From an uncultured Fibrobacter sp. (lineage in GTDB: Bacteria; Fibrobacterota; Fibrobacteria; Fibrobacterales; Fibrobacteraceae): 64,000 bases of DNA. Made by a program: the position numbers and the translations under genes. The DNA is taken from contig CAMKMX010000009.1 in the NCBI GenBank assembly GCA_946414025.1, positions 21,049 through 85,048 on the forward strand, in the 5' to 3' direction. Position 1 is the first letter of the stretch. The number at the start of each line of letters is the position of its first letter. The notes below the pieces were generated by a model. That model did no database searches and had not been told where the DNA came from. It saw nothing but the letters and a program-made list of their open reading frames with translations. Shown here piece after piece: positions 1 to 64,000 of this stretch.

Positions 1-2
1 GG

Positions 3-656
3 ATTTTCGGAAACGACTCCATGTGGTACATATCTGTTTCCCTTGCGCTTTATTTAGCATTCCCCTTTATTTACCGTTTTCTCTTTAGTGGGAAAATGTA
101 TCCCCAAGTCAAATGTCTTGCCCTTATCACATTATGGATTTCCATCTGCTATGCCATTCACATTTTTTTTGCTGACTACTATAAATCTGTAGAATTAGGT
201 TTTCCTAAAATATGGATGTTCTTTTTGGGCATGCTTCTAGGCAAATTCGCCTACTCAAATACCAAAACATCCAAAACACACATAGCATTGTTCTGTTGTA
301 TTTCCGTCATGGCAGTCCTTTCAAATCTTTCGGACAACGACTTCATAAAGCCTTTTGCCGATTGCTTACTTAGGCTCGTGACAATCCCTATCGTTTGCAT
401 TCTATTCAACATCACCCAAAAATGGAACAGCATTGCCCACAAGATTCTTGGCTGGTTTGGAAAGTATTCCCTGGAACTTTACATCATCCACTTGTTGGCA
501 TACGAATCCATCAAATTCAGCTATCAATTCTTCAGTTCCATTCCGTACACATCCTATAGCAGAATTGGAGCAACCATTAGCATTATTGCCGCCGTCTCGA
601 CGTGTTCCTTCGTACACAACGGAATCAATCGACTTTTAAAAAGACAGCTCGTATAA
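3..656 (+). CDS. Acyltransferase family 3 protein, C-terminal part (truncated by window edge)
   Basis: The frame is open from the first complete codon, reading IFGNDSMWYISVSLALYL before the ATG at 21, so the real start lies left of the window. The visible part is about 217 residues with six or so hydrophobic segments. The GN-SMWYIS stretch followed by a hydrophobic helix, and a late YSLELYIIHLL block, match membrane acyltransferase-3 (OafA/WecH type) enzymes, which O-acylate surface sugars using a cytoplasmic acyl donor. It converges with the minus-strand polysaccharide operon and overlaps its last gene by about 20 bp, so decoration of that polymer is a reasonable guess. The substrate cannot be told. 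Confidence 0.75.
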   Translation: MFGNDSMWYISVSLALYLAFPFIYRFLFSGKMYPQVKCLALITLWISICYAIHIFFADYYKSVELGFPKIWMFFLGMLLGKFAYSNTKTSKTHIALFCCISVMAVLSNLSDNDFIKPFADCLLRLVTIPIVCILFNITQKWNSIAHKILGWFGKYSLELYIIHLLAYESIKFSYQFFSSIPYTSYSRIGATISIIAAVSTCSFVHNGINRLLKRQLV

Positions 657-1235
657 GAAATTTACATGAATCCTGGTATATTGCGTTTTCAGGTTTGTTG
701 GAATCGAAATCTCAGGAGACACGCTCAGGTTTTTGACGGAAAAACTCATTCCCGCTAAAAAGCGGTCTTCCGACTTTCGGTATTCTGGAATATTCTTTAT
801 TCCACCAAAAACAGCGATTTCTTTCCATCCCGAAATTTTGCCAACGAACTCATAACCATAATTGAATTTCAAATCGCTATCATATTGGGGCCTAAAGCGT
901 CCGTCAAGTTCAATCAAACGATTAAAAAACAACGCATTCAAATACAAATCGGCCCCGTAATCATAATATGACCGTTCATACGTCGTCCCATAAAAAACAG
1001 AATACTGTCCAGAGACATTATCATTTATACGGAACCTGTAAAAGGGGCCCAAACGGACATATTGCGAGGCGTCCTGGATCCACAACGAATGCATCAAGGC
1101 AACACCCACGTTTTCACCAGGCCTAAACCCAGCAATGGCATATTTTGAATTTTCCACGCCAACAAATGCAACAGACGCCAAAGCGTTCCCCGCCACAAGA
1201 GTCAAAGAAAATATAAGAGATTTTAAAGATTTCAT
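636..1235 (-). CDS. Small predicted outer-membrane beta-barrel protein, unknown role
   Basis: The 199-residue product starts with a clear signal peptide (MKSLKSLIF..., cleavage near ALA-SVAF). The rest alternates polar and aromatic residues, has no hydrophobic helix, and ends in YELSF, a C-terminal aromatic typical of outer-membrane barrels. I do not recognise a family. Its ATG overlaps the stop of the upstream SGNH gene (ATGA), so it is translationally coupled and is the last gene of the polysaccharide operon. That position suggests a role in surface assembly or export of the polymer, which is inference only. Confidence 0.6.
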   Translation of the reverse strand: MKSLKSLIFSLTLVAGNALASVAFVGVENSKYAIAGFRPGENVGVALMHSLWIQDASQYVRLGPFYRFRINDNVSGQYSVFYGTTYERSYYDYGADLYLNALFFNRLIELDGRFRPQYDSDLKFNYGYEFVGKISGWKEIAVFGGIKNIPEYRKSEDRFLAGMSFSVKNLSVSPEISIPTNLKTQYTRIHVNFLYELSF

Positions 1236-1834
1236 AGGAACTTCTTCAATTCGTTGCTTAAAATTTCATATCCTGCGGGACTAGGATGCAAACCATCGTT
1301 AAATAGTTCTTTTTTTATTGCGTAGCCATCTTCTAAAAAGAAGGGGAAAACATTGACGAAAGAGCCACCTTCAACTTCTAACATCACGCGAGCCTTAAGG
1401 CCCTGATTAAAAGATTCAATGTACTTATTTATGTTTTCACTTTGATCGTAATGCAGATTTCTCGGAAGAACCGACACAACAACGACGGACTCATAAGGAA
1501 TCCTCTTCAACATTTCAATATAACGACTTTCAACATTTTCCTTTATTTTATCATTATTCGTAGCCACATTCCCAACATCATTAGTACCTATTAGAACAAC
1601 CGCTTTTTTCCCTTCACACGAACTGACATCCCAATCAAGCACATCTTGAACCTTTCCACCAGACTTAGAAAGTTTCACAATTGAGAATTCCGGGAAATAA
1701 AAATCGAGATCCCACAATTCAATAATGGAATCCCCGATAAAACACAAATCAGTTTCTTCATATTCGTTCGAACAGGCCATTAAAAAACATGCACCCAAAC
1801 CCAGCAAGGTTTTTCTCAACAGGCCACACATCAT
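1232..1834 (-). CDS. SGNH/GDSL-family hydrolase lipoprotein
   Basis: The 200-residue product has an N-terminal lipoprotein signal (lipobox LMAC-S). It carries the SGNH blocks in order: GDSI (Ser nucleophile, near residue 34), a conserved Gly region, GTNDVGN (Asn of the oxyanion hole) and DGLHPSPAGY (Asp/His) near the C-terminus. These enzymes remove or transfer acyl groups, often acetyl on sugars. Both ends overlap neighbours by ATGA (EEP gene upstream, barrel gene downstream), so the three are translated as a unit. A polysaccharide deacetylase or esterase is plausible; the substrate is unknown. Confidence 0.8.
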   Translation of the reverse strand: MMCGLLRKTLLGLGACFLMACSNEYEETDLCFIGDSIIELWDLDFYFPEFSIVKLSKSGGKVQDVLDWDVSSCEGKKAVVLIGTNDVGNVATNNDKIKENVESRYIEMLKRIPYESVVVVSVLPRNLHYDQSENINKYIESFNQGLKARVMLEVEGGSFVNVFPFFLEDGYAIKKELFNDGLHPSPAGYEILSNELKKFL

Positions 1835-2697
1835 TTCGTTTCCAAATTGATTTTGACAACAACAGGGAAATGGTCCGATGGAAAACGGTCTTCGCCATAT
1901 TGGCCAGGATAAGTATCCAAAAGGACGTCATATTCCAAGACGTTTATATTTTTCGTCACCAGAATATGATCCAGGCGTTCTTCTGATTTATAGTCATTTT
2001 CAAACTTATTGAATGTCCCCGCCACTTTTATCTTTTTCTGGGCCAAATTAAGGCAATCTTCAACAACGCCCGATTCCGTCAAGATTTTATAACCTGGACT
2101 ATGCTGGCTAAAATTCAAATCACCCATAACAATAACGGCAGCATTCTCTCCTGCAATTTCACGAATCTTGCGCAGCAACATCTTACAGGACTCCCGTTCA
2201 ACTTCTCCACCAGCATAATCCATGTGCGTATTGAAAACCCAAAAAACTTGAGAAGTATTACGCTCAACCAATTTCACCCACGTACAAGAACGAATGTACT
2301 TGCCGTTCCAACCAATCATCGGAACATCATCCCGCGGCGCAAGGTAGAACATTCCACTTTCCCGTTCATCAAACCGCTTTTTCTTGTAAAATACGGAATT
2401 GAATGTGCCAACCCTGCCATTTTCATGATTAGGGAATCCTTTTCGTGAAAAATTAGGCAACAAGGAATTCAATTCGTTCAATTCCCTGTTAAAATCTTCT
2501 TGAACGCCCCAAATATCAAAATCATTCGATTGTACCATCTTTACAATCGCTTCACGGCGATTGCCCCAAACATTTCCCGCAATAGAATCTTTCTTTATAT
2601 TAATACGGATATTCCAGGTTGCGACATTAATAGGTTCGGCAAAAGACGCCCCCACAAACAAGCCGCAAAAGAAAAGAAAGATGAAAAGTTTCTTCAT
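1831..2697 (-). CDS. Secreted endonuclease/exonuclease/phosphatase-fold protein
   Basis: 288 residues with a signal peptide (cleavage near SFA-EP). EEP-superfamily motifs are present: NVATWNIR at the start, WGVQED (metal-binding Glu), NTHMDYAG, VMGDLNF and the terminal SDHFPV motif. The fold covers DNase I, sphingomyelinase and sugar- or lipid-phosphate phosphatases. Export from the cytoplasm and a place in a polysaccharide operon argue against DNA repair and for a secreted phosphodiesterase or phosphatase. It lies 10 bp downstream of the GT2 gene and overlaps the SGNH gene. Confidence 0.8.
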   Translation of the reverse strand: MKKLFIFLFFCGLFVGASFAEPINVATWNIRINIKKDSIAGNVWGNRREAIVKMVQSNDFDIWGVQEDFNRELNELNSLLPNFSRKGFPNHENGRVGTFNSVFYKKKRFDERESGMFYLAPRDDVPMIGWNGKYIRSCTWVKLVERNTSQVFWVFNTHMDYAGGEVERESCKMLLRKIREIAGENAAVIVMGDLNFSQHSPGYKILTESGVVEDCLNLAQKKIKVAGTFNKFENDYKSEERLDHILVTKNINVLEYDVLLDTYPGQYGEDRFPSDHFPVVVKINLETK

Positions 2698-2706
2698 ATT
2701 CTTTTT

Positions 2707-3588
2707 TTATAACAAGTCGTTCTTCAAATTTGAAAGAACGCCTCTGACAAAGCCCTTCAACCCTATAGCTTTCACAACACGAGAACAATTGTATATTCCC
2801 TTCCACAGGGATTTCTTTAGCAACAAGTAGAACCAATATTCAATATGCTTTGCCCTGTATTGAGCATACCCGTTATCAATCAACAAGCCCTCACATTTTA
2901 ATGCGACATCGAGCCGGCAGAGCAAAGCATCCGCAGAAGACGCCCTAATCAGGGAACTTTCTCTGTATGTATAATTATAAAGACGAGAATCCACATATTT
3001 AACATTTTTGGCAAGCAAGGCAATACGCGTACTGAACCAGGCATCGTTGCTCCATAGAGTTTCATCAAAGCACACGTGATTGGCATCAACAAGTTCTCGA
3101 CGAATAAATTTCGCCCATGGGGCATTTCGCCTGTACCGAATATAGCCTTGATCATTTTCTCTTTTAGCCAAATCAAAAATAGAATTCGCCTTATGTTCAA
3201 AATCCGCCAGCAGCAGAGTTTCCGAATCTCTATAATTTATCTTAAAAAAAACAAGGTCACAAGCATCATCCTTGAAGGCGTCCATTTGGGAATCAAGCAA
3301 ATCCTTTTCAAAGAAATCATCGCAATCCGCAAATACAAGCCATTTACCAGAAGCTTTCAAAAGGCCGACATTTCGTGCATGCCCAGCCCCTAGGCCGCTT
3401 TTGTCAAAAACTACCTGAACGTTCTTTTTTTGAAGACCGGGAAATTTTTCAAAATCAACAACGGACAGATCGCTATTGTCATCTACGATAATCGTTTCAA
3501 CATCATCCCGGTCAGGAATTGAATCAAGGCACCTCTGCAAAAACGTCGGCAAGTTCTTGTGCGGAATGATGATGGAGTAATTATACAT
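2707..3588 (-). CDS. Glycosyltransferase family 2
   Basis: GT-A fold glycosyltransferase. The N-terminus reads YNYSIIIPHKN with the nucleotide-binding DDNS block, and a DxD-like ADCDDFF follows near residue 95. The C-terminal half is helical and lacks a strong membrane anchor. The ORF track starts at a TTG (3594) that overlaps the Stealth stop. The ATG two codons downstream (3588) is preferred here because it begins directly at the conserved fold. It should add one sugar to the repeat unit of the surface polymer in the cytoplasm. Donor and linkage cannot be read from the sequence. Confidence 0.85.
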   Translation of the reverse strand: MYNYSIIIPHKNLPTFLQRCLDSIPDRDDVETIIVDDNSDLSVVDFEKFPGLQKKNVQVVFDKSGLGAGHARNVGLLKASGKWLVFADCDDFFEKDLLDSQMDAFKDDACDLVFFKINYRDSETLLLADFEHKANSIFDLAKRENDQGYIRYRRNAPWAKFIRRELVDANHVCFDETLWSNDAWFSTRIALLAKNVKYVDSRLYNYTYRESSLIRASSADALLCRLDVALKCEGLLIDNGYAQYRAKHIEYWFYLLLKKSLWKGIYNCSRVVKAIGLKGFVRGVLSNLKNDLL

Positions 3589-3590
3589 GG

Positions 3591-4577
3591 TCAAATTTCA
3601 AAAGCAGACTTGTTGGGAAGCAGTTTGTCAAATGTTTGTATAAGTTCATTCTTCAGTTTTTCAAAATCCATATTGGGATCGGAATCATTCAAGCAAACCA
3701 TCGGTTCTTTTTGATTCAAAATGACATCCTCAATTTCCGTCATGGTCAATTCTGAGATTTCTAAGAATCTGCCCCTGCTTCTACACGGAAAAAAGCTACC
3801 CTTTGCATAGCGCCAATACCTAAAGAGCCAGTTTGTCACATCATCATTTTGCCTGAACTTATGAGTAGTGGTCTCCTCAAGGGCCTCATGTTCCATTTTC
3901 CAAATCTCTTCTATAAGAGCCTTGGTGTGGGCAATCGGAAGATGGTCGTCATAAAAACCCGTAAACTGCCCCCATGGAATCAGGGCAACATTCCTATACA
4001 AATTCGCGCCATACTTTAGGGAAAAATACTTTTTGAAATTTCGCTTTAAGCATTTTTTCTTCGAGAAGTTTTTGTTCACAAGCGCCATGTTGTTGGCTCT
4101 TAAACTGAATAAGGATTCCCCATTCGGGATAAGCGCATTAAAAATGGCTCTGTCGCAGGGGAGGCCTCTCTTGAAAAAGAACTCTGGACGCAAGTTTTTC
4201 AACAGGAACATATCATCGTTAAAATAGACAAATTGTTCCGATAATCCAGGGATTTTATGCAAATTTAGTTCCAGAGGATTACAATTAAATGTCGGCAAAA
4301 CATCGGACTGTAAAAAATCAGAATGTTTCACTATATGCAATTTAGGGTGTTCCGTATTCAAAAATTTGGGCAAATGCCCATAGGTTACAAAATGGATTTT
4401 ATTTACCCACGGAGTAAATTTTTCAACAGCCCTAAACCAATACTGTAAATTATTCCAGTCACGAAAACGGATGACCGACTCTGGAGTATAATTCGGATTC
4501 CACTCGTTCTTCTCAGCGAGCCACTTCGGGTCATTTCCATCAACCCACAAAAGAACAAAGTCAATTGCATCTTTCAT
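3591..4577 (-). CDS. Stealth family protein (putative sugar-1-phosphate transferase for capsule)
   Basis: The 328-residue protein begins with the Stealth CR1 signature (IDFVLLWVDGNDPKW). CR2 follows with WFRAVEKFTPWVNKIHFVT, LPTFNCNPLE and FVYFNDDMFL. Stealth proteins are hexose-1-phosphate transferases that build phosphodiester-linked capsular polysaccharides and relate to eukaryotic GlcNAc-1-phosphotransferase. One base separates it from the polymerase gene upstream. Its presence suggests the polymer contains phosphodiester links, which would fit the phosphodiesterase-fold protein encoded downstream. Confidence 0.88.
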   Translation of the reverse strand: MKDAIDFVLLWVDGNDPKWLAEKNEWNPNYTPESVIRFRDWNNLQYWFRAVEKFTPWVNKIHFVTYGHLPKFLNTEHPKLHIVKHSDFLQSDVLPTFNCNPLELNLHKIPGLSEQFVYFNDDMFLLKNLRPEFFFKRGLPCDRAIFNALIPNGESLFSLRANNMALVNKNFSKKKCLKRNFKKYFSLKYGANLYRNVALIPWGQFTGFYDDHLPIAHTKALIEEIWKMEHEALEETTTHKFRQNDDVTNWLFRYWRYAKGSFFPCRSRGRFLEISELTMTEIEDVILNQKEPMVCLNDSDPNMDFEKLKNELIQTFDKLLPNKSAFEI

Positions 4578-4578
4578 C

Positions 4579-5676
4579 TTATAGCCACTGATTCAGAATA
4601 AATGATGTATATGGATACGTATCATGATAGCCGTTGAGGATAAACATATAATACCAGTATCCAATATAAAAACTCATTCCCAGAGCCCCCGTCACCTTTT
4701 GCAAAGCTTTATTCAAATGCGCACAGACAAAAGGTAACACAAAAACCTGGGTGATTACGAAATAATTCATAATACGTTCGGCATCATTGCCAATAAGCTC
4801 TCTCGCTTGTGTCGCCGCAACCATGACAATCAGAGAAAACGCCAAATAAATAGTTTCTTTTCTGAAAAACTTTTTCCTATAGTAAAAGAATATGATTGGT
4901 ATGGGCAATGTCATCAGGAACTTCGTAACAAAGAACCCATGAGTACTGTCTTTAAAATAATGCGCATAACTAGAATTCAGCCCAATTGAAGCTAACACCA
5001 CATCCACTGATTTTTGAACCAGCAAAGCCATGAGAATCCCCATAATCACCATGGACCACATCATTTTATACGACTGGGTTCTTCTAAGAAACATGAACAG
5101 GGGATAGATAACAAAAGCGACAAAAGCAGATATGTGAAAGGTGCAAGCTAAACCGACTACAAGTAAGAAGGGCAGCAATTTTCGCTTATAAGCATAGGTA
5201 CAAGCAAACAGGACTATTGCGCACGCAAAACTTTGCCTCATTTGGTTTAGCGATATGTTATAGTAAGAGAAATAATACACCAAAAGAGCCAGCCATACAG
5301 GCATGCGGTTCCTGAACACCAACAAAGCCTTCATAACAAAAATCATTTGCAGCGCCATCAAAATTCCGAAAAAAAAGTTGTAGCTATTCGTAAATCGGCT
5401 TACCGCATAATTTAACAACAAGTAGCCAGGTTCCATACGAACCATCCAAGAAAGATCTATCTCTGAATACCATCTACTTTGAGCCACATCTAAAAAGCAA
5501 TCTTTACCATAAACCAAAACGTCCGTGCCAATGCTATCATCGCGCACACCGGCAATCAATGCTACAGGCAAGATTGCGAGCATCACCAAAAACCAACGCT
5601 GTTTCGCATCACTGATTTTTGACGCCTTATAAAAAAACAGCGTTGATACGGCAAATATTGTAATATAGATAGACAA
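4579..5676 (-). CDS. EpsG-like/O-antigen polymerase family membrane protein
   Basis: 365 residues with about ten hydrophobic helices and short loops. The conserved region around YYNISLNQMRQSFACAIVLFA matches the EpsG family (R-x-S/G-x-A motif), which polymerises exopolysaccharide repeat units on the outer face of the inner membrane, as Wzy does. It sits between GT4 and Stealth genes with 1-2 bp spacing. It is the only polymerase candidate in the locus. No flippase (Wzx) or ABC exporter gene is visible here, so export must be encoded elsewhere. Confidence 0.8.
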   Translation of the reverse strand: MSIYITIFAVSTLFFYKASKISDAKQRWFLVMLAILPVALIAGVRDDSIGTDVLVYGKDCFLDVAQSRWYSEIDLSWMVRMEPGYLLLNYAVSRFTNSYNFFFGILMALQMIFVMKALLVFRNRMPVWLALLVYYFSYYNISLNQMRQSFACAIVLFACTYAYKRKLLPFLLVVGLACTFHISAFVAFVIYPLFMFLRRTQSYKMMWSMVIMGILMALLVQKSVDVVLASIGLNSSYAHYFKDSTHGFFVTKFLMTLPIPIIFFYYRKKFFRKETIYLAFSLIVMVAATQARELIGNDAERIMNYFVITQVFVLPFVCAHLNKALQKVTGALGMSFYIGYWYYMFILNGYHDTYPYTSFILNQWL

Positions 5677-5678
5677 AT

Positions 5679-6773
5679 TTACAACTCTTTTAGATAAGCG
5701 GGAATCGATTGACTTTGATACTTTCTAAGGAACAAATTCTTAAATTCGCCCCTTGCGGCACAGTCAAACGCCATCGAATCCATTTTCTTCGCATAATCCG
5801 AAGGCGACTCGGCATGCAGCATAAAGTCCGAGAAATCCTTCGAAATGCCTTCAAAGGCGAATTCATTCCCGACAACAGGCGTACCGCATGCAAGCGATTC
5901 AACCACTTTCACCTTTACGCCGGCGCCCGAGAAAATCGGGGAAATAACAGCCTTGCTGTTCGCAATGATTTCATACGGATTGTCGACAAAGCCCAAATAC
6001 TCCACATTCGGAAGGCCTTCCACATACTTCCTGAAATTGTCTGGCAGGCCAATTCCAATAATCACATATTTTTCGGTCTTTGGCCGGCAGGAATAGACAT
6101 TGTCAAAGAACCATTTCAGTCCGTCAAAATTGTCGGGACGTTTCCACTTGCCAAAAAAGACAAGGCGGTCTTCGACCTTTTGAGGCACGGCCTTTACAAT
6201 GTTCTCATCCAAATAGAAATTCGTATAGAGGGAGCGCAAACCATACGCACTCTGCACCAAATCAACATCTTTCTGGCTAAATGTAAAGATGGTCAGTTTC
6301 GGCATATGCATCAAACGGCCTTCGGAAAGCCTCACGAATTTTGCAACAACGCCTCCATTATGGCCAAAGCGTTCCGCCATGACATCGTGAGACATCAAGA
6401 TTTTTTTTGCTTCCGGGAAATGTTTACCGTACAAAAGCATCTGGCTATGGTCCAAATACAGCAAGTCGTAGGAATTCTGCTTCCAGGCTTTTTTCAGGAA
6501 GCGCAGCAACCTGTAGCTAAAGCGGATAGAGAACGTCGGGTGAAGCGTCGGATGGTTAACAGCGTTCCAGAGCTTCACAAACGTAGAATTCTTGCAGACT
6601 TTTAAGACGCGGACATTCTCATTCGGACACACGTACTCTTTATCAAAGGAATATTTGTAATACACCAAATCCACCTGATTTTCCCTGGACAGGTCCTCAA
6701 GCAGTAATCTGGTGAATTTTTCTCCACCCGCCCTATCACTCGGCACATACGGCGTCAGAAACAATATTCGCAT
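5679..6773 (-). CDS. Glycosyltransferase family 4/1 (GT-B fold)
   Basis: The 364-residue protein opens with FLTPYVPSDRAGGEKFTRLLL, a typical GT4 glycine-rich acceptor-side loop. It carries the donor-binding block SGAGVKVKVVESLACGTPVVG, with the conserved Glu and the CGTPVV turn, in the C-terminal Rossmann domain. There are no membrane segments. It is likely a retaining glycosyltransferase acting on the lipid-linked repeat unit. Close spacing to both neighbours places it in the ugd operon. Confidence 0.85.
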   Translation of the reverse strand: MRILFLTPYVPSDRAGGEKFTRLLLEDLSRENQVDLVYYKYSFDKEYVCPNENVRVLKVCKNSTFVKLWNAVNHPTLHPTFSIRFSYRLLRFLKKAWKQNSYDLLYLDHSQMLLYGKHFPEAKKILMSHDVMAERFGHNGGVVAKFVRLSEGRLMHMPKLTIFTFSQKDVDLVQSAYGLRSLYTNFYLDENIVKAVPQKVEDRLVFFGKWKRPDNFDGLKWFFDNVYSCRPKTEKYVIIGIGLPDNFRKYVEGLPNVEYLGFVDNPYEIIANSKAVISPIFSGAGVKVKVVESLACGTPVVGNEFAFEGISKDFSDFMLHAESPSDYAKKMDSMAFDCAARGEFKNLFLRKYQSQSIPAYLKEL

Positions 6774-6779
6774 AAATAC

Positions 6780-7700
6780 CTATTCGTGTGTTTTCCAATA
6801 GTTTTTATTCAGAGCGAATCGAATTCTAGTCTTTTTTGACAATTTCTTGTATCGGGCTCCCAACTTATTCGCCAAAAGCTTTGTCGCACATTCAAGAACA
6901 TAATAGCCTGCAGCGATAAACCGTCCCCGCCTCACCAATTGCAAAAGAATCCACTTCACCATCTTTATACCTTCAGATGCAGCGGACACATTGGCAAACA
7001 GGTCATCGTTCATTTTCATGAAGGCGGCGACATCAAAATTTCGAGTAAACTGTTGCTTTAGGGAATAATTGTGGGAATGATAAACTCCGGCAGTACCCAC
7101 ATAGGCAATCTTGTAACCGGCAAAGATAAACTGGGCGGCAATTTTCATGTCCTCGTTCACCAGGATATCCTTGTCAAAGCCGCCGATAGCATTGTACGCC
7201 GTCCTCCGATAAGCGGAGCAACAATCCGACGAGAAGAACGTCTTGACACCCAGATGCGGCAAGTCCTCCTTGCTACGGACAAACACATGCTCCGGGTAAT
7301 TGAACTCGCGGTTCAACTTTTCCGTCACGGTGGCATCATCCCTTGCAATCTGCCTTCCGCTGGACATCGCGATTTTTTCATCGTCCGCAAAGGGAGCTAT
7401 CAAGTTCGCAGCATAGTTTTCATCGACGGGCAAAGCATCCTGCGTTAAGCAGAGAATAATATCGCCTGTCGTTTTTTGAATGGCCATATCACGAGTGCCG
7501 CCATGATTAAAATTCCTGCGTTCGACATTAAGAACGGTCACACCCGCAAAAGACTTAGCGATTTCGACGGTCTTGTCTGTAGATTCCGAATCTATGACGA
7601 CAATCTCACTGAACCTTACCGTCTGGGACAAAAGCCTTTCAAGGAGAGCGCCGATGAAGCGTTCCGCATTTAACGTAGGAATGACGACACTCGCACTCAT
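6780..7700 (-). CDS. Glycosyltransferase family 2, rhamnosyltransferase-like
   Basis: The start chosen is the ATG at 7700, which overlaps the TGA of the SDR gene (ATGA). The track ORF begins 11 codons earlier inside that gene. The protein starts SASVVIPTLNAERFIGALLERLLSQ, has the nucleotide-binding VIDSESTD block and RNFNHGGTRDMAI, a motif typical of RfbF/RfbN-type rhamnosyltransferases, then EDM for the metal/acceptor site. About 306 residues. The donor might instead be another deoxysugar or UDP-hexuronate; no dTDP-rhamnose genes are in the window. Confidence 0.82.
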   Translation of the reverse strand: MSASVVIPTLNAERFIGALLERLLSQTVRFSEIVVIDSESTDKTVEIAKSFAGVTVLNVERRNFNHGGTRDMAIQKTTGDIILCLTQDALPVDENYAANLIAPFADDEKIAMSSGRQIARDDATVTEKLNREFNYPEHVFVRSKEDLPHLGVKTFFSSDCCSAYRRTAYNAIGGFDKDILVNEDMKIAAQFIFAGYKIAYVGTAGVYHSHNYSLKQQFTRNFDVAAFMKMNDDLFANVSAASEGIKMVKWILLQLVRRGRFIAAGYYVLECATKLLANKLGARYKKLSKKTRIRFALNKNYWKTHE

Positions 7701-8659
7701 TCGAGGACCTTTCCGTCGCAATCCCTGAACCAATCTTTAAACGCTTCTTCCAAAGAATAGCTAAGGGGGTAATCCTTTGCCAACTTCTGGCCATCGATAT
7801 TCGTCGAAACCATCAGTTTTTTTACACGGGCAGGGCATATACCCAGGCCCAAGCCACCAAGCATCCCAGCCACCGTCGCCGCAGCCATCATGGGCTTCTT
7901 GGGAATGTACGGAACATGGCGTTTCATTCCGGTGGCCTGCATCATGGTATTGCAAATTTGCTCAATGGTGAATGACGGATAATAGCAACAGTTGTAGAGT
8001 TGCACCTTCGGGGCAGAAACGTTTTCGGCCATGGCAAGCATTACGCGGACCAAGTCCTTCACGTAGATGCAAGCCTTGATGGTGTCCTTGCGCCCCGCAT
8101 AGGCAAACTTGCGGCTAGCAAGCCCCTTGTACAAGCGGGTCATATTGCCATTTTCACCCGTACCGAACACGATTCCCGGACGAACTATGGAAAGCCTGCG
8201 ATTTGCACTACCAGCAACCCACTCCCTGTGGATTTTTTCAGCAACCAACTTGGATATGCCATAGGGCGTGTTAGGCGTCGGGAGGGTATTTTCTGTTTTC
8301 AATTCCTCTGCCGCGCCATAGGGGGCTATACTACTTGTGAAAATAATGTTTTCTATACCATTTTTTTCAGCAAAAGCACAAACATTTTCTGCACCGCGAA
8401 TGTTGGTTTCAAAATAAGCATAATCTGGATGCCCCGGCGTACGGTGAACTGCCGCAAAGTTGAACACCAAAGTATTGGGTCCAAAGGACCCAGACATTTC
8501 TATCGGCTTGCGAACATCAACCTTTTGAGAATACTCAGAACCATCGGCAAGCAAGTCAGCAACATATACCTTAGCCTGCGGGTATTTTTCCCGAAGAAGC
8601 CGCTGCATATGCGTACCTACAAAACCGCTGCCACCAAATATGACAAAAGAGTCGAACAT
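7697..8659 (-). CDS. NAD-dependent epimerase/dehydratase (extended SDR)
   Basis: A 320-residue extended short-chain dehydrogenase/reductase. It has the N-terminal GGSGFVG dinucleotide loop, a TSSIAPYG segment with the catalytic Ser/Thr, and YGISKLVAEK with the catalytic Tyr/Lys pair. These enzymes epimerise, dehydrate or reduce nucleotide sugars. It follows ugd by 2 bp, so UDP-glucuronate made by Ugd could be its substrate (for example a 4-epimerase), but the motifs do not fix this. Confidence 0.85.
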   Translation of the reverse strand: MFDSFVIFGGSGFVGTHMQRLLREKYPQAKVYVADLLADGSEYSQKVDVRKPIEMSGSFGPNTLVFNFAAVHRTPGHPDYAYFETNIRGAENVCAFAEKNGIENIIFTSSIAPYGAAEELKTENTLPTPNTPYGISKLVAEKIHREWVAGSANRRLSIVRPGIVFGTGENGNMTRLYKGLASRKFAYAGRKDTIKACIYVKDLVRVMLAMAENVSAPKVQLYNCCYYPSFTIEQICNTMMQATGMKRHVPYIPKKPMMAAATVAGMLGGLGLGICPARVKKLMVSTNIDGQKLAKDYPLSYSLEEAFKDWFRDCDGKVLE

Positions 8660-8661
8660 CC

Positions 8662-10032
8662 CTACTCCGCCTTTCCCTTGCCGATGCTGGACACCTCGAA
8701 ACCAATCTTACGGAGGGCGTCAGCGTCCAAGATGTTACGACCGTCAAATACGAAGGCGGGTTTGGCCATAGAGCTATAAATTCGTTTCCAGTCCAGTTCG
8801 GCAAAGCATTTCCATTCAGTGCAGACCACCACCGCATGAGCGCCTTCGGCAGCCTTGTAGGGGTCTTCTTCAAATGTCACCTGGTCCAACACGTCCTTCA
8901 GGTCGCGCTTGGCATCAGGAATAGCCTTGGGGTCAGTCACCACCGGCATCGCATGTTCATTGAGCAGGTCACGGACCACCAGGTTCGCAGGGCTTTCGCG
9001 GGTATCACCGGTATTGGCCTTGAAGGCAAAGCCGAACACCGCAATCTTCTTGCCGGCGATGGTATTGAACATAGTCTCCAGCATGCGGTCCACCACGCGG
9101 TGGGTCTGCCATTCATTAATCTTCACCACGGATTCCCAGTAGGCGGCCACTTCGGGGAGTCCATAGTAGCCGCACAGGTACACCAGGTTCAAGATGTCCT
9201 TCTTGAAGCAACTTCCGCCAAAGCCGATAGAAGCCTTGAGGAATTTGGAGCCGATACGGGTATCCTTGCCCATCACAAAGGCCACCTCGTCCACGTCGGC
9301 GCCGGTCTTTTCACAAAGGGCACTGATGGAGTTGATGGAGCTGATGCGTTGTGCCAGGAAGGCGTTGGCGGTAAGCTTGGTGAGTTCGGAACTCCAGAGG
9401 TTGGTCGTGAGGATACGGTCACGGGGAACCCAGTGGGCATACACATCCACCAGTTTCTGACAGGCGGCAAGTCCAGACTCCGTCTGGTGGGACCCGATAA
9501 GCACACGGTCCGGTTCAAACAGGTCCTTGATGGCCGTTCCTTCGGCCAGGAACTCGGGGTTCGATAGAACCTCAAAGTGCAGGCCCTTGTCGTTGCTGTT
9601 CAAGATTCGTTCCATGGCGGCAGCAGTACGAACCGGCAATGTGGATTTTTCCACGATAATCTTGCCTTCGTCGGCAATTTCCAGAATGTTGCGGGCGGTC
9701 TTTTCCCAGTACTGCAGGTCAGATGCCTTTCCGGCGCCATGACCAAACGTCTTTGTGGGAGTGTTCACAGACACGAATATAATGTCCGCTTCCTTGATAG
9801 CTGCGGGAATGTCGGTGCTAAAGAAGAGGTTGCGGCCGCGAGCACGCTTCACCACGTCGTCGAGACCCGGTTCAAAAATCGGTAGGTTTTCGCTGTTCCA
9901 GGCATCAATACGATCCTGGTTGATATCCACCACAGTCACCTTCACATCGGGGCACTTGTCGGCGATAACGGTCATGGTGGGGCCACCGACGTAGCCCGCA
10001 CCAATACAAAGAATCTTGATATTGAAACTCAT
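8662..10032 (-). CDS. ugd: UDP-glucose 6-dehydrogenase
   Basis: 456 residues. The Rossmann loop reads [32 protein letters not shown] follows, and the catalytic cysteine lies in [12 protein letters not shown]. The C-terminal domain contains the conserved [15 protein letters not shown] block. The enzyme oxidises UDP-glucose to UDP-glucuronate with two NAD. It is the first gene of the operon and supplies the acidic sugar precursor. The AGYVGGPTM...KCP and LPIFEPGL stretches resemble the animal/plant-type branch of UGDH more than the short bacterial type, from memory of those sequences; an alignment would settle it. Confidence 0.93.
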
Positions 10033-10055
10033 AGTAATTACAATGTAGAAAAAAG

Positions 10056-10118
10056 CTAGATGGCAGGTCGGAGCCCGCCATGACGAAAGCAGAAAATAGC
10101 GGGTCGCAGCCCGCTATG
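10056..10118. repeat. Two tandem palindromic intergenic elements
   Basis: Two hairpins of the same design sit between the CotH gene and ugd. One is ATGGCAGG..CCCGCCAT (10060-10081, one mismatch). The other is TAGCGGG..CCCGCTA (10097-10116, perfect 7-bp arms). Both are followed by ATGACG. They could damp read-through from cotH into ugd. A third member lies at 44369-44389. Confidence 0.7.
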
Positions 10119-10127
10119 ACGCCAGAA

Positions 10128-12914
10128 TCACTTAAAAATCGCCGTCAGCGAATCCACTTCCCCAGGCATTACAACGCGTGTCTTTTCTTTGACACCGTCC
10201 TTCCAGCCAACAAATGTACCTCCGTTCTCCTGGGCCGTAATGGTGACCGGCGTCCCCTTGAAGAAAGAGACCGTCATAGACGACTTATCCAAAGGCAAAT
10301 TATGGACCAGAATCTTCCCCGAACCACTGACAGAAAGAGTCGTTTCGGCTGTTTCGCCCAGACCGAAAAATTCCGTCATTTCCGACAAAATAACACTCTG
10401 ACGAGTTTTTGCAAAGGTCTTCATCTTGTCCAACTGTCCACTCATATAAGAGTCGTTAAGCCCCCATCGTTTCTGATCTCTTGAAATTTCTGATTCTATC
10501 TCGTTCATCATGATATTAATACGGACAAGCAGTCTATTTGTTTCAAAATTCATCGCCAAAAGTACCGGGAAACGATTGACAAAAGCCAACTTGAACTTTA
10601 CGTTTTCCAAAAGCCTGCGAAGCAACAAGGTAGAAGCCGGGCCATTGGGCCAATCAGGGCCATCTTCGGCTGTTGCAAATTCAAAAATGTTATTCTTGAA
10701 CTCGCTGTACTCGTTGCCGAACCCGAAATCCATATCGTAAATGAACCATTTCCACTTGGTCTTGGGATTTGTACCACGCCATTTTTTCAGGTTGTTGGCA
10801 GGCCAGTCGCGATTGTTCATAAACAGTTCCGTATGGATATAATTGATAAAATTATCCACATCAATCTGGTCGGCAACATAACTGTAGTTGTCTTCACTAT
10901 TCAGATGGTGATTTTCAAGATAGCTCATGAGGTTCACGTAATCCGCAGGCGACCCTGCCGTAGCAGAATTGTCCGCCTTCAACAAATCTATCTCGTCGGC
11001 ATTCAAACCATAATGGGTTTCGAAATAGTATTCCGTAGAGCGTTCCCGAATATTGTGGATCCCGTAGTATTCCCCATTGTAATAGACCACAACGCCGCGG
11101 CCCCGCTGGTAATCTACATTCAATCCCTCGGACACGGAGCTGCAAAGTCTGTCGCGGATATAGTCACTCCCAAAATTGCTTCCGTTGCTACGCAACAAGA
11201 ACACCTTGAACTTCTTGAGATTTGGAAAATCCGGGAATAGCGGGTATTCCAGTCTTTTATCACCGTATTTTTCCCGGAATACAATAGCTACAGATTTCTT
11301 TTTGTTTGCGCGACTATAATTTCCGAAAATCTGGAACCCGGCGTTTTTCGCGAAGGCCGGCGACTTGCCACCCTTTTCCAGAAGTTCCACAAATACGGGG
11401 ATTTCCCTATCTTCCCAGTAGTTCGCTCCATAATGCGGGTCCTTCGTCTGGGCATTGGGACCTTCCATGTAGATTCCCGTATCGGGATCAAACAGAGACT
11501 TGGGATTGGCTGTCAAGAATACCACGGGCGTTTGGGGTTGCGTTTCGAATACGTATGTGCGGGTCACCACATCGCTGGCGACACTATTCGCAGCAAAGCT
11601 CGCGCAACGAAGTACGGTAGTCTTGTTAATTGTGATATTATCTTGACGGGAACTTTTTTCTGTAGGCGTATAGCCGCCCGTTTCACAGCGCACGTTCGGC
11701 TCGCTGGAAAGGTTTATGGTAAAAGCAGAACTGTAGAATCCAGATGCTGGGAAGGAAACCTTTTTTTCGGGACTGGGTTCGCGTTTTACCATAATGGCGT
11801 TCTGACCGTAGGCGAACGGCGACGGCTCTGCATAGCCCCAGCCTTCACCATCAGTGAATACCTTATTGCCATCTTTATCAATGTAATTGTCGGTATAAGA
11901 ATAGCTCCAACTCTTTCCAAGAGGCAGTTCCGGATAAGTGACGGAATCCACAAGTGTTCCATCCGGTTTCATCAAGAAGAGAGAACCGCCTGTTTTTTTC
12001 AGTTTGAAATTCGCGTGAGGTTCATGACCCCGATTCCGCGCGATATAGGAATCCACCTTGAATGATAGAGGACGCAGTTCCTGATCATCAGGACTAAAAC
12101 GCGTGCCGTAAATATGAGCTAAATCGGGAAGCGTTGAACCCATAGGAAGGGTAATGCGGTATGTGTAAGACGAATCCCCAGTTCCCGTAAGGACCTTGGC
12201 CCAGCCCTTCCAGTCATCCAAATCTGTTTGGGCGAGGCGCAATTGAAGCTTTCGGTCTTTTTCGACATAGCCTGTCAACAGAATTTCATTGGTCTTGCTC
12301 AAATCCATCGCGTCTGCCGAATTTCCCCTATCACCAACACCCACAAAGAAAGAAATCGAATGCCATCCTAGGTCCGTATTTTCACCAAAGCGCATTGTCC
12401 CGCCGAATTTACGAATGCCTGATTCATTAAAACAAGGATGGGAACCATCCAAATACTGGACCGAACTTTCTCCCTTGATGGGTGTGTTTTGGGAATCTGT
12501 CCAAGCCCAACAACCATTACCGATTAAATTAATTGAATCGTGGGGAGCCACGTAATCCGGAAGGTTCTTGCCTGACAGAAACACCAGCATGGTTTCACCA
12601 GGATTTAAAGACACATTTCCGAAAGTCCATTTTTTCGGGTTGTCTCTGGAATCAGTCAAAACCATTCCCGACAAATCTACGACGCTGTCTGTCGGGTTAA
12701 AAAGCTCTATCCAGCCGGCGTCATCGCCTTCGTGGTCCTTATAAACCAAGTTGACGGGGTCCACTTCAGAAAAGACAATTGGACCCCGGAAAATGTTGTC
12801 CGGATTTTCACTTTCGCAATCCAGGCATTCAACGATGGTAACGGTTCCATCATCCGAGGAACAGGCAACAAGCCACAGGGCAAAGAGCAAGACCGAATAG
12901 TTTTTCCATTCCAT
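10128..12914 (-). CDS. CotH-kinase family lipoprotein with lamin-tail domain
   Basis: The start is placed at the ATG at 12914, which gives a lipoprotein signal (lipobox LVAC-SS); the track start would precede this by 35 residues. After the anchor comes a lamin-tail domain (VFSEVDPVNLVY...GWIELFNP, LSGMVLTD). A chitobiase-like C-terminal fold follows (FPASGFYSSAFTINLSSE). Then the CotH core: FQIFGNYSRANKKKS, KVFLLRSNGSNFGSDYIRD, NGEYYGIHNIRER and the YDMDFGFG metal-binding block. The tail has a Listeria/Bacteroides-type FVGWKDG repeat. Bacterial CotH homologues are atypical kinases. Here the protein is predicted to be surface-anchored; its target is unknown. A TATATT-type promoter element lies 8-24 bp upstream. 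Confidence 0.85.
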   Translation of the reverse strand: MEWKNYSVLLFALWLVACSSDDGTVTIVECLDCESENPDNIFRGPIVFSEVDPVNLVYKDHEGDDAGWIELFNPTDSVVDLSGMVLTDSRDNPKKWTFGNVSLNPGETMLVFLSGKNLPDYVAPHDSINLIGNGCWAWTDSQNTPIKGESSVQYLDGSHPCFNESGIRKFGGTMRFGENTDLGWHSISFFVGVGDRGNSADAMDLSKTNEILLTGYVEKDRKLQLRLAQTDLDDWKGWAKVLTGTGDSSYTYRITLPMGSTLPDLAHIYGTRFSPDDQELRPLSFKVDSYIARNRGHEPHANFKLKKTGGSLFLMKPDGTLVDSVTYPELPLGKSWSYSYTDNYIDKDGNKVFTDGEGWGYAEPSPFAYGQNAIMVKREPSPEKKVSFPASGFYSSAFTINLSSEPNVRCETGGYTPTEKSSRQDNITINKTTVLRCASFAANSVASDVVTRTYVFETQPQTPVVFLTANPKSLFDPDTGIYMEGPNAQTKDPHYGANYWEDREIPVFVELLEKGGKSPAFAKNAGFQIFGNYSRANKKKSVAIVFREKYGDKRLEYPLFPDFPNLKKFKVFLLRSNGSNFGSDYIRDRLCSSVSEGLNVDYQRGRGVVVYYNGEYYGIHNIRERSTEYYFETHYGLNADEIDLLKADNSATAGSPADYVNLMSYLENHHLNSEDNYSYVADQIDVDNFINYIHTELFMNNRDWPANNLKKWRGTNPKTKWKWFIYDMDFGFGNEYSEFKNNIFEFATAEDGPDWPNGPASTLLLRRLLENVKFKLAFVNRFPVLLAMNFETNRLLVRINIMMNEIESEISRDQKRWGLNDSYMSGQLDKMKTFAKTRQSVILSEMTEFFGLGETAETTLSVSGSGKILVHNLPLDKSSMTVSFFKGTPVTITAQENGGTFVGWKDGVKEKTRVVMPGEVDSLTAIFK

Positions 12915-12921
12915 AGGATTA

Positions 12922-12938
12922 AATATATACAAAAAAAG
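12922..12938 (-). promoter_or_regulatory. Putative promoter element (T-tract + TGTATATATT) of cotH-like gene
   Basis: On the minus strand the sequence reads CTTTTTTTGTATATATT, ending about 8 bp before the chosen ATG. The same T-tract followed by TGTATATT recurs upstream of several unrelated genes in this window. The very short distance implies a short or absent leader. Confidence 0.4.
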
Positions 12939-12981
12939 GCAAAGCGGCACAAGAAAAGCGGACGCCCACAAAAAACATCCA

Positions 12982-13824
12982 CTAATCTGCGGATTTTTTG
13001 CGGCGGGGCCTGCGGACAATAAACAAACAGGCGCCGATAAGCACCAGAGTCACCGAAATGGCCTTGCCCGTGGGGAACGCTTCTGAGAACACCAGGGCAC
13101 CCGCCAGCGTGGGAACGGCCGCTCCTACAGCGGCACTGAAGGGAATAATGAACAGCGCCCGCCCGCGGGAGAACGAAATCTGAGAATAAAGGAACGCTAT
13201 CCCGTAAGTCGCAATGTAACCGAGAGTCCTAAAGTCCAGCAACAGGTTCGCTACCGACGAAAGCTCAATATGGTCCAAATCGAAATCCATGGCAAGGCTC
13301 TTGTAGAACGCCGCCGAAAGCCCGAAACCTACGCCCATAATCAAAGAATCCACCATCTCCCGATCCTTCACGAAAAGGTGAGCAAACAGAGTGACGGCGC
13401 AAAGCCCACCGGCATAGGCCCATAACATGGGGATGTTCTGCAGGGCCGTAGATTCACCCAAGTTCTCTACAGAATACAAGAGCCCCGCCACCACAAAGCA
13501 GATGGCCACCACAATGCGCTTGGTCAAGGCCTCTTTCAAAATGCAGAAACCCATCAGGGCGGTAAGCACCGGATTCAGGACCATCATGGGCTGGACCTGG
13601 CTCAGGTCGTACTGCGCCATGGCGATGTAGTAGCCCACCGTGGCAAGCCCGGAGCAGCTGATGCCCAGCCACCAGAACTTGTTGGTAATGACGCCCTTGA
13701 AAAATTCCCAGGGCCTGGAAGTTCCGCCGGTGCGCTTGCCAACGGTAGAAACTCCGGACTTTTCCAGAATATTTCCGCAGGCAAAGAGGAAGGCAGGGCC
13801 GATTGTGAGAAGAAGGAAAAGCAT
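12982..13824 (-). CDS. EamA/DMT-superfamily transporter
   Basis: 280 residues with ten predicted helices in two five-helix halves. The half ending PMMVLNPVLTALMGFCILKEALT matches the EamA signature (L-P---A--------E). It is an inner-membrane drug/metabolite permease; the substrate is unknown. It lies 2 bp downstream of the four-helix-bundle gene, whose last codons are built from repeat DNA. The C-terminus ends in a basic tail (RRPRRKK) that would be cytoplasmic. Confidence 0.82.
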   Translation of the reverse strand: MLFLLLTIGPAFLFACGNILEKSGVSTVGKRTGGTSRPWEFFKGVITNKFWWLGISCSGLATVGYYIAMAQYDLSQVQPMMVLNPVLTALMGFCILKEALTKRIVVAICFVVAGLLYSVENLGESTALQNIPMLWAYAGGLCAVTLFAHLFVKDREMVDSLIMGVGFGLSAAFYKSLAMDFDLDHIELSSVANLLLDFRTLGYIATYGIAFLYSQISFSRGRALFIIPFSAAVGAAVPTLAGALVFSEAFPTGKAISVTLVLIGACLFIVRRPRRKKSAD

Positions 13825-13826
13825 TG

Positions 13827-14279
13827 TTAATTCGGAATTCGGAGTTCGGAGTTCGGAGTTGTTTTTAATTTGGAATTCGAAGTTTGGAGTTCACAATTAG
13901 AAAACTGCTTTAAGCATTTTTGCTTCATAATCTTGTTATGTAGTGTTTTTGTGATTGATACGAGTAACCTAATTAATTCTTCACAATCTGAATTATAACT
14001 TTTAAATGTTTCCTCATTAACATAGCCTGTTCTATGCAACAATTCTAGCCAATATTGCGTTTCGTCTGCCTCTTTCAATGAAATTGTGAGTTTTGAATAA
14101 AAATCAGGCGTAGACTGCGCTCTCTTAGCCTCCAGCACATTAGCGCCAATACTAGTTCCACTTCTAAGAACCTGCTTGGACATAACGTACTCATGTTTTT
14201 CATCAGAAAGTTTTTGATAAAGCTCTACCATTCTAATAGAAAAATACATGCTTTTGTTCTGCAGGTAATTTCTTTCCAT
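13827..14279 (-). CDS. Four-helix bundle protein (23S rRNA intervening-sequence type)
   Basis: 150 residues. Residues 1-125 match the TIGR02436/S23 four-helix family: VLRSGTSIGANVLEAKRAQS, then FYSKLTISLKEADETQYWLELL. These small proteins are common and are sometimes found in rRNA intervening sequences; their function is unclear. The last 20 or so residues (LQTSNSKLKTTPNSELRIPN) are encoded by a degenerate heptamer repeat, so the natural C-terminus has probably been extended by repeat insertion. Confidence 0.8.
   Translation of the reverse strand: MERNYLQNKSMYFSIRMVELYQKLSDEKHEYVMSKQVLRSGTSIGANVLEAKRAQSTPDFYSKLTISLKEADETQYWLELLHRTGYVNEETFKSYNSDCEELIRLLVSITKTLHNKIMKQKCLKQFSNCELQTSNSKLKTTPNSELRIPN
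13829..13900. repeat. Degenerate heptamer tandem repeat (GGAATTC/GGAGTTC type)
   Basis: The unit GGAGTTC repeats with period 7 (ggaattc ggagttc ggagttc ggagtt), continuing less perfectly to about 13900. It overlaps the 3' end of the four-helix-bundle gene. Confidence 0.8.
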
Positions 14280-14300
14280 TTTTTTTCTCCAAACTTCAAT

Positions 14301-14331
14301 AAATCCGAAATCTGAAATCAGAAATCAGAAC
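14301..14331. repeat. Heptamer repeat (NNGAAAT type)
   Basis: Units ccgaaat ctgaaat cagaaat cagaact run with period 7 in the spacer before the transglycosylase gene's 3' end and overlap its last codons. Confidence 0.65.
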
Positions 14332-16762
14332 TATCATAAATTTCCTGGTAAATCCAGTAGTTGCCCATGACGCGCTTTACGTAGTCGCGGGTTTCCCAGT
14401 AGCTGATTTCTTCGGCGCGGATATCCCAGTGCTTGCCCCGGCCTGCGGCCTGCCAGCGCTTGGTGGGCTTGGGGCCTGCATTGTAGTTGCCCAGAACATA
14501 CATGTAGTCATCGCTGTATTCGGCTTTCAAGTCCACCAGGTAACGAACACCCAGGCGAATGTTCATGTAAGGGTTGAAAAGGAACAGCGGGTCAAAATCG
14601 GGAATCCCTTCTTTGGCGGCCACCATCTTGCCTGTGGCGGGCATAATCTGCAAGAGCCCGCGGGCGCCTACCGGAGAGGCAATCTCGAAATTGAAGATGG
14701 ATTCCTGACGCATGACGCTATAGACGAAGAAGGGGTCAATTCGCGTTCCGGAATGGAACTTCACCTGGTCCTTGAAGGGAATGGGATAAAGGTAATGCAG
14801 CACATCTATAGGCGGTGCCATCAGGCGACGACGATCGATATTATTCTGGAACTGCCGTGCTAGCCTGTAGCCGGCGGCCACCTCCCCCATCTCGTAGAAG
14901 AGCTTGCCGTATTCGTACAAGAAATCCAGACGCTTGTAATTCTTGCGGCGCACCTCGTCGTAGAGGGCAAAGGCCTCGTCGCTGAAACCGTAAAGGAACA
15001 GATCCCGAATGCGGTTGTAGCGGACCGGGTTGTAGGTGGTGTCCGGCTTGCCGATTTTCTGGGAGGCGCGAATCCACGCCAGAGTCTCTTCGGGAGACAT
15101 GGCGACCCCGTGAGCATACGGGATGTCCTTCTCTTCCATCAGCTTGTATTCCGAAAGCTTCAGGCGGCTGCGGTGGGCGTAGTAGGCCAGCGGGAAATCC
15201 CGGATGCAGTCCAGATAGGCTTCACGAGCGAGGGAATCCTTGCCCAGCTTCATGTAGGCATCTCCCAAGAACATGCGGGCCCCGCTTCCGCTCCAAAGGA
15301 ACGGCTCCTTGGCCGCATCGATAAAGGCATCGACGGCCTCTTGCCATTTTTCTTGCTTGTAATAGACGAAACCGATGCGGAACTTTGCCCACTGGCGCTT
15401 CACATTGTTCTTGAACCTGCGATGGGAAAGTTTCTTGAAACACACGATGGCACTATCGTATTTTTCGTTCTGCTCGTATTCAAAGCCTTTTATCCAGAGG
15501 TTGTTGGCGTTTTCCTTGCTGAACTGGCTTGCATCCTGTAACAGGGAATCGGTGGTCTTGATTTCTTTGGCGTATTTCTTGGCGTTGTTGCGGTACAGTT
15601 TCAAGATAGACTGCATCCACAAAGGCTTAGCCTCCACAGAATCCAACAGGAAGCGGAACTGGGCAATAGACTCGTCTTCGCGCTTCAAACTACGAAGCGT
15701 AACAGCCCGTTTTTCCCACAGGGCAATGCGGGTGTCCATGTCCAGAGTGCTGGGCGGCAAAAGCTTCTGCAGGGAGTCTTCCGACGGCGCCACCGCGGCA
15801 GACGGATTTTTCGCAAGGGCGATAGAATCCATAATGGCGATGGAATCCAGCAGAACAAGGCAAGCGGACGCCTCGTCCTTGGCGCAGGCCATCCTGGCAT
15901 AGGCAATTTTTTCGGGCAGGCTTTCCGGAGTTCCCTGGACCTTGCGCAGGCGCTGAATCGCCTTGAAGGCGGAATCCTTGTAAGCCGTAGAACTGGCCAA
16001 CAGCTGGATATAAAGCTTCTTGGCCTGGGCCGGCTGCTTGAACTGTTCCAAGTACAGGGCATAGCGATACTTGAGAGCGGCAGCGTCTTCGCCCTTGGGG
16101 TACTTTTCCAGGAACACCTTCAGGGAATCCGCATGGGCCGCGTCGGTAAGGCTGGTGTCCGCCATGGCGGCCTCGATACGCATACGGGAGGCGGACTTGT
16201 CAAAATCGGAATCCTTGGCGTACTTGTTCCCGAGAGCAAGGGTTGCGCGCATCTTGGCGTAATCCCCCCGCATAAAACAGGTGCGGGCCATTCGCAAAAC
16301 AACGCTCTTTTCTAGAACGGAATCCCTGCTCCGCAGAGAATCGTAGGCGGCGTAGGCGCTATCCCAAAGTTCCCTGTAATAGTAATAAGCGGCCTTCGCG
16401 AAATCCTGAACGTTTTTCGAGACGTCAAAATCCGTAGAGGCCCGCTTGGAGCGTTCTGCACGAACTACCAGGTTCTGGAAATCCTTGGGCAGAATCTTTT
16501 CTTGTTCTGCAAAAGGATCATTCAGGGGGACTGTCGAAATCAGGCTGTCGGTGGCGACAAATGTTGCGGGGAGAGAATCCTTCTTTGCCGTTGTCGGCTT
16601 AGAAACAACGGCCGTTGCGGCACTGGAAACTACGATGGCTGGGGCGGAAGCAGACGACTGGGCGACAGGGGCCGAAGAAGAGACAACTGCAGAAGATACA
16701 GCAGCGGTATCAGCAAGAGCGAAGGCGACACTAAAAAAAAGGACTGTTAAAATTTTACTCAT
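14318..16762 (-). CDS. Lytic murein transglycosylase (Slt70-like) with long TPR-like N-terminal part
   Basis: 814 residues with a signal peptide (cleavage near ALA-DTA) and an Ala/Ser-rich linker. A long helical repeat region (about 120-600) resembles the Slt70 superhelix or TPRs. The C-terminal SLT domain contains VMRQES (catalytic Glu), GARGLLQIMPATGK, NIRLGVRYL and LGNYNAGP. The enzyme cleaves peptidoglycan glycan strands in the periplasm to 1,6-anhydro ends. It is longer than E. coli Slt70 (about 645 residues) because of the linker and a larger repeat region. Upstream spacing to ptsI carries repeat DNA, so it is probably transcribed separately. Confidence 0.88.
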   Translation of the reverse strand: MSKILTVLFFSVAFALADTAAVSSAVVSSSAPVAQSSASAPAIVVSSAATAVVSKPTTAKKDSLPATFVATDSLISTVPLNDPFAEQEKILPKDFQNLVVRAERSKRASTDFDVSKNVQDFAKAAYYYYRELWDSAYAAYDSLRSRDSVLEKSVVLRMARTCFMRGDYAKMRATLALGNKYAKDSDFDKSASRMRIEAAMADTSLTDAAHADSLKVFLEKYPKGEDAAALKYRYALYLEQFKQPAQAKKLYIQLLASSTAYKDSAFKAIQRLRKVQGTPESLPEKIAYARMACAKDEASACLVLLDSIAIMDSIALAKNPSAAVAPSEDSLQKLLPPSTLDMDTRIALWEKRAVTLRSLKREDESIAQFRFLLDSVEAKPLWMQSILKLYRNNAKKYAKEIKTTDSLLQDASQFSKENANNLWIKGFEYEQNEKYDSAIVCFKKLSHRRFKNNVKRQWAKFRIGFVYYKQEKWQEAVDAFIDAAKEPFLWSGSGARMFLGDAYMKLGKDSLAREAYLDCIRDFPLAYYAHRSRLKLSEYKLMEEKDIPYAHGVAMSPEETLAWIRASQKIGKPDTTYNPVRYNRIRDLFLYGFSDEAFALYDEVRRKNYKRLDFLYEYGKLFYEMGEVAAGYRLARQFQNNIDRRRLMAPPIDVLHYLYPIPFKDQVKFHSGTRIDPFFVYSVMRQESIFNFEIASPVGARGLLQIMPATGKMVAAKEGIPDFDPLFLFNPYMNIRLGVRYLVDLKAEYSDDYMYVLGNYNAGPKPTKRWQAAGRGKHWDIRAEEISYWETRDYVKRVMGNYWIYQEIYDSSDF

Positions 16763-16791
16763 TCTGGTTTACGTCATGCGGTGCATCGTAT

Positions 16792-16935
16792 GTGTAGGTT
16801 GTAGGTGTTAGGTTTTAGGCGTTAGGGCTGATAGAGATAATTAGATGTCATTTCAAACATCTCTAGCAGATCCTCGCCTACGCGAGGATGACATCTGGCA
16901 TCACTCACACCACACATTTCACATTCCACATTATT
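16792..16935. repeat. Intergenic repeat block: two heptamer tracts and a palindrome
   Basis: The ptsI-slt spacer contains a TTAGG-type heptamer tract (ggtgtta ggtttta ggcgtta). It is followed by an ATCCTCGC-CTAC-GCGAGGAT perfect palindrome (about 16870-16889) ending in GATGACA, and a CACATTT/CACATTC heptamer tract that touches the ptsI stop. No gene is visible in this spacer. Confidence 0.75.
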
Positions 16936-18766
16936 TCCCATCCACCTGGCCCACAAAGCTGGAAATACCCAAGTCCGTAATGGTCTGGGCATACTTCTTG
17001 TGCATATACTCGTTCACGTTGTCGGAATCGTCCATCTGCAAAACGGTCAGGGCGGACTCGCGAACGTCTTCGTAGTTGATGGAACGGATAATCTTCTTGG
17101 TGGCCATAACGCTCCAGGGCGTCATGGAAAGTTCATCTACGCCAAGCCCAACGAGCAAAAGCACACTCATGGGGTCCGCACTCATTTCGCCGCAAACCGC
17201 CACAGGAATCCCCTCGCGGTGCGCCGCCATCACCACACGGTTGATCATGTGCAGAATGGCCGGATGGTGAGGTTGGAACATTTCGGTGATAAGTTCGTTG
17301 GTCCGGTCCACCGCCAAGGTAAACTGGATAAGGTCGTTTGTACCGATGCTGAAGAAATCCACTTCCTTGGCAAGCAGGTCCACAAGCATCACGGCGGCAG
17401 GCACTTCTATCATGGCTCCAATCTTGATATTGCCTACCTGCACTCCTTCGGCCTTCAGCTCGTCGGCACAGCGCTTGATATACGCCTTCGCCTTGCGGAG
17501 TTCGTTGAGCCCGGAAATCATGGGCAACAAAATCCGGAGGTTCCCGCTCTTGTTGGCCCGGAGCAACGCCCGCAATTGCGTACAGAAAATGTCTTCGCGG
17601 CTAAGGCACACGCGGATAGAGCGCCAGCCCATAAAGGGGTTGGCCTCGTTCACGGCGGTAAGGCCCGCCACCAGCTTATCACCACCGGCATCCAGGGTGC
17701 GGATCGTCACCGGACAGGGCGACATGGTAGAAAGGATTTCTTCGTAGGCTGTTTCCTGCTCGCTTTCGGTGGGAGCGTCTTTCTGAAAGAACAAGAATTC
17801 CGAACGGTAAAGACCGATACCTGTGGCTCCGAAATCTGTGACCTTCGATGCTTCCGACGGAAGTTCGATGTTGGCGTGGAGCGTAATGTACTTGCCGTCC
17901 CGGGTCATGGGCTCCAGACGGCGCATGGTGAACAGTTCCCGGCGCTGGCGTTCAAAGACCTCTTGCCGTTCGTGGAACTTGCGGATGTCCTCTTCGTCCG
18001 GGTTGACAATGACCATGCCGCCGGTACCATCTACAATGATGGTGTCACCGGCGTTCACCTGGGCAGCTACGTTCCTAAGGCCCGACACCGCCGGAATCTG
18101 CAACGACCTGGCAAGAATTGCCACGTGGCTCGTACGGCCACCCGTATCCATCACCAGGGCGCTGACCTGACCGGGCTTGATGGCAATGAGCATGCTGGGC
18201 ATGATTTCGTGAGCCGCCAGCACCACGCCCTGTTCCAGAGCTACGTCCTCCAGTACCGGACCGGAATCGTCCAGGGCGGTCATCAGGCGGTTATACAAGT
18301 CCCGAAGGTCTGCCGCCTTGTCCCGCATGGCCGGGGAATTGATCTTCTCGAATTTTTCGATGTAGTTGCCCAGCACCACGTGCACCGACCAGCGGGCCGT
18401 CTTGTGCTTTTTCTTGACCATTTCCAGGACGCCGTTCACCAGGCCCGGGTCCTGCAAAATCATCAGGTGGGTTGCAAATATCAAGCTGTCGTGGACGCCG
18501 GTGCGGGTCTCGGAGATTTCCTTGATCTGGCTGATTTCTTTTGCCGTCTTGCTCACGGCCTTCAAGAACAGCTGTTCTTCGGTGGTGACCCGGCTTTCGG
18601 GAATGGACTCCTCGACGACGGAAATTTCCCTGTTGGTAATCGGGAAAACTTTGCCCATGGCAAAGCCCGGCGACGCAGGAACGCCAACCAATACAATGCG
18701 TAATGGTTTCTTGGATGTCTTGGAGCTAGAAGACCCCTTAGCCTGCTTCTTCGTTGAAGTTGTCAT
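16931..18766 (-). CDS. ptsI: Phosphoenolpyruvate-protein phosphotransferase (Enzyme I)
   Basis: 611 residues. A Ser/Lys-rich N-terminal extension of about 20 residues precedes the usual GVPASPGFAMGKVF start. The phosphorylated His lies in TGGRTSHVAILAR (His214). The C-terminal PEP-binding barrel has DAGGDK, GMRS-like GWRSIR, IEVPAA, FSIGTNDLIQ and the VAVCGEMS cysteine. It transfers phosphate from PEP to HPr. Its start overlaps the end of ptsH by 29 bp with GGAG about 10 bp upstream, so coupled translation is likely. No EII permease is in the window, so the pair may serve regulation rather than sugar import. Confidence 0.95.
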   Translation of the reverse strand: MTTSTKKQAKGSSSSKTSKKPLRIVLVGVPASPGFAMGKVFPITNREISVVEESIPESRVTTEEQLFLKAVSKTAKEISQIKEISETRTGVHDSLIFATHLMILQDPGLVNGVLEMVKKKHKTARWSVHVVLGNYIEKFEKINSPAMRDKAADLRDLYNRLMTALDDSGPVLEDVALEQGVVLAAHEIMPSMLIAIKPGQVSALVMDTGGRTSHVAILARSLQIPAVSGLRNVAAQVNAGDTIIVDGTGGMVIVNPDEEDIRKFHERQEVFERQRRELFTMRRLEPMTRDGKYITLHANIELPSEASKVTDFGATGIGLYRSEFLFFQKDAPTESEQETAYEEILSTMSPCPVTIRTLDAGGDKLVAGLTAVNEANPFMGWRSIRVCLSREDIFCTQLRALLRANKSGNLRILLPMISGLNELRKAKAYIKRCADELKAEGVQVGNIKIGAMIEVPAAVMLVDLLAKEVDFFSIGTNDLIQFTLAVDRTNELITEMFQPHHPAILHMINRVVMAAHREGIPVAVCGEMSADPMSVLLLVGLGVDELSMTPWSVMATKKIIRSINYEDVRESALTVLQMDDSDNVNEYMHKKYAQTITDLGISSFVGQVDGK

Positions 18767-19010
18767 GGAATAACTGCTCCAACTTCTGCACGACCAGTTC
18801 TTCGTCTTCGCCGTCCACCTCGAACTTCACCTCGGAACCCAGGGGAATGGCCAGCATCATCACGTTCAAAATGCTCTTGGCATTGGCCTTAGAACCATCA
18901 AAAATTATGGAGACATCACTCTTGGCAGGTCCCGTAATATCAACAATCATCCCCGCAGGGCGGGCATGAACACCAAGTTTATTGGTCACCGTAAGCGTCT
19001 TTACAATCAT
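18738..19010 (-). CDS. ptsH: Phosphocarrier protein HPr
   Basis: A 90-residue HPr. His15 lies in KLGVHARPAG, and the regulatory serine is at position 46 in KANAKSILNVM. Presence of Ser46 suggests control by an HPr kinase/phosphorylase encoded elsewhere, which is inference. It lies 6 bp downstream of the MCE gene and overlaps ptsI, giving an mlaD-like - ptsH - ptsI operon. Confidence 0.95.
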   Translation of the reverse strand: MIVKTLTVTNKLGVHARPAGMIVDITGPAKSDVSIIFDGSKANAKSILNVMMLAIPLGSEVKFEVDGEDEELVVQKLEQLFHDNFNEEAG

Positions 19011-19016
19011 AGCCCC

Positions 19017-19925
19017 TCAGAAAATATCCACGTTGATGTCAAGACCATCGTTCAAGATGACCCTGAACAGGCTGTCGGCGGAATGGACTGTCTTGACCAG
19101 GTCGTCGTGCAGCTTGCGGTCCGAAAGCAGGGCGCCCACCGTATTCTCCTTGGACTGGACCTTGGCAATGAGTTCGTCCAGGTGCTTGGTGACACCTTCC
19201 AGTTCGGCAATCAAGTTGTTGGCATTTCCGATAACCACATCCGTATTGGCAAAAAGGTTGTCGATAGGTGGTTTGACGCCATCGACCAGGTTGCCCACCT
19301 TGAGAGTCACCTCGTTCAGGCCGGCCAGGCTCTTCTTGAGCTCGGGGTCCGTGGTGTTCACAAGCTCCATCAGGCGGTCTTCCAAAGTTTCCGCCTTCAC
19401 GAGAAGCGTGTTGAACCTGTCCTGGAAATCCTCGCTGGCGATGGTGCCCTTCAGGGCCCGCTTCACGGATTCCAGCAAGACCTTGGTGCTGTCACAAACT
19501 TCGCCCGCCAGACCGAGGGCCTCAGCGATGCCGGCGTCGAACTGGCCCGTAATGGTGTCACCCGGCTCAAAATACTCCTCGGAGTCCCCGAGAATCATGC
19601 CAATCTGGCGTTCGCCCATGATACCGATGTTCTGGACCCGGATTTCGGAATCCTTGGGAATCATCACATCGGTGCGGAGACGGATAGTCACCACCACGCG
19701 ATGGCCTGCAAGCTCGATGCTTTCCACCTTGCCCAGCTTGACGCCATTGACCTTAACCGGGTCGTCCAGCACAAGGGTACTGACCTGGGTAAACCGCAGG
19801 TGGAAGGTGTTAAACGTCTCTCGCGGGTCCTTCTCGTTCAAGAAGAACATGCCGAAAACCAAGATGACGATAGCCAACAGGACGACAAGACCGACAGAGA
19901 AGTAAAGTGTGGTATTCTTCTTCAT
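19017..19925 (-). CDS. MCE/MlaD-family lipid-transport periplasmic protein
   Basis: 302 residues: one N-terminal transmembrane helix (about 8-28) and an MCE domain (about 40-115) with VLDDPVKVNGVKLGKVESIEL and IPKDSEIRVQNIGIMGERQIGM. A long alpha-helical C-terminal part follows, with repeated LxxL-type heptads ending in the periplasm. MlaD-like proteins form hexamers that pass phospholipids between membranes. No MlaE/MlaF genes are adjacent; instead ptsH and ptsI follow. Start: ATG at 19925. Confidence 0.85.
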   Translation of the reverse strand: MKKNTTLYFSVGLVVLLAIVILVFGMFFLNEKDPRETFNTFHLRFTQVSTLVLDDPVKVNGVKLGKVESIELAGHRVVVTIRLRTDVMIPKDSEIRVQNIGIMGERQIGMILGDSEEYFEPGDTITGQFDAGIAEALGLAGEVCDSTKVLLESVKRALKGTIASEDFQDRFNTLLVKAETLEDRLMELVNTTDPELKKSLAGLNEVTLKVGNLVDGVKPPIDNLFANTDVVIGNANNLIAELEGVTKHLDELIAKVQSKENTVGALLSDRKLHDDLVKTVHSADSLFRVILNDGLDINVDIF

Positions 19926-20032
19926 TTCTGCCTTAAAATAGCATTTTTACCATAATCTACACAAAGAAATCTTCTAAACAAGGGCTTTTCATTCATTCTC
20001 TTGGTTCTTAAATCCGAATTCCGAACCCCGAA

Positions 20033-20689
20033 TTACCCCTCTACCCGGACAATGGGGCTGTTATTCTCGATGCCGTTCACGTGCCGGTCCAGGTAGTCAT
20101 AGAGCAGGGCATCCCTTTCTGCCTGGGGGAGCAGGAATTTTTCACGGCCCTCCCGCTGCATGAAAATGTCCAGGTAGGTCATAAGCACACCGCCCGCCAC
20201 GGAGACGTTCATGGATTCCGTAATGCCGTACTGGGGCAGTTTGAATTCGTAGTCCGCATGTGCCAGGGTGTCGGGGTGGTTCCCGTGGAACTCGCTCCCC
20301 AGGTAAAAGGCCGTAGGCTGACTCAGGTCCAGATCCAAAACCGAATTGGTGGTGTTGGTGCTGGCCACTGCAATCTTGTAGCCCTTGGCACGGAGCTTTT
20401 CCATACAGAGCATGCGTTTCTTGTACAGGTAGATGGACATCCACTTGTAGGAGCCCTTCAAGATGGACTTGTTCACGCTGTAGGCGTTGTCCTCTTCGAT
20501 GACGTGGACATCCTGCAAGCCGAAAACCTCTGCGGTGCGGATAACGGCGGAAATATTGTGGGGGTCGAACAGGTCTTCCAGCACCATGCAGAAATGGCGG
20601 GTACGGCGGTTTACCACGCCAGTCAGGAGTTCCCGACGGCGGTCCGTGACCCGTGCAAGCAAACTTTCTAAACTTTCCTTTTCGCTCAT
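20033..20689 (-). CDS. trmH: tRNA/rRNA 2'-O-methyltransferase, TrmH (SpoU) family
   Basis: 218 residues with the three SPOUT motifs: NISAVIRTAEVFGLQDV (motif 1, catalytic Arg), FYLGSEFHGNHPDTLAHAD (motif 2) and LPQYGITESMNVSVAGGVLMTYL (motif 3), forming the trefoil knot. Length and motif spelling fit TrmH, which methylates G18 of tRNA, better than the longer RlmB. A heptamer tract (20011-20036) touches its stop codon. Confidence 0.83.
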   Translation of the reverse strand: MSEKESLESLLARVTDRRRELLTGVVNRRTRHFCMVLEDLFDPHNISAVIRTAEVFGLQDVHVIEEDNAYSVNKSILKGSYKWMSIYLYKKRMLCMEKLRAKGYKIAVASTNTTNSVLDLDLSQPTAFYLGSEFHGNHPDTLAHADYEFKLPQYGITESMNVSVAGGVLMTYLDIFMQREGREKFLLPQAERDALLYDYLDRHVNGIENNSPIVRVEG

Positions 20690-20853
20690 AAATTTTCCTT
20701 TTTAATCTCTTTTTTTTCAATCCTAACACTTCACCATCAAGCGGATCCTCGTGATTCTATCGCTGCGCTCCAGAATGACAGCGAGGATGACACCTCTTGA
20801 GACCAGCTTTACTAACCCCTAAATCCTATCCCCTAAATCCTAACCCCTATTAC
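20690..20853. repeat. Intergenic repeat block (palindrome plus CCTAAAT heptamers)
   Basis: The spacer between trmH and the next gene holds a long imperfect palindrome (GGATCCTCG ... CAGCGAGGATGACA, with inner TCGCTG/CAGCGA arms). A period-7 tract follows at 20812-20860 (cctaaat cctatcc cctaaat cctaacc cctatta). The tract touches the stop codon of the downstream gene. No ORF of interest. Confidence 0.75.
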
Positions 20854-21867
20854 CTATTCTTTCACCTGCAGCGGCACAGGGACTTCCTTGGCCTGCCGAC
20901 GCTGAATCTGCAACTTTTCAAAGTCTCCCAACTTCCAGGGCGCGCCGTTTACCACGTTCTCGAAATCCAGAATGTACTGCACGTTCTCCATGGACTTGAG
21001 AGAAGCGCTCTTGAGCATGGGCTCCTTGTTTCCGCCAAAGTATTCTCCCGACGACTTCTTGATATCCTTGACGATGTGGTCAATCTTGTCGCCTACCACG
21101 CTCTTGAAAACCCGCATCTGCATAATGGAATTCAACACGGAATTCCCGGGGAATACGATAGCCGTTAACTTGTACCGAATTTCCTTGTCGGAGACGGGGT
21201 CCATGTCCAGGTAGGCCACAGCCGTTCCGTGCAGCGACCACTTGAGGACCTGGGCGTGTCCATACCCGAAAAACACGTTCCGCATGCCGAGCTTCTGCCC
21301 AGCACTATCCTGCAGGGCCCAGAAGAATTCACCCGAAAGGCTCCGGCCGTTGCTACCGCTGAAGAACCGCCTGTCCTTGCTGGTGTATTCTAGCCGGTAG
21401 TTCGTACCCAAGTAGGCGTTGATAAGTTCTGCCGTAAAGGGCATGTTGTCGAACAAATAACTGATGACATTTTGCCCCAGAGGAAGCGTACCCTTGTTCT
21501 CGTAAATGGCGCGGTACTGTCGGCCTAATCTGGAATAGATTTCCGTCGCTCCCGTAATTTTGGGATCTGCAGGCAAGCCCCGCTTGGTAATTTCTACAAA
21601 GGGGGCGCAGAACTCCTCGTTGTACTTGACCTTGGGCCAAGGTTTCTGATCTTCTTCTGTACAAAAACCGTAATCGATGTTCAGGCATTTCTTGACACCG
21701 GAACAGAGGGAACGGAATCCCTCTTCGCCGCCGGACTTTTCGATCATGCGCTTGCGGCCGATTTCTTTCATCAAGGCTTCGCGCTTGCTTTCGGGCGAAT
21801 CTGCGGCAAACGCCTCTGCACAGGCAAAGGCCAACAGCATCAAGAAAACAAGAACTCGCCTACCCAC
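20854..21867 (-). CDS. Secreted protein of unknown function
   Basis: 337 residues with a signal peptide (MGRRVLVFLMLLAFACAEAFA). The mature part begins with charged helices (SPESKREALMKEIGRKRM) and four cysteines in a short span (SLCSGVKKCLNIDYGFC). Mixed alpha/beta sequence follows with no recognised catalytic motif. It shares a 14-bp spacer with the upstream M16 homologue, so the two are probably co-transcribed and both exported. I do not recognise a family. Confidence 0.65.
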   Translation of the reverse strand: MGRRVLVFLMLLAFACAEAFAADSPESKREALMKEIGRKRMIEKSGGEEGFRSLCSGVKKCLNIDYGFCTEEDQKPWPKVKYNEEFCAPFVEITKRGLPADPKITGATEIYSRLGRQYRAIYENKGTLPLGQNVISYLFDNMPFTAELINAYLGTNYRLEYTSKDRRFFSGSNGRSLSGEFFWALQDSAGQKLGMRNVFFGYGHAQVLKWSLHGTAVAYLDMDPVSDKEIRYKLTAIVFPGNSVLNSIMQMRVFKSVVGDKIDHIVKDIKKSSGEYFGGNKEPMLKSASLKSMENVQYILDFENVVNGAPWKLGDFEKLQIQRRQAKEVPVPLQVKE

Positions 21868-21881
21868 AGGAATCCTTTTGG

Positions 21882-23447
21882 CTATTGCCTAAAATCCAGG
21901 CTATCCTGGGGAATTACGGTGAAGGGTTTCAACGCATCGAATTTAGAGACAGGACCCACGATAGAAATGGTCATCTTGTCGCGGGCAAAATATTTTGCAA
22001 TCATGGCCTTCACCTGTTCAGGAGTGACGGCAGAAATTTCTTTCACGTAGTCCAGGTAGTGGTCAAAGGTCTTGCCCAGCAGTTCTCCCTTGGCAAAGAT
22101 GGTGGCCGTAGAAGCAGGGGAATCGAACAGGCTGGGCAAGCTTTCAATCAGCGCTTTTTTCGCCTGTTCCAGTTCTTCTGCCGTCGGGCCTTCCTTGGCC
22201 AGCTTTTCCACTTCTTCAAAAATCAGCTTCAGGGCAAAATCCACGGACTCCACCTTGGTCTGCAAGGCGATGGTGGTCATGGCGGTATCCCGATAGTCGT
22301 TACCCACAGTGCTGTAGATACTGTAGGCCAGGCCCTCGTCGCTACGCACGCGGTTCATGAGGCGGCTAGTAAAGCTTCCGCCACCCAAGATAAAGCTCGC
22401 CACCGCCGCCGGGTAGTAGTCGGGATGGGGGCGTTTCACGAAAGGCTGGTTGATGGCAATGTTCGCCTGGGTAATGTCCTTGTCCACCACGTAGGTGCCG
22501 GGCTTACGCAGGTAAGCGAGAGGCTGCGGCGCCACAAAGGCGGAATCCGCAGGCTTAGAAGAAACGGTGGAAGTGTCCTTTTTCCAGTCGGCGAAAAATT
22601 CCTTAAGCATCTGCACGCTGGAATCCCGGTCCACATCACCGGACAAGGCAAAGATGATTCGGCTAGACTGGAACACCCCGCGGGAAAGCCGTTTCAGGTC
22701 GGCGTCAGTGACCTTCTTGTATTCGTCACCGGTAGCGTCCCACAAACGATTGTTAGGAGCGTAGTTCACCTTGGCACGCAAGGCCGAAAGCACCTTGGCA
22801 GGAGTATCGTAACGCTGTTCGTAAGCGGTGGCGGACTTGGTCTTTACGATTTCCAGCTGTTCCTTGTCAAAGGCGGGAGCGAGCAGCACCTTCTTTGTCA
22901 GCGCAAGCACCGATGGAAAGTCCTTGGTCAGGCAGTCAATGTCGAAAGAGGCGGTCCACACGCCGGCCGAAGAACCGACTCCGGCGCTGATAAACTCAAG
23001 GGTATCTTCCAGGGCGCCGGGGGCGATACCGCCACCGCCGCCACGCCTAAGCATGGAGCCCAGCATCTCGAAGGCGGCCTCGTCCTTGATGGAGGCGGGG
23101 ACTCTCGGATTCTCGAAATAGACCGTAAAATTCACCAGGGGCAAGCGGCGGTCGCTCACGATGTAACCGGTGACACCTTCGGCTATTTCTACCCGGTAAT
23201 CCTTCGGGTAAGGCGCTACGTAGTTGTATTCCGGAAACTGGATGTCCTTGTAACTGGCGGGGATGTCGGACTTTGCAGGCTGAGTTGCAGCACCGCTCTG
23301 TTCAGACACTGCGGCAGAATCCTTTGGGGTAGCAACCGTCGCAGTATTTTCCGTTGCAGGGGCAGGCGCGCTGGAACAAGCGGCAATAGAGGCCAAGAGG
23401 GCAGAGCCCACCAGCAACGATATGGTTTTCACATCATTTTTCTTCAT
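21882..23447 (-). CDS. M16-family peptidase homologue lacking the zinc motif, lipoprotein
   Basis: The ATG at 23447 is chosen; the track start is a TTG two codons upstream. 521 residues with a lipoprotein signal (SIAAC-SS) and a long Ala/Thr/Ser linker. Two M16 domains follow. The first has EAAFEMLGSMLRRGG where active enzymes have HxxEH, so the zinc ligands are missing. The second keeps ILGGGSFTSRLMNRVRSDEGLAYSIYS, the conserved Arg/Tyr pair. Non-catalytic M16 proteins normally partner an active HxxEH subunit, which is not seen here. Confidence 0.8.
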   Translation of the reverse strand: MKKNDVKTISLLVGSALLASIAACSSAPAPATENTATVATPKDSAAVSEQSGAATQPAKSDIPASYKDIQFPEYNYVAPYPKDYRVEIAEGVTGYIVSDRRLPLVNFTVYFENPRVPASIKDEAAFEMLGSMLRRGGGGGIAPGALEDTLEFISAGVGSSAGVWTASFDIDCLTKDFPSVLALTKKVLLAPAFDKEQLEIVKTKSATAYEQRYDTPAKVLSALRAKVNYAPNNRLWDATGDEYKKVTDADLKRLSRGVFQSSRIIFALSGDVDRDSSVQMLKEFFADWKKDTSTVSSKPADSAFVAPQPLAYLRKPGTYVVDKDITQANIAINQPFVKRPHPDYYPAAVASFILGGGSFTSRLMNRVRSDEGLAYSIYSTVGNDYRDTAMTTIALQTKVESVDFALKLIFEEVEKLAKEGPTAEELEQAKKALIESLPSLFDSPASTATIFAKGELLGKTFDHYLDYVKEISAVTPEQVKAMIAKYFARDKMTISIVGPVSKFDALKPFTVIPQDSLDFRQ

Positions 23448-23518
23448 CACCAAACAATATAGCTATTCCCTCATTCCAAATTGGACTAAGGAATTTCAAA
23501 ATAATTTGGTTTATCGGG

Positions 23519-23540
23519 CTTTTTGAATGTATATTATACT
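23519..23540 (+). promoter_or_regulatory. Putative promoter of the 23544 small RNA
   Basis: Reads ctttttgaatgtatattatact: a T-tract, then TGTATATT and a TATACT that could serve as -10. Predicted transcription would begin within a few bases of the outer stem of the RNA. No good -35 hexamer is visible. Confidence 0.4.
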
Positions 23541-23543
23541 CAT

Positions 23544-23629
23544 AGCCTTTCCGGTGGATTCTAATTCGGCCTCCCATGGAGCGCCGCCCGTCTCCAAGAG
23601 AGACATACCCACCCGAAAGGCTTTTTTTG
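23544..23629 (+). ncRNA. Candidate structured small RNA (three-way junction with terminator)
   Basis: The ends AGCCTTTCCGGTGG (23544-23557) and CCACCCGAAAGGCT (23609-23622) form a 14-position stem with a single C-C mismatch, followed at once by a T-run. Inside are two further hairpins: CGGC-CTCC-CAT-GGAG-C-GCCG (23567-23586) and GTCTC-CAAGA-GAGAC (23590-23604). The region has no ORF and lies between batB-like and M16 genes, both on the other strand. It is not a tRNA (no T-loop) and lacks the SRP GGAAG core. The class is unknown to me. Confidence 0.55.
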
Positions 23630-23645
23630 TACCCGGAGCAATGAC

Positions 23646-24674
23646 TCAGCTGAAACGGCCGGCCAGCTGCTTGCGACGGCGGCCCCGTTCGGATACCACC
23701 GCTTCAATCAGGAACAGCAGGGCCGCAATCCCGAGGAAAATCTGGTAGCGGTCCTGGTAATTTTCAAAGCGGTCGCTTGCCTGATCCTTCTTTTCGAGGG
23801 TGGCAATTTCGGTCAGCACCTTCTGCAGCTGGAACTCACCGGGGCTCGCGTAAAAGTACAACCCGCCGGTAGCGCTTGCAATTTCTTGAAGAGTCCCGTC
23901 TTCTAGGCGGGTGGTCACGATGTTCCCTTGCATGTCCTTTTTGTAGGCCACTTCTCCGTTCTTGGTCTTGACAGGGATTGGCACACCTTCGCGAGAACCG
24001 ATACCCACCGTATAGATGCGGATGCCCATCTCGGCGGCTTCCTTGGCGGCATTGACGGCGGCGTCTTCAAGCTCTTCGCCGTCACTCATGAGGACCATTA
24101 CCGAATACTTGCCCGCCCCGCCGGAGTTGCGGAACAAATCCATCCCCTTGCGGATGGCCTTTTCCAGGTTCGTTCCCGGCATGAGCCAGCCCGGCTCCAG
24201 TTCCCGAAGCATCATCTGCACGGTTCCGTAGTCCAGTGTCAGAGGCACCATCACCTGGGCCTCGCCGCTAAAGGCCACTAGACCCACGCGGTCGCCGGTG
24301 AGAGATTCCAGGAACGAGGCAATCTCGTGACGGCTACGCACCAGACGGTTGGGCTTGATGTCTTCGGCCAGCATGGAAAGGGAAATATCCTGCAGCAGCA
24401 CCAAATCCAGACCGCGACGCTCCACGTGTTCTAGCTTATGGCCCCACTGGGGCCTTGCAAGGGCAACGAACAAAAAGGCAATCGCCAAAAGGAGGATCAG
24501 AACCTTGGCAAGCCTCCGCCAGGGAGACACGCTGGTCGAAAGCTTGGGCAGCATGGAAAGGGACACGAACCGCTCCGCCAGTTTTTTACGGCGGTAAAAG
24601 GCATAATAGAACAAAAGGGCAAAAAATGGCAGGGTAAAAAGTCCCCACAAAAAGCTCGGTTCCGCAAATCGCAT
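23646..24674 (-). CDS. BatB-like von Willebrand factor type A membrane protein
   Basis: Start set at the ATG at 24674 (RFAEPSFLWGLFTLPF); the track ORF begins 27 codons earlier in non-coding DNA. 342 residues: N-terminal BatA-type region with two helices, a VWA domain with a MIDAS-like DISLSM and later MVLMSDGEE, and a C-terminal helix near the end. The short RPQWGHKLEHVERRGLDLVLLQDISLSM block matches Bat aerotolerance proteins, membrane-anchored scaffolds often next to MoxR ATPases. The BatA-like gene lies upstream on the same strand but is separated by an inverted GGDEF gene. Confidence 0.83.
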   Translation of the reverse strand: MRFAEPSFLWGLFTLPFFALLFYYAFYRRKKLAERFVSLSMLPKLSTSVSPWRRLAKVLILLLAIAFLFVALARPQWGHKLEHVERRGLDLVLLQDISLSMLAEDIKPNRLVRSRHEIASFLESLTGDRVGLVAFSGEAQVMVPLTLDYGTVQMMLRELEPGWLMPGTNLEKAIRKGMDLFRNSGGAGKYSVMVLMSDGEELEDAAVNAAKEAAEMGIRIYTVGIGSREGVPIPVKTKNGEVAYKKDMQGNIVTTRLEDGTLQEIASATGGLYFYASPGEFQLQKVLTEIATLEKKDQASDRFENYQDRYQIFLGIAALLFLIEAVVSERGRRRKQLAGRFS

Positions 24675-24724
24675 GGACAGACTCCAGAAAAAAAACGGCG
24701 CGGGGCAGGGCCCGCATACCCATG

Positions 24725-24757
24725 AATATACAAAAAAAGGGCTTTTTCGCCCCATTT
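24725..24757. promoter_or_regulatory. T-tract/TGTATATT element and small GC hairpin upstream of batB-like gene
   Basis: On the minus strand CCTTTTTTTGTATATT (24725-24740) precedes the BatB-like ATG by about 50 bp. It overlaps a GGGC-TTTTTC-GCCC hairpin with A- and T-runs on either side, which could act as a weak bidirectional terminator. Nothing else is seen in the 190-bp divergent spacer except an AT-rich stretch with GATATATTTT before the plus-strand gene. Confidence 0.4.
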
Positions 24758-24865
24758 TTTCAAAAAAATGACCCCAAAAACGGGAAAAATCACATTTATT
24801 TGCGGGCGATGACTTTTTTGTTAAAAAAAAGATATATTTTACTTATTGGATTATAGGGTAAATCT

Positions 24866-25984
24866 ATGGAAATCAATCCCTTTGTAGTCGAAATCGATCT
24901 CATAAGCATCGCCATTCTCCTGATGGTGCGTTATGGCATCACGGAGCGGGCCTCCCGCCTCAGAGAAGTTCACGTTTTCCGATACCTGGTGGACCTGTCC
25001 ATCGCTTTCTGCGTCCTGAATTCTACAGGACAGTTCATTCCCTCCACTTACATCCCCGTCATCAAGATTATCAACGGCCTCAAGATCGTCACCTGCATCT
25101 GCATGGGTTGTTCCTGGTTCCTGACCGTATTCTTTATTACGTCCACAAGCACCTACCACCTTCGCAATAAGTTCATCCCCATATTGTTGCCAAGCCTTGT
25201 GGTAAGTGCCATGGCCATCATAGATGTCTTGAGCAACCTGACAGAACCGCCTCTCGACATGAGACCCCATGTGTGGATTTTGCTGAACATCCTGACGATT
25301 GTCTATGTGGTATCCGCGTCGATCCTGTGCCTGACCAAGGCCCGCAAGTGCACCAACAGGATTCGCCGTCGTAGCCTTTACCTGCTTTCGGGAGCCATGG
25401 CTTTCCCCCTGCTTCTGCTTGTGGTACAGGCCAAATTCTACGATATGCCCATCACGTCACCCTCGTTTGTCATCGTCACTCTATTTATTCACCTGACCTC
25501 GTTGCGCAGGAGAATTACCGTCGATGAAATCACCAAGCTCAACAATGACAACAAACTTGCAGACTACCTGGATGCCATTACCCAAAAACAGAACCCTGCC
25601 AAGAGACTGTTTTTTGTGAAAATCGACATCGACAAGTTCAAGGCCATGAAAAAGAAATACGGGGGTGTGGCCGCAGCCATAGCCCTCCAAAAAATGGCCT
25701 CGTTCCTACGGCAGCAATGCATCAATCGCGGGTCTTTTATCGCCCGTTACAGCACTTCGTCTTTTGCCATTGTTACCGAATGTAACGATTTCTCCGAGAT
25801 AGAGACTCTGGCCAACAGGCTGATTGCCACCAGCGCCACCAGCGAAGAACTTGCCCAGGGTCCGTGGCCCATTACCTTCTCCATCTACTGGTCCGAATTC
25901 GGCACGCCCACCACCAAGACGGTTGACGATCTAATCGAAAACTGCACCAGGAACTGCTACAAACCTTCAGTAGATGGGGAGTAG
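24866..25984 (+). CDS. Membrane protein with degenerate GGDEF domain
   Basis: 372 residues. The first 210 hold about seven transmembrane helices of no recognised sensor family. The C-terminal 160 follow the GGDEF layout: DEITKLNNDNKLADYL, FVKIDIDKFKAMKKKYG, then IARYSTSSFAIV where active diguanylate cyclases have GG(D/E)EF. The signature is STSSF, so c-di-GMP synthesis is unlikely; a nucleotide-binding or protein-docking role is possible. It lies between BatA- and BatB-like genes in opposite orientation and stops one base before the BatA-like stop. Confidence 0.7.
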   Translation: MEINPFVVEIDLISIAILLMVRYGITERASRLREVHVFRYLVDLSIAFCVLNSTGQFIPSTYIPVIKIINGLKIVTCICMGCSWFLTVFFITSTSTYHLRNKFIPILLPSLVVSAMAIIDVLSNLTEPPLDMRPHVWILLNILTIVYVVSASILCLTKARKCTNRIRRRSLYLLSGAMAFPLLLLVVQAKFYDMPITSPSFVIVTLFIHLTSLRRRITVDEITKLNNDNKLADYLDAITQKQNPAKRLFFVKIDIDKFKAMKKKYGGVAAAIALQKMASFLRQQCINRGSFIARYSTSSFAIVTECNDFSEIETLANRLIATSATSEELAQGPWPITFSIYWSEFGTPTTKTVDDLIENCTRNCYKPSVDGE

Positions 25985-25985
25985 C

Positions 25986-27086
25986 CTACGGAATCCGCAC
26001 AAAGCGGGTGTTGGCAAGAATCAGCTCCAGCAGAATGAGGAGCGCACCCACCAAAAGCCAGGGGTAGAACTTTTCGGCGTAGCGAGCGTAGGCCACCGTC
26101 TCGATTTCGGATTTTTCCAGCTGGTCTATTTCGGAATAAATTTCTTCTAGCTGTTCCTTGTTTTCGGCCCGGTAGAACTTTCCGCCGGTCTTTTGCGCCA
26201 CCGCCTTGAGGGTGGTTTCGTCGACTCCTTTTTCAGGCGTAATATCCTCTTCTATCCACGAGATTTCACCCGTCCAAGGATTTCTTCCAAAGTCAAGATA
26301 TTTTCCTTTTCTTTTACCAACACCAACTGTATATACTTTCGCTCCTAAAGACTGCGCTACCTCAGCAGCACGAACAGGCGGAACTGCGCTATTATTGTCC
26401 GAGCCATCTGTCAATAAAACTACAACTTTTGACTTTGCTTCAGATTTTTGTAAACGAGCGAGAGCCGTCATAAGCCCATCACCCAAAGCCGTAAGCTGCA
26501 TCGATGAGTCCCTCGATAAATCATCCGACGCTCCGAGTATTTCTAACAAGCTCCCATAATCTAGAGTCAAAGGGCACAATGTCACAGCCCTCGTACCGAA
26601 GGCAGACAGGCCAATGCGGTCACCATGCCGTTTCTGGATGAACTCCGCAATAACCTGCTGAGCATAACCCATGCGGGTATATTTCCAGTAGTCTCCGGAC
26701 TTGTATATTCTTTCAGCATTTAAAACCCCGAGTTTCGCCTGTTCCGTGCGGGTCAACATGTCCAGCGTGCCCATAGAACCCGACACATCCAGCACCAGCA
26801 TAATATCCACACCATCGGTATTGGTGTACTCCACCTCGGTGGCATTTTGCGGGCGGGCAAGTGCCACCACAAAGCAGCACAGGGCCGCAAGGCGGAGCGC
26901 CGGCACAATGTGGCGCATGCGCACCCGGTGGCTAGGCGATGCTTTTTTGGCTATGGCCAGGGCCGGGAACTTGATGGTGCTCTTGCGACGCTGCTGGCGG
27001 TAAACGTAGAGCGCCACAAGCACAGGAACAAGCAGCAACAGCCAAAAGGCTTCGGGATTCTGAAAATGTAACGAACCGATATCCAT
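25986..27086 (-). CDS. BatA-like von Willebrand factor type A membrane protein
   Basis: Start at the ATG at 27086 (MDIGSLHFQNPEAFWLLLL). 366 residues: two N-terminal helices, then a VWA domain with a perfect MIDAS DVSGSMG, a T in LSAFGTRA and VVLLTDGSDNN, and a C-terminal anchor helix (YPWLLVGALLILLEL). BatA-type proteins sit in the inner membrane with the VWA domain in the periplasm. DNA coding for about residues 120-290 (roughly 26,220-26,720) is visibly more AT-rich than both flanks, suggesting a mosaic gene. Confidence 0.87.
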   Translation of the reverse strand: MDIGSLHFQNPEAFWLLLLVPVLVALYVYRQQRRKSTIKFPALAIAKKASPSHRVRMRHIVPALRLAALCCFVVALARPQNATEVEYTNTDGVDIMLVLDVSGSMGTLDMLTRTEQAKLGVLNAERIYKSGDYWKYTRMGYAQQVIAEFIQKRHGDRIGLSAFGTRAVTLCPLTLDYGSLLEILGASDDLSRDSSMQLTALGDGLMTALARLQKSEAKSKVVVLLTDGSDNNSAVPPVRAAEVAQSLGAKVYTVGVGKRKGKYLDFGRNPWTGEISWIEEDITPEKGVDETTLKAVAQKTGGKFYRAENKEQLEEIYSEIDQLEKSEIETVAYARYAEKFYPWLLVGALLILLELILANTRFVRIP

Positions 27087-27114
27087 CTTGACTCCGAAAA
27101 ATCTTTTCGGACAC

Positions 27115-27169
27115 AATATACAATTTTACGGCTCCTTAGACCCAATCCCCTATTTTTTTTTGTATATTG
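27115..27169. promoter_or_regulatory. Divergent TATATT-type promoter elements
   Basis: The minus strand reads AAAATTGTATATT (27115-27127) about 30 bp before the BatA-like ATG. The plus strand reads ATTTTTTTTTGTATATTG (27152-27169), which would drive the long leader of the Rpn gene. The two elements face away from each other. Confidence 0.45.
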
Positions 27170-27446
27170 TTATTGTCTTAGCATCAATCCCGCTGACAGC
27201 GTATTCGATTCGGGCGGGCCGTTTAACTCTCTGCTTGACATCGTCCACCCTTTGCAGGTCAAGACAACCGGCAATTCGTGAGACAGCTATCCCTGTGGGG
27301 GTCGGCCCCATGATGATTAACGTAGAGCACCGTCCACATTTGTGGACTTCATCAATCTGTCATAAACAGGTTTGTGAACAGGTGTTCTGCGTTCATTCGA
27401 CACATACTCCTGTTTACACACCTCAACAACCATACAGGAGCAATCC
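27170..27446 (+). promoter_or_regulatory. Hairpin-rich 5' leader (or small RNA) of unknown class upstream of Rpn-type gene
   Basis: About 280 bp without an ORF. Visible stems: CGCT-GAC-AGCG; CTTGAC...GTCAAG (about 27230-27262); GTGGGG-GTCGG-CCCCAT (about 27296-27311); and GTCCACA-TT-TGTGGAC (27332-27347, perfect). Later AACAGG and CCTGTT motifs could pair. The leader ends with CAGGAG 7 bp before the ATG. No riboswitch family was recognised. It may be a leader or a separate RNA ending near 27347. Confidence 0.35.
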
Positions 27447-28433
27447 ATGAATCGAACACAACACTATTCCTTGCTCAAGGCAATGGAAATGGACAAGAAC
27501 AACCTCCTCAAGTACCAGGAACTTTACAAATATGCCTACATCCTTAGCGACGGCATTTTCAAGATTGTTTTCGCCGAGGAAAAGGACCACTCGCTTCTCA
27601 TCTCGCTGGTGAACGCGATGCTGGGTCTGCAGGGCGACGACGCCATCAAGGACATCTCACTCGAAATGCAGGAATTCCCAGGGGTATTCAACAAAAAAGA
27701 CTGTATCCTGGACATCATCGGCACGACCAATGCCGGCGAAAAGGTGCTGGTGGAGGTGCAACAACAGGGGGATGACTTGTTCCGTGACCGAGTAGAATAC
27801 TACATCTCTCGCGTCATCGAAAACCAAGTGCACACCAGCGAAAAATACGAACTACCCCGCATCTACTTTCTTGGACTTCTCGATTTCGAGATGTTCCCGG
27901 AAGAGCCCACAGAATATATCCACCACGTCGATGAAATGTGTCACGGTAAAAAATTTTTCCCTAAAGTTCAGAAGATTTTTGTTGAAATCGACAAGTTTTT
28001 CGAGCTCGAAAAGGCGGGAGTCACCGCAAGCGACAATTCCGAGGCGGCGCAGTGGCTTCGTGCCATCAAGGTGATTATCAAAGAAGAGCCCGTTCCCGAA
28101 AAGATTATGCAGAACGAAACATTCCGGCACTTGCTTGATTCTGTGAAATTGATTAACTTTGTAGAAGAACTTTTCAATGCCGAGGTAAAGAATATGACGG
28201 ACTTGAAAGCAGAACACGAAATCGGTTTTTCTGAAGGCAGGGTGCAAGGCCGTACCGAAGGGTTCGTCCAGGGAAAGACCGAAGGTTTCGCCCAAGGCAA
28301 GACCGAAGGATTCAGCCAGGGTCGCAAGGAAGAACGTGCTGACTCTATAGCCGTCCTACGCGAAATGGGCCTGTCTGCAGAAAAGGTCGCTGAATTTCAG
28401 GAAAGAATCGAGACGCTGAACAAAAAACAGTAA
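27447..28433 (+). CDS. Rpn-family recombination-promoting nuclease / PD-(D/E)XK nuclease family protein
   Basis: 328 residues. N-terminal YAYILSDGIFKIVFAEEKDHSLLISLVNAML is typical of the PDDEXK_2 (Rpn/transposase_31) family. The nuclease core is CILDIIGTTNAGEKVLVEVQQQ (Asp and E-x-Q). The C-terminal quarter contains a tandem G-K-T-E-G-F-x-Q repeat (GRTEGFVQGKTEGFAQGKTE), then a short helix. Rpn proteins are DNA endonucleases that raise RecA-independent recombination and are often called transposases, but no inverted repeats or IS ends flank this gene. A good SD precedes the ATG; a terminator hairpin follows. Confidence 0.82.
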   Translation: MNRTQHYSLLKAMEMDKNNLLKYQELYKYAYILSDGIFKIVFAEEKDHSLLISLVNAMLGLQGDDAIKDISLEMQEFPGVFNKKDCILDIIGTTNAGEKVLVEVQQQGDDLFRDRVEYYISRVIENQVHTSEKYELPRIYFLGLLDFEMFPEEPTEYIHHVDEMCHGKKFFPKVQKIFVEIDKFFELEKAGVTASDNSEAAQWLRAIKVIIKEEPVPEKIMQNETFRHLLDSVKLINFVEELFNAEVKNMTDLKAEHEIGFSEGRVQGRTEGFVQGKTEGFAQGKTEGFSQGRKEERADSIAVLREMGLSAEKVAEFQERIETLNKKQ

Positions 28434-28460
28434 AAGTCCGGTTCAAGCCGATATATCAAA

Positions 28461-28489
28461 AGCCTATGGATTGTCTCCATGGGCTTTTC
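28461..28489. terminator. Bidirectional intrinsic terminator
   Basis: AGCCTATGG-ATTGTCT-CCATGGGCT is a 9-bp stem with one G-T pair, flanked by an A-run on the left and TTTT on the right. It lies between the convergent Rpn and acyltransferase genes. Confidence 0.75.
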
Positions 28490-28495
28490 TGATTC

Positions 28496-29689
28496 CTACT
28501 TCCCAGCCGCTTTCGCCTTGGCACGCTTGCGGCGCCAGGTCTTGAATTCCATGTACAGGGTACTGACGGTATAGATGAAGACCATCAGGATCAAGGTATT
28601 CAAGGGCTTGTTCAGATTGCAAATGCCCCAGGCGATGGTGATAATCGGCAGGTGGATCAAGTAGGGGTAGAAACTGGCGCGGCCCACCTTGCGGACCAGC
28701 GGAATGCAGAAGAACCTGGCCGCAAATCCCTTGCCACTCAGGAGCGAAAGCAGGAACAGCCCGTAAAGCAGAATCGGGAGGCTGTGATGGAAGAAATAGT
28801 TCACGCCGGGGTTCCATTCGGGCCGAAGCAGGAACAGGCTCCCGTAAATGGCGGCAAGAATCACCGCCTGGGCAATGCCGCTTGCAAATTTCTTCTTGAG
28901 GAAATCGAACCCGCCCTCGCTGTACAGGCGGAAAAGTACCATGCCGAACAGGTATTCAAAAATACGGACCGGTGCGAAGATGTGGAAGAAACGGTACTTG
29001 GCCTCGTAGCCGCTGAACCACAGGTTGTCGGAAGCCCCGAAGAAAACTGCCCACAGAATTCCTGGAATAAACAGCGTGCCGAACAGCACCCAGAGCGTGC
29101 GGTAGTTCTGGCGGAAAAGCCAGCGGCTGAACCAAGGCGTGATGGCGTAGCACATAAAAAAGCTGGTCAATGACCAAGAAGGCTCATTCAGTTTCATGCC
29201 CAGGTCAGGCACAATGGACCAAGTGAGGGAAAGGTGCAAAAACAGGCTCCGCCAGGGGTGGGTCATCTTGGCAAGACCCGCCGAGGCGCAGTCGCCGATT
29301 TCAGAAAGCCCTGGCAGGTGGGTGTAGCCGCTGAACTTGAACACCAGCACCACGAACATCAAGAGCGTCATGAAAAAATGCAGACGGTAGAGTTTCGCGA
29401 TGCGGGCGAACATGAAGGGAATCACGGGGATGCGCCGTTCCGGATCGCTGAACTTGCTTGCAAACAAGAATCCCGCAAACACGTAGAAGATGCCCGCCGC
29501 AAAGGCAGGAGCGCTGATGATGGGCATGAGCCACTTGCAGTCCTGCATGTAATTCAGCGCGCTGGAACTGCCCAGGTGGAGCATCACGATGTTCACGCTA
29601 GCCAAAAGCCTAAGCCCGTCAATAGCCGGAAAGTAGTTCGGCTTGGAGGCAGTTGGCTTTGCCGCACAATCTGTCGAGTTGTTTTCCAT
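28496..29689 (-). CDS. Acyltransferase family 3 membrane protein
   Basis: The ATG at 29689 is used; the track start is a TTG three codons earlier. 397 residues with about ten helices. The N-terminus contains FPAIDGLRLLASVNIVMLHLG, with the R and H of the acyltransferase-3 active site. The C-terminal cytoplasmic tail is basic (WRRKRAKAKAAGK). It probably O-acylates a surface glycan. It is followed upstream by a LysR gene on the same strand with a 15-bp spacer, so the two may be co-transcribed. Confidence 0.85.
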   Translation of the reverse strand: MENNSTDCAAKPTASKPNYFPAIDGLRLLASVNIVMLHLGSSSALNYMQDCKWLMPIISAPAFAAGIFYVFAGFLFASKFSDPERRIPVIPFMFARIAKLYRLHFFMTLLMFVVLVFKFSGYTHLPGLSEIGDCASAGLAKMTHPWRSLFLHLSLTWSIVPDLGMKLNEPSWSLTSFFMCYAITPWFSRWLFRQNYRTLWVLFGTLFIPGILWAVFFGASDNLWFSGYEAKYRFFHIFAPVRIFEYLFGMVLFRLYSEGGFDFLKKKFASGIAQAVILAAIYGSLFLLRPEWNPGVNYFFHHSLPILLYGLFLLSLLSGKGFAARFFCIPLVRKVGRASFYPYLIHLPIITIAWGICNLNKPLNTLILMVFIYTVSTLYMEFKTWRRKRAKAKAAGK

Positions 29690-29707
29690 GGCTGCCAAAA
29701 ATAGCTA

Positions 29708-30595
29708 TTACTGCTCTTTCTTGCGGCCAGCGGAACGCCTCAGCTGGGTGACCAGGAACTTGTAGAATCCTTCGATGTGGGAGTTGTCCTGCTTGCCGCG
29801 GAGAAGCGTCACCACGATGTCGCGCTTGAATTCGATATCGGTAATCTTCAGGAGCTTGATTCTGCGATTGTCCACCTTGCCCCAAGAGAACTCGGGCCAG
29901 AATCCCACGCCCAGGCCGCCTGCGATGGCGTCCTTGACCATAAGGGCGTTGTCGCTTTCGAAAATCAGGTGGGCCTGGAAACCAATGCGGTTGCAGTAAT
30001 CTTCACAGATGGTGTGGAGCTGCTTGGAACCGTACAGGCCGATAAAGTTGGTGTCGCCCAGTTCATGCAGCGAAATACTGTCCCGCTTCTTGTATTCCGC
30101 CGTATTGGGAACGGCGAGGTAGATGTTCTCGGAACAGACAAAAACCTCTTCGTCGGGATTTTCCTGTGGACGGTAATTGGCGAAAGTCTGGATGGAAATG
30201 TCGTACAGGGACGATTCCTCTTTCTGCACCAGATAAAAACGGAGCGCCGGAGCGTCTTTCTTGTACTGGATAACCGCATTGGTCACAAAGGAAGAAGCCG
30301 CTAAGACCTTTAGGCTCACGGTAATGGCCTGCTTGTCGGACTTGGCGCGAAGGCGGGCGGGCAGGGCCTCGATGTCTTCGTAGAGGGGCTTCACCTTTTT
30401 GTAGAAGTAATCACCCGCTTCGGTAAGCTTGATGTTACGGCCGCTGGACTTGAAAAGCTTGACGCCCAGTTCGTCTTCTAGCTTGTGGATGGCGTGAGTC
30501 AATGCGGGCTGCACAATGCACAGGTTCTTGGCGCTCTGGGTCACGTGTTCGGTTCGGGCCACTTCCAGAAAGTACTTGATATGGGTCAGTTCCAT
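29708..30595 (-). CDS. LysR-family transcriptional regulator
   Basis: 295 residues. The winged helix-turn-helix occupies residues 1-60 (MELTHIKYFLEVARTEHVTQSAKNLCIVQPALTHAI...LEDELGVKLF), followed by the linker helix and a periplasmic-binding-fold effector domain (ITVSLKVLAASSFVTNAVI...). It is divergent from the FISUMP lipoprotein gene across a 206-bp AT-rich spacer, the classical place for a LysR operator, and upstream of the acyltransferase. Targets and ligand are unknown. Confidence 0.9.
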   Translation of the reverse strand: MELTHIKYFLEVARTEHVTQSAKNLCIVQPALTHAIHKLEDELGVKLFKSSGRNIKLTEAGDYFYKKVKPLYEDIEALPARLRAKSDKQAITVSLKVLAASSFVTNAVIQYKKDAPALRFYLVQKEESSLYDISIQTFANYRPQENPDEEVFVCSENIYLAVPNTAEYKKRDSISLHELGDTNFIGLYGSKQLHTICEDYCNRIGFQAHLIFESDNALMVKDAIAGGLGVGFWPEFSWGKVDNRRIKLLKITDIEFKRDIVVTLLRGKQDNSHIEGFYKFLVTQLRRSAGRKKEQ

Positions 30596-30801
30596 AAAAA
30601 CTCCAATTCATCAAAAATTTTTATAACACAAATATAAACAATAAAATCAGGATACAGAAGGGTAAAACAGGGATTTTTGAAAAAATCATCAAAAAAAGTG
30701 ATTAAAAACGAAAAAATTATTTATTAGTCAATATCAAAATCATGTTTTATCTTTGTCACCGAAAACAAAAAAAGCCCCAAGGCACATTCAAAGGAGTTCT
30801 C
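30596..30801. promoter_or_regulatory. AT-rich divergent promoter region
   Basis: No ORF in this 206-bp spacer. It is rich in A and T tracts and should contain the LysR promoter and that of the FISUMP gene; an AAGGAG ribosome site lies 6 bp before the latter's ATG. I could not identify a certain LysR T-N11-A box. Confidence 0.4.
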
Positions 30802-31368
30802 ATGAAATCGGTTCTTAAAACACTTGCCACCACAGCCCTCGTCGCATTCACCGCCGTTGTCTTTACCGCCTGCAACGACAACCGGGACTGCGCCTACAAC
30901 GAGGCCGGCCACACTCTCGCCTGCCCCGAAAAGACCTACAAGACCGTAACTCTGGGCGGAAAGACCTGGATGGCCGAAAACCTGGACGTGTTTACTCCGG
31001 ATTCAAGCGTGTGCTACGCCAACAACCACGACAACTGCAATACGGACGGACGCCTGTACACCTTCGCCTCTGCAACGGGTAACGTATGCCCCACCGGTTG
31101 GGCGCTCCCCACCGTAGAAGACTTCAAGGCTGCCTTCGGCACAAGCGAGCCCGCCGCACTCAAAAGCGCCAACGGTTTTAGCGCCCTCTTCGCCGGATTC
31201 AAGTACTACGACGGAAACTTCGCCGACAAGGGCGTAAGCGCCAGCTTCTGGACAAGCGACAGCTACGACGATTCCAGGGCTTACCTTGTCCGCATTACCG
31301 ACTCCGGAATCGCCTACGAGCACTTCAACAAGAACATTTTCGCCTCTGTCCGCTGCATCAAGAAATAG
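30802..31368 (+). CDS. FISUMP-domain lipoprotein (small)
   Basis: Start chosen at the ATG at 30802 with AAGGAG just upstream. It gives a lipoprotein signal MKSVLKTLATTALVAFTAVVFTAC-N. The 188-residue product is essentially a single FISUMP (TIGR02145) domain: YKTVTLGGKTWMAENLDV, VCPTGWALPTVEDF, FWTSDSYDDSRAYLVRI, SVRCIKK. The family is a Fibrobacter hallmark, predicted to be surface-exposed, with no firm function; the fold is thought to relate to formylglycine-generating or C-type-lectin-like domains. Unlike the 47-58 kb paralogues it lacks the two-cysteine N-terminal repeats. Confidence 0.85.
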   Translation: MKSVLKTLATTALVAFTAVVFTACNDNRDCAYNEAGHTLACPEKTYKTVTLGGKTWMAENLDVFTPDSSVCYANNHDNCNTDGRLYTFASATGNVCPTGWALPTVEDFKAAFGTSEPAALKSANGFSALFAGFKYYDGNFADKGVSASFWTSDSYDDSRAYLVRITDSGIAYEHFNKNIFASVRCIKK

Positions 31369-31559
31369 CTACACCCCTCCGGTGGAGTTAGTTGTTATTT
31401 TTGACTGGGGCTCCTAGCCTCGAACCTCACCATCCTTCATCACACACTTCACATTCCACATTTCACACCTCAAAGGGAGCCTTTGGCGACCGAGCTCACT
31501 CCTCACAGGCACGAAGTGCCGCCCTCATACCCCTAGATCCTAACCCCTATTCCCTAACT
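31369..31559. repeat. Intergenic repeat block (heptamers and a GGCAC-GAA-GTGCC hairpin)
   Basis: A CACATTC/CACATTT heptamer tract lies at 31438-31469. A short GGCAC-GAA-GTGCC hairpin follows near 31509-31521, then a CCTAACC/CCTATTC tract at 31525-31559 directly before the next ATG. The track ORF runs through this block, but its translation (SSHTSHSTFHTS...) is repeat-derived. Confidence 0.75.
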
Positions 31560-33242
31560 ATGACCTGGCTTATCAATCTATTCACCCAGCCCTCGGTAGG
31601 GCAACAAGTTGTGGCGATTGCCCTCACGGCGGCAGTCGGCCTCATGGTCGGAAAAATCAAGGTCAAGGGCATTAGCCTTGGCGGTGCAGGAGCGCTCTTT
31701 GTGGGCATCTTGCTTGGGCACTTGGGGCTCCGCGTCGAAGGAAATGTACTCCATTTTATCCAGGAATTCGGCCTTATCCTGTTCGTCTATACCATCGGCA
31801 TGCAGGTGGGTCCCGGATTCATAGATTCCATACGTAGGCACGGGCTGGTGCTGAACATTCTGTCTGTAGGAATTGTGCTGCTGGGCGTTGTGGTGACCCT
31901 CTGCCTCTACTTCTTTACCAGCATGCACGACAACGTGCCCGTGCTTATCGGCATGCTCTGCGGTGCAGTGACCAACACGCCCTCGTTGGGAGCCGCCAAT
32001 TCCGCATTTGCCGCCGCCGGCGTAGATACATCCCTGACGGGAATCGGCTATGCGGTGGCCTACCCCTTCGGCGTCATCGGAATTATTCTCGTAATGCTAC
32101 TCGTGCGGCTCGTGTTCCGGCAGGACCCCGCCAAGGCGGCAACCGACTACGCCGACGAAATCGCCGCCACCAGCAAGGAAATCGAATCCTGCAGCCTTAC
32201 GGTAGATAACCAGAACCTGTACGGAATCATGCTGAAAGAAATCCCGGACCTGATTTCTAGCGGCGTGGTGGTGACTCGACTCTTGCGGGGCGAAAACATC
32301 TTTACCCCCAACGGAAAGACCATCATCGAGAAAGGCGACAAGGTGCACATCGTAGGCATGCCCGAGGCCGTAGCCGCCATGGAAAAGATTATCGGCAAGC
32401 GCCTGGACACGCCCATCACCGCCATTCCCGCCAAGAATACGGAACCCATCCAGGTGAGGACCGTACTCGTGACCAACAAGAAAATACTGGGCCGCACCAT
32501 CGGCTCCTTGGCTCTGGCGGAACGCTTTGGCGTGACCGTAAGTCGCGTGACCCGGAGCGGGTTCAAGTTTACGGGCCGACTGGATTTGCGCATCAAGTTT
32601 GCCGACAAGCTGAAAATCGTAGGCCCCGCCTCTGGACTCGACATCGTCGCGAAAAAACTGGGCAACTCCCTCACCGCCCTGGACCATCCCGAAATCCTGC
32701 CCGCGTTCTTGGGCATTTTCTTGGGAGTCATCGTAGGAAGCATTCCCTTCGCCATTCCCGGGATGCCTACCCCGCTAAAGCTGGGGCTTGCGGGCGGCCC
32801 GCTGATTGTGGCCATCCTGTTAAGCCGCAAGCGCAAAATCGGACCGCTAAACTTTTTCATGGCCAACAGCGCCAACCTGATGCTCCGGGAATTCGGCCTT
32901 ACGCTTTTCTTGAGCTGCGTGGGTCTGAACGCAGGCATCAAATTCTTCGAAGTGCTCTTGAACGGCGACGGGCTCTACTACATGGGGCTTGCGGCCATCA
33001 TCACCTTCTTCCCACTTGCCATCATGGCAGTGGTGGGGCACCTGGTTTTCAAGGTGAACTACCTTTCGCTCTGCGGCGTGCTGGCAGGCGCTACCACGGA
33101 CCCGCCGGCCCTGGCCTTTGCCAACAGCCAGGCGGACAGCGAAGCGGTGAACATCGGGTATGCGTCAGTCTATCCGCTCACCATGCTGCTCCGAATTTTA
33201 AGCGGGCAGGTGCTGGCTATACTGCTGCTTTCGGCGGTGTAG
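31560..33242 (+). CDS. YidE/AspT-type putative transporter with two RCK_C domains
   Basis: Start at ATG 31560 (MTWLINLFTQPSVGQQ); the upstream 56 codons are repeat DNA. 560 residues. Five or so N-terminal helices (LFVYTIGMQVGPGF, TNTPSLGAANSAF) are followed by two cytoplasmic TrkA-C/RCK_C domains (residues about 200-380), then another set of helices with the mirrored GLNAGIKFF and GATTDPPALAFAN. This duplicated layout is the AspT-YidE-YbjL antiporter family (aspartate/alanine exchange in AspT). The substrate here is unknown. Confidence 0.88.
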   Translation: MTWLINLFTQPSVGQQVVAIALTAAVGLMVGKIKVKGISLGGAGALFVGILLGHLGLRVEGNVLHFIQEFGLILFVYTIGMQVGPGFIDSIRRHGLVLNILSVGIVLLGVVVTLCLYFFTSMHDNVPVLIGMLCGAVTNTPSLGAANSAFAAAGVDTSLTGIGYAVAYPFGVIGIILVMLLVRLVFRQDPAKAATDYADEIAATSKEIESCSLTVDNQNLYGIMLKEIPDLISSGVVVTRLLRGENIFTPNGKTIIEKGDKVHIVGMPEAVAAMEKIIGKRLDTPITAIPAKNTEPIQVRTVLVTNKKILGRTIGSLALAERFGVTVSRVTRSGFKFTGRLDLRIKFADKLKIVGPASGLDIVAKKLGNSLTALDHPEILPAFLGIFLGVIVGSIPFAIPGMPTPLKLGLAGGPLIVAILLSRKRKIGPLNFFMANSANLMLREFGLTLFLSCVGLNAGIKFFEVLLNGDGLYYMGLAAIITFFPLAIMAVVGHLVFKVNYLSLCGVLAGATTDPPALAFANSQADSEAVNIGYASVYPLTMLLRILSGQVLAILLLSAV

Positions 33243-33261
33243 CTCTTGTAAAACTGGCGAA

Positions 33262-34353
33262 CTACTGTTCCAGTTCCAGCAAGTCCGCCTTTAGGGACTG
33301 ATCCGCCGGATAGTATTTCTGGGCCAAAAGCAATAGGCGGCGGGCCTCGTCGGTACGCTTTTTCGCCATGGCATCGTAGGCCATATTCTTGAGACCATAA
33401 ATAGCTTCGGCGTTTCCTTTTTTGGCCGCCAGTTCGTAGGCATATTCAGCACGGTCCAGGAACTTGGTGTCGTAGGCCAGGTTCCCGAGGAAAATGGCGG
33501 CATCGGAAAAGTCCGGCTTGATTTGCAAGATATTGTTCAGGATGTCCATGGCCACAAAGGGCTTGTTGTCTTCGGCCAAGACATCGGCCAGCTTGTACAT
33601 GACATTCACGTCGTCAGGGCGCACGCCCAAGGCCTCGCGGTAATGACCAGCGCTCTGTTCATACTGCTTGTTCATGCGGAAAACATCCCCGAGATAGACC
33701 AGAAAATCCACTTCTTCGGGGTGTGCCGTGTAGCCCTTGCGGACAATTTCTACAGCACGGTCGTAATCGTCCATGGCGATGTTCGCCTCCGAAAGCTGAT
33801 AGACGATGCTCAGGTCGTCAGGGTCCAGCTGGTAGGCCTTTTCTACCGAACGGAGCGCCCCCACCTTGTCGCCCACCTTGCTGTAGGCCTCCCCCAGGTA
33901 GAGCCATCCCGAAATGTTGTTCGGCTCCAGCTTCAGCGCCCTGTGGTAAGCGGCGATACATTCGGGATATTGCTTCAGGCGGAAATAGACGCTGGCCATA
34001 TTGAACAGCGCAGGGGAAAACGCCCCGTCCGAAAAATCCACCGCCTTGCGGTAGGCGGCCGCCGCCTCGGGGTATTTTTCCATCTGGTAATAACTATTGG
34101 CGATATTGAAACTTGTGGCCGTGGGATCGGCACCACGTTCTTCGGCCTTGTGGTATAGGATGATGGCCTGGTTGAATTTTCCGTTACGGTAAAGGGCGTT
34201 GGCACGCTCCAGCAGGTCGTAAGAAGACTGCGCAGCAAAAACAGGAATGGCAAAAAATATGATGATATAAGACAGAAGCGAGAGCCGCGACAAACCATGT
34301 TTGCCGTTACTTATACCCCAAAGCTCGCGAACGCGAGCGACCTCATAGCTCAT
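33262..34353 (-). CDS. TPR-repeat secreted protein, last gene of TonB operon
   Basis: About nine tetratricopeptide units, from YDLLERANALYRNGKFNQAIILYHKAEE onward, following a signal peptide (SYIIIFFAIPVFA). The first 20 codons of the track ORF overlap an intergenic-type repeat containing the GCTCGCG-AA-CGCGAGC palindrome. A TTG at 34293 would give a cleaner signal peptide (SRLSLLSYIIIFF), so the start is uncertain. It lies 4 bp after tonB. TPR proteins accompany TonB2/TtpC clusters and may organise the complex in the periplasm. Confidence 0.8.
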   Translation of the reverse strand: MSYEVARVRELWGISNGKHGLSRLSLLSYIIIFFAIPVFAAQSSYDLLERANALYRNGKFNQAIILYHKAEERGADPTATSFNIANSYYQMEKYPEAAAAYRKAVDFSDGAFSPALFNMASVYFRLKQYPECIAAYHRALKLEPNNISGWLYLGEAYSKVGDKVGALRSVEKAYQLDPDDLSIVYQLSEANIAMDDYDRAVEIVRKGYTAHPEEVDFLVYLGDVFRMNKQYEQSAGHYREALGVRPDDVNVMYKLADVLAEDNKPFVAMDILNNILQIKPDFSDAAIFLGNLAYDTKFLDRAEYAYELAAKKGNAEAIYGLKNMAYDAMAKKRTDEARRLLLLAQKYYPADQSLKADLLELEQ

Positions 34354-34357
34354 ACCA

Positions 34358-35005
34358 CTAATCCCTAAACTTCACCTCGAAAGGTTGTTCCATTCCACAA
34401 AACGCCACCGCCTTGCCGTCTTTTTCTGCAGGGGAAAAGGTCATGCGGCCAAGGGCTTCGCGACCGGCGGCAGCAAGCCCAGAACCTGCAGGAGATTCCT
34501 CGATAACGCGGATATCATAGGCGCGCCCGCCCACGTCTACACAGAAACTCAGGCGAAGCGTAGCGTCAATTTCCCGGTCCCGAATTTGCGGCGGCACCTG
34601 GAAATTGGGCATGGACTTGCTTTCGGGCTTTTTGTCCACATCACCCTTTTCGCTGGACATGGCGCCCCCGCGGAAATCCGCCACCAGTTCTTCGTTAATG
34701 GCCGCCCCTGCCGTCCCCGAAGCCACCCCCAAGTTCATGGCAAGACGGGGGCCCGCCTTGGGCGTGCGGGAGGTGGTCTTTTGTCGCTCCGGCTTGCGGG
34801 AAGGCTTTTTCTTTTCCACCTTCTTTTCCATTTCTTCCACCTTCTTTACGGAGACTTCCGTCTTGGTGTACTTTTTTTCGTGGAAGATTTTTCCGGTCAG
34901 AAACATATTGGCAAGAGTCACGGAAAATACCAGCAGCAGGCTACAAAGCACCGCCGCCAGGAGAAGCAGAGACCGCTTGATTATTTTCCTTAGAATCTTA
35001 CGCAT
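34358..35005 (-). CDS. tonB: TonB-family energy transducer
   Basis: 215 residues: one N-terminal helix (about 10-34), a Lys/Glu-rich rather than Pro-rich periplasmic linker (KKVEEMEKKVEKKKPSRKP), and a C-terminal TonB domain with ATLRLSFCVDVGGRAYDIRVIEES and MTFSPAEKDGKAV. It passes proton-motive energy from ExbB/ExbD to outer-membrane receptors such as the one encoded at 44.4-47.0 kb. The operon continues upstream after a 140-bp spacer of repeat DNA. Confidence 0.88.
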   Translation of the reverse strand: MRKILRKIIKRSLLLLAAVLCSLLLVFSVTLANMFLTGKIFHEKKYTKTEVSVKKVEEMEKKVEKKKPSRKPERQKTTSRTPKAGPRLAMNLGVASGTAGAAINEELVADFRGGAMSSEKGDVDKKPESKSMPNFQVPPQIRDREIDATLRLSFCVDVGGRAYDIRVIEESPAGSGLAAAGREALGRMTFSPAEKDGKAVAFCGMEQPFEVKFRD

Positions 35006-35144
35006 TGTAGTTATGAGTTATGAGTTGTGAGTTGTGAGTGGCGAAAGAATCGTCTAGTAGATCCTCGCCAGTTTATCCCGGACCTGTTCCGTGACGAAGA
35101 TGACACATTTACACTCATTCCACATTTCACATTACACATCGAAA
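35006..35144. repeat. Repeat-filled spacer inside the TonB operon
   Basis: Contains an ATGAGTT/GTGAGTT heptamer tract (35010-35041). A worn copy of the AGATCCTCGCC...GATGACA element (35057-35106) follows, then an ATTCCACATTTCACATT heptamer tract (35107-35140). No ORF. It separates exbD from tonB within an otherwise tight operon. Confidence 0.75.
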
Positions 35145-35549
35145 CTATTCCGCTTGGGCCGCGATGGACACCTTCTTGACTCCGGCCAAGTTGCACATGT
35201 CTATGACCTGCACCAGCACGCCTGTTTCTGCCCCCTTGTCGGCAATGACCACGGCCTCCCTGTCGGGATTTTTCGAGAGGGACTGTTTCAAGATATCCTG
35301 CAGGCTTGCCAAGTCCACCTGGCGCTCGTTCATGTGGATGGTTCCTTCGCGGGTAATGGCAATAAGCAGGTTTTCCTTTTCCAGCTGGCTTGCCGTCTGG
35401 GCCTGTGGCTTGGTCACATCCACGCCAGTTTCGCGGGTAAAGGACGACGTAACCACAAAAAAGATAAGCAAGATGAACACAATGTCCATCAGGGGGCCCA
35501 TCTCGATGCCCATATCCTTTTTCTTTCTGCTCGGCAGGTTGAATTCCAT
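35145..35549 (-). CDS. exbD: ExbD/TolR-family proton-channel subunit
   Basis: 134 residues with one helix near the start (MGPLMDIVFILLIFFVVTSSF). The membrane Asp of MDIVF is the proton-relay residue of the family. A small periplasmic domain follows. It sits 2 bp downstream of the ExbB-like gene and belongs to the TonB2-like cluster. Confidence 0.9.
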   Translation of the reverse strand: MEFNLPSRKKKDMGIEMGPLMDIVFILLIFFVVTSSFTRETGVDVTKPQAQTASQLEKENLLIAITREGTIHMNERQVDLASLQDILKQSLSKNPDREAVVIADKGAETGVLVQVIDMCNLAGVKKVSIAAQAE

Positions 35550-35551
35550 AA

Positions 35552-36190
35552 TTACCCTACAAAATAATTGTCAATAATCGTGGCCCCGAGTTTCAAGTCC
35601 TGGGTCAAAATTTCCACACGTTCATCCAGGCGCTGCTTCAGCAAGGTCAAGGGGAACGCCACCAGGAGCCCGCTCTGGGTAGAAATAAGGGCTTCCGAAA
35701 TTCCGTCGGCCATAAGGACCGGGTTCTGGTTTCCGTAAAGGGTAATTACCTCGAAGGTGGAGACCATGCCCGTCACCGTTCCCAAAAGGCCAAGCAGCGG
35801 GGCCGCCGCCGCCATTACCGCCACGATGTGGCTTCCCTTTTCCATGTGGCGTAGCGTCCCCAGCATGCGCACCTGCATAATGTCGCGGAATCCTTCGGGA
35901 TTCTTTTGCGCATGTTCAATGGCGTAACGGAGTTCGCTGGCCAAAATTCCACGGCGTTTTTCCAGCCGGGACATGGCCTTTTCGACACCGCCTTCATTCA
36001 GGTCGTGACGCAGGTTCTTGATGACCTTCTGGACATCTTGCCTGAAAAAGTCAGAGCCGATACGGAACCAGCTGTAAAACAGGTAGTAGAATCCGACAGT
36101 TCCCACCAGCAGAATGGGGAGCATCACCACGCCACCGGCCTGGTACGTGCTTTTCAGGGATTCAACGAATACATAGAAGGAATTGCTCAT
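35552..36190 (-). CDS. exbB: MotA/TolQ/ExbB-family proton-channel protein
   Basis: 212 residues with three helices. The signature AVMAAAAPLLGLLGTVTGMVSTFEVI and the LISTQSGLLVAFPLTLL pore helix identify the ExbB/TolQ family. Its ATG overlaps the stop of the longer ExbB-like gene (ATGA). With ExbD it forms the proton channel that powers TonB. Confidence 0.9.
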   Translation of the reverse strand: MSNSFYVFVESLKSTYQAGGVVMLPILLVGTVGFYYLFYSWFRIGSDFFRQDVQKVIKNLRHDLNEGGVEKAMSRLEKRRGILASELRYAIEHAQKNPEGFRDIMQVRMLGTLRHMEKGSHIVAVMAAAAPLLGLLGTVTGMVSTFEVITLYGNQNPVLMADGISEALISTQSGLLVAFPLTLLKQRLDERVEILTQDLKLGATIIDNYFVG

Positions 36191-37707
36191 TTTTCCTTGT
36201 CGAAAATCCTGTTCAGTAGGGCCATGCTCTGCATGTAAAGTTCGCTGGTGACCTTCTCGATTTTTTCACTCAGAAGTCCGTGGATGATCATCACGGGAAT
36301 GGCGATGACAAGGCCCGTTTCCGTTGTGACCAGGGCTTCGGAGATACCGCCGGCAAGCACGCGGGCGTCGTTGGTGCCCACCTCGGTAATGACGGTGAAC
36401 AAGGTGATAATACCCGTCACCGTTCCCAAAAGTCCAAGAAGCGGAGCGATGGTGCCCATGGCGGCCAAGAGTCCCATGCGGCGTTCCAGTTTGGGTTGTT
36501 CCCGAAGCAGGGCCTCTTGCAAGGAACGTTCCGCATTTTCGCGGGTGTCGTTTGCCTTGTTGAGCACCGCAAAAAGAACCATGGCAAGACTCGTGCCACG
36601 CTGCAGGCACAGATTGGCGGCCTCTTCGTAACGGGTGTTCTGGACAAGCATATTCAGGCGCGCCATGAAACGCTTACCCAAGTGCCCGCGATACATAAGC
36701 ACAACAAAGCGCTCCGCTGCCAGGAGCAGGGCAAAGAACGCCACCAAGAAAAGCGGATACATCACGATACCGCCCTTCTTGAACCATTCCGCAAACTGCG
36801 TCTTGAGCGATTCGTCGCCCTTGTTGCTGATGGAATTCTTGATCGCCTTGTTCTGGAGCAAGTCCATCGGGACATCCACCTGGACCGTGTTCGACTTGGA
36901 AAGTCCCGAATAGGCATTGTTGATGGCCCCGCGAATCGATTCCGCCATGTCGGCAGGAAGCGTGGCATTCCATTCGTAGCGCTTGCCCTGCAAGGCGCCC
37001 GTCCGCAGGAGCGCCTGAATCTCACCGTTGTCCGTGGCCGCCTCGCCCAGGAACACCGTCCCGAGACGCATGCGGTAAACCTCCACATCGGTGCGGCTCC
37101 CCACCTGGGACTTTTCAGGACCGAAAGACTGGGTATAGGTCATCTCGTGTCGGGCGAGCAGATCGTTCAGATAATACCTCAGGGCAGGCAAGGTGTTCGG
37201 CTTTTTCTTTGCCATTTCCCGCTGGGCCTTGTTCAGGGAAATAAGTCTCTCCCCCATGCCCACGGGGTAATCTCCCGTAATCTCGTCCAAGGACTTGTCT
37301 ATGGAAAGGCGCACCTGGGTGTTAAAAGCCTCGAAGGCATCTTCTTCGGCCTTGGCCGTTTCTTCGGCTTCGGCGGTAACATCCTTGCTGGCCTGGACTT
37401 CTTCGCTTACGCGGCCCAGATCCGTAGAGAGCTTTGTGTAGCGACCGTCCAGTTCGCGGGTCTCCACCTGATGTTCCTCGGTCAGCTGGGATTCGGCATA
37501 ACGCTTGCTCCAGTGGGCTGCTTCCAGTTTTTCAAGAGAGTCGGCTTTTTGCAAGCGGATACGGGCGAGGCTTTCGATTTCGCGCTGAAGGTTCAGGATT
37601 TCCACCTGCTTCAGGGAGTCTTGGATACGGGCCTGTTCCTCGGCGTCCTTCTTTTTTGCACCCCAAGAGAGGTTTGGCATAATAAACAACAGGAATAGAG
37701 CCATCAT
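36187..37707 (-). CDS. TtpC-like ExbB-family protein with N-terminal coiled-coil domain
   Basis: The track ORF starts inside a heptamer repeat (SEFGIRNSE), so the ATG at 37707 (MMALFLLFIMPNLSWG) is preferred. It gives a signal sequence and 506 residues. A periplasmic coiled-coil/mixed domain (about 20-300) precedes three helices with the ExbB motif MGTIAPLLGLLGTVTGIITLF and VTTETGLVIAIPVMI. A long ExbB with an extra periplasmic domain beside exbB, exbD, tonB and a DUF3450 gene matches TtpC of Vibrio TonB2 systems. Confidence 0.83.
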   Translation of the reverse strand: MMALFLLFIMPNLSWGAKKKDAEEQARIQDSLKQVEILNLQREIESLARIRLQKADSLEKLEAAHWSKRYAESQLTEEHQVETRELDGRYTKLSTDLGRVSEEVQASKDVTAEAEETAKAEEDAFEAFNTQVRLSIDKSLDEITGDYPVGMGERLISLNKAQREMAKKKPNTLPALRYYLNDLLARHEMTYTQSFGPEKSQVGSRTDVEVYRMRLGTVFLGEAATDNGEIQALLRTGALQGKRYEWNATLPADMAESIRGAINNAYSGLSKSNTVQVDVPMDLLQNKAIKNSISNKGDESLKTQFAEWFKKGGIVMYPLFLVAFFALLLAAERFVVLMYRGHLGKRFMARLNMLVQNTRYEEAANLCLQRGTSLAMVLFAVLNKANDTRENAERSLQEALLREQPKLERRMGLLAAMGTIAPLLGLLGTVTGIITLFTVITEVGTNDARVLAGGISEALVTTETGLVIAIPVMIIHGLLSEKIEKVTSELYMQSMALLNRIFDKEK

Positions 37708-37718
37708 TGTTCTTGACA

Positions 37719-38588
<870 letters not shown>

Positions 38589-38690
38589 ATTCTTCTGCGT
38601 TAAGTTGCACCAAAATTACATATTTAAAACACCTGAACCTGTAAAAAATGTCACCGTCACACTGGAAATAATCAACTTTTGCCCCATATT

Positions 38691-38716
38691 TCTATATTGT
38701 GCACAAAGGTAAGTCC
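38691..38716 (+). promoter_or_regulatory. TATATT-type -10 element and ribosome site of the S66 peptidase gene
   Basis: TCTATATTGTGCAC (38691-38704) lies 13-26 bp before the ATG, and AAAGGTAAGTCC directly before the ATG is the ribosome site. The same GGTAAG-N-C context precedes the starts at 51024 and 52535. Confidence 0.4.
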
Positions 38717-39868
38717 ATGTTTAGAACTAATTACTTCCGTAGCGCGGTCTGCGCCGCATTGACCATCGCCCTTTCCGGGCTCCTGTTTACCGCCTGCTCC
38801 AACGACAGCTCCAGCAGCGCCTCTGACCAAGGCAAGGCGGATTCCCTTGCCGAATGCACTGCCCCCGCCTTCCTCAAAAAAGGCGACAAGGTGGCACTCC
38901 TTTCGCCCTCCTACTCCACTCCCGATTCGAACATCCAGAACACGGCGGCCGTCTTGAAGGAATGGGGCTTTGAACCCGTTATCGGCAAGAACGTGGGCAA
39001 GCTGGACGCGGGCAAGTATGCAGGCACCGCCCAGGAGCGGGCCGACGACTTCATCGAAGCCCTCAAGGACACCAGCATCAAGGCCATCTTGAGCAACCGT
39101 GGCGGCTACGGCACCATCCAGCTGGTGGACCTTATCGACCTGAAGCTGGTGACGGACAATCCCAAGTGGCTCATCGGGTTCAGCGACATTACCACCCTGC
39201 ATGCCATGGAAACCAAGGCAGGCGTCATGAGCATCCACGGCACCATGAGTTCGTTTATCGGAAAGACCCGCGGCAAGGACGACAACAGCACCCTCTTGCG
39301 GGATCTGCTCAAGGGCACCGTGCCTACCTATAAGGTTCCCAAACACAAGTTCAACCAAAAGGGAAAAGCCGAAGGGATTCTCGTGGGCGGCAACATGGCC
39401 ACATTCGTTCCGCTGGTAGGTGCCAGCGACATCGACGTGTTCTCCGGCGACGGAATCATCTTGTTCATGGAAGAAGTGGGCGAATCCCTGCACAACATCG
39501 ACCGCATGTTCAACGCACTGGAACTTCACGGCGTCATGGAAAACGTGAAGGGCGTTGTCCTCGGAGAATTCGTAGATTCCGGGACGGACCTGAATTATGA
39601 AACCACCGAGGAAATGCTTTCCAAGTACCTGAAGAAATACAACATCCCTGTCCTGTGCGGGTTCCCTGCAGGCCACGACGACGTAAATGTTCCCATTGTC
39701 ATGGGAGCGAAGGTCAAAATGGATGTTACCGACAACGGCGCCACTCTGGCCTTTGACATAGACGGCGAAAAGAAGGACGTGGATACGGAAAAACTGTTGA
39801 ACAAGCCTTCTCTTGCAAAGTCCCTCCGGCTGATGCTTTCGGGAAAATTATTCTCCATCAACGAATAA
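38717..39868 (+). CDS. LD-carboxypeptidase (S66 family) lipoprotein
   Basis: Start at ATG 38717, giving a lipoprotein signal (lipobox FTAC-SND) and a Ser-rich linker. The S66 fold follows: LKKGDKVALLSPS, ILSNRGGYGTIQLVDLID, LIGFSDITTLHA (nucleophile Ser), GVMSIHGTM and the late Glu/His elements around ILVGGNMATFVPLVG and VLCGFPAGHDDVNVPI. S66 enzymes trim the terminal D-Ala of murein tetrapeptides for recycling, or cleave microcin C. Those recycling forms are usually cytoplasmic, so a lipid-anchored version in the periplasm or at the surface is slightly unusual. Confidence 0.85.
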   Translation: MFRTNYFRSAVCAALTIALSGLLFTACSNDSSSSASDQGKADSLAECTAPAFLKKGDKVALLSPSYSTPDSNIQNTAAVLKEWGFEPVIGKNVGKLDAGKYAGTAQERADDFIEALKDTSIKAILSNRGGYGTIQLVDLIDLKLVTDNPKWLIGFSDITTLHAMETKAGVMSIHGTMSSFIGKTRGKDDNSTLLRDLLKGTVPTYKVPKHKFNQKGKAEGILVGGNMATFVPLVGASDIDVFSGDGIILFMEEVGESLHNIDRMFNALELHGVMENVKGVVLGEFVDSGTDLNYETTEEMLSKYLKKYNIPVLCGFPAGHDDVNVPIVMGAKVKMDVTDNGATLAFDIDGEKKDVDTEKLLNKPSLAKSLRLMLSGKLFSINE

Positions 39869-39876
39869 GAGAAAGA

Positions 39877-40437
39877 CTAGCTTCTGCTCCACAGGATACA
39901 ATAAGCCTGGGTTCTCGCCGCAAAGCGCTCCGTCTTTAGCAGTTGCCGCACTTGTTCCTTGCTGTACCAGGCGGCATCGATTTCTTCACGCTCGGAATCG
40001 CTGGGCCTGATTTCACCAGCGGCTACACCGACCACAACCACGTTCAACTCGTTGGCAAAGCCGATGGCGGAATAACTTTCTTTCCAGGTTTCGTCTATGC
40101 GCAAAAGGGTTAGACCCGTTTCTTCGCGCAGTTCACGGGCAGCAGCCTGCTCTACCGTTTCGCCCTCGTCTATGAGTCCCGCAGGGAAATTCACCACCTG
40201 CTCCCCCACCGCCATGCGGAATTCCTTGCACAGCAGCAGTTTTTCGCCGGACTCGTCGTGCATTATCAGGACCACAGCGTTATTTTTGTGGCGCCGCAGG
40301 TCTTCAATACTCTTGACGTTCGGTTCACGGCTGATCATCTCGTAGGTAACCGGCTTGCCGCTTGCCGTTTCGTAATGGAGGTCGTAACGGGTAATGAACT
40401 TTCCGGAATGGATTTTTTCAATGCTCTTGAACTTCAT
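39877..40437 (-). CDS. Nudix hydrolase, ADP-ribose pyrophosphatase-like
   Basis: 186 residues. A perfect Nudix box (GLIDEGETVEQAAARELREETGL) lies at about 97-119, after a family-typical VVLIMHD...LLLCKEFR strand pair. NFPAGLIDEGE fits the ADP-ribose/NDP-sugar diphosphatase subgroup (NudF-like). It hydrolyses X-linked nucleoside diphosphates in the cytoplasm. It converges with the S66 gene (8-bp gap). Confidence 0.88.
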   Translation of the reverse strand: MKFKSIEKIHSGKFITRYDLHYETASGKPVTYEMISREPNVKSIEDLRRHKNNAVVLIMHDESGEKLLLCKEFRMAVGEQVVNFPAGLIDEGETVEQAAARELREETGLTLLRIDETWKESYSAIGFANELNVVVVGVAAGEIRPSDSEREEIDAAWYSKEQVRQLLKTERFAARTQAYCILWSRS

Positions 40438-40459
40438 TTTTCAATCACGCCGTTAACGA

Positions 40460-41161
40460 CTAGTCTTCCAAGAAATACTGCACGTTGGTGACCACACGAA
40501 CCTTCTTGACAAAGGGCGTATTTTCGTCACGGTCCTCAATAGAGAACAGCCCCTGGGTTGCCGTCTTGATTTTACCCAGCTTGCTCCTGGAATCCTTGGC
40601 GAATTTTTCGGCAGCAGCACGGGCGTCCTTGTTGGCCTCTTCAATCATTTCGGGCTTGATGGCGTTGAGCCCGTTAAAGCTGTAAATCTTGCGGTAACGG
40701 AAATCCCCTTCGCTGAAGGCGATACCCTGTTTCAAGAGCTCGCCCTGCTTGCCCATGAGTTCGCGAACCTTGTCCACATTCTTGGAGGCCACCGTAAGCG
40801 ACATGGTCACCACATAGCGGAAGGGGCGTTTTTCACTGGTATACAGTTCGCTCTGGGTATCCATAATATCGGGAGATGCTTTGGTGATTTCTTCTTGGGC
40901 GACCCCGTTGTCCAAAAGGAACTTCTCCAGGGCTAAAGTCTTGGCCTGGACCGTCTCGTACAGGGCCGAAAGGTCGTTGCCCGCTTCCTTGAACACGATG
41001 GGCCATATTACATAATCGGCAGGAACTTCCCTCTCAGCAAGCCCGCGGACAAACACCACGCGGTCGCGGTCCTTCACATGGATCATGGCGCAATAGAGGA
41101 AAGCGCCCAGCCCGAGAATGGCGATAGCGAGCACAACTGCTTCTTTGAGTCTTGACTGCAT
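40460..41161 (-). CDS. SIMPL-domain (DUF541) membrane-anchored protein
   Basis: 233 residues: one N-terminal helix (LKEAVVLAIAILGLGAFLYCAMI), then a SIMPL domain starting VVFVRGLAEREVPADYVIWPIVF. FLLDNGVAQEEI and VRVVTNVQYFLED close the fold. SIMPL/BP26 proteins are periplasmic or membrane-tethered and form ring oligomers in some species; the function is poorly known. It probably begins a small operon with the Nudix gene (22-bp gap). Confidence 0.82.
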   Translation of the reverse strand: MQSRLKEAVVLAIAILGLGAFLYCAMIHVKDRDRVVFVRGLAEREVPADYVIWPIVFKEAGNDLSALYETVQAKTLALEKFLLDNGVAQEEITKASPDIMDTQSELYTSEKRPFRYVVTMSLTVASKNVDKVRELMGKQGELLKQGIAFSEGDFRYRKIYSFNGLNAIKPEMIEEANKDARAAAEKFAKDSRSKLGKIKTATQGLFSIEDRDENTPFVKKVRVVTNVQYFLED

Positions 41162-41215
41162 AACAGGCCTCCTGTTTCAACCTTTTTCTTATAAAATACA
41201 AAAAAGAAGTCTATC

Positions 41216-41368
41216 ATGAAAACCGCATTTATCGCTTCCGCTATGGCCACCGCTGTTTCATCTGCTTTCGCCACCTATTGCGAACCCTATAGGTTTATCT
41301 GCACCGATCCCTGGGGCGACGATTTGGTTTCAGAAGAAGAAAACGCCGTAGGAATCATTATGCCGTGA
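41216..41368 (+). CDS. Possible small secreted peptide (50 residues)
   Basis: Not in the ORF track. ATG at 41216 opens a frame reading MKTAFIASAMATAVSSAFA, a good signal peptide, then a short acidic tail with two cysteines (TYCEPYRFICTDPWGDDL) and a TGA at 41366. A weak GAAG ribosome site precedes it, and an intrinsic terminator follows at 41415. It could be a real short peptide or the remnant of a longer exported protein. Confidence 0.4.
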   Translation: MKTAFIASAMATAVSSAFATYCEPYRFICTDPWGDDLVSEEENAVGIIMP

Positions 41369-41404
41369 GCAGGCGCCGTTGACCTGGTATAGGCCGCTTC
41401 AAAC

Positions 41405-41440
41405 CAACTCCACCTCCCTCGCCAAGACGGGGGATTTTTT
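41405..41440 (+). terminator. Intrinsic terminator in a 35-bp direct repeat, copy 1
   Basis: TCCCTCG-CCAAGA-CGGGGGA (7-bp stem, one G-T pair) followed by TTTTTT. The surrounding 35 bp, from CAACTCCACC to ATTTTT, is identical to 42827-42861. Confidence 0.8.
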
Positions 41441-41484
41441 CACAAAACATAAATTTTCCAAATACACTTGAAAATGCTTCGAAA

Positions 41485-41499
41485 ATTGTATATATTTTA
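41485..41499 (+). promoter_or_regulatory. TATATT-type promoter element of the ATPase gene
   Basis: ATTGTATATATTTTA ends only 4 bp before the ATG at 41504. This would give a leaderless or very short-leader transcript unless the true promoter lies further upstream. Confidence 0.35.
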
Positions 41500-41503
41500 A
41501 GAT

Positions 41504-42763
41504 ATGGTTGAAATTATTGATTCCATATCCAAATATAACCTGTGGGGCGGGAACAGCCCGTTTTTGGGCTTTAATCGGCATATTTACCAGGAAAAAGTCC
41601 TAAAAAGCGTGGGGAACAGCCTCGTCAAGGTTGTTGTCGGGCAGCGTCGTGTCGGAAAGAGCTTCGTCTTGCGGCAGATCCTATCAAAAATCGTTGCAGG
41701 CGGAGTTCCTGCCGAAAACACGCTATACATCAATAAGGAATTTCTTGAATTCTCCGCCATAAAATCCGCGGAGGATTTGCAGTCTCTTTACGCTGCTTAC
41801 AAGAGCCGGTTTTCGCCCCAAGGCAAGACATATCTTTTCATTGACGAAATCCAGTATATTGATGGATGGGAAAGATTTGTGAACGCCCGTTCACAGGATT
41901 TTGCCGAGCCCTGCGAAGTATTCATAAGCGGGTCCAATTCGGATATTCTCTCCGGGGAACTCTCGACCATGCTTTCGGGCCGGTATGTCCGGTTTGAAGT
42001 GTTTCCATACAGTTTTGGCGAGTTTTGCGAGTTGACCGACAAGCCGCAGAATGCAACGTCGTTTACCGATTATATTCAGCATGGGGCTTTACCCGAACTG
42101 TTCAACCTTGATTCGGAAGAAATGCGACGGAACTATGTCGAAAGCCTGAAGGATTCCGTGATGCTTCGCGATGTCGTACAGCGTTACAGAATCAAGGACG
42201 CCGCCCTGTTGAACGACCTTTTTGTCTTTCTTTCGAATAATGCCTCGAACTTGATTTCGTTCACGAATGTGGTCAAGAGCCTTAAGGGGCAAGGGCGGAA
42301 AACAAATTACGAGACTGTCTCGACCTATGCGGGGTATTTGGAAAATGCCTTCTTGATACATTCCTGTCCGCGCTTCAACATTCGTGGCAAGGATTCGCTG
42401 TCCGGTCCTGCCAAATACTACATGAACGATTTTTCGTTCCACAATTATCTGTATGCAGGTTTTGGTTATGGAATGGGTTATCTTTTTGAAAATGCCATTT
42501 ATCTGGAACTTCGCAGGCGCGGCTATGATGTGTATGTCGGGGAATTGGACGGATACGAGGTTGACTTTGTCGCGATCAAGAACGATGCGCGCATTTACAT
42601 CCAGGTAGCCTATAAAATGGACGGCGAATCAACCATTGCAAGAGAATACGCTCCGCTAGAAAGAATCAGGGACAGTTACCCAAAATACGTTGTGTCTTTG
42701 GACGAGTTCAAACTACCGTCAAATAACGGAATTTTGCATGTCCGCCCTTGGGAAATACCTTGA
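41504..42763 (+). CDS. AAA ATPase with DUF4143 domain
   Basis: 419 residues. The P-loop is VVVGQRRVGKSFVLRQIL (46-53), Walker B is TYLFIDEIQYIDGW, and a sensor-type arginine/serine stretch SGSNSDILSGELST follows. The C-terminal DUF4143 domain ends with FENAIYLELRRRGYDVYVGEL...EVDFVAIK, resembling a degenerate PD-(D/E)XK core. This AAA_14/DUF4143 family is abundant in anaerobes, function unknown. The gene is bracketed by two copies of a 35-bp terminator repeat and has a more AT-rich sequence than the gene to its right. Confidence 0.85.
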   Translation: MVEIIDSISKYNLWGGNSPFLGFNRHIYQEKVLKSVGNSLVKVVVGQRRVGKSFVLRQILSKIVAGGVPAENTLYINKEFLEFSAIKSAEDLQSLYAAYKSRFSPQGKTYLFIDEIQYIDGWERFVNARSQDFAEPCEVFISGSNSDILSGELSTMLSGRYVRFEVFPYSFGEFCELTDKPQNATSFTDYIQHGALPELFNLDSEEMRRNYVESLKDSVMLRDVVQRYRIKDAALLNDLFVFLSNNASNLISFTNVVKSLKGQGRKTNYETVSTYAGYLENAFLIHSCPRFNIRGKDSLSGPAKYYMNDFSFHNYLYAGFGYGMGYLFENAIYLELRRRGYDVYVGELDGYEVDFVAIKNDARIYIQVAYKMDGESTIAREYAPLERIRDSYPKYVVSLDEFKLPSNNGILHVRPWEIP

Positions 42764-42784
42764 TTTTTAGGATGTTAGTTTGGA

Positions 42785-44389
42785 CTACCAGTTTTTGCAA
42801 ACCGCAGGCTTGTCCTGCTTACAAATCAACTCCACCTCCCTCGCCAAGACGGGGGATTTTTGTTCTTCTATGTAGTAGCGACTCACCAGGGCGGATTTAC
42901 ACTGGGGGAACCTCCCGTAATCCCAGTCCCTGTCGGCGCACCACTCCCAGAAATACTCCAGGCAGTCGTTCTTTTCGGTGCTTTCCAGGCAATCCTTCTT
43001 GAGGGCCGAACAGTCCGCAATCTTGTTGCTTTCGAAGTTGCCTGCCACGCAGTAACGCTTGAGGCCGTCGGCGTAGGCGTTTGACTTGTCCTTGGCATCA
43101 ATTGTATCGGGCAGGAACACGGACCACTTGGTAGTATCCAGCATCATGGCGGCCTTGACCAGGGATGGGTAGCATGTCTCGTTCACCAGGTAGTCGCCTT
43201 CCGCAAAATAGGCTCCAGCCTTCGAATTGGCCGTAACCAAATCTGTGCCGCCGGCTGTCGAATCCCCATAGGGCATTCCAGAGCAATAGACATCCTGGTA
43301 CAGCCTGCAGGCCCTGTTTTTCCAGCCCTCCTTGTCGTCGGGGTCGTCGCCAGCCTGCTTGCAGGAGGCGCTCCTGATGTATTCAAATTCCAGGTAGTCA
43401 TCGCCCTTGATTTTTACGGGGATGTCCACCCGTTTCATGCCCGAAAAAACGCCCATGCCGTTTTCGATGTTGGACACGGGAACCACCCGGGGGTCTTCCA
43501 GAGCTTCCAAAACATAGTCCTCGTAATCCATGTAGGCGCTGTCGGTGGCATAAAAATGGAGCACTGATTCCCCTATGGGGAAAGAGATGTTCGACACGAA
43601 AATGGTGTCAGCGCTATTGTAGCCGCCTATGGTCCAATTGTCGTTGTACCCCAGCCTCTTGGTGTTTTCAAGGCTGTTGCTCAGGGAGAAAACAAAGCCG
43701 GCGGAATCTTCGTCTGCGAAGCTAGAAAGCATCTTGTGGATGGTGGTGTTCATGGATTCGCCACCGTTCACGTTGTCGTAGGTCAGCGTCACCAGCACGC
43801 CGCCCAAATCCTTGTCGTGTTCCGTGTAGAACTTGAAGATATCCATGTCCCTGGGGAAAGTCAAGAAATTCGTTTCAAATCCCTTGCCGTTCAAGGCCAC
43901 ATCCTTGGTCTTGCCGTCCTGCTGGGGAATTTTCACCTTCTTGACAGAGAATTTCTTGGGGATAGTAGCAACGGCCTTATAGGTGGTAGAAACCTTTTCG
44001 CCGGAACTGTCCCACTTGAAGAACGCCTCCATCTTGTAGGAATTGCCAGCCTTGCCCACAAGGCCCGACGACGAATCCGCCACGAAACAGTTGGGCTTGC
44101 CCGTTTCGGGGACAAGCTGCACGGGAGCGGATTTTGCCGTGGTGTCAAAGACCGTCACCTTGGCGCTGTCATAGAACGCGAAGTTTTCTGCCGAGGATTC
44201 TTCCAGTTCATACATCTTGGAAAAACAGATTCGCGGGGACTCGCCCTCCATAATGTATCCGTAGGTGTAAACGCCTGCATAGATTTCCGTGGTGTGGGGG
44301 TAGTATTCCCAGGGCCCGTGAAAATCCCCGCAGGCAGCGAGAAGACCCACCAAAGAAACAACAACCAGATGGCGGATCTGGTCCGCCAT
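42785..44389 (-). CDS. DUF4249-like surface lipoprotein, partner of TonB-dependent receptor
   Basis: The ATG at 44389 is chosen because the track ORF's first 21 codons run through a TCTCGTC heptamer repeat. The product has a lipoprotein signal (GLLAAC-GD) and 534 residues. The opening EIYAGVYTYGYIMEGESPRICFSK, then AKVTVFD and GKAGNSYKMEAFFKW...AVATIPKKFSV, resembles DUF4249 lipoproteins that accompany TonB receptors; I am moderately sure. The C-terminal third is Cys-rich. Its last residues (SPVLAREVELICKQ) are encoded by copy 2 of the 35-bp repeat, so it shares DNA with a plus-strand terminator. Confidence 0.65.
   Translation of the reverse strand: MADQIRHLVVVSLVGLLAACGDFHGPWEYYPHTTEIYAGVYTYGYIMEGESPRICFSKMYELEESSAENFAFYDSAKVTVFDTTAKSAPVQLVPETGKPNCFVADSSSGLVGKAGNSYKMEAFFKWDSSGEKVSTTYKAVATIPKKFSVKKVKIPQQDGKTKDVALNGKGFETNFLTFPRDMDIFKFYTEHDKDLGGVLVTLTYDNVNGGESMNTTIHKMLSSFADEDSAGFVFSLSNSLENTKRLGYNDNWTIGGYNSADTIFVSNISFPIGESVLHFYATDSAYMDYEDYVLEALEDPRVVPVSNIENGMGVFSGMKRVDIPVKIKGDDYLEFEYIRSASCKQAGDDPDDKEGWKNRACRLYQDVYCSGMPYGDSTAGGTDLVTANSKAGAYFAEGDYLVNETCYPSLVKAAMMLDTTKWSVFLPDTIDAKDKSNAYADGLKRYCVAGNFESNKIADCSALKKDCLESTEKNDCLEYFWEWCADRDWDYGRFPQCKSALVSRYYIEEQKSPVLAREVELICKQDKPAVCKNW
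42827..42861 (+). terminator. Intrinsic terminator in a 35-bp direct repeat, copy 2
   Basis: Same hairpin as copy 1, followed by TTTTT. It can terminate the ATPase transcript from the left while encoding part of the C-terminus of the minus-strand lipoprotein. Confidence 0.8.
44369..44389. repeat. Palindrome overlapping a start codon
   Basis: ATGGCGGA-TCTGG-TCCGCCAT: perfect 8-bp arms. On the minus strand the arm ATGGCGGA includes the start codon of the DUF4249-like gene. The element is followed on the plus strand by ATGACGG as in the 10,060-10,118 copies. Confidence 0.75.
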
Positions 44390-44405
44390 GACGGTTCTAC
44401 ATTCT

Positions 44406-44440
44406 ATCTCTCGTCTCTCGCCTCTCGTCTCTCGTCTAGA
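44406..44440. repeat. Heptamer tandem repeat (TCTCGTC type)
   Basis: Units tctcgtc tctcgcc tctcgtc tctcgtc run with period 7 between the receptor gene's 3' end and the lipoprotein start. Confidence 0.85.
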
Positions 44441-47006
44441 AATAATACTCATAACTCAACATAATCGGTAAAAAGGGGAACTGGTATATTTCGTTGTATT
44501 CAGGCGGGTTCTCGCGGGTGTCGTAGAAGGAGTAGAACATATTGTCGTGGTTGGTCAGGTTGATGATGGTCCAGCTGAAATTCCACTTGTTTTCGCGACC
44601 GATATCGATGACCTTCACATCTACGCGGAAATAGTCGGTTTGCCTCTCCGCATTGCGGCTACCCTGCACCACCACGATGTTGTCGGAATAATTCCTGTTT
44701 CCCAAATCTTCCCGATAGAAATACCCCTTGTATCCCGTAATGGGCATGCCCGCCGAATACTTAAGGGCAATAGAGGAGCGGAAATAGCGGCCCTTGACCG
44801 GGTGCTTTTTCAGGGCATCCTCGTCGCCCTTCCAGTTGATGCCCGCATCCAGCTTCAGGGCGTAGGGCTGATGCCAGCTGGGGTAATAGGCTTTGGTTCC
44901 GTCGTCGGAGCGGATAACGCTTATGCTCTGGCTCCAGTTGATTCCGCCAAACCACCAGCCCCTATCCTTGCGAAGCGAAAGTTCGTAACCGAAAGAATAG
45001 CCGGACGCCGTGCCGAAATAATCCGCCATGACCATGCTTTGGGAATTGGCAGAGGCCTCGCTGTCGTCTTCGGTGGAGTCCGAATCCATGGCAAATGTCT
45101 TGAGGTCACTCTGGGTCTTGTAATAGAGCCCGACGGTGGCGTCGTAGCCGTCGAACAAATTCCTGTGGCTGTATTCCGTGGCAAACAGCCACGACGAAGC
45201 GGGTTTCATCTGCTTGCCGTAATTGTCCGTGGTGGCCGGGTAGTAAAACTCATTCAAGGTTTCCTGATCGCTAAACATGATGGAATTCAAGTATTGCAAA
45301 TAATAGCCGCCATAAAATTCAACCGTCTTGGTTTCGTCCAGGTTCACAGTCAAGGACGCCCTCGGTTCTACACCAAAATGCTTAGCCGCCGTCTGGTAGT
45401 TGAATCGCGCACCGTATTGCAGCAAATAATCGGGAGTAACCTTCCAGGCATCTTGCAGGTAGCCCACATGGTGGAAAGGCCTCTGCTTGTCTTCCAGCTT
45501 GGTGTCGGAAACCCGCTCTCCCAGGCGGTCGTATGTATATTCCAGTTCGTAGCCGCCGGTTATCACGTGGTCCTTGACGCCGCGGTAGTTGAGCCACTGC
45601 TTGCCCGAAAAGGTCATCAGGTTCATGCTGATGGACATCAGGTCCGATATTTCCATGTTCTGGTAAAAACGGCTGAAAGCGTAGGTGGAATTGTAATCCC
45701 AGTTGCCGTTAAAACGGTGGTATATCCCGAGAGGAATCGCCACGTTTCCCCAGTCCACGTAAAGGGGGTCAAAGGACAGTTCGTCCTTGCCCACATAGAA
45801 GCTGAACTTGAATCGGGTATCGTCCGTCAAATTGTACAGGAACGTTCCCTGCAGGTCCGTAAACTCGTAGTCCAGATCAAGGTCCAAAAGCCCGATAGCG
45901 TTGCACAGGTCCAGCACATAGCCGATGTAGGTGGTGCGCCCCGCCACCACCCAACGGGCGGGGCCCTGATGGCCTTCGGTATGGAGCTGGGCGGCGAAAG
46001 TGCTTATCTTGATACTGCTCTTGCTGAACCATTCATCGACGGTGTCTTGCCCACCCGCGCGGCCGTCCATCTTGAGTACCGAACTCAGGCGGTTGCCGTA
46101 TTGGGCCGGAAAACCACTCTTGTAGAACTTCACGTCGTCGATACCTTCTACGAGAAATGTGCTGAACAACCCGAAGAAATGGACCGGAGAATAGACCACG
46201 GCGTTATCGAACAGAAACAGGTTCTGGTCCGCGGCGCCGCCTCGAACGTAAATCTTGGAACTGAAATCAGAACTGGCGACCACTCCCGGGAGGGCCTGGA
46301 TACTCTTGATGACGTCGGCCTCGGCGAGGCTCGGCATGCGCTTGATGGACTTGGCCGACACCACGGACTCGCCGGGGCTGCGCTTGGGGCGGCGCCGCAG
46401 CTGCACCACCACCTTCTTGAGTTCGGTGACCTTGCCATTGTTGCCTGCGGCAAGGAGGGAATCTACGTTCATGTCGCTAGCGGAGGCTTTGTGGCCTGGA
46501 TCCTTCGCGACTACGTCGCTTTGGGCCCTATCGCCTCCATGAGGCTCCAGGGCGACATCTTTTGTGCTTGTCATTCTGGAGCGACCAACGGGAGCGATAG
46601 AATCCAATTCATTCTGCACAAACCCGTCGCCCAGGGCCTGGGAAAAGGCGCGTTCAGCGCCGACATACTTGAGTTCGTAACATTTTTCCTTCTCGGCGCC
46701 GGCCGTGTCGGAATTGGTGACGCAGATATTCCAGAGGGTGTCTTCGGGCAGCACCACGCTAAAAGGCGTGCCCACGGTGGTCTGGAGCGCCTCGCCGGAT
46801 TCAAGAATTTCAACGTTGAGCTTTTCGCCCACGGCAAAGGAACTGTCCTGCACCACGCCGTTGAAGACGATGCCCACGACCTTTGCAGAGTCTGCTGTTG
46901 CAGAGCCGAGAACGGGCTGCGCGGAACCTGCCGTCCCTTGCGCAAAAGCAAGAGAGGCCGCCAGGGAGGCAAACAAGCTGGTCCAGATTTTCAACCGGAA
47001 TCTCAC
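44436..47006 (-). CDS. TonB-dependent outer-membrane receptor
   Basis: 856 residues starting at a GTG, with a signal peptide (SLAASLAFA-Q). An N-terminal extension (about 20-195) precedes the plug: VIKSIQALPGVVASSDFSSKIYVRGGAADQNLFLFDNAVVYSP...VKFYKSGFPAQYGNRLSSVLKM. A long barrel follows, ending SYEYYF with the terminal Phe. The ligand is unknown; these importers take up glycans, siderophores or vitamins. The DUF4249-like lipoprotein follows after 46 bp. A hairpin plus T-run lies just upstream (47022-47043), isolating it from the GH5 gene. Confidence 0.88.
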   Translation of the reverse strand: MRFRLKIWTSLFASLAASLAFAQGTAGSAQPVLGSATADSAKVVGIVFNGVVQDSSFAVGEKLNVEILESGEALQTTVGTPFSVVLPEDTLWNICVTNSDTAGAEKEKCYELKYVGAERAFSQALGDGFVQNELDSIAPVGRSRMTSTKDVALEPHGGDRAQSDVVAKDPGHKASASDMNVDSLLAAGNNGKVTELKKVVVQLRRRPKRSPGESVVSAKSIKRMPSLAEADVIKSIQALPGVVASSDFSSKIYVRGGAADQNLFLFDNAVVYSPVHFFGLFSTFLVEGIDDVKFYKSGFPAQYGNRLSSVLKMDGRAGGQDTVDEWFSKSSIKISTFAAQLHTEGHQGPARWVVAGRTTYIGYVLDLCNAIGLLDLDLDYEFTDLQGTFLYNLTDDTRFKFSFYVGKDELSFDPLYVDWGNVAIPLGIYHRFNGNWDYNSTYAFSRFYQNMEISDLMSISMNLMTFSGKQWLNYRGVKDHVITGGYELEYTYDRLGERVSDTKLEDKQRPFHHVGYLQDAWKVTPDYLLQYGARFNYQTAAKHFGVEPRASLTVNLDETKTVEFYGGYYLQYLNSIMFSDQETLNEFYYPATTDNYGKQMKPASSWLFATEYSHRNLFDGYDATVGLYYKTQSDLKTFAMDSDSTEDDSEASANSQSMVMADYFGTASGYSFGYELSLRKDRGWWFGGINWSQSISVIRSDDGTKAYYPSWHQPYALKLDAGINWKGDEDALKKHPVKGRYFRSSIALKYSAGMPITGYKGYFYREDLGNRNYSDNIVVVQGSRNAERQTDYFRVDVKVIDIGRENKWNFSWTIINLTNHDNMFYSFYDTRENPPEYNEIYQFPFLPIMLSYEYYF

Positions 47007-47013
47007 AATTCAA

Positions 47014-47043
47014 CAAAAATAGCAAATAAGGGAACTTATTTGC
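47014..47043 (-). terminator. Terminator-like hairpin downstream of GH5 gene
   Basis: GCAAATAAG-GGAA-CTTATTTGC: perfect 9-bp stem. Read on the minus strand it is followed by TATTTTTG. It lies 55 bp past the GH5 stop and 15 bp before the receptor start codon. Confidence 0.65.
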
Positions 47044-47097
47044 CATTGAAACACCCGATGGGGTTGAAAGTGTTACTTTTGCTGATTTTTCTACGGC

Positions 47098-49296
47098 CTA
47101 CCTTGCACACTTGGTATAACTGGAGGGGTTGTTGGCAAGGACATTGTTCTTCACCCATGTCCCGCTTTGGGAGTAGTTCCACGCCCCAGAAGTCGTAAAG
47201 AACGAGGCCCCCTCGGATAGGCTTGCCACGCTCCAGTTCGCAGAAGAGAGCTTGTACTTGTCCATCCAAGTCTGCCACGAGCCATTGGCGTCCGCCACCT
47301 TGCCGTCCCCTTCTGCGTTTACCGTTCCCCATTCGCTAACGAATACGGAAAGACCCGCCTGCATGGCCTCCTCGGCATTGGCGCCTTCTTCTTCAACAGT
47401 GTGAGTTCCGGCGTAGTAGTGGAATGCGTATGCCGTGTTGTTTTTTGAATCGGTGACTTCTTCACCTATGGCGGCATTAGGCTGCTGGTCCCACGCCGGA
47501 GTCCCTACGATAATCAGGTTGTCGGAATACTGACGAATAACCGGTATAATCTGGTTCGCATAGGTTTTGATGCTTGACCAGGGCAGGAATCCACCACCGT
47601 ACTCAGTCATCACGCAATTCCCGCTACCGTTTTTCAAGCAGGCCGGTTCATTGAATATCTCGAAAATAACATTGTCGTAGCTACCCCATTTTTGCGCCAT
47701 CGTTTCAAAAAACATCTTTGCATTAGCCACATTGTCGTTGGCCTTGTGGCTATGATAATCAATAATGACATAGATGTCGTTATCTATGGCGGCCTGAACG
47801 ACTTGGTCCAGGTATTGTTGATAAGTCATCGTATTGGAGAAATAGTTTCCATCACCGAAATTTTCGTCAACGCCCATGGGCGCGCGAATGAGTTCTACCT
47901 TCAGGTTTTTCACCACGTAATCTATGACAGTCTTGTTCCAGAATGACTTGGTCTGGCCAAGGTTGATACTCCAGTACAGGCTTAATCCTTTTACCTGCAC
48001 TTCTTTGCCGGAGGCGGACCAGTTTTTGCAACTACCGTAAATGCGGCCCTCGCCCTTGGAGTTTGTCCCTGTTTGCAGCTGGCCATACTGGCTTACCGGG
48101 CCAACGCCGCTCGCATTTTCGGAGGAAGAAGATGAACTGGCGACCACAGCCGAACCGTCCTTTATACAACGGACCGAAATTCTCGCATAATCGTCGTATT
48201 GAGTGCGGCCAACATCGGGGTCCAATTCCATCAGGTCGCTGTCATAGGAAATCTTGTACGCCCAGCCGTTGCTAATCCAGAACCTGGCCTCGTCATCACT
48301 GTAACATTTCCCGCTCCAGCAGCTCCCCGCCGGGAGTGCCGAAAAGCCAAAAGGGTCATCCCCTGCCGCAACGGCAACCCGTCTTTCCACTGTCGTTCCA
48401 ACCTCGTACCACCCCTTGCTGGATTTCAGGCTCTTGCCCACTCCTTCGTAACCGTTGTTCACATCGACGTAGTCCAACATCGTCTGCCATTCCGAAAGGG
48501 ACGGAACATGCCACCCTTCGGGGCAGAGCTTTCCATCTACTGCGGCGTACAGGTATATGCGTCCGTACTTGTCGCAATAGGAATTTTTTTCCAGGGGGCA
48601 AGAGGAACTCAGCGAGGCATAGTTCAGGTTCTCCGCCATCCAGGTCTGGGTACCAATAACAACGGTCTTGTAGGTACGGCCATCACGGGAATCGGTAAGA
48701 GTCCCTTCTTCTGGTTCGGGAACCTTAGAGGCGCTAGATTCCGGGTCGGCATCCGGAATGGCGCTAGACGAAGAACCTGAAGCCTTGCCTTCTTCCCATA
48801 CGCCGTCGGAACAGACGAAGACTTTTTTTACGTCATTTACGTAAGCCTGTTCTCCCTCCCTGTTCTTGCTGCAGTTGGGCAAATCTTCTTCGGTTTCGTA
48901 TTCCTGCATATCAACGGCCTTTTTTGCCTTGCTCCAGCGTTTGCCATCACAAGTGTATGCTGCATGTTCACTCGCGATAAACAATGAAAGGCCTTCTTTC
49001 TTAGCTGTGCAGGCAGGTAAATCGTCTTCTGTCGCTACAGAATCATAAACGTCGTGGTCGAATTCCCAGACACCCTTTTGGCAGCGGTAGGCCTTACGCT
49101 CGTCCAAGACTTCGGCCAGGTCCCCTTCCCTGCTCTTGCTGCAATTGGGCAGGTCGTCGAAGGTTTCAGCCTGGACAGACACCTCTTCGGTGTCTTTTGC
49201 GGTGGTACCACTGTCACTATCGGAACCGCAGGCGGCCAAGAATAGGGCCATCACTGCGGTAGCACCCAGTGTAATTATTTTTGCCATCCGATACAT
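47098..49296 (-). CDS. GH5 cellulase-type lipoprotein with FISUMP domain and two-cysteine repeats
   Basis: The ATG at 49296 is used (AGGAG 4-5 bp upstream; the previous stop TGA adjoins). Order: lipoprotein signal (LAAC-GSDS); three two-cysteine repeats (FDDLPNCSKSREGDLAEV, EDDLPACTAKKEGLSLF, EEDLPNCSKNREGEQAYV); Ser linker; FISUMP domain (TDSRDGRTYKTVVIGTQTW); Ser linker; GH5 domain with NVIFEIFNEP (acid/base Glu) and LSVFVSEWGT (nucleophile Glu). GH5 enzymes of this type hydrolyse beta-1,4-glucans. Domain order anchors the catalyst at the distal end of a long surface lipoprotein. Probably the last gene of an operon starting at 52535. Confidence 0.9.
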   Translation of the reverse strand: MYRMAKIITLGATAVMALFLAACGSDSDSGTTAKDTEEVSVQAETFDDLPNCSKSREGDLAEVLDERKAYRCQKGVWEFDHDVYDSVATEDDLPACTAKKEGLSLFIASEHAAYTCDGKRWSKAKKAVDMQEYETEEDLPNCSKNREGEQAYVNDVKKVFVCSDGVWEEGKASGSSSSAIPDADPESSASKVPEPEEGTLTDSRDGRTYKTVVIGTQTWMAENLNYASLSSSCPLEKNSYCDKYGRIYLYAAVDGKLCPEGWHVPSLSEWQTMLDYVDVNNGYEGVGKSLKSSKGWYEVGTTVERRVAVAAGDDPFGFSALPAGSCWSGKCYSDDEARFWISNGWAYKISYDSDLMELDPDVGRTQYDDYARISVRCIKDGSAVVASSSSSSENASGVGPVSQYGQLQTGTNSKGEGRIYGSCKNWSASGKEVQVKGLSLYWSINLGQTKSFWNKTVIDYVVKNLKVELIRAPMGVDENFGDGNYFSNTMTYQQYLDQVVQAAIDNDIYVIIDYHSHKANDNVANAKMFFETMAQKWGSYDNVIFEIFNEPACLKNGSGNCVMTEYGGGFLPWSSIKTYANQIIPVIRQYSDNLIIVGTPAWDQQPNAAIGEEVTDSKNNTAYAFHYYAGTHTVEEEGANAEEAMQAGLSVFVSEWGTVNAEGDGKVADANGSWQTWMDKYKLSSANWSVASLSEGASFFTTSGAWNYSQSGTWVKNNVLANNPSSYTKCAR

Positions 49297-49297
49297 T

Positions 49298-49912
49298 TCA
49301 CTCCTCATTCCATACACCATCTTCACAATAAACTGTTGTATGAAAGTTTGCCACATAGGCCCTTTCGCCATCACGCTTCGCCGTGCAATTTTTCAGGTCT
49401 TCCTCGGTGGCATAGTAAATACCCATATCTTTCCAGCGCCCATCGTAGCAATGGTAAGCCACCTTGTTTACCAAGGCTATTTCATCACTACGTGAACTAG
49501 AACAGACCGGTAAATCGTCTTCGCTCCTGTACTCCTTAGGCTTAAATTTAGCGAGGTCGTATGATACCAGGTTACCATTTACACAGGAATAAAGGTCTTC
49601 CTTTTCCTTCACAAAAATCGCAAAATAAACATCGCCTTCGCACTCCGGCAAGTTTGCCAATGTCATGACGGTATCCACATAATAATCCTTTAACTCCCAA
49701 TATCCGTTCGTACATTCGTATATTTCTTGTTTATCCTTGACTTTTGCCCTCTCCCCTTCCCTGTTCTTGCTGCAGTTAGGCAAATCCTCATAGGTATCCA
49801 CCCTAAGTTTAATCCTATTAGAATCATTTACTGCAACACCTCCTCCGCCACCGCCGCTACAGGCAGCAAGGACGAAGACGAGAAATAAAAAAAGAATAAG
49901 GGTAACTCTCAT
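49298..49912 (-). CDS. Lipoprotein made only of two-cysteine repeats
   Basis: 204 residues: lipoprotein signal (VLAAC-S), a Gly6 stretch, then four repeats and nothing else: YEDLPNCSKNREGERAKV...YECTNGYW; LANLPECEGDVYFAIFV...YSCVNG; EDDLPVCSSSRSDEIALV...YHCYDGRW; EEDLKNCTAKRDGERAYV...VYCEDGVW. It defines the module as able to stand alone. Good SD (AGGA) 8 bp upstream. Its stop is one base from the GH5 gene start. No known family is recognised. Confidence 0.8.
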   Translation of the reverse strand: MRVTLILFLFLVFVLAACSGGGGGGVAVNDSNRIKLRVDTYEDLPNCSKNREGERAKVKDKQEIYECTNGYWELKDYYVDTVMTLANLPECEGDVYFAIFVKEKEDLYSCVNGNLVSYDLAKFKPKEYRSEDDLPVCSSSRSDEIALVNKVAYHCYDGRWKDMGIYYATEEDLKNCTAKRDGERAYVANFHTTVYCEDGVWNEE

Positions 49913-49926
49913 TTTTGCAATCCTTT

Positions 49927-51024
49927 TTAATAAAAGTTGACGTTGAACCAGCCGGTAGTTCCGTCTTCGGATACCGCTATACCGCAGGCCACCTTGGTGT
50001 AGTCACCCCGCATGTTCTTGTAGTGCCCGATGTAGGGGTAGTCCTCGTCTTTGTCCAGGTCCCGCTCCCCGCTCTCTACCAGTTTCTTTTCGCTCCACAT
50101 CATGTCCAGATAGTACTTGGCCACGTCGGCAGCCTTGCGACCGTTTGCCATGGAGGCGTTGGGACCGGAATTCTGGGCCCATTCACCACATTCCTTGAAA
50201 TGCCCGTGGGCTTTGTTGGACTTGAGGTCCGCGGCGGCCTGTTCGTCGGCGCATTTCTGCTTTTCTTCGTCTGCAAGGGCGAGGGGTTCCAGGTTTTCGG
50301 TGGCGCGATACTCGTTGATAATGTCTAGGCACTGTTCGCGCCAACCCGTTTCTTTTTCGCCTTCAGCCGATTCGGGGGCCTTTGCAGTAGATGACGAACT
50401 CTTCCTGGCGCCACTAACCCATTCCCCATCAACACATTTCAGGGTAGTGCCCTCATCAGCGATGTAGGCCTTTTCGCCATCCCGTTTGGCAGTACAGTTC
50501 GCGAGGCTGTCTATGGTGGCGTAATAGGCGCCCTTGTCGTTCCAGTGTTTGTCTTCGCAAAGGTATGCATCGCCATCAATCAAGGCCAAGGAGCCCTCCC
50601 GGTTGTCGGAGCAACTGGGCAAATCGTCTTCGGATTCGTATTCGGCAATGCCAAAATCGGCATTTCCCTTTTCCGCCTTGCTCCAGTGCATGTCATCACA
50701 AGTGTATACCGCGTGCTCATATTGCACGAACAGGGACAGGCCCTCCTTCCTGCCAGTACAGGCGGGCAAGTCATCTTCGGTCTTGACCGTATCAAGAACA
50801 TCGTGGTCAAATTCCCAGGCACCATTTTGGCAGCGGTAGGCCTTGCGTTCGTCCTGAACTTCGGCCAGGTCACCTTCCCTGCTCTTGCTGCAATTGGGCA
50901 AATCATCAAAAACTTCCGTCTGTAGCGACACAATGTCGGAATAGTCAACTGCTGTGCCACTATTGCCGTTGTCACAGGCAAATAGGAAAAAGGTTAGCAA
51001 AAAAACAAATAAGTATTTTATCAT
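49927..51024 (-). CDS. CAP (SCP/PR-1) domain lipoprotein with two-cysteine repeats
   Basis: Start at the ATG at 51024 (MIKYLFVFLLTFFLFAC-D), preceded by GGTAAG. Four two-cysteine repeats occupy about residues 30-200. After a short Ser linker a CAP domain follows: CLDIINEYRATENLEPL, GHFKECGEWAQN, YYLDMMWSEKKLV and GHYKNMRGDYTKVACGIA...WFNVNFY. Bacterial CAP proteins are secreted, sometimes sterol- or metal-binding or proteolytic; the role here is unknown. Expression is probably coupled to its neighbours (14-18 bp gaps). Confidence 0.87.
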   Translation of the reverse strand: MIKYLFVFLLTFFLFACDNGNSGTAVDYSDIVSLQTEVFDDLPNCSKSREGDLAEVQDERKAYRCQNGAWEFDHDVLDTVKTEDDLPACTGRKEGLSLFVQYEHAVYTCDDMHWSKAEKGNADFGIAEYESEDDLPSCSDNREGSLALIDGDAYLCEDKHWNDKGAYYATIDSLANCTAKRDGEKAYIADEGTTLKCVDGEWVSGARKSSSSTAKAPESAEGEKETGWREQCLDIINEYRATENLEPLALADEEKQKCADEQAAADLKSNKAHGHFKECGEWAQNSGPNASMANGRKAADVAKYYLDMMWSEKKLVESGERDLDKDEDYPYIGHYKNMRGDYTKVACGIAVSEDGTTGWFNVNFY

Positions 51025-51041
51025 TAGACTTACCTTCATAT

Positions 51042-52535
51042 CTAATCGAACGACATGTCATCGCAGGTCACACTACCTGAATATATGTATGCATTCACCT
51101 TTTCAGAAGAACATTTTTCACGATATCCGCCCTTGCATCCATTTCCCATGACACCATCAAGTTCATCGCATTGAGCCCGCAATTCATTTTCATAACTCTC
51201 TGCAAACTCATCACAGAACTCCCCCAAAGACAACAAGGAATATTGGCAAGATACCAGATTCCCTGTAGGACCAACAGATCCGTTGCCACTACTGGACGAG
51301 TTTGCCGCACTTGACGAAGATGACACTGTAGTACTCGAGCTAGATTCAGACGCCTCATCTTTCAAGCAACGAACTGAAAGTCCTTCGGACTTGTATCTGT
51401 AATACAAATACACGTTCTTGTCGCTAGAAGCCAAGTACACATAGTATGCATCAATATTAGATGCTTCGTCTGCTGTCCAGAAGTAGGCACTGTCAAGATC
51501 ACCCATACACCCACCATTGGTATCCCGTGGTCTTCGACCCGCAGGGAGAACAGAAAAACCATAATCATCTGTTCCATTACCGCTGCCGCTCCAGCCCGTG
51601 GTCGACTTCAATTTTGCTGCGGTTGCACCAGAGCCACCCACAAAAGCACCTAAAGCACTCCATTCTTCTTTAGTTGGCAAATGCCACCCTTTGGGACACA
51701 AGCCCCTAGTTACATAAGAGGGATTTTTACAACTACTTATCATACCACAACCAATGCCATTTTTGGAATAGATTCCCGCACTATCTAAAGCCGCAGACCA
51801 GTCATACAACCGACCATATACAGAGCAACGAGATTCATCATTATAGTGGCATGCGCTTGCGGCTGGCTTTACACTATACACATGATTCAAGTTTTCCGCC
51901 AACCAAATCTCAAAGTAATCCGTTCCCTTGATGGTAACGGTTCTGTAGACATGTCCATCACGGAAATCCGTCAAAGTATTTCTTTGTGCGTCATAGTAAC
52001 TACTGTCCTTACCATCAAAACTGCTACTTGATTCAACAAAACTGGAACTACTACTCTCCGCACTAAAAAATATGTCAAAAGACGAAGAACTGCGAATAGA
52101 ATTGGAGGAACTATTTGCCTGATTATTCCTATTCTCATCTTCACTACGATCAGCGGAATCCTTGCGGCCAATGGGACGATTCTCTATGACAGTCCAGCGT
52201 TTGCCATCGCAAGTATATGCGGAATGTTCTATTTGAACAAAAAACGAATAGCCCTCCTTCCTGCCAGTGCAGGCAGGCAACTCGTCTTCGGTCTTGACCG
52301 TATCAAGAACATCGTGGTCAAATTCCCAGGCACCCTTTTGGCAGCGGTAGGCCTTGCGTTCGTCCTGAACTTCGGCCAAATCGCCTTCCCTGTTCTTGCT
52401 GCAGTTGGGCATATCGTCAAAAGATTCTACCTGCAGCGACACAAAATCGGAGTTGTCAGCAGCCGTACCATTGTCTCCATTGTCACAGGCAAGCAGGAGA
52501 AAGGTCAGCAAGAAAGGGAGGAATAGTTTTTTCAT
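51042..52535 (-). CDS. FISUMP lipoprotein with two two-cysteine repeats
   Basis: Start at the ATG at 52535 (MKKLFLPFLLTFLLLAC-D). Two repeats (FDDMPNCSKNREGDLAEV and EDELPACTGRKEGYSFF), a long Ser/Asn-rich linker, then a FISUMP domain with an insertion (LTDFRDGHVYRTVTIKGTDYFEIWLAENLNH, GLCPKGWHLPTKEEWSALG, GLSVRCLKDEA). After a second poly-Ser linker, a Cys-rich 60-residue tail (SCQYSLLSLGEFCDEF...CKGGYREKC...TCDDMSFD) is not recognised. First gene of the lipoprotein operon running to the GH5 gene. Confidence 0.85.
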   Translation of the reverse strand: MKKLFLPFLLTFLLLACDNGDNGTAADNSDFVSLQVESFDDMPNCSKNREGDLAEVQDERKAYRCQKGAWEFDHDVLDTVKTEDELPACTGRKEGYSFFVQIEHSAYTCDGKRWTVIENRPIGRKDSADRSEDENRNNQANSSSNSIRSSSSFDIFFSAESSSSSFVESSSSFDGKDSSYYDAQRNTLTDFRDGHVYRTVTIKGTDYFEIWLAENLNHVYSVKPAASACHYNDESRCSVYGRLYDWSAALDSAGIYSKNGIGCGMISSCKNPSYVTRGLCPKGWHLPTKEEWSALGAFVGGSGATAAKLKSTTGWSGSGNGTDDYGFSVLPAGRRPRDTNGGCMGDLDSAYFWTADEASNIDAYYVYLASSDKNVYLYYRYKSEGLSVRCLKDEASESSSSTTVSSSSSAANSSSSGNGSVGPTGNLVSCQYSLLSLGEFCDEFAESYENELRAQCDELDGVMGNGCKGGYREKCSSEKVNAYIYSGSVTCDDMSFD

Positions 52536-52555
52536 TGGGCTTACCATTATTTTGA

Positions 52556-53065
52556 TTACTTTTCAAACATTTTTTCTACTCGTTCTCTTGCCTTTTTTAT
52601 CTTCTCCTTTGTCTTTTTTGCAAATTCATGTTCATTACCATCGCTATTCAATATGCGAAAATAAGTCTTATCGGAATTTTTTATTGGTTCATTTATGTAT
52701 TTTTTCTCTTCTTTGGGGTTCACATATATCGGTTCAATTTTAAACTTGCTAATAAAATCATTGTTAATTCTCTGTTCATATTGATCCTGATACCCCATCA
52801 ACCCAGCAATTGTCTTACGAAGCGTTGAATTGCGCACAGAACCATCTATATGATTATAGATGAGTCTCTTTCTTACATTTGTAGACTTACCCACATATAT
52901 ACAGTAAAAGCCATTCTTTTCTTCAAGAAATTCTTTAATTTGTTCAAATTTAAGACCCAAACTTGGCAACAACTTAACCAATTCATCTTTAGAAGCCCAC
53001 CATTTATAACATCCTTGTTCAGCTTCAAATGGAAAATCATTCACACTCACCATTTTATTACTCAT
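52556..53065 (-). CDS. GIY-YIG-type nuclease domain protein
   Basis: The ATG at 53065 is chosen (AAAGGA about 8 bp upstream). 169 residues. GFYCIYVGKSTNVRKRLIYNHI matches the GIY-YIG core (FYCIYVGKS with the conserved Arg in NVRKRL). A C-terminal basic helix (KKTKEKIKKARERVEKM) could bind DNA. The gene is strikingly AT-rich compared with its neighbours and interrupts a row of paralogous lipoproteins, so it looks acquired. Possible homing-type or restriction-like nuclease; no repeats mark its ends. Confidence 0.72.
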   Translation of the reverse strand: MSNKMVSVNDFPFEAEQGCYKWWASKDELVKLLPSLGLKFEQIKEFLEEKNGFYCIYVGKSTNVRKRLIYNHIDGSVRNSTLRKTIAGLMGYQDQYEQRINNDFISKFKIEPIYVNPKEEKKYINEPIKNSDKTYFRILNSDGNEHEFAKKTKEKIKKARERVEKMFEK

Positions 53066-53160
53066 TTTTACCATTCCTTTACGCTTTAGGCGTGTTTAAG
53101 TGATTTGTTTTTTATTAGTTAAATTCTTTGAAATTTCGGTTGATTCAGTGAATCCACACT

Positions 53161-55107
53161 TTACCAACAACTTTCAAATTGCATGTATTCCCCCACAGGG
53201 ATTGTGATATACAGAGGAAATTCAACCTTAACACTTCCACTACAAGGTTCTCTATCGCTATATTTATTAACTGTTCCGGTTACTTGCTGACCATCAATCC
53301 AATCAAGGCAATTTTCGGAACTTCCACTTAGTGCTACTGTTGCAATTGTCGTAGAAGAGTTCGTTCCAGTCCACCTTGGGCATTCAGGTATATAATAGCC
53401 ACCAGGTCCTAATCGTTTCGCACTCGGGAATTCAATTTCATCATAGGGATTATCACTGTCAACTACATAAACACTGGGGCAGGTAACTTCCTTGGCATTG
53501 CCGTCAGCATTGGTCACGGTGACACTTGGAGTATATTCGCCCTTCTTGGTGTAAGATGCGGTCACGCTGCTCTTGGTCCCCGATACAGAACCCGACCAGA
53601 TATAACTCAAGGGTTCTGCGCCCTCGCTAGAGCAACCGGTAACGTTCCATGTGTATTCAACAGGATTGTCGCTTGCCAAGTCATTAGTTTCTGTCGTGAG
53701 TTCCCCGTCACAAGTACATCCGGTGATTTCCTTCTTCGCCAACGAAGAAGAACTAGTGGTTGTTGTGCTGGTAGCAGCCCCCTTCAGGCACCTGACGGAA
53801 ATACTGGGAGCAGTTAAAGAGTTCGCAGCATCGTCCTGTTCAAAGATGTCACTATCGTAAGAAATCTTAAAGGCATATCCTCCACTCGCGAAGAATCTCG
53901 CCTCGTCATCGCTGTAGCATTTCCCACTCCAGCAACTACCAGCCGGGAGTGCCGAAAATCCAAAAAGGTCTTCCCCAGTGGCAACGGCAACCCTTGTTTC
54001 GATTTCGGTCCCTGCTTCGTACCAGCCCGTGGTGGATTTCAGGCTTTTGCCTACCCCCTCCGTGCCGTTATTCGCATCTACATAATTGTACAGCACGGTC
54101 CATTCCGCAATTGCCGGAACATGCCATCCGGCTGGACAAAGGGATGTGGCACTTATGTTAGAAGGGTAAAGCCTGCCATATTTTTTACAGTAGGCACTGT
54201 TTTTCAAAGGGCATACGGAACCCGTAGCCTCATAGTTCAGGTTCTCCGCCATCCAGGTCTGGGTACCGATGACAACGGTCTTGTATGTCTGACCATCGCG
54301 GGAGTCGGTGAGAGTCCCTTCTTCTGGTTCGGGGACCTTGACAGAAGACGAAGACAGATCCTCGATCGGGGTCGAGGATGACGTGGGGGTATCCGGGGTC
54401 GAGGATGACGTGGGGGGATCTGGGGTCGAGGATGACGATTTTGGTGAATCATCGTCAGGCTCACTTCGGCCTTGATCAGCGGCCTTAGCTTCTTTCCATT
54501 CCCCGTCGATGCATTTCAGGGCTGTGCCCTCGTCGGCGATGTAGGCCTTTTCACCCTCCCGTTTGGCGGTGCAGTTGCTGAGGCTGTCCTCGGTAGCGTA
54601 GTAGGTGCCCACGGCTTTCCAACGGGTGCCGTCGCACAGATAGGCCTCACCCTCTATCAGGGCCGTTTCACCCTCGCGCTTGACAACACAGTTGGGTAAA
54701 TCGTCTTCGGTTTCGTATTCTACGACCCCCGATTCGCCAGGGGCGTCTTCCTTAATCCAGCGCTTGCCATCGCAGGTGTAGGCGGCACTTTCGCTTTTGA
54801 CAAACAACGAAAGGCCTTCCTTCTTGCCAATACAGGCGGGCAACTCATCTTCGGTCTTGACTGTATCGAGGACATCGTGGTCGAATTCCCAGGCACCCTT
54901 CTGGCAGCGGTAGGCCTTGCGTTCGTCCTGAACTTCGGCCAGGTCGCCCTCCCTGCTCTTGCTGCAATTGGGCAGGTCGTCGAAGGTTTCTGCCTGAACG
55001 GAGACGAGTTCCCCGTCGTTTGCATTGGTTCCGCTGCTGTCGGAACCGCAGGCCACGAGAAATACAGCAGCCGAGGCTGCAAACAAAGTAACGATTTCTC
55101 TTTTCAT
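53161..55107 (-). CDS. FISUMP lipoprotein with four two-cysteine repeats and Ig-like domain
   Basis: Start at the ATG at 55107 (GAGAGGTG 4 bp upstream). 648 residues: lipoprotein signal (FLVAC-GSD); four repeats (ending TALKCIDGEW); a Pro/Ser/Thr linker with a nine-residue PDTPTSSST repeat; a FISUMP domain nearly identical to that of the GH5 protein; then an Ig/PKD-like domain (GAEPLSYIWSGSVSGTKSSVTASYTKKGEYTPSVTVTNADG). A last Cys-containing beta domain ends QFESCW. The linker DNA contains a palindrome of the genome's dispersed repeat. Surface binding role likely; ligand unknown. Confidence 0.87.
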   Translation of the reverse strand: MKREIVTLFAASAAVFLVACGSDSSGTNANDGELVSVQAETFDDLPNCSKSREGDLAEVQDERKAYRCQKGAWEFDHDVLDTVKTEDELPACIGKKEGLSLFVKSESAAYTCDGKRWIKEDAPGESGVVEYETEDDLPNCVVKREGETALIEGEAYLCDGTRWKAVGTYYATEDSLSNCTAKREGEKAYIADEGTALKCIDGEWKEAKAADQGRSEPDDDSPKSSSSTPDPPTSSSTPDTPTSSSTPIEDLSSSSVKVPEPEEGTLTDSRDGQTYKTVVIGTQTWMAENLNYEATGSVCPLKNSAYCKKYGRLYPSNISATSLCPAGWHVPAIAEWTVLYNYVDANNGTEGVGKSLKSTTGWYEAGTEIETRVAVATGEDLFGFSALPAGSCWSGKCYSDDEARFFASGGYAFKISYDSDIFEQDDAANSLTAPSISVRCLKGAATSTTTTSSSSLAKKEITGCTCDGELTTETNDLASDNPVEYTWNVTGCSSEGAEPLSYIWSGSVSGTKSSVTASYTKKGEYTPSVTVTNADGNAKEVTCPSVYVVDSDNPYDEIEFPSAKRLGPGGYYIPECPRWTGTNSSTTIATVALSGSSENCLDWIDGQQVTGTVNKYSDREPCSGSVKVEFPLYITIPVGEYMQFESCW

Positions 55108-55125
55108 TTTCACCTCTCTCCACAT

Positions 55126-55501
55126 CCTTTTTAAGGCTCAATTCCCATATACATGAATATATATGGGCCAGGTTTGAAAGAAACGCCCCAAAGCCCCCAA
55201 AACCGCAAATTTGCCACTTTTTGATAGTTTGACGAAAATTTTTACTGTTTTATGATACATAACAGTTGATTTTTATGGAAAAACGGATATCGCGGCTCTA
55301 ATTTTTGGAACTTTTCCTGATTTTTTTACATTACGGGCTTGTACAGGGCAAATACTCCTTTCCTACACTTAACTTGTTAAATGTAAACAAAAAAAAACAA
55401 AACGATGTAAATTTTCGTTAACACGCTTTTTTAGTGCTTTTTCAGAGACTTTCGTCGATTTGACATGATTTTGACGCTTGCCGAAGGCCTATATGCAAAA
55501 C
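55126..55501. promoter_or_regulatory. 375-bp AT-rich non-coding spacer with palindrome and TTTACAT motifs
   Basis: No ORF. Contains a CCCATATA-N8-TATATGGG inverted repeat (55144-55167) about 40 bp upstream of the lipoprotein start. Further up are a TTTTGTTTACATTTA element (minus strand, 55378-55391) and two more TTTACAT words (55325, 55404). The TTTACATTTA word recurs upstream of the TIGR02147 gene (about 58811). It may hold operators for that regulator. Confidence 0.4.
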
Positions 55502-57889
55502 CTATTCTTCGTCTTTGATGCAGCGGACGGAGTACATACCTTTTTTTTGACCCCTTTCCCCACACTTCCATTCTCTGTAGTCTGGTAAAAAAGCAGCCCC
55601 GTAAGACGCGCCACCCAAGATAAAACGACTCCCATTAGAAACCCATAAATGCGCCCAGGATCCGAGATCTTCATAACGCTCTTTACCATAATTAAAGCTT
55701 CCAGCAGGGAGTACGGAAAAACCATATGTATTTGGTTCAGCCTTATGCAGACAGTCTTCTGGAATCTCGTTCCAGCACCACTCACCAGTCATCAACTCTT
55801 CCATCGTATCGGTTAATTCTAAGGCAAGCAATTCATTCCATTCATTACAATCAGGTACATGCCAACCCGAAGGGCATGACTCCAGCAAAACCTCATATGC
55901 ATACAACCTTCCGTAAACTGAGCAATTTTTTTCATCATTGTCATAGCAGTAACTTCCAGATTCAGTTTCATAGTTTAGGTTTTCAGCAAGCCACTCGTGC
56001 TTTTTTATCCCTATAGTTTTGTATTTTTTCCCGTCACGGGGATCTACTACTTCGCCATAATTCAACTTTTCTGTAGTAAATTTCCATACAGATGCGTGAC
56101 ATTTGTAAAAGGAATAATACCCCTTGGGAATCCAATACGTTCCCTCGGTATAATTTGTACAGCCCAAGCCTACGCTTACTTCATTTTCTGTTGCAGCCCT
56201 AAACACACCATCATCGCACACATACTTATTTGTTTTTATAAAGGTTCCATCAAAAATCACACCATCGTTTGTACATTTCTTTTGATAGGTATCATACTCC
56301 AATATGCTAGCCAGTCTCCATGCTTTTTTTCTTACTTCGTAGATATAATAATCTTTTTCATTCACTTGACCCTGACGTATTTCACCTTCAAATTCTCCAT
56401 GGCCCCATGTTGCAGTATCTTTTTCTATGTCTGTAGCAGTACGCCAAGTTTGCGAAACACACTTGTACCAGTTTTTATCCGAGCCCTGGCCAACAGTATC
56501 TTGCCTCAAGACTGTGCATCCGCGAAGCCCTAGCGAGCAGTCATTTGCCTCACCGGCTCGCCAGACTTTATCCTCATAGACATAGCAGTTGGTCTTAACC
56601 ACATCACCGAATTTCACATCGTCGTCTTTTCCAGCTTTCCATTTGTAAGTATCTTTCTCGATATCCGAAGCCAGACGCCACACACTGTCCTTGCAAATGA
56701 AATAATTCGAATCAACTTTTCCAACAGAATCTGCAATCGCTGCCACACAACCGCCAAGTTTCGCTTCAACATTGTCCGCCGCTCGCCATACTGTTTTGTC
56801 GAACACATAGATGCTATCCGTCACATTGCCTTTCTTTATTGTGCCATCGGTCGATTTTTCCCAACCGAACGTATCTTTCTCGATATCCGAGGCCAGGCGC
56901 CACAAGTTATCCTTGCAAATGAAATGAACGCCGTTCAACTTGCTCAACGCATTGGTGTTTGCTTTCACAACACCTTCCCGCTCCTTGTCGCAATCACCGA
57001 GGCCGTAGTTTTCCCACCAGAACTTGTCCATGGATTTTTCAAAATCGGGTATGATGTCAGAAATTTTCCAGCCCTTTATGTTGCTACGGATGGCAGAATA
57101 GTAGGTGGACAGGCTAACTGCACTTGCCCAGTCCGCCACGGCGGTAGCGGTTACCGAGTCGTTCCACACGCCATCCTTTTCGATATCGTAGGCAAAATTC
57201 GCCAGCCTTTCGGAGAAATCTCCTTCTGCAAGATCCGCCTGCATCAAGGAACTTATGGCCAGAAGGGCTGCGTTCCCCTCTCCCTTCTTGAATATGGAAA
57301 GTCCTTCGAAGTCGCCAATCAATTCGTTTTCAATATGAAACGCCTTCAGGATTTCCTGTTCCGCCTGCTGCTTGGCATCCTTTACGGGTTTGCCCTCGTT
57401 TACCAAGAACAGTGTGCGCTCGAACGCCAAATGAGTCAAAAGATTGATGTTGGCCGTTTCCTTGTCAGACAAATCCACCAGGGCATTAAGGGTTATAGGG
57501 GCCGTCGATTGTTTTCCGGTATTTTCATTGCGGTAATATCCCGAAACCTCCATAAATGCAAATTGGCATTCCAAATTCAAATGGGTAAACCGAAAATCCC
57601 CACGGTCGCTGGCGATTTTTCCAGGAATGGAGCGTCCCGTATGTCCGAGGGTTTCAAATTCCAATTCGTAAATGTGGACTGCAGAACCCACCGTGAAGGG
57701 ACCCTTTTCAGAAACACCGGCAACGGTCTTGTCTTCGATGGCAATCTGGGTCTCTTCGGTAGCACCGCCGGCCTGTTTGTCGTCTCCTGAACAGGCGCAC
57801 GCAAACAACGCGACCAAGGCAAGCAATGCAAGCCAAAAAAAGCTATGTCCAAATGTCTTTTTCATCTGTGCAAATTTTCCTTGTTTCAT
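55502..57889 (-). CDS. FISUMP lipoprotein with diverged cysteine repeats, coupled to TIGR02147 gene
   Basis: 795 residues. Signal with lipobox FACAC-S; an alternative ATG lies at 57865. An N-terminal domain of about 270 residues (VAGVSEKGPFTVGSAVHIYELE, then a helical part with INLLTHLAFERTLFLV) leads into about six diverged repeats (CDKEREGVVKANT...HFICKDNLWRLASDIEKDT and similar). A C-terminal FISUMP domain follows (DPRDGKKYKTIGIKKHEWLAENLNY). Its ATG overlaps the TGA of the upstream regulator gene (ATGA), which argues for a joint function. The SEKGPF opening is beta-sandwich-like and may be a stalk. Confidence 0.82.
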   Translation of the reverse strand: MKQGKFAQMKKTFGHSFFWLALLALVALFACACSGDDKQAGGATEETQIAIEDKTVAGVSEKGPFTVGSAVHIYELEFETLGHTGRSIPGKIASDRGDFRFTHLNLECQFAFMEVSGYYRNENTGKQSTAPITLNALVDLSDKETANINLLTHLAFERTLFLVNEGKPVKDAKQQAEQEILKAFHIENELIGDFEGLSIFKKGEGNAALLAISSLMQADLAEGDFSERLANFAYDIEKDGVWNDSVTATAVADWASAVSLSTYYSAIRSNIKGWKISDIIPDFEKSMDKFWWENYGLGDCDKEREGVVKANTNALSKLNGVHFICKDNLWRLASDIEKDTFGWEKSTDGTIKKGNVTDSIYVFDKTVWRAADNVEAKLGGCVAAIADSVGKVDSNYFICKDSVWRLASDIEKDTYKWKAGKDDDVKFGDVVKTNCYVYEDKVWRAGEANDCSLGLRGCTVLRQDTVGQGSDKNWYKCVSQTWRTATDIEKDTATWGHGEFEGEIRQGQVNEKDYYIYEVRKKAWRLASILEYDTYQKKCTNDGVIFDGTFIKTNKYVCDDGVFRAATENEVSVGLGCTNYTEGTYWIPKGYYSFYKCHASVWKFTTEKLNYGEVVDPRDGKKYKTIGIKKHEWLAENLNYETESGSYCYDNDEKNCSVYGRLYAYEVLLESCPSGWHVPDCNEWNELLALELTDTMEELMTGEWCWNEIPEDCLHKAEPNTYGFSVLPAGSFNYGKERYEDLGSWAHLWVSNGSRFILGGASYGAAFLPDYREWKCGERGQKKGMYSVRCIKDEE

Positions 57890-58719
57890 TTTTTACCGGA
57901 GGCAAGTTTCCATGTCAAGGGGAAAAGCTGAAGGTTCAATCGGAACACCTGTTCCATATCGTCGTCTTCGGTGGCGATGGCGATAACGCGCTTACGGAAA
58001 TCCGCCAGTTCCTTGACAATTTTCTGAAATGTTTTTTCAGTAAGGCCCAGCGTGAGCCCTGAAACAGAGCGGCCGGACAGGGGCACGTTCTTTATAGCCT
58101 CTAGAGCGAGCGCACCCATCTGCAAGTGCATCTGCTGAACCGCCAGCGGGACAAAATCCATTTTCCCCGTCGATACGGTCTTATTCGTTTGTATAAAGGT
58201 ATCCTTGCCGACTTTTTTCAAGAGACCCATAGATATCAGGTACTTGATGGTGGCCGACACCTGTCGCGCCGTGATTTTCGGCATGCACTGGACCGCGATT
58301 TGCTTTGCCTTTTTGCCCGCCATGTGGGGCACCAGTTCCCTGAGTACCGGGTTCTGCCACGATTCAAAATACCCCATGGACTTTTGCCCCAGGACATTCA
58401 CCTGGTGCGCCTTGGAAAGGGCCTGCATCTCGTCGAAATATTTCTGCCTTATGGATTCCCGTTTTGCCTGATTAAATGCCACTAGCGCCTTGAAATAGGC
58501 CAGTTCAAAGCCCTCCAGCCCCATGGCATGTGCTACACGAGCTACCCCTGCTCCGCTCAACCCCGACTTGCCTTCGCAAACCAGCTTCAGGTAAACGGGA
58601 GAACGGAATCCGGCCAGTTTTGAAAATTCACGCCACGTCATTACGGCATGGGCCTTTTTCTCCTGAAACCAATGGTCCATGAACTTTCGATAATCCTGGA
58701 ATGCGATGACGGAATCCAT
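57886..58719 (-). CDS. TIGR02147 (Fibrobacter paralogous) family regulator-like protein
   Basis: Start at the ATG at 58719. 277 residues. DYRKFMDHWFQEKKAHAVMTWREFSKLAGFRSPVYLKLVCEGKSGLS is the N-terminal HTH-like part. The C-terminal DUF4423-like region has YFESWQNPVLRELV, ITARQVSATIKYLISMGLLKK (a second winged-helix-like segment) and FRLNLQLFPLT. The family is a large paralogous group in F. succinogenes of unproven function, with DNA-binding character predicted. The stop overlaps the lipoprotein start, pairing a cytoplasmic regulator with a surface protein. Confidence 0.83.
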   Translation of the reverse strand: MDSVIAFQDYRKFMDHWFQEKKAHAVMTWREFSKLAGFRSPVYLKLVCEGKSGLSGAGVARVAHAMGLEGFELAYFKALVAFNQAKRESIRQKYFDEMQALSKAHQVNVLGQKSMGYFESWQNPVLRELVPHMAGKKAKQIAVQCMPKITARQVSATIKYLISMGLLKKVGKDTFIQTNKTVSTGKMDFVPLAVQQMHLQMGALALEAIKNVPLSGRSVSGLTLGLTEKTFQKIVKELADFRKRVIAIATEDDDMEQVFRLNLQLFPLTWKLASGKK

Positions 58720-59055
58720 ATTCCAGAATATAAATGCAAAACGCCCAAAAAGGAGAGAAAAAAGATACAATCTGCCGATTTTTCTGCCGTCTTGACGTCT
58801 ATTTTTGTTTATTTACATTTATATGATACAAAAAATTGGAAATTCATTCAAATTATGCGTTTTTTGTGATTGAAATTTCGAATTTTAGGCAAATAATTTA
58901 CAATAGTCGGCCAACCACCCTTTGTAAAAAACGCACGTAAACAAAAATTTTCGGCATATTTTGGCCTTCATCTCCGTTTATATAGCAGACAGAAAGTCTT
59001 AAAAACATCCGCCCCTTGACAATTCGTATCCAATTGGATACATTTGGAGAAAACA
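58720..59055. promoter_or_regulatory. Divergent promoter region with palindromic operator
   Basis: 335 bp, AT-rich, no ORF. Left part: TTTGTTTATTTACATTTATATGA words upstream of the TIGR02147 gene. Right part: TTGACA (59016) and TACATT (59039) at 17-bp spacing, enclosing GTATCCAATTGGATAC, a perfect 16-bp palindrome (59026-59041), then GGAGA before the toxin ATG. This is the usual layout for autorepression by a toxin-antitoxin complex. The promoter call is uncertain, since that start point would lie downstream of the ribosome site; a TTTATATAG further up is an alternative -10. Confidence 0.55.
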
Positions 59056-59358
59056 ATGATCGTAAACCAAACCCCTGTATTTCAGAAATGGATGCAAAAA
59101 TTACGAGATTTTCGGGCTAAAGCACACATACTTTCCCGATTGACACAAATTGAAAAAGGAAATCTTGGCGACTTTAAATCTGTAGGGAGCGGCGTATTGG
59201 AGATGCGCATCGATTATGGACCAGGCTACAGACTCTATTTTGCAAAAGATGGCGAGATTATTGTAATTATTCTGATTGGCGGCGAAAAATCCACACAAGA
59301 TCAAGACATCGTAAAGGCAAAAAACATTTGGCAAGGAATGAAAAATGAAAAAAAGTGA
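59056..59358 (+). CDS. RelE/ParE-superfamily toxin (TIGR02683 killer protein, HigB-like)
   Basis: 100 residues from the ATG at 59056 (GGAGA upstream). FQKWMQKLRDFRAKAHILSRLTQIEKGNLGDFKSVGSGVLEMRIDYGPGYRLYFAK and IILIGGEKSTQDQDIVKA reproduce the addiction-module killer family pattern almost in full. Such toxins are ribosome-dependent mRNA endonucleases or relatives. The gene order (toxin first) and 14-bp overlap with the antitoxin match HigBA-type modules. Confidence 0.9.
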   Translation: MIVNQTPVFQKWMQKLRDFRAKAHILSRLTQIEKGNLGDFKSVGSGVLEMRIDYGPGYRLYFAKDGEIIVIILIGGEKSTQDQDIVKAKNIWQGMKNEKK

Positions 59359-59701
59359 AGTCACACGTTTAGACATCGCAGAGTATCTTGACAGCAAAGA
59401 AATCGTTGCCGAATACCTCGACCTGATTTGCCAAGAAAACGACCCCGCATTGTTGCTGCATGCTATCGGACATGTCGCACGTAGCAAGGGCATGGCGAAA
59501 ATTGCGGAATCGTCAGGACTCGGACGAGAAAGCCTCTACAAGGCTTTAGCCGAAAATGCCCATCCGCGCTTTGAAACCGTATTCAAGGTTCTTGCCGCGC
59601 TGGGCATTCAAATGCATCTGGTTCCCAGAGTAAAATTCAAGCGCAGGCGGACACCAGCGCCAATTGCCGTGGCCGAGAAGAAATCTATGTATAAGGTCTA
59701 A
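59345..59701 (+). CDS. HTH antitoxin (TIGR02684 addiction-module antidote, HigA-like)
   Basis: 118 residues. KKSEVTRLDIAEYLDSKEIVAEYLDLICQENDPALLLHAIGHVARSKGMAKIAESSGLGRESLYKALAENAHPRFETVFKVLAALG shows the family's N-terminal region and a lambda-repressor-type HTH at about 50-95. The tail is basic. It should bind and neutralise the preceding toxin and repress the operon through the GTATCCAA/TTGGATAC palindrome. Confidence 0.9.
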   Translation: MKKSEVTRLDIAEYLDSKEIVAEYLDLICQENDPALLLHAIGHVARSKGMAKIAESSGLGRESLYKALAENAHPRFETVFKVLAALGIQMHLVPRVKFKRRRTPAPIAVAEKKSMYKV

Positions 59702-59745
59702 AACCGGAGGGGCTGCAATCAACCCCGTTCTTCCCCCGCCAAGTT

Positions 59746-62130
59746 CTAGAACCTTCCGACGGTAATGCCAGCGTAGAATCCGGGCCAGAAGCGGAATTTA
59801 TCCCCTTCGTGGCCAAAGTCGTCGTGGTATTCCGCCAGCGGCTTAAGCCAAAGCTTATCTCCAGTGATTTCTTGAGCAAAGTTGAGCGAACCGCCTACCG
59901 AAAGCCCGAAGAAGGGGAATACTTGAGTCGTGTAGCCCAGGCGCAGACGATGATGGAAATTGACATCGTCGCCGTCGCGGTATTCAAATCCCGAAAAATG
60001 CGAATCAAGACCATGCCTGTTTTGTGCAGCCAGGAACATGTATTCCAAATCAAAGTGACTGCCGTATTTACCGAACTGCGTTCCAAGGCCGATACCGGTT
60101 TCATTAACGTCGCTGAATTCCTTGAACCCCGTTCCCTTTTCAATCAGGCGGGCCCCTTCAAGAGCGGTGTAGAGGTAGGCCGTACCCATGTGGAGGGAAA
60201 CGCCCAGGGCGCCCATTTCGTTGAGTGAGCCCGTGACGCTCCACACGCCGTTACCCACGATATTGATGAGGCCCACGGGAGTCTTTTCGCAGTGGCCGCA
60301 GATGTTCAAGATACCCACCTGGCGGCCGTCGGCACGACCCGCGATGTTCAAGACGCTCACCTGGGCGGTATTGAGCTTGCCCGCCACATTCATAGCGGCT
60401 GCCACCTGCACGTCGGATTCCTTGGCCGCGTTCAGGGCGGCAGTCACCTGCACACCGGATTTCTTGGCAGCATTCAGAGCAGCGGACACCTGCACGTCAG
60501 ACTCTCTCGCGATGTTCGCCGCGGCGGTAACCTGGGCATGGGTTTCCTTGGCCACATTCAGGGCGGCAGAAATCTGGGCCTTGGTTTCACGGGCGTAGTT
60601 GATAGCGGGGGCAACCTGCACGCCGTTCAGGGAATCACGGGCCACGTTCATGGTGGCCGAGACCTGCACTCCCGAAGAATTCTCCTTGGCCACGTTGATC
60701 ACGGGAGACACCTGGATTCCATCAAAGGAACCCGCATAGTTCATGACGCTCGAAACCTGCGCCCCTTCGTAATGCTCCTTCGCGCCGTTGAACACCGCCG
60801 AAAGTTGCAGGCCATGCATTTCCTTGCGGGCGATGTTTGCAAAGATGCTGATTTGCGAACCCAGCATATAGCTGTCGGTACGGGTCACGAACAGGCCCAT
60901 CTGCAGGCCCTTGCGGGCTTCGCGGTCCTTGTCCACCAAGTTGAAGGTCACCCGGAATTTTCCGTTGTGGTCCAGGGAATCCAAGGAACAGGCGGTAGTA
61001 TCGCCGGAGGCGCAGTCCCCGCGGCGGGCGATTTCGCCCCGGAGGGTGGTCTTTTCGGCAACGATGGCGCTGAACTGTTTTTGCGTCAACTGGGCGCGGT
61101 AATTGTCCTGCAGGGTGACGCTCGCCTCCTTATATTCGGCGGGCCTTTCCAGACGCACGCTGTACTTACCGGCGGCAAGCCCCAGGTTGATGGGGCGACC
61201 CGCCTTCTTGTAAAGTTCCGCCACCAGCTCGCCCCGTTCGTCACGGATGAACAGACGGCCCTCCACATCGTCGCCGATGTCCAGGCCCGCGTTCATGCTG
61301 CGCAAATCCGTCATCACCACGTCGCCGGTTCCGGCCAGGTTCATATCCCGGCTGGGGTGCTGGGCGCCACCCATGGTGGCTTCCGTTTTCTGGAGTGTTT
61401 CATTGAAAGCAAACTGGTAAGCTTCCGAAAGGGTCACCTTGCCGTCGCCGCTGATATCGCCGGCCCCGCGTAGGCCGCTCACCAGGGAATGGGTAAAGAA
61501 GGATCCCTTCAGCCTGTCGCTTTCCTGGCTGGATTCATCTTGCGTGCTGCTGGTAATAAAGGCATAGCCCTTCATGTCGGAACTCTTGTCCACCATAAAG
61601 GCGGGCACAGCCACGCCACCCTTCGCGCGGGTAATGGCTCCCGAACCGCAGGCATCAATCACCGCAATCTTCACGTCGGCATGGAGGGAATCGATTTTTG
61701 TGCGGAGCGCCTTCCAGGCGAAGGTCTCCTTGCCCAAGCGCAGGCCCTTTTCATCGGCGTGACCGCTGTAATAGACCAGCACCTCGTCGCGACCGCCTGC
61801 CGACTTGTTCTTTGCAATCTTCTTGTCCAATTCGTCAATCTTCTGCTGGAATGCGGCGACACTGGGTTCCTTCACCTCCACGATGTTCCCCGCCTGCACA
61901 CCGCCCATTTCCTTCAGCACGTTCACGAAGGAGCGGGCATCGCTTGCGGCATAGCGGAGGGTGGGGCGGCCTTCGCCGCCGTAGTTGGCACTTACGGCCA
62001 GCACGTAGCGGTTGATCTGAATCTCCTGGGCGGCAGAAACGTTGGATACCGCAGCCAACAGGAGCAAGGCGACAACCGAAATAATCTGGAGCGTCAAAGA
62101 AGCGTCCATCTTTTTAATCAAATTCATCAT
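59746..62130 (-). CDS. Caspase-like (C14) protease with repeat tract and predicted C-terminal barrel
   Basis: 794 residues. Signal helix 1-33; caspase-type fold with LVYYSGHADEKG (His124) and KIAVIDACGSG (Cys161); an EF-hand-like GDISGDGKVTLSEAY (about 224-238); a conserved GAQHPSRDMNLAGTGDVVMTDL; a PEGA-like beta segment (about 300-350). About twelve 15-18-residue repeats follow, with the pattern VQVSAALNAAK (about 440-650). The 150-residue tail resembles a beta-barrel (GIGLGTQFGKYGSHFDLEYMF...GITVGRF, terminal Phe). Operon with anti-sigma and ECF sigma genes (1-bp gap). Likely cell-envelope protease; the substrate is unknown. Confidence 0.82.
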   Translation of the reverse strand: MMNLIKKMDASLTLQIISVVALLLLAAVSNVSAAQEIQINRYVLAVSANYGGEGRPTLRYAASDARSFVNVLKEMGGVQAGNIVEVKEPSVAAFQQKIDELDKKIAKNKSAGGRDEVLVYYSGHADEKGLRLGKETFAWKALRTKIDSLHADVKIAVIDACGSGAITRAKGGVAVPAFMVDKSSDMKGYAFITSSTQDESSQESDRLKGSFFTHSLVSGLRGAGDISGDGKVTLSEAYQFAFNETLQKTEATMGGAQHPSRDMNLAGTGDVVMTDLRSMNAGLDIGDDVEGRLFIRDERGELVAELYKKAGRPINLGLAAGKYSVRLERPAEYKEASVTLQDNYRAQLTQKQFSAIVAEKTTLRGEIARRGDCASGDTTACSLDSLDHNGKFRVTFNLVDKDREARKGLQMGLFVTRTDSYMLGSQISIFANIARKEMHGLQLSAVFNGAKEHYEGAQVSSVMNYAGSFDGIQVSPVINVAKENSSGVQVSATMNVARDSLNGVQVAPAINYARETKAQISAALNVAKETHAQVTAAANIARESDVQVSAALNAAKKSGVQVTAALNAAKESDVQVAAAMNVAGKLNTAQVSVLNIAGRADGRQVGILNICGHCEKTPVGLINIVGNGVWSVTGSLNEMGALGVSLHMGTAYLYTALEGARLIEKGTGFKEFSDVNETGIGLGTQFGKYGSHFDLEYMFLAAQNRHGLDSHFSGFEYRDGDDVNFHHRLRLGYTTQVFPFFGLSVGGSLNFAQEITGDKLWLKPLAEYHDDFGHEGDKFRFWPGFYAGITVGRF

Positions 62131-62131
62131 C

Positions 62132-62962
62132 TTACTTGCCCTCCGTCTTGCGGAGCGTGAGGCTCACCGTCTTCACACCGTCCTGTTTCAGCGAGGCGTC
62201 GATATTGCCCGCATCCAGCCCGAATTCACTTTTCGAAGTCAAGAAAAAGAACTTCTCGAATTTCGGGGCGTTGTCCAGCTTGTAGGCAAAGGGAAGCGTA
62301 GTCATCTTCCCGGGTTCAAGTTCTACGGCGCGGTTCTCATGCCCCATGTGCATGGTGATAGTCCCGTTCCCGTCCATGCTGAAAAGCAGTCCGTAGCACT
62401 TCTCGGCCACAGCGTAACGCAACTGGATTTCATCGCCTTCGCGGGCCTCCCCCAGATTTTCCATCTGGACGGCGCTATCGCCTGTCTTTTTCCAGACTTC
62501 CATACGGGCGGAGAGTCCCTTGATACGCAGGCCATCGTCACCGGCACCGGAAGCATCGACCATGGCCACTTCCATAACCTGTGCACCGTTTACACTGTTC
62601 GCCATGTTCGCATTGTTCGCAAGAACCGTGCCGCCCTGTTCCGAAAGGGAACGCTGGCTGAACAGTGCCACCGTCACCACCGCAAGCACCAGGGCCGCGG
62701 CGGCGGCAAGTTTCACCAACTTGAAATTCACACGCATCGTGTTGCCGACATCTGCATTGGAGCGTCCTGGCATCGTGGCAATCTTTTCCGAAAGTTTTTC
62801 GAAAGGAAGCCTCTTGAGGATTGCCGCATTGTCTTCACGCAGCATCTTCACGCGATTGGCGAAAATCTCGTCAACCTCTTCCATCTTGCGGATTTCCCGC
62901 ATTTCTTCGGCAGGCAAGTCGCCCGTCAAGTATTTTTCCAGTTTCCAGTCGGGAATCATCAC
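62132..62962 (-). CDS. Putative anti-sigma factor (single-pass membrane protein)
   Basis: 276 residues. The cytoplasmic N-terminus (WKLEKYLTGDLPAEEMREIRKMEEVDEIFANRVKML) has anti-sigma character but lacks the HxxxCxxC zinc motif. One transmembrane helix lies at 84-102. The periplasmic part (about 140-276: GLSARMEVWKKTGDSAVQMENLGEAREGDEIQLRYAVAEKCYGLLFSMDGNGTITMH) matches the DUF4384-like sensor seen beside caspase genes in other delta-type bacteria, from memory. The start overlaps the sigma gene (ATGA), typical of a cognate pair. Confidence 0.75.
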   Translation of the reverse strand: MMIPDWKLEKYLTGDLPAEEMREIRKMEEVDEIFANRVKMLREDNAAILKRLPFEKLSEKIATMPGRSNADVGNTMRVNFKLVKLAAAAALVLAVVTVALFSQRSLSEQGGTVLANNANMANSVNGAQVMEVAMVDASGAGDDGLRIKGLSARMEVWKKTGDSAVQMENLGEAREGDEIQLRYAVAEKCYGLLFSMDGNGTITMHMGHENRAVELEPGKMTTLPFAYKLDNAPKFEKFFFLTSKSEFGLDAGNIDASLKQDGVKTVSLTLRKTEGK

Positions 62963-63462
62963 TTCACCTCCAGGTTTTTAACTCTTGCCTGCAAGGTGCG
63001 TAAACGCTTGCGCACCCCGCTTACCGAAAGCCCCACCATCTCGGCGGTTTCTTCCAGCGTCATACCATCTACATAGTGCAACACCGCAATGGTCCGGGTA
63101 GATTCCTGCTCCCGCGAAAAAATTTTCGCCAATATGCCGCGAGCCTCGTTGCCTTCCTGCTCGTCGTCTGCGCAGGCGATATTCAGCAGCAGTTCGCTGG
63201 AATCCACGTCCAGCCCCCTGCGCTTCTTGTCGCGGATGCGGTTCAGGCAGAGCCTGGTGGCCGTATTCCACAAAAGGCTGCTGGGACTGTCCAGGTTCAG
63301 ACGGTCCATGCCGGCATAAATCCGCAAAAACACGTCCTGCATCAGGTCCGAAGCCTCCGCCTCGTCCTTGAGCAGGGCCATGCAGCGACGGTAAACCATC
63401 GGGGCGTAGGCCTCGTACAGTCTAGAAAACGCCATGCGATCTGCGGAATTTATCCTTTCCAT
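62959..63462 (-). CDS. ECF-family RNA polymerase sigma factor
   Basis: 167 residues with region 2 (FSRLYEAYAPMVYRRCMALLKDEAEASDLMQDVFLRIY), a short linker and region 4 (RTIAVLHYVDGMTLEETAEMVGLSVSGVRKRLRTL). First gene of the sigma/anti-sigma/caspase operon. The 188-bp upstream spacer holds a heptamer repeat tract (63517-63570) and, further up, CTATATTTGG on the minus strand (about 63616-63625), which may be its promoter. Auto-regulation is common in this class. Confidence 0.92.
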   Translation of the reverse strand: MERINSADRMAFSRLYEAYAPMVYRRCMALLKDEAEASDLMQDVFLRIYAGMDRLNLDSPSSLLWNTATRLCLNRIRDKKRRGLDVDSSELLLNIACADDEQEGNEARGILAKIFSREQESTRTIAVLHYVDGMTLEETAEMVGLSVSGVRKRLRTLQARVKNLEVK

Positions 63463-63650
63463 GCCTGTGTAACACTTGTGGAGGTTAAAAGTGTCACCGG
63501 AAATGTAAAAAAAGTGGATAGGGGCTAGGATTTAGGATCTAGGGGCTAGGTGTTAGGTAATAGGGGCGCGGAGGAAGTCTCCCACTCTCCTAAGGGAACA
63601 CTCCTGTAAAAACCACACCAAATATAGTTTTTTGACTTAGGCATTTTCCG
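63463..63650. repeat. Spacer with heptamer repeat (TTAGGNN/CTAGGGG type)
   Basis: Period-7 tract: gggctag gatttag gatctag gggctag gtgttag gtaatag (63517-63570). No gene. It lies between the sigma gene and the HTH gene, on the likely 5' leader of the sigma operon. Confidence 0.8.
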
Positions 63651-64000
63651 CTACTTACTAAAATCAAAAAAAGCTGCGGGATCCGTCCCGAAGATTTCAC
63701 CGAGTTTTATCGCCATCTTGCGGGATACCGCCCTTCGTCCGTTTTCCATGGCACAGAGGTTCTGAACCTGAATCCCGAGTTTTTCGGCAAGGGTGACCTG
63801 CGACCAGTTGCGCAAATCTCGGTTCGCAACAATCATTTCGCCGGGGGTGGAATCCAAATTCTTGAACCAGTCAGACTCTTCGAAGGGGATCGAATCCTCG
63901 TTTTTGCAGACCGCCACATTTTCGGACTTGTAGGTATCCTTCAAGAACCTGACAAGCGGAGCAGGGATGTGCTTCGCACGAATTTCAATACGGGGCTTTT
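63651..64000 (-). CDS. XRE-family HTH antitoxin-like regulator, truncated at right edge
   Basis: The track starts at a TTG (63944), but the same frame stays open to the window edge (KPRIEIRAKHIPAPLVRF before it), so the start lies outside. The visible 115 residues have DSIPFEESDWFKNLDSTPGEMIVANRDLRNWSQVTLAEKLGIQVQNLCAMENGRRAVSRKMAIKLGEIFG, an XRE HTH preceded by a short N-terminal region typical of RelE/HigB-associated antitoxins. A toxin partner is expected beyond the edge. DNA-binding autorepressor by analogy. Confidence 0.8.
   Translation of the reverse strand, partial: KPRIEIRAKHIPAPLVRFLKDTYKSENVAVCKNEDSIPFEESDWFKNLDSTPGEMIVANRDLRNWSQVTLAEKLGIQVQNLCAMENGRRAVSRKMAIKLGEIFGTDPAAFFDFSK

What the first reader, a model, noticed from the sequence alone, without database searches (positions are those of the whole stretch)
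41405..42861. 35-bp terminator repeat flanks an AAA/DUF4143 ATPase gene
Seen: an identical 35-bp sequence, containing a hairpin and T-run, lies on both sides of the ATPase gene in the same orientation. Copy 2 encodes the C-terminus of a minus-strand lipoprotein; copy 1 encodes the same peptide without the gene. Inference: the ATPase arrived with duplication of the lipoprotein's 3' end, either as a large target duplication or by recombination at terminators, forming a small mobile cassette.
Basis: partly seen in the sequence, partly recalled or inferred. Interest (0 to 1): 0.55.

Follow-up and report, generated by a model that had tools for sequence, protein, structure and literature searches.

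The report
Defence-like gene inserted with duplicated gene end
In a Fibrobacter genome, a gene of a very common but uncharacterised anti-phage candidate family was acquired downstream of a lipoprotein gene, whose tail now lies on both sides of the newcomer; its promoter carries a family-wide 40-base-spaced repeat pattern that looks like a self-regulation switch.

Summary
A 35-bp direct repeat (41405-41439, 42827-42861) flanks an AAA_14/DUF4143 gene, and it occurs only twice in the genome. It is not a dispersed terminator. It is the 3' coding end of the minus-strand lipoprotein gene, and on the + strand it also reads as an intrinsic terminator.

Four related Fibrobacter genomes have one copy and no ATPase. 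One sister species (UBA4223) has the ATPase and both copies, plus an extra gene between them. So the gene was acquired once, together with a duplication of the neighbour's 3' end. The nearest homologues are rumen Bacteroidales proteins (55-58%). The protein belongs to PADLOC candidate PDC-S01 (E 7e-139).

"Small mobile cassette" is only partly supported. Long direct repeats flank 13/41 close homologues against 4/212 other genes. Many of these repeats are genome-dispersed, however, another accessory family is close (2/25), and there are no conserved ends, no integrase and no near-identical second copies.

A by-product may matter more. PDC-S01 genes carry palindromic repeats spaced 39-41 bp across the promoter, often reaching the start codon. 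They occur in 24/41 close and 12/60 distant members against 8/288 other genes. I propose self-repression: the motif differs between subgroups, but the spacing is kept.

The parts
41405..41439 (+). repeat copy 1: displaced partial duplicate of the lipoprotein 3' end; + strand terminator-like hairpin at 41415-41434
42827..42861 (+). repeat copy 2: genuine 3' coding end of the lipoprotein gene (minus strand); + strand terminator-like hairpin 42837-42856, about 74 bp after the ATPase stop
41440..42782 (+). inserted stretch absent from the empty sites of G021, G016, G027 and G002
41504..42763 (+). AAA_14 + DUF4143 ATPase, PDC-S01 family (419 aa)
   Evidence: model pLDDT 87.3
41454..41474 (+). iteron 1, palindrome TTTTCCAAATACACTTGAAAA, containing the -35-like TTGAAA; unique in the genome
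41495..41513 (+). iteron 2, TTTTAAGATATGGTTGAAA, 40 bp after iteron 1, overlapping the start codon
   Evidence: 12 of 18 identical at 40 bp in the window itself; stronger in homologues
41468..41496 (+). promoter-like TTGAAA-17-TATATT between the two iterons
   Evidence: a consensus match only; count not above shuffles
42785..44452 (-). lipoprotein-like gene, 555 aa as the ORF is called, whose 3' end is duplicated (no Pfam match)
40460..41161 (-). SIMPL (DUF541) gene, the other flank of the site
41216..41368 (+). possible 50-aa ORF just left of copy 1, in a variable intergenic region
   Evidence: coding status not tested

Best explanation
A PDC-S01-type gene (AAA+ ATPase with a helical DNA-binding-like middle part and a PD-(D/E)XK-like C-terminal domain; candidate single-gene anti-phage protein) was acquired horizontally, probably from rumen Bacteroidales. 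It was inserted once, in the common ancestor of this Fibrobacter and UBA4223, immediately downstream of a lipoprotein gene. Shown: single-copy empty sites, duplication of the lipoprotein's 3' end, homologues in Bacteroidales. Inferred: the event was an illegitimate or homology-assisted recombination (single-crossover or end-copying type) that duplicated at least 45 nt, possibly about 77 nt, of the neighbour's 3' end, rather than transposition by a dedicated enzyme. The duplication leaves a terminator-like signal on both sides of the new gene and keeps the lipoprotein intact. Also inferred: the gene regulates itself, its protein binding palindromic iterons spaced 39-41 bp that cover the promoter and start codon.
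For: Empty sites: G021, G027 and G002 keep the SIMPL-lipoprotein neighbourhood with one repeat and no ATPase; G016 also has one copy. Occupied sister: UBA4223, 96% aa, both copies. Other Fibrobacter homologues are at most 36% identical, whereas Bacteroidales ones are 55-58%, and in the tree the Fibrobacter pair nests among Bacteroidales sequences. Repeat present only twice in the genome. Duplications of neighbouring gene ends recur around homologues: L165 (3' CDS end, 204 nt), L149 (four rmlB 5' fragments separating accessory genes), L285 in a viral contig (174 nt). PDC-S01 E 6.7e-139. Iterons: 18-nt window at least 14 identical at 39-41 bp in 24/41 close and 12/60 distant members against 8/288 other genes and 1/25 PF04326 genes; other spacings at background. 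Architecture resembles AAA+ winged-helix proteins of the Orc1/Cdc6 and RuvB kind in a fold search.
Against: Copy 1 lacks about 34 nt relative to a full duplicate, so the exact original duplication is not recoverable; a shorter copied stretch without a later deletion fits as well. No intermediate or population data; every genome is a single assembly per species. The recombination mechanism is inferred. The iterons in the window itself are a weak pair (12/18), and no binding data exist. Fisher p-values treat related sequences as independent.
Confidence: 0.62

Rival explanations
1. A true small mobile element: the AAA + nuclease-fold protein (or a trans-acting enzyme) moves its own gene and makes long, variable target duplications.
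For: 13/41 close homologues flanked by long direct repeats against 4/212 other genes (p about 1e-8) and 13/1322 same-locus positions; repeats differ in sequence at each locus; sporadic distribution, 29 of 393 Bacteroidales genomes.
Against: The repeats of L142 and L156 (dozens of copies) and L167 (several copies) are genome-dispersed; L158/L159 are iteron arrays and L151 a REP-transposase duplication. Rate among distant members is only 4/59, and another accessory family, PF04326, shows 2/25. Insert edges vary widely (43 to 505 bp upstream of the start) with no common ends. Canonical D...(D/E)xK lysine absent in nearly all members (E-D-Q-x-A/S/C/T). In the search at E <= 1e-100 no genome had two near-identical copies.
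Confidence: 0.12
2. Pre-existing duplication: the lipoprotein tail was duplicated first (slippage or a failed gene duplication), and the ATPase later landed between the copies by ordinary recombination.
For: The intergenic region is variable among relatives, and copy 1 is partial and diverged between G000 and UBA4223.
Against: No genome with two copies and no ATPase was seen among the close relatives.
Confidence: 0.2
3. Site-specific integration: copy 1 and copy 2 are attL and attR of an element integrated into the 3' end of a gene by an integrase acting in trans or since lost.
For: The geometry is that of gene-end integration: the gene end is kept intact on one side and a displaced copy lies on the other. 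L149 shows repeated insertions at the same gene fragment.
Against: No integrase in the insert of either G000 or UBA4223. The repeats of Bacteroidales homologues are unrelated to this one, so there is no common att core.
Confidence: 0.06

Closest known systems
PDC-S01 (PADLOC phage-defence candidate, single gene; AAA_14 PF13173 + DUF4143 PF13635)
   Same: Whole-length match to PDLC04787; ATPase fused to a PD-(D/E)XK-superfamily domain as described for PDC-S01 in PMC12988326; abundant in the rumen (PMC13356809).
   Different: Canonical catalytic lysine of PD-(D/E)XK absent in the subfamily. [quoted passage not shown]
Gene-end integrating genomic islands (attL/attR direct repeats)
   Same: Direct repeats in the same orientation, one completing the resident gene.
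   Different: No integrase, very small insert, repeat not shared with relatives of the gene.
Sso1545 / PabY2304 archaeal AAA+ ATPases (2fna, 2qen) and Orc1/Cdc6
   Same: Best fold matches: AAA+ module followed by helical DNA-binding-like domains (E 3e-7, TM up to 0.57).
   Different: Low sequence identity (about 14%); role in replication initiation not implied.

Membership tests
PDC-S01 | Profile match over the whole protein | tested here: met
   PDLC04787, 461 bits, residues 23-417
PDC-S01 | Demonstrated anti-phage activity | not testable with these tools
   Candidate only; validation pending for most PDCs (PMC12988326)
PD-(D/E)XK nuclease (active) | Catalytic D...(D/E)xK | tested here: not met
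   E329, D354 and Q367 conserved, but position 369 is A/S/C/T rather than K in nearly all of 99 proteins aligned
AAA+ ATPase | Walker A GKS/T and Walker B DE | tested here: met
   G46, G51, K52, S53, D114, E115 conserved (T at position 53 in two) in all 99 proteins aligned
Transposon with target-site duplication | Empty site with one copy, occupied site with two | tested here: met
   G021, G027, G002 and G016 against G000 and UBA4223; copy 1 is partial
Transposon with target-site duplication | Conserved element ends and duplication of fixed length | tested here: not met
   Edges and repeat lengths (44 to 386 nt or more) vary, no common ends
Transposon with target-site duplication | Near-identical copies at several places in one genome | tested here: not met
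   Six family members in G000 but the others are distant, at most 34% identical; one close member per genome except G130, whose two are 49% and 44% identical to the query
Integrase-borne island / integron cassette | Integrase gene in or next to the insert | tested here: not met
   Only the ATPase (G000), or ATPase plus a beta-propeller-like gene (UBA4223), lies between the repeats

The most novel reading that the evidence does not exclude
PDC-S01 genes, among the commonest defence candidates of prokaryotes, are self-propagating one-gene units. Each protein recognises its own diverging palindromic iterons at 40-bp spacing, and the same protein-iteron recognition drives both autoregulation and the insertion of the gene next to gene ends with long target duplications.
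Probability: 0.08. Interest if true: 0.85.

Novelty: new member of a known kind. Interest (0 to 1): 0.42.

Why it matters
The locus gives a dated gain, with empty and occupied sister genomes, of a gene from one of the most abundant but uncharacterised defence-candidate families, and it shows that its arrival copied the neighbour's gene end. The family-wide 39-41-bp iterons covering the promoter and often reaching the start codon, with motifs that differ between subgroups, make a long-open point directly testable: what DNA these AAA + nuclease-fold proteins recognise, and how such genes control themselves after transfer into new hosts.

Tried and rejected
Dispersed-terminator idea for the window repeat: rejected, only two copies in the genome. 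General claim that direct repeats mark PDC-S01 as an element: weakened, because repeats at L142, L156 and L167 are dispersed, PF04326 genes show 2/25 and distant members 4/59. Empty site for L069/L167 in its genus: no clean joined match found. Nuclease-driven homing: weakened by the missing lysine. Literature on DUF4143, COG1373 and PDC-S01 mobility: nothing found in the open library. Laying the whole genome in the Python box was not available. Sequence search of solved structures gave no clear relative. Viral-contig, plasmid and phage searches show that homologues occur on phage-like contigs and plasmids, closest 52%, but not a carrier of this gene.

Full report
WHAT IS THERE. They are the only copies in the 2.52-Mb genome. 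The gene between them, 41504-42763 on the + strand, is AAA_14 + DUF4143 and matches PADLOC's phage-defence candidate PDC-S01 over its whole length, E 6.7e-139. The second copy is the 3' coding end of a 555-aa lipoprotein-like gene on the minus strand; the first encodes the same KSPVLAREVEL peptide in no gene. Read on the + strand, both copies form a GC-rich hairpin followed by T's, so the new gene has terminator-like signals before and after it.

EMPTY AND OCCUPIED SITES. The lipoprotein gene is present throughout the genus. In the close relatives G021, G027 and G002 it lies next to the same SIMPL gene with one repeat copy and no ATPase; G016 also has one copy and no ATPase. Fibrobacter sp. 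UBA4223 carries an ATPase 96% identical at the same place, with both copies, and in addition a 424-aa gene (weak Kelch/beta-propeller matches) between the ATPase and copy 2. The flanks of G000 are closer to UBA4223 (95.8-96.6%) than to G021 (93.8-95.0%), which fits one gain in their common ancestor. Aligned to the empty sites, copy 2 is continuous with the lipoprotein gene from about 42783. Copy 1 follows the SIMPL-side flank and lacks about 34 nt of the gene end. Either a duplication of about 77 nt lost 34 nt in the left copy, or a 45-nt stretch was copied. The sequence cannot decide.

WHERE THE GENE CAME FROM. Other Fibrobacter homologues are at most 36% identical. Rumen and gut Bacteroidales (Paludibacteraceae) have 55-58%, and in a tree of 99 proteins the Fibrobacter pair nests among Bacteroidales sequences. 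Close homologues are sporadic, 29 of 393 Bacteroidales genomes at E <= 1e-100. Horizontal acquisition is therefore well supported.

IS IT A MOBILE CASSETTE? I compared 600-bp flanks of 41 close homologues. Thirteen have long direct repeats (score 30 or more) against 13 of 1322 positions in the same loci and 4 of 212 other genes. Taken alone this looks dramatic, but the classes are mixed. Locus-specific duplications are seen in WIN (the window locus), L149 (four rmlB 5' fragments separating accessory genes), L160, L165 and L177. Dispersed repeats account for L142, L156 and L167. L151 is a REP-transposase duplication, L158 and L159 are iteron arrays, L155 has three local copies, and L174 is a hairpin repeat. 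Distant family members show 4 of 59, and a different accessory family (PF04326) 2 of 25. There are no conserved ends, and no genome has near-identical second copies among the matches at E <= 1e-100. The fold has AAA+, helical and PD-(D/E)XK-like parts (model pLDDT 87; fold search), but the catalytic lysine is replaced by A/S/C/T in nearly all members. I therefore favour recombination that copied the neighbour's gene end over self-transposition. The recombination step is inference.

AN UNEXPECTED FAMILY FEATURE. Upstream of the close homologues lie palindromes, TTTTCAAGTnTAyTTGAAAA in one subgroup and different palindromes in others, repeated every 39-41 bp across the promoter, often with a copy reaching the start codon. 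A window of 18 nt with at least 14 identities at 39-41 bp occurs in 24 of 41 close and 12 of 60 distant members, against 8 of 288 other genes and 1 of 25 PF04326 genes; other spacings are at background. In the window, iteron 1 (41454-41474) contains the -35-like TTGAAA and is unique in the genome; iteron 2 overlaps the ATG. The simplest reading is that the protein represses its own promoter by binding in phase on one face of the helix, four turns apart. The AAA+ proteins in the fold search include DNA-bound Orc1/Cdc6 and RuvB. No binding was tested. I found no description of such iterons in the papers I could search, but that library is partial.

LIMITS. One genome is held per species, so polymorphism within the species is not visible. 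Sequences are related, so the Fisher tests overstate significance. The window's own iteron pair is weak (12 of 18). G000 is 82% complete. Contigs of L165 and L285 end inside the repeat.

Noticed in passing
L149 (G425:C84), 8831, 10292, 11587 and 12984 in ATPase orientation: Four copies of a 45-nt rmlB 5' fragment separate accessory genes (PDC-S01 ATPase, an AlbA/Schlafen-like gene, others); the ATPase-flanking pair differ only at synonymous positions in the aligned frame. Looks like repeated gene additions at one fragment.
   Followed up: partly
window 41216-41368 and the same intergenic site in L004-L007: Variable intergenic region with short possible ORFs: a shared start MKTAF in the window and L005, and endings like GGWDLV/GGWDQV in L004, L006 and L007. 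Possible small secreted peptides or decayed remnants.
   Followed up: no
L064 6285-7556: UBA4223 has an extra 424-aa lipoprotein/beta-propeller-like gene between the ATPase and repeat copy 2, absent from the window.
   Followed up: partly
L158 and L159, both sides of the ATPase gene: Arrays of iterons (TTTTCAAGTCTATTTGAAAA, 40-bp period) lie both upstream and downstream of the gene.
   Followed up: partly
L285 (viral contig IMGVR_UViG_3300038335_000116): A 52% identical homologue on a viral contig is flanked by a 174-nt duplicate of the upstream gene's 3' part (170/174 identical); the contig ends exactly at the repeat.
   Followed up: partly
L155, 8753, 10273 and 11971 in ATPase orientation: Three copies of a 120-139-nt intergenic repeat separate two neighbouring AAA ATPase genes.
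   Followed up: partly
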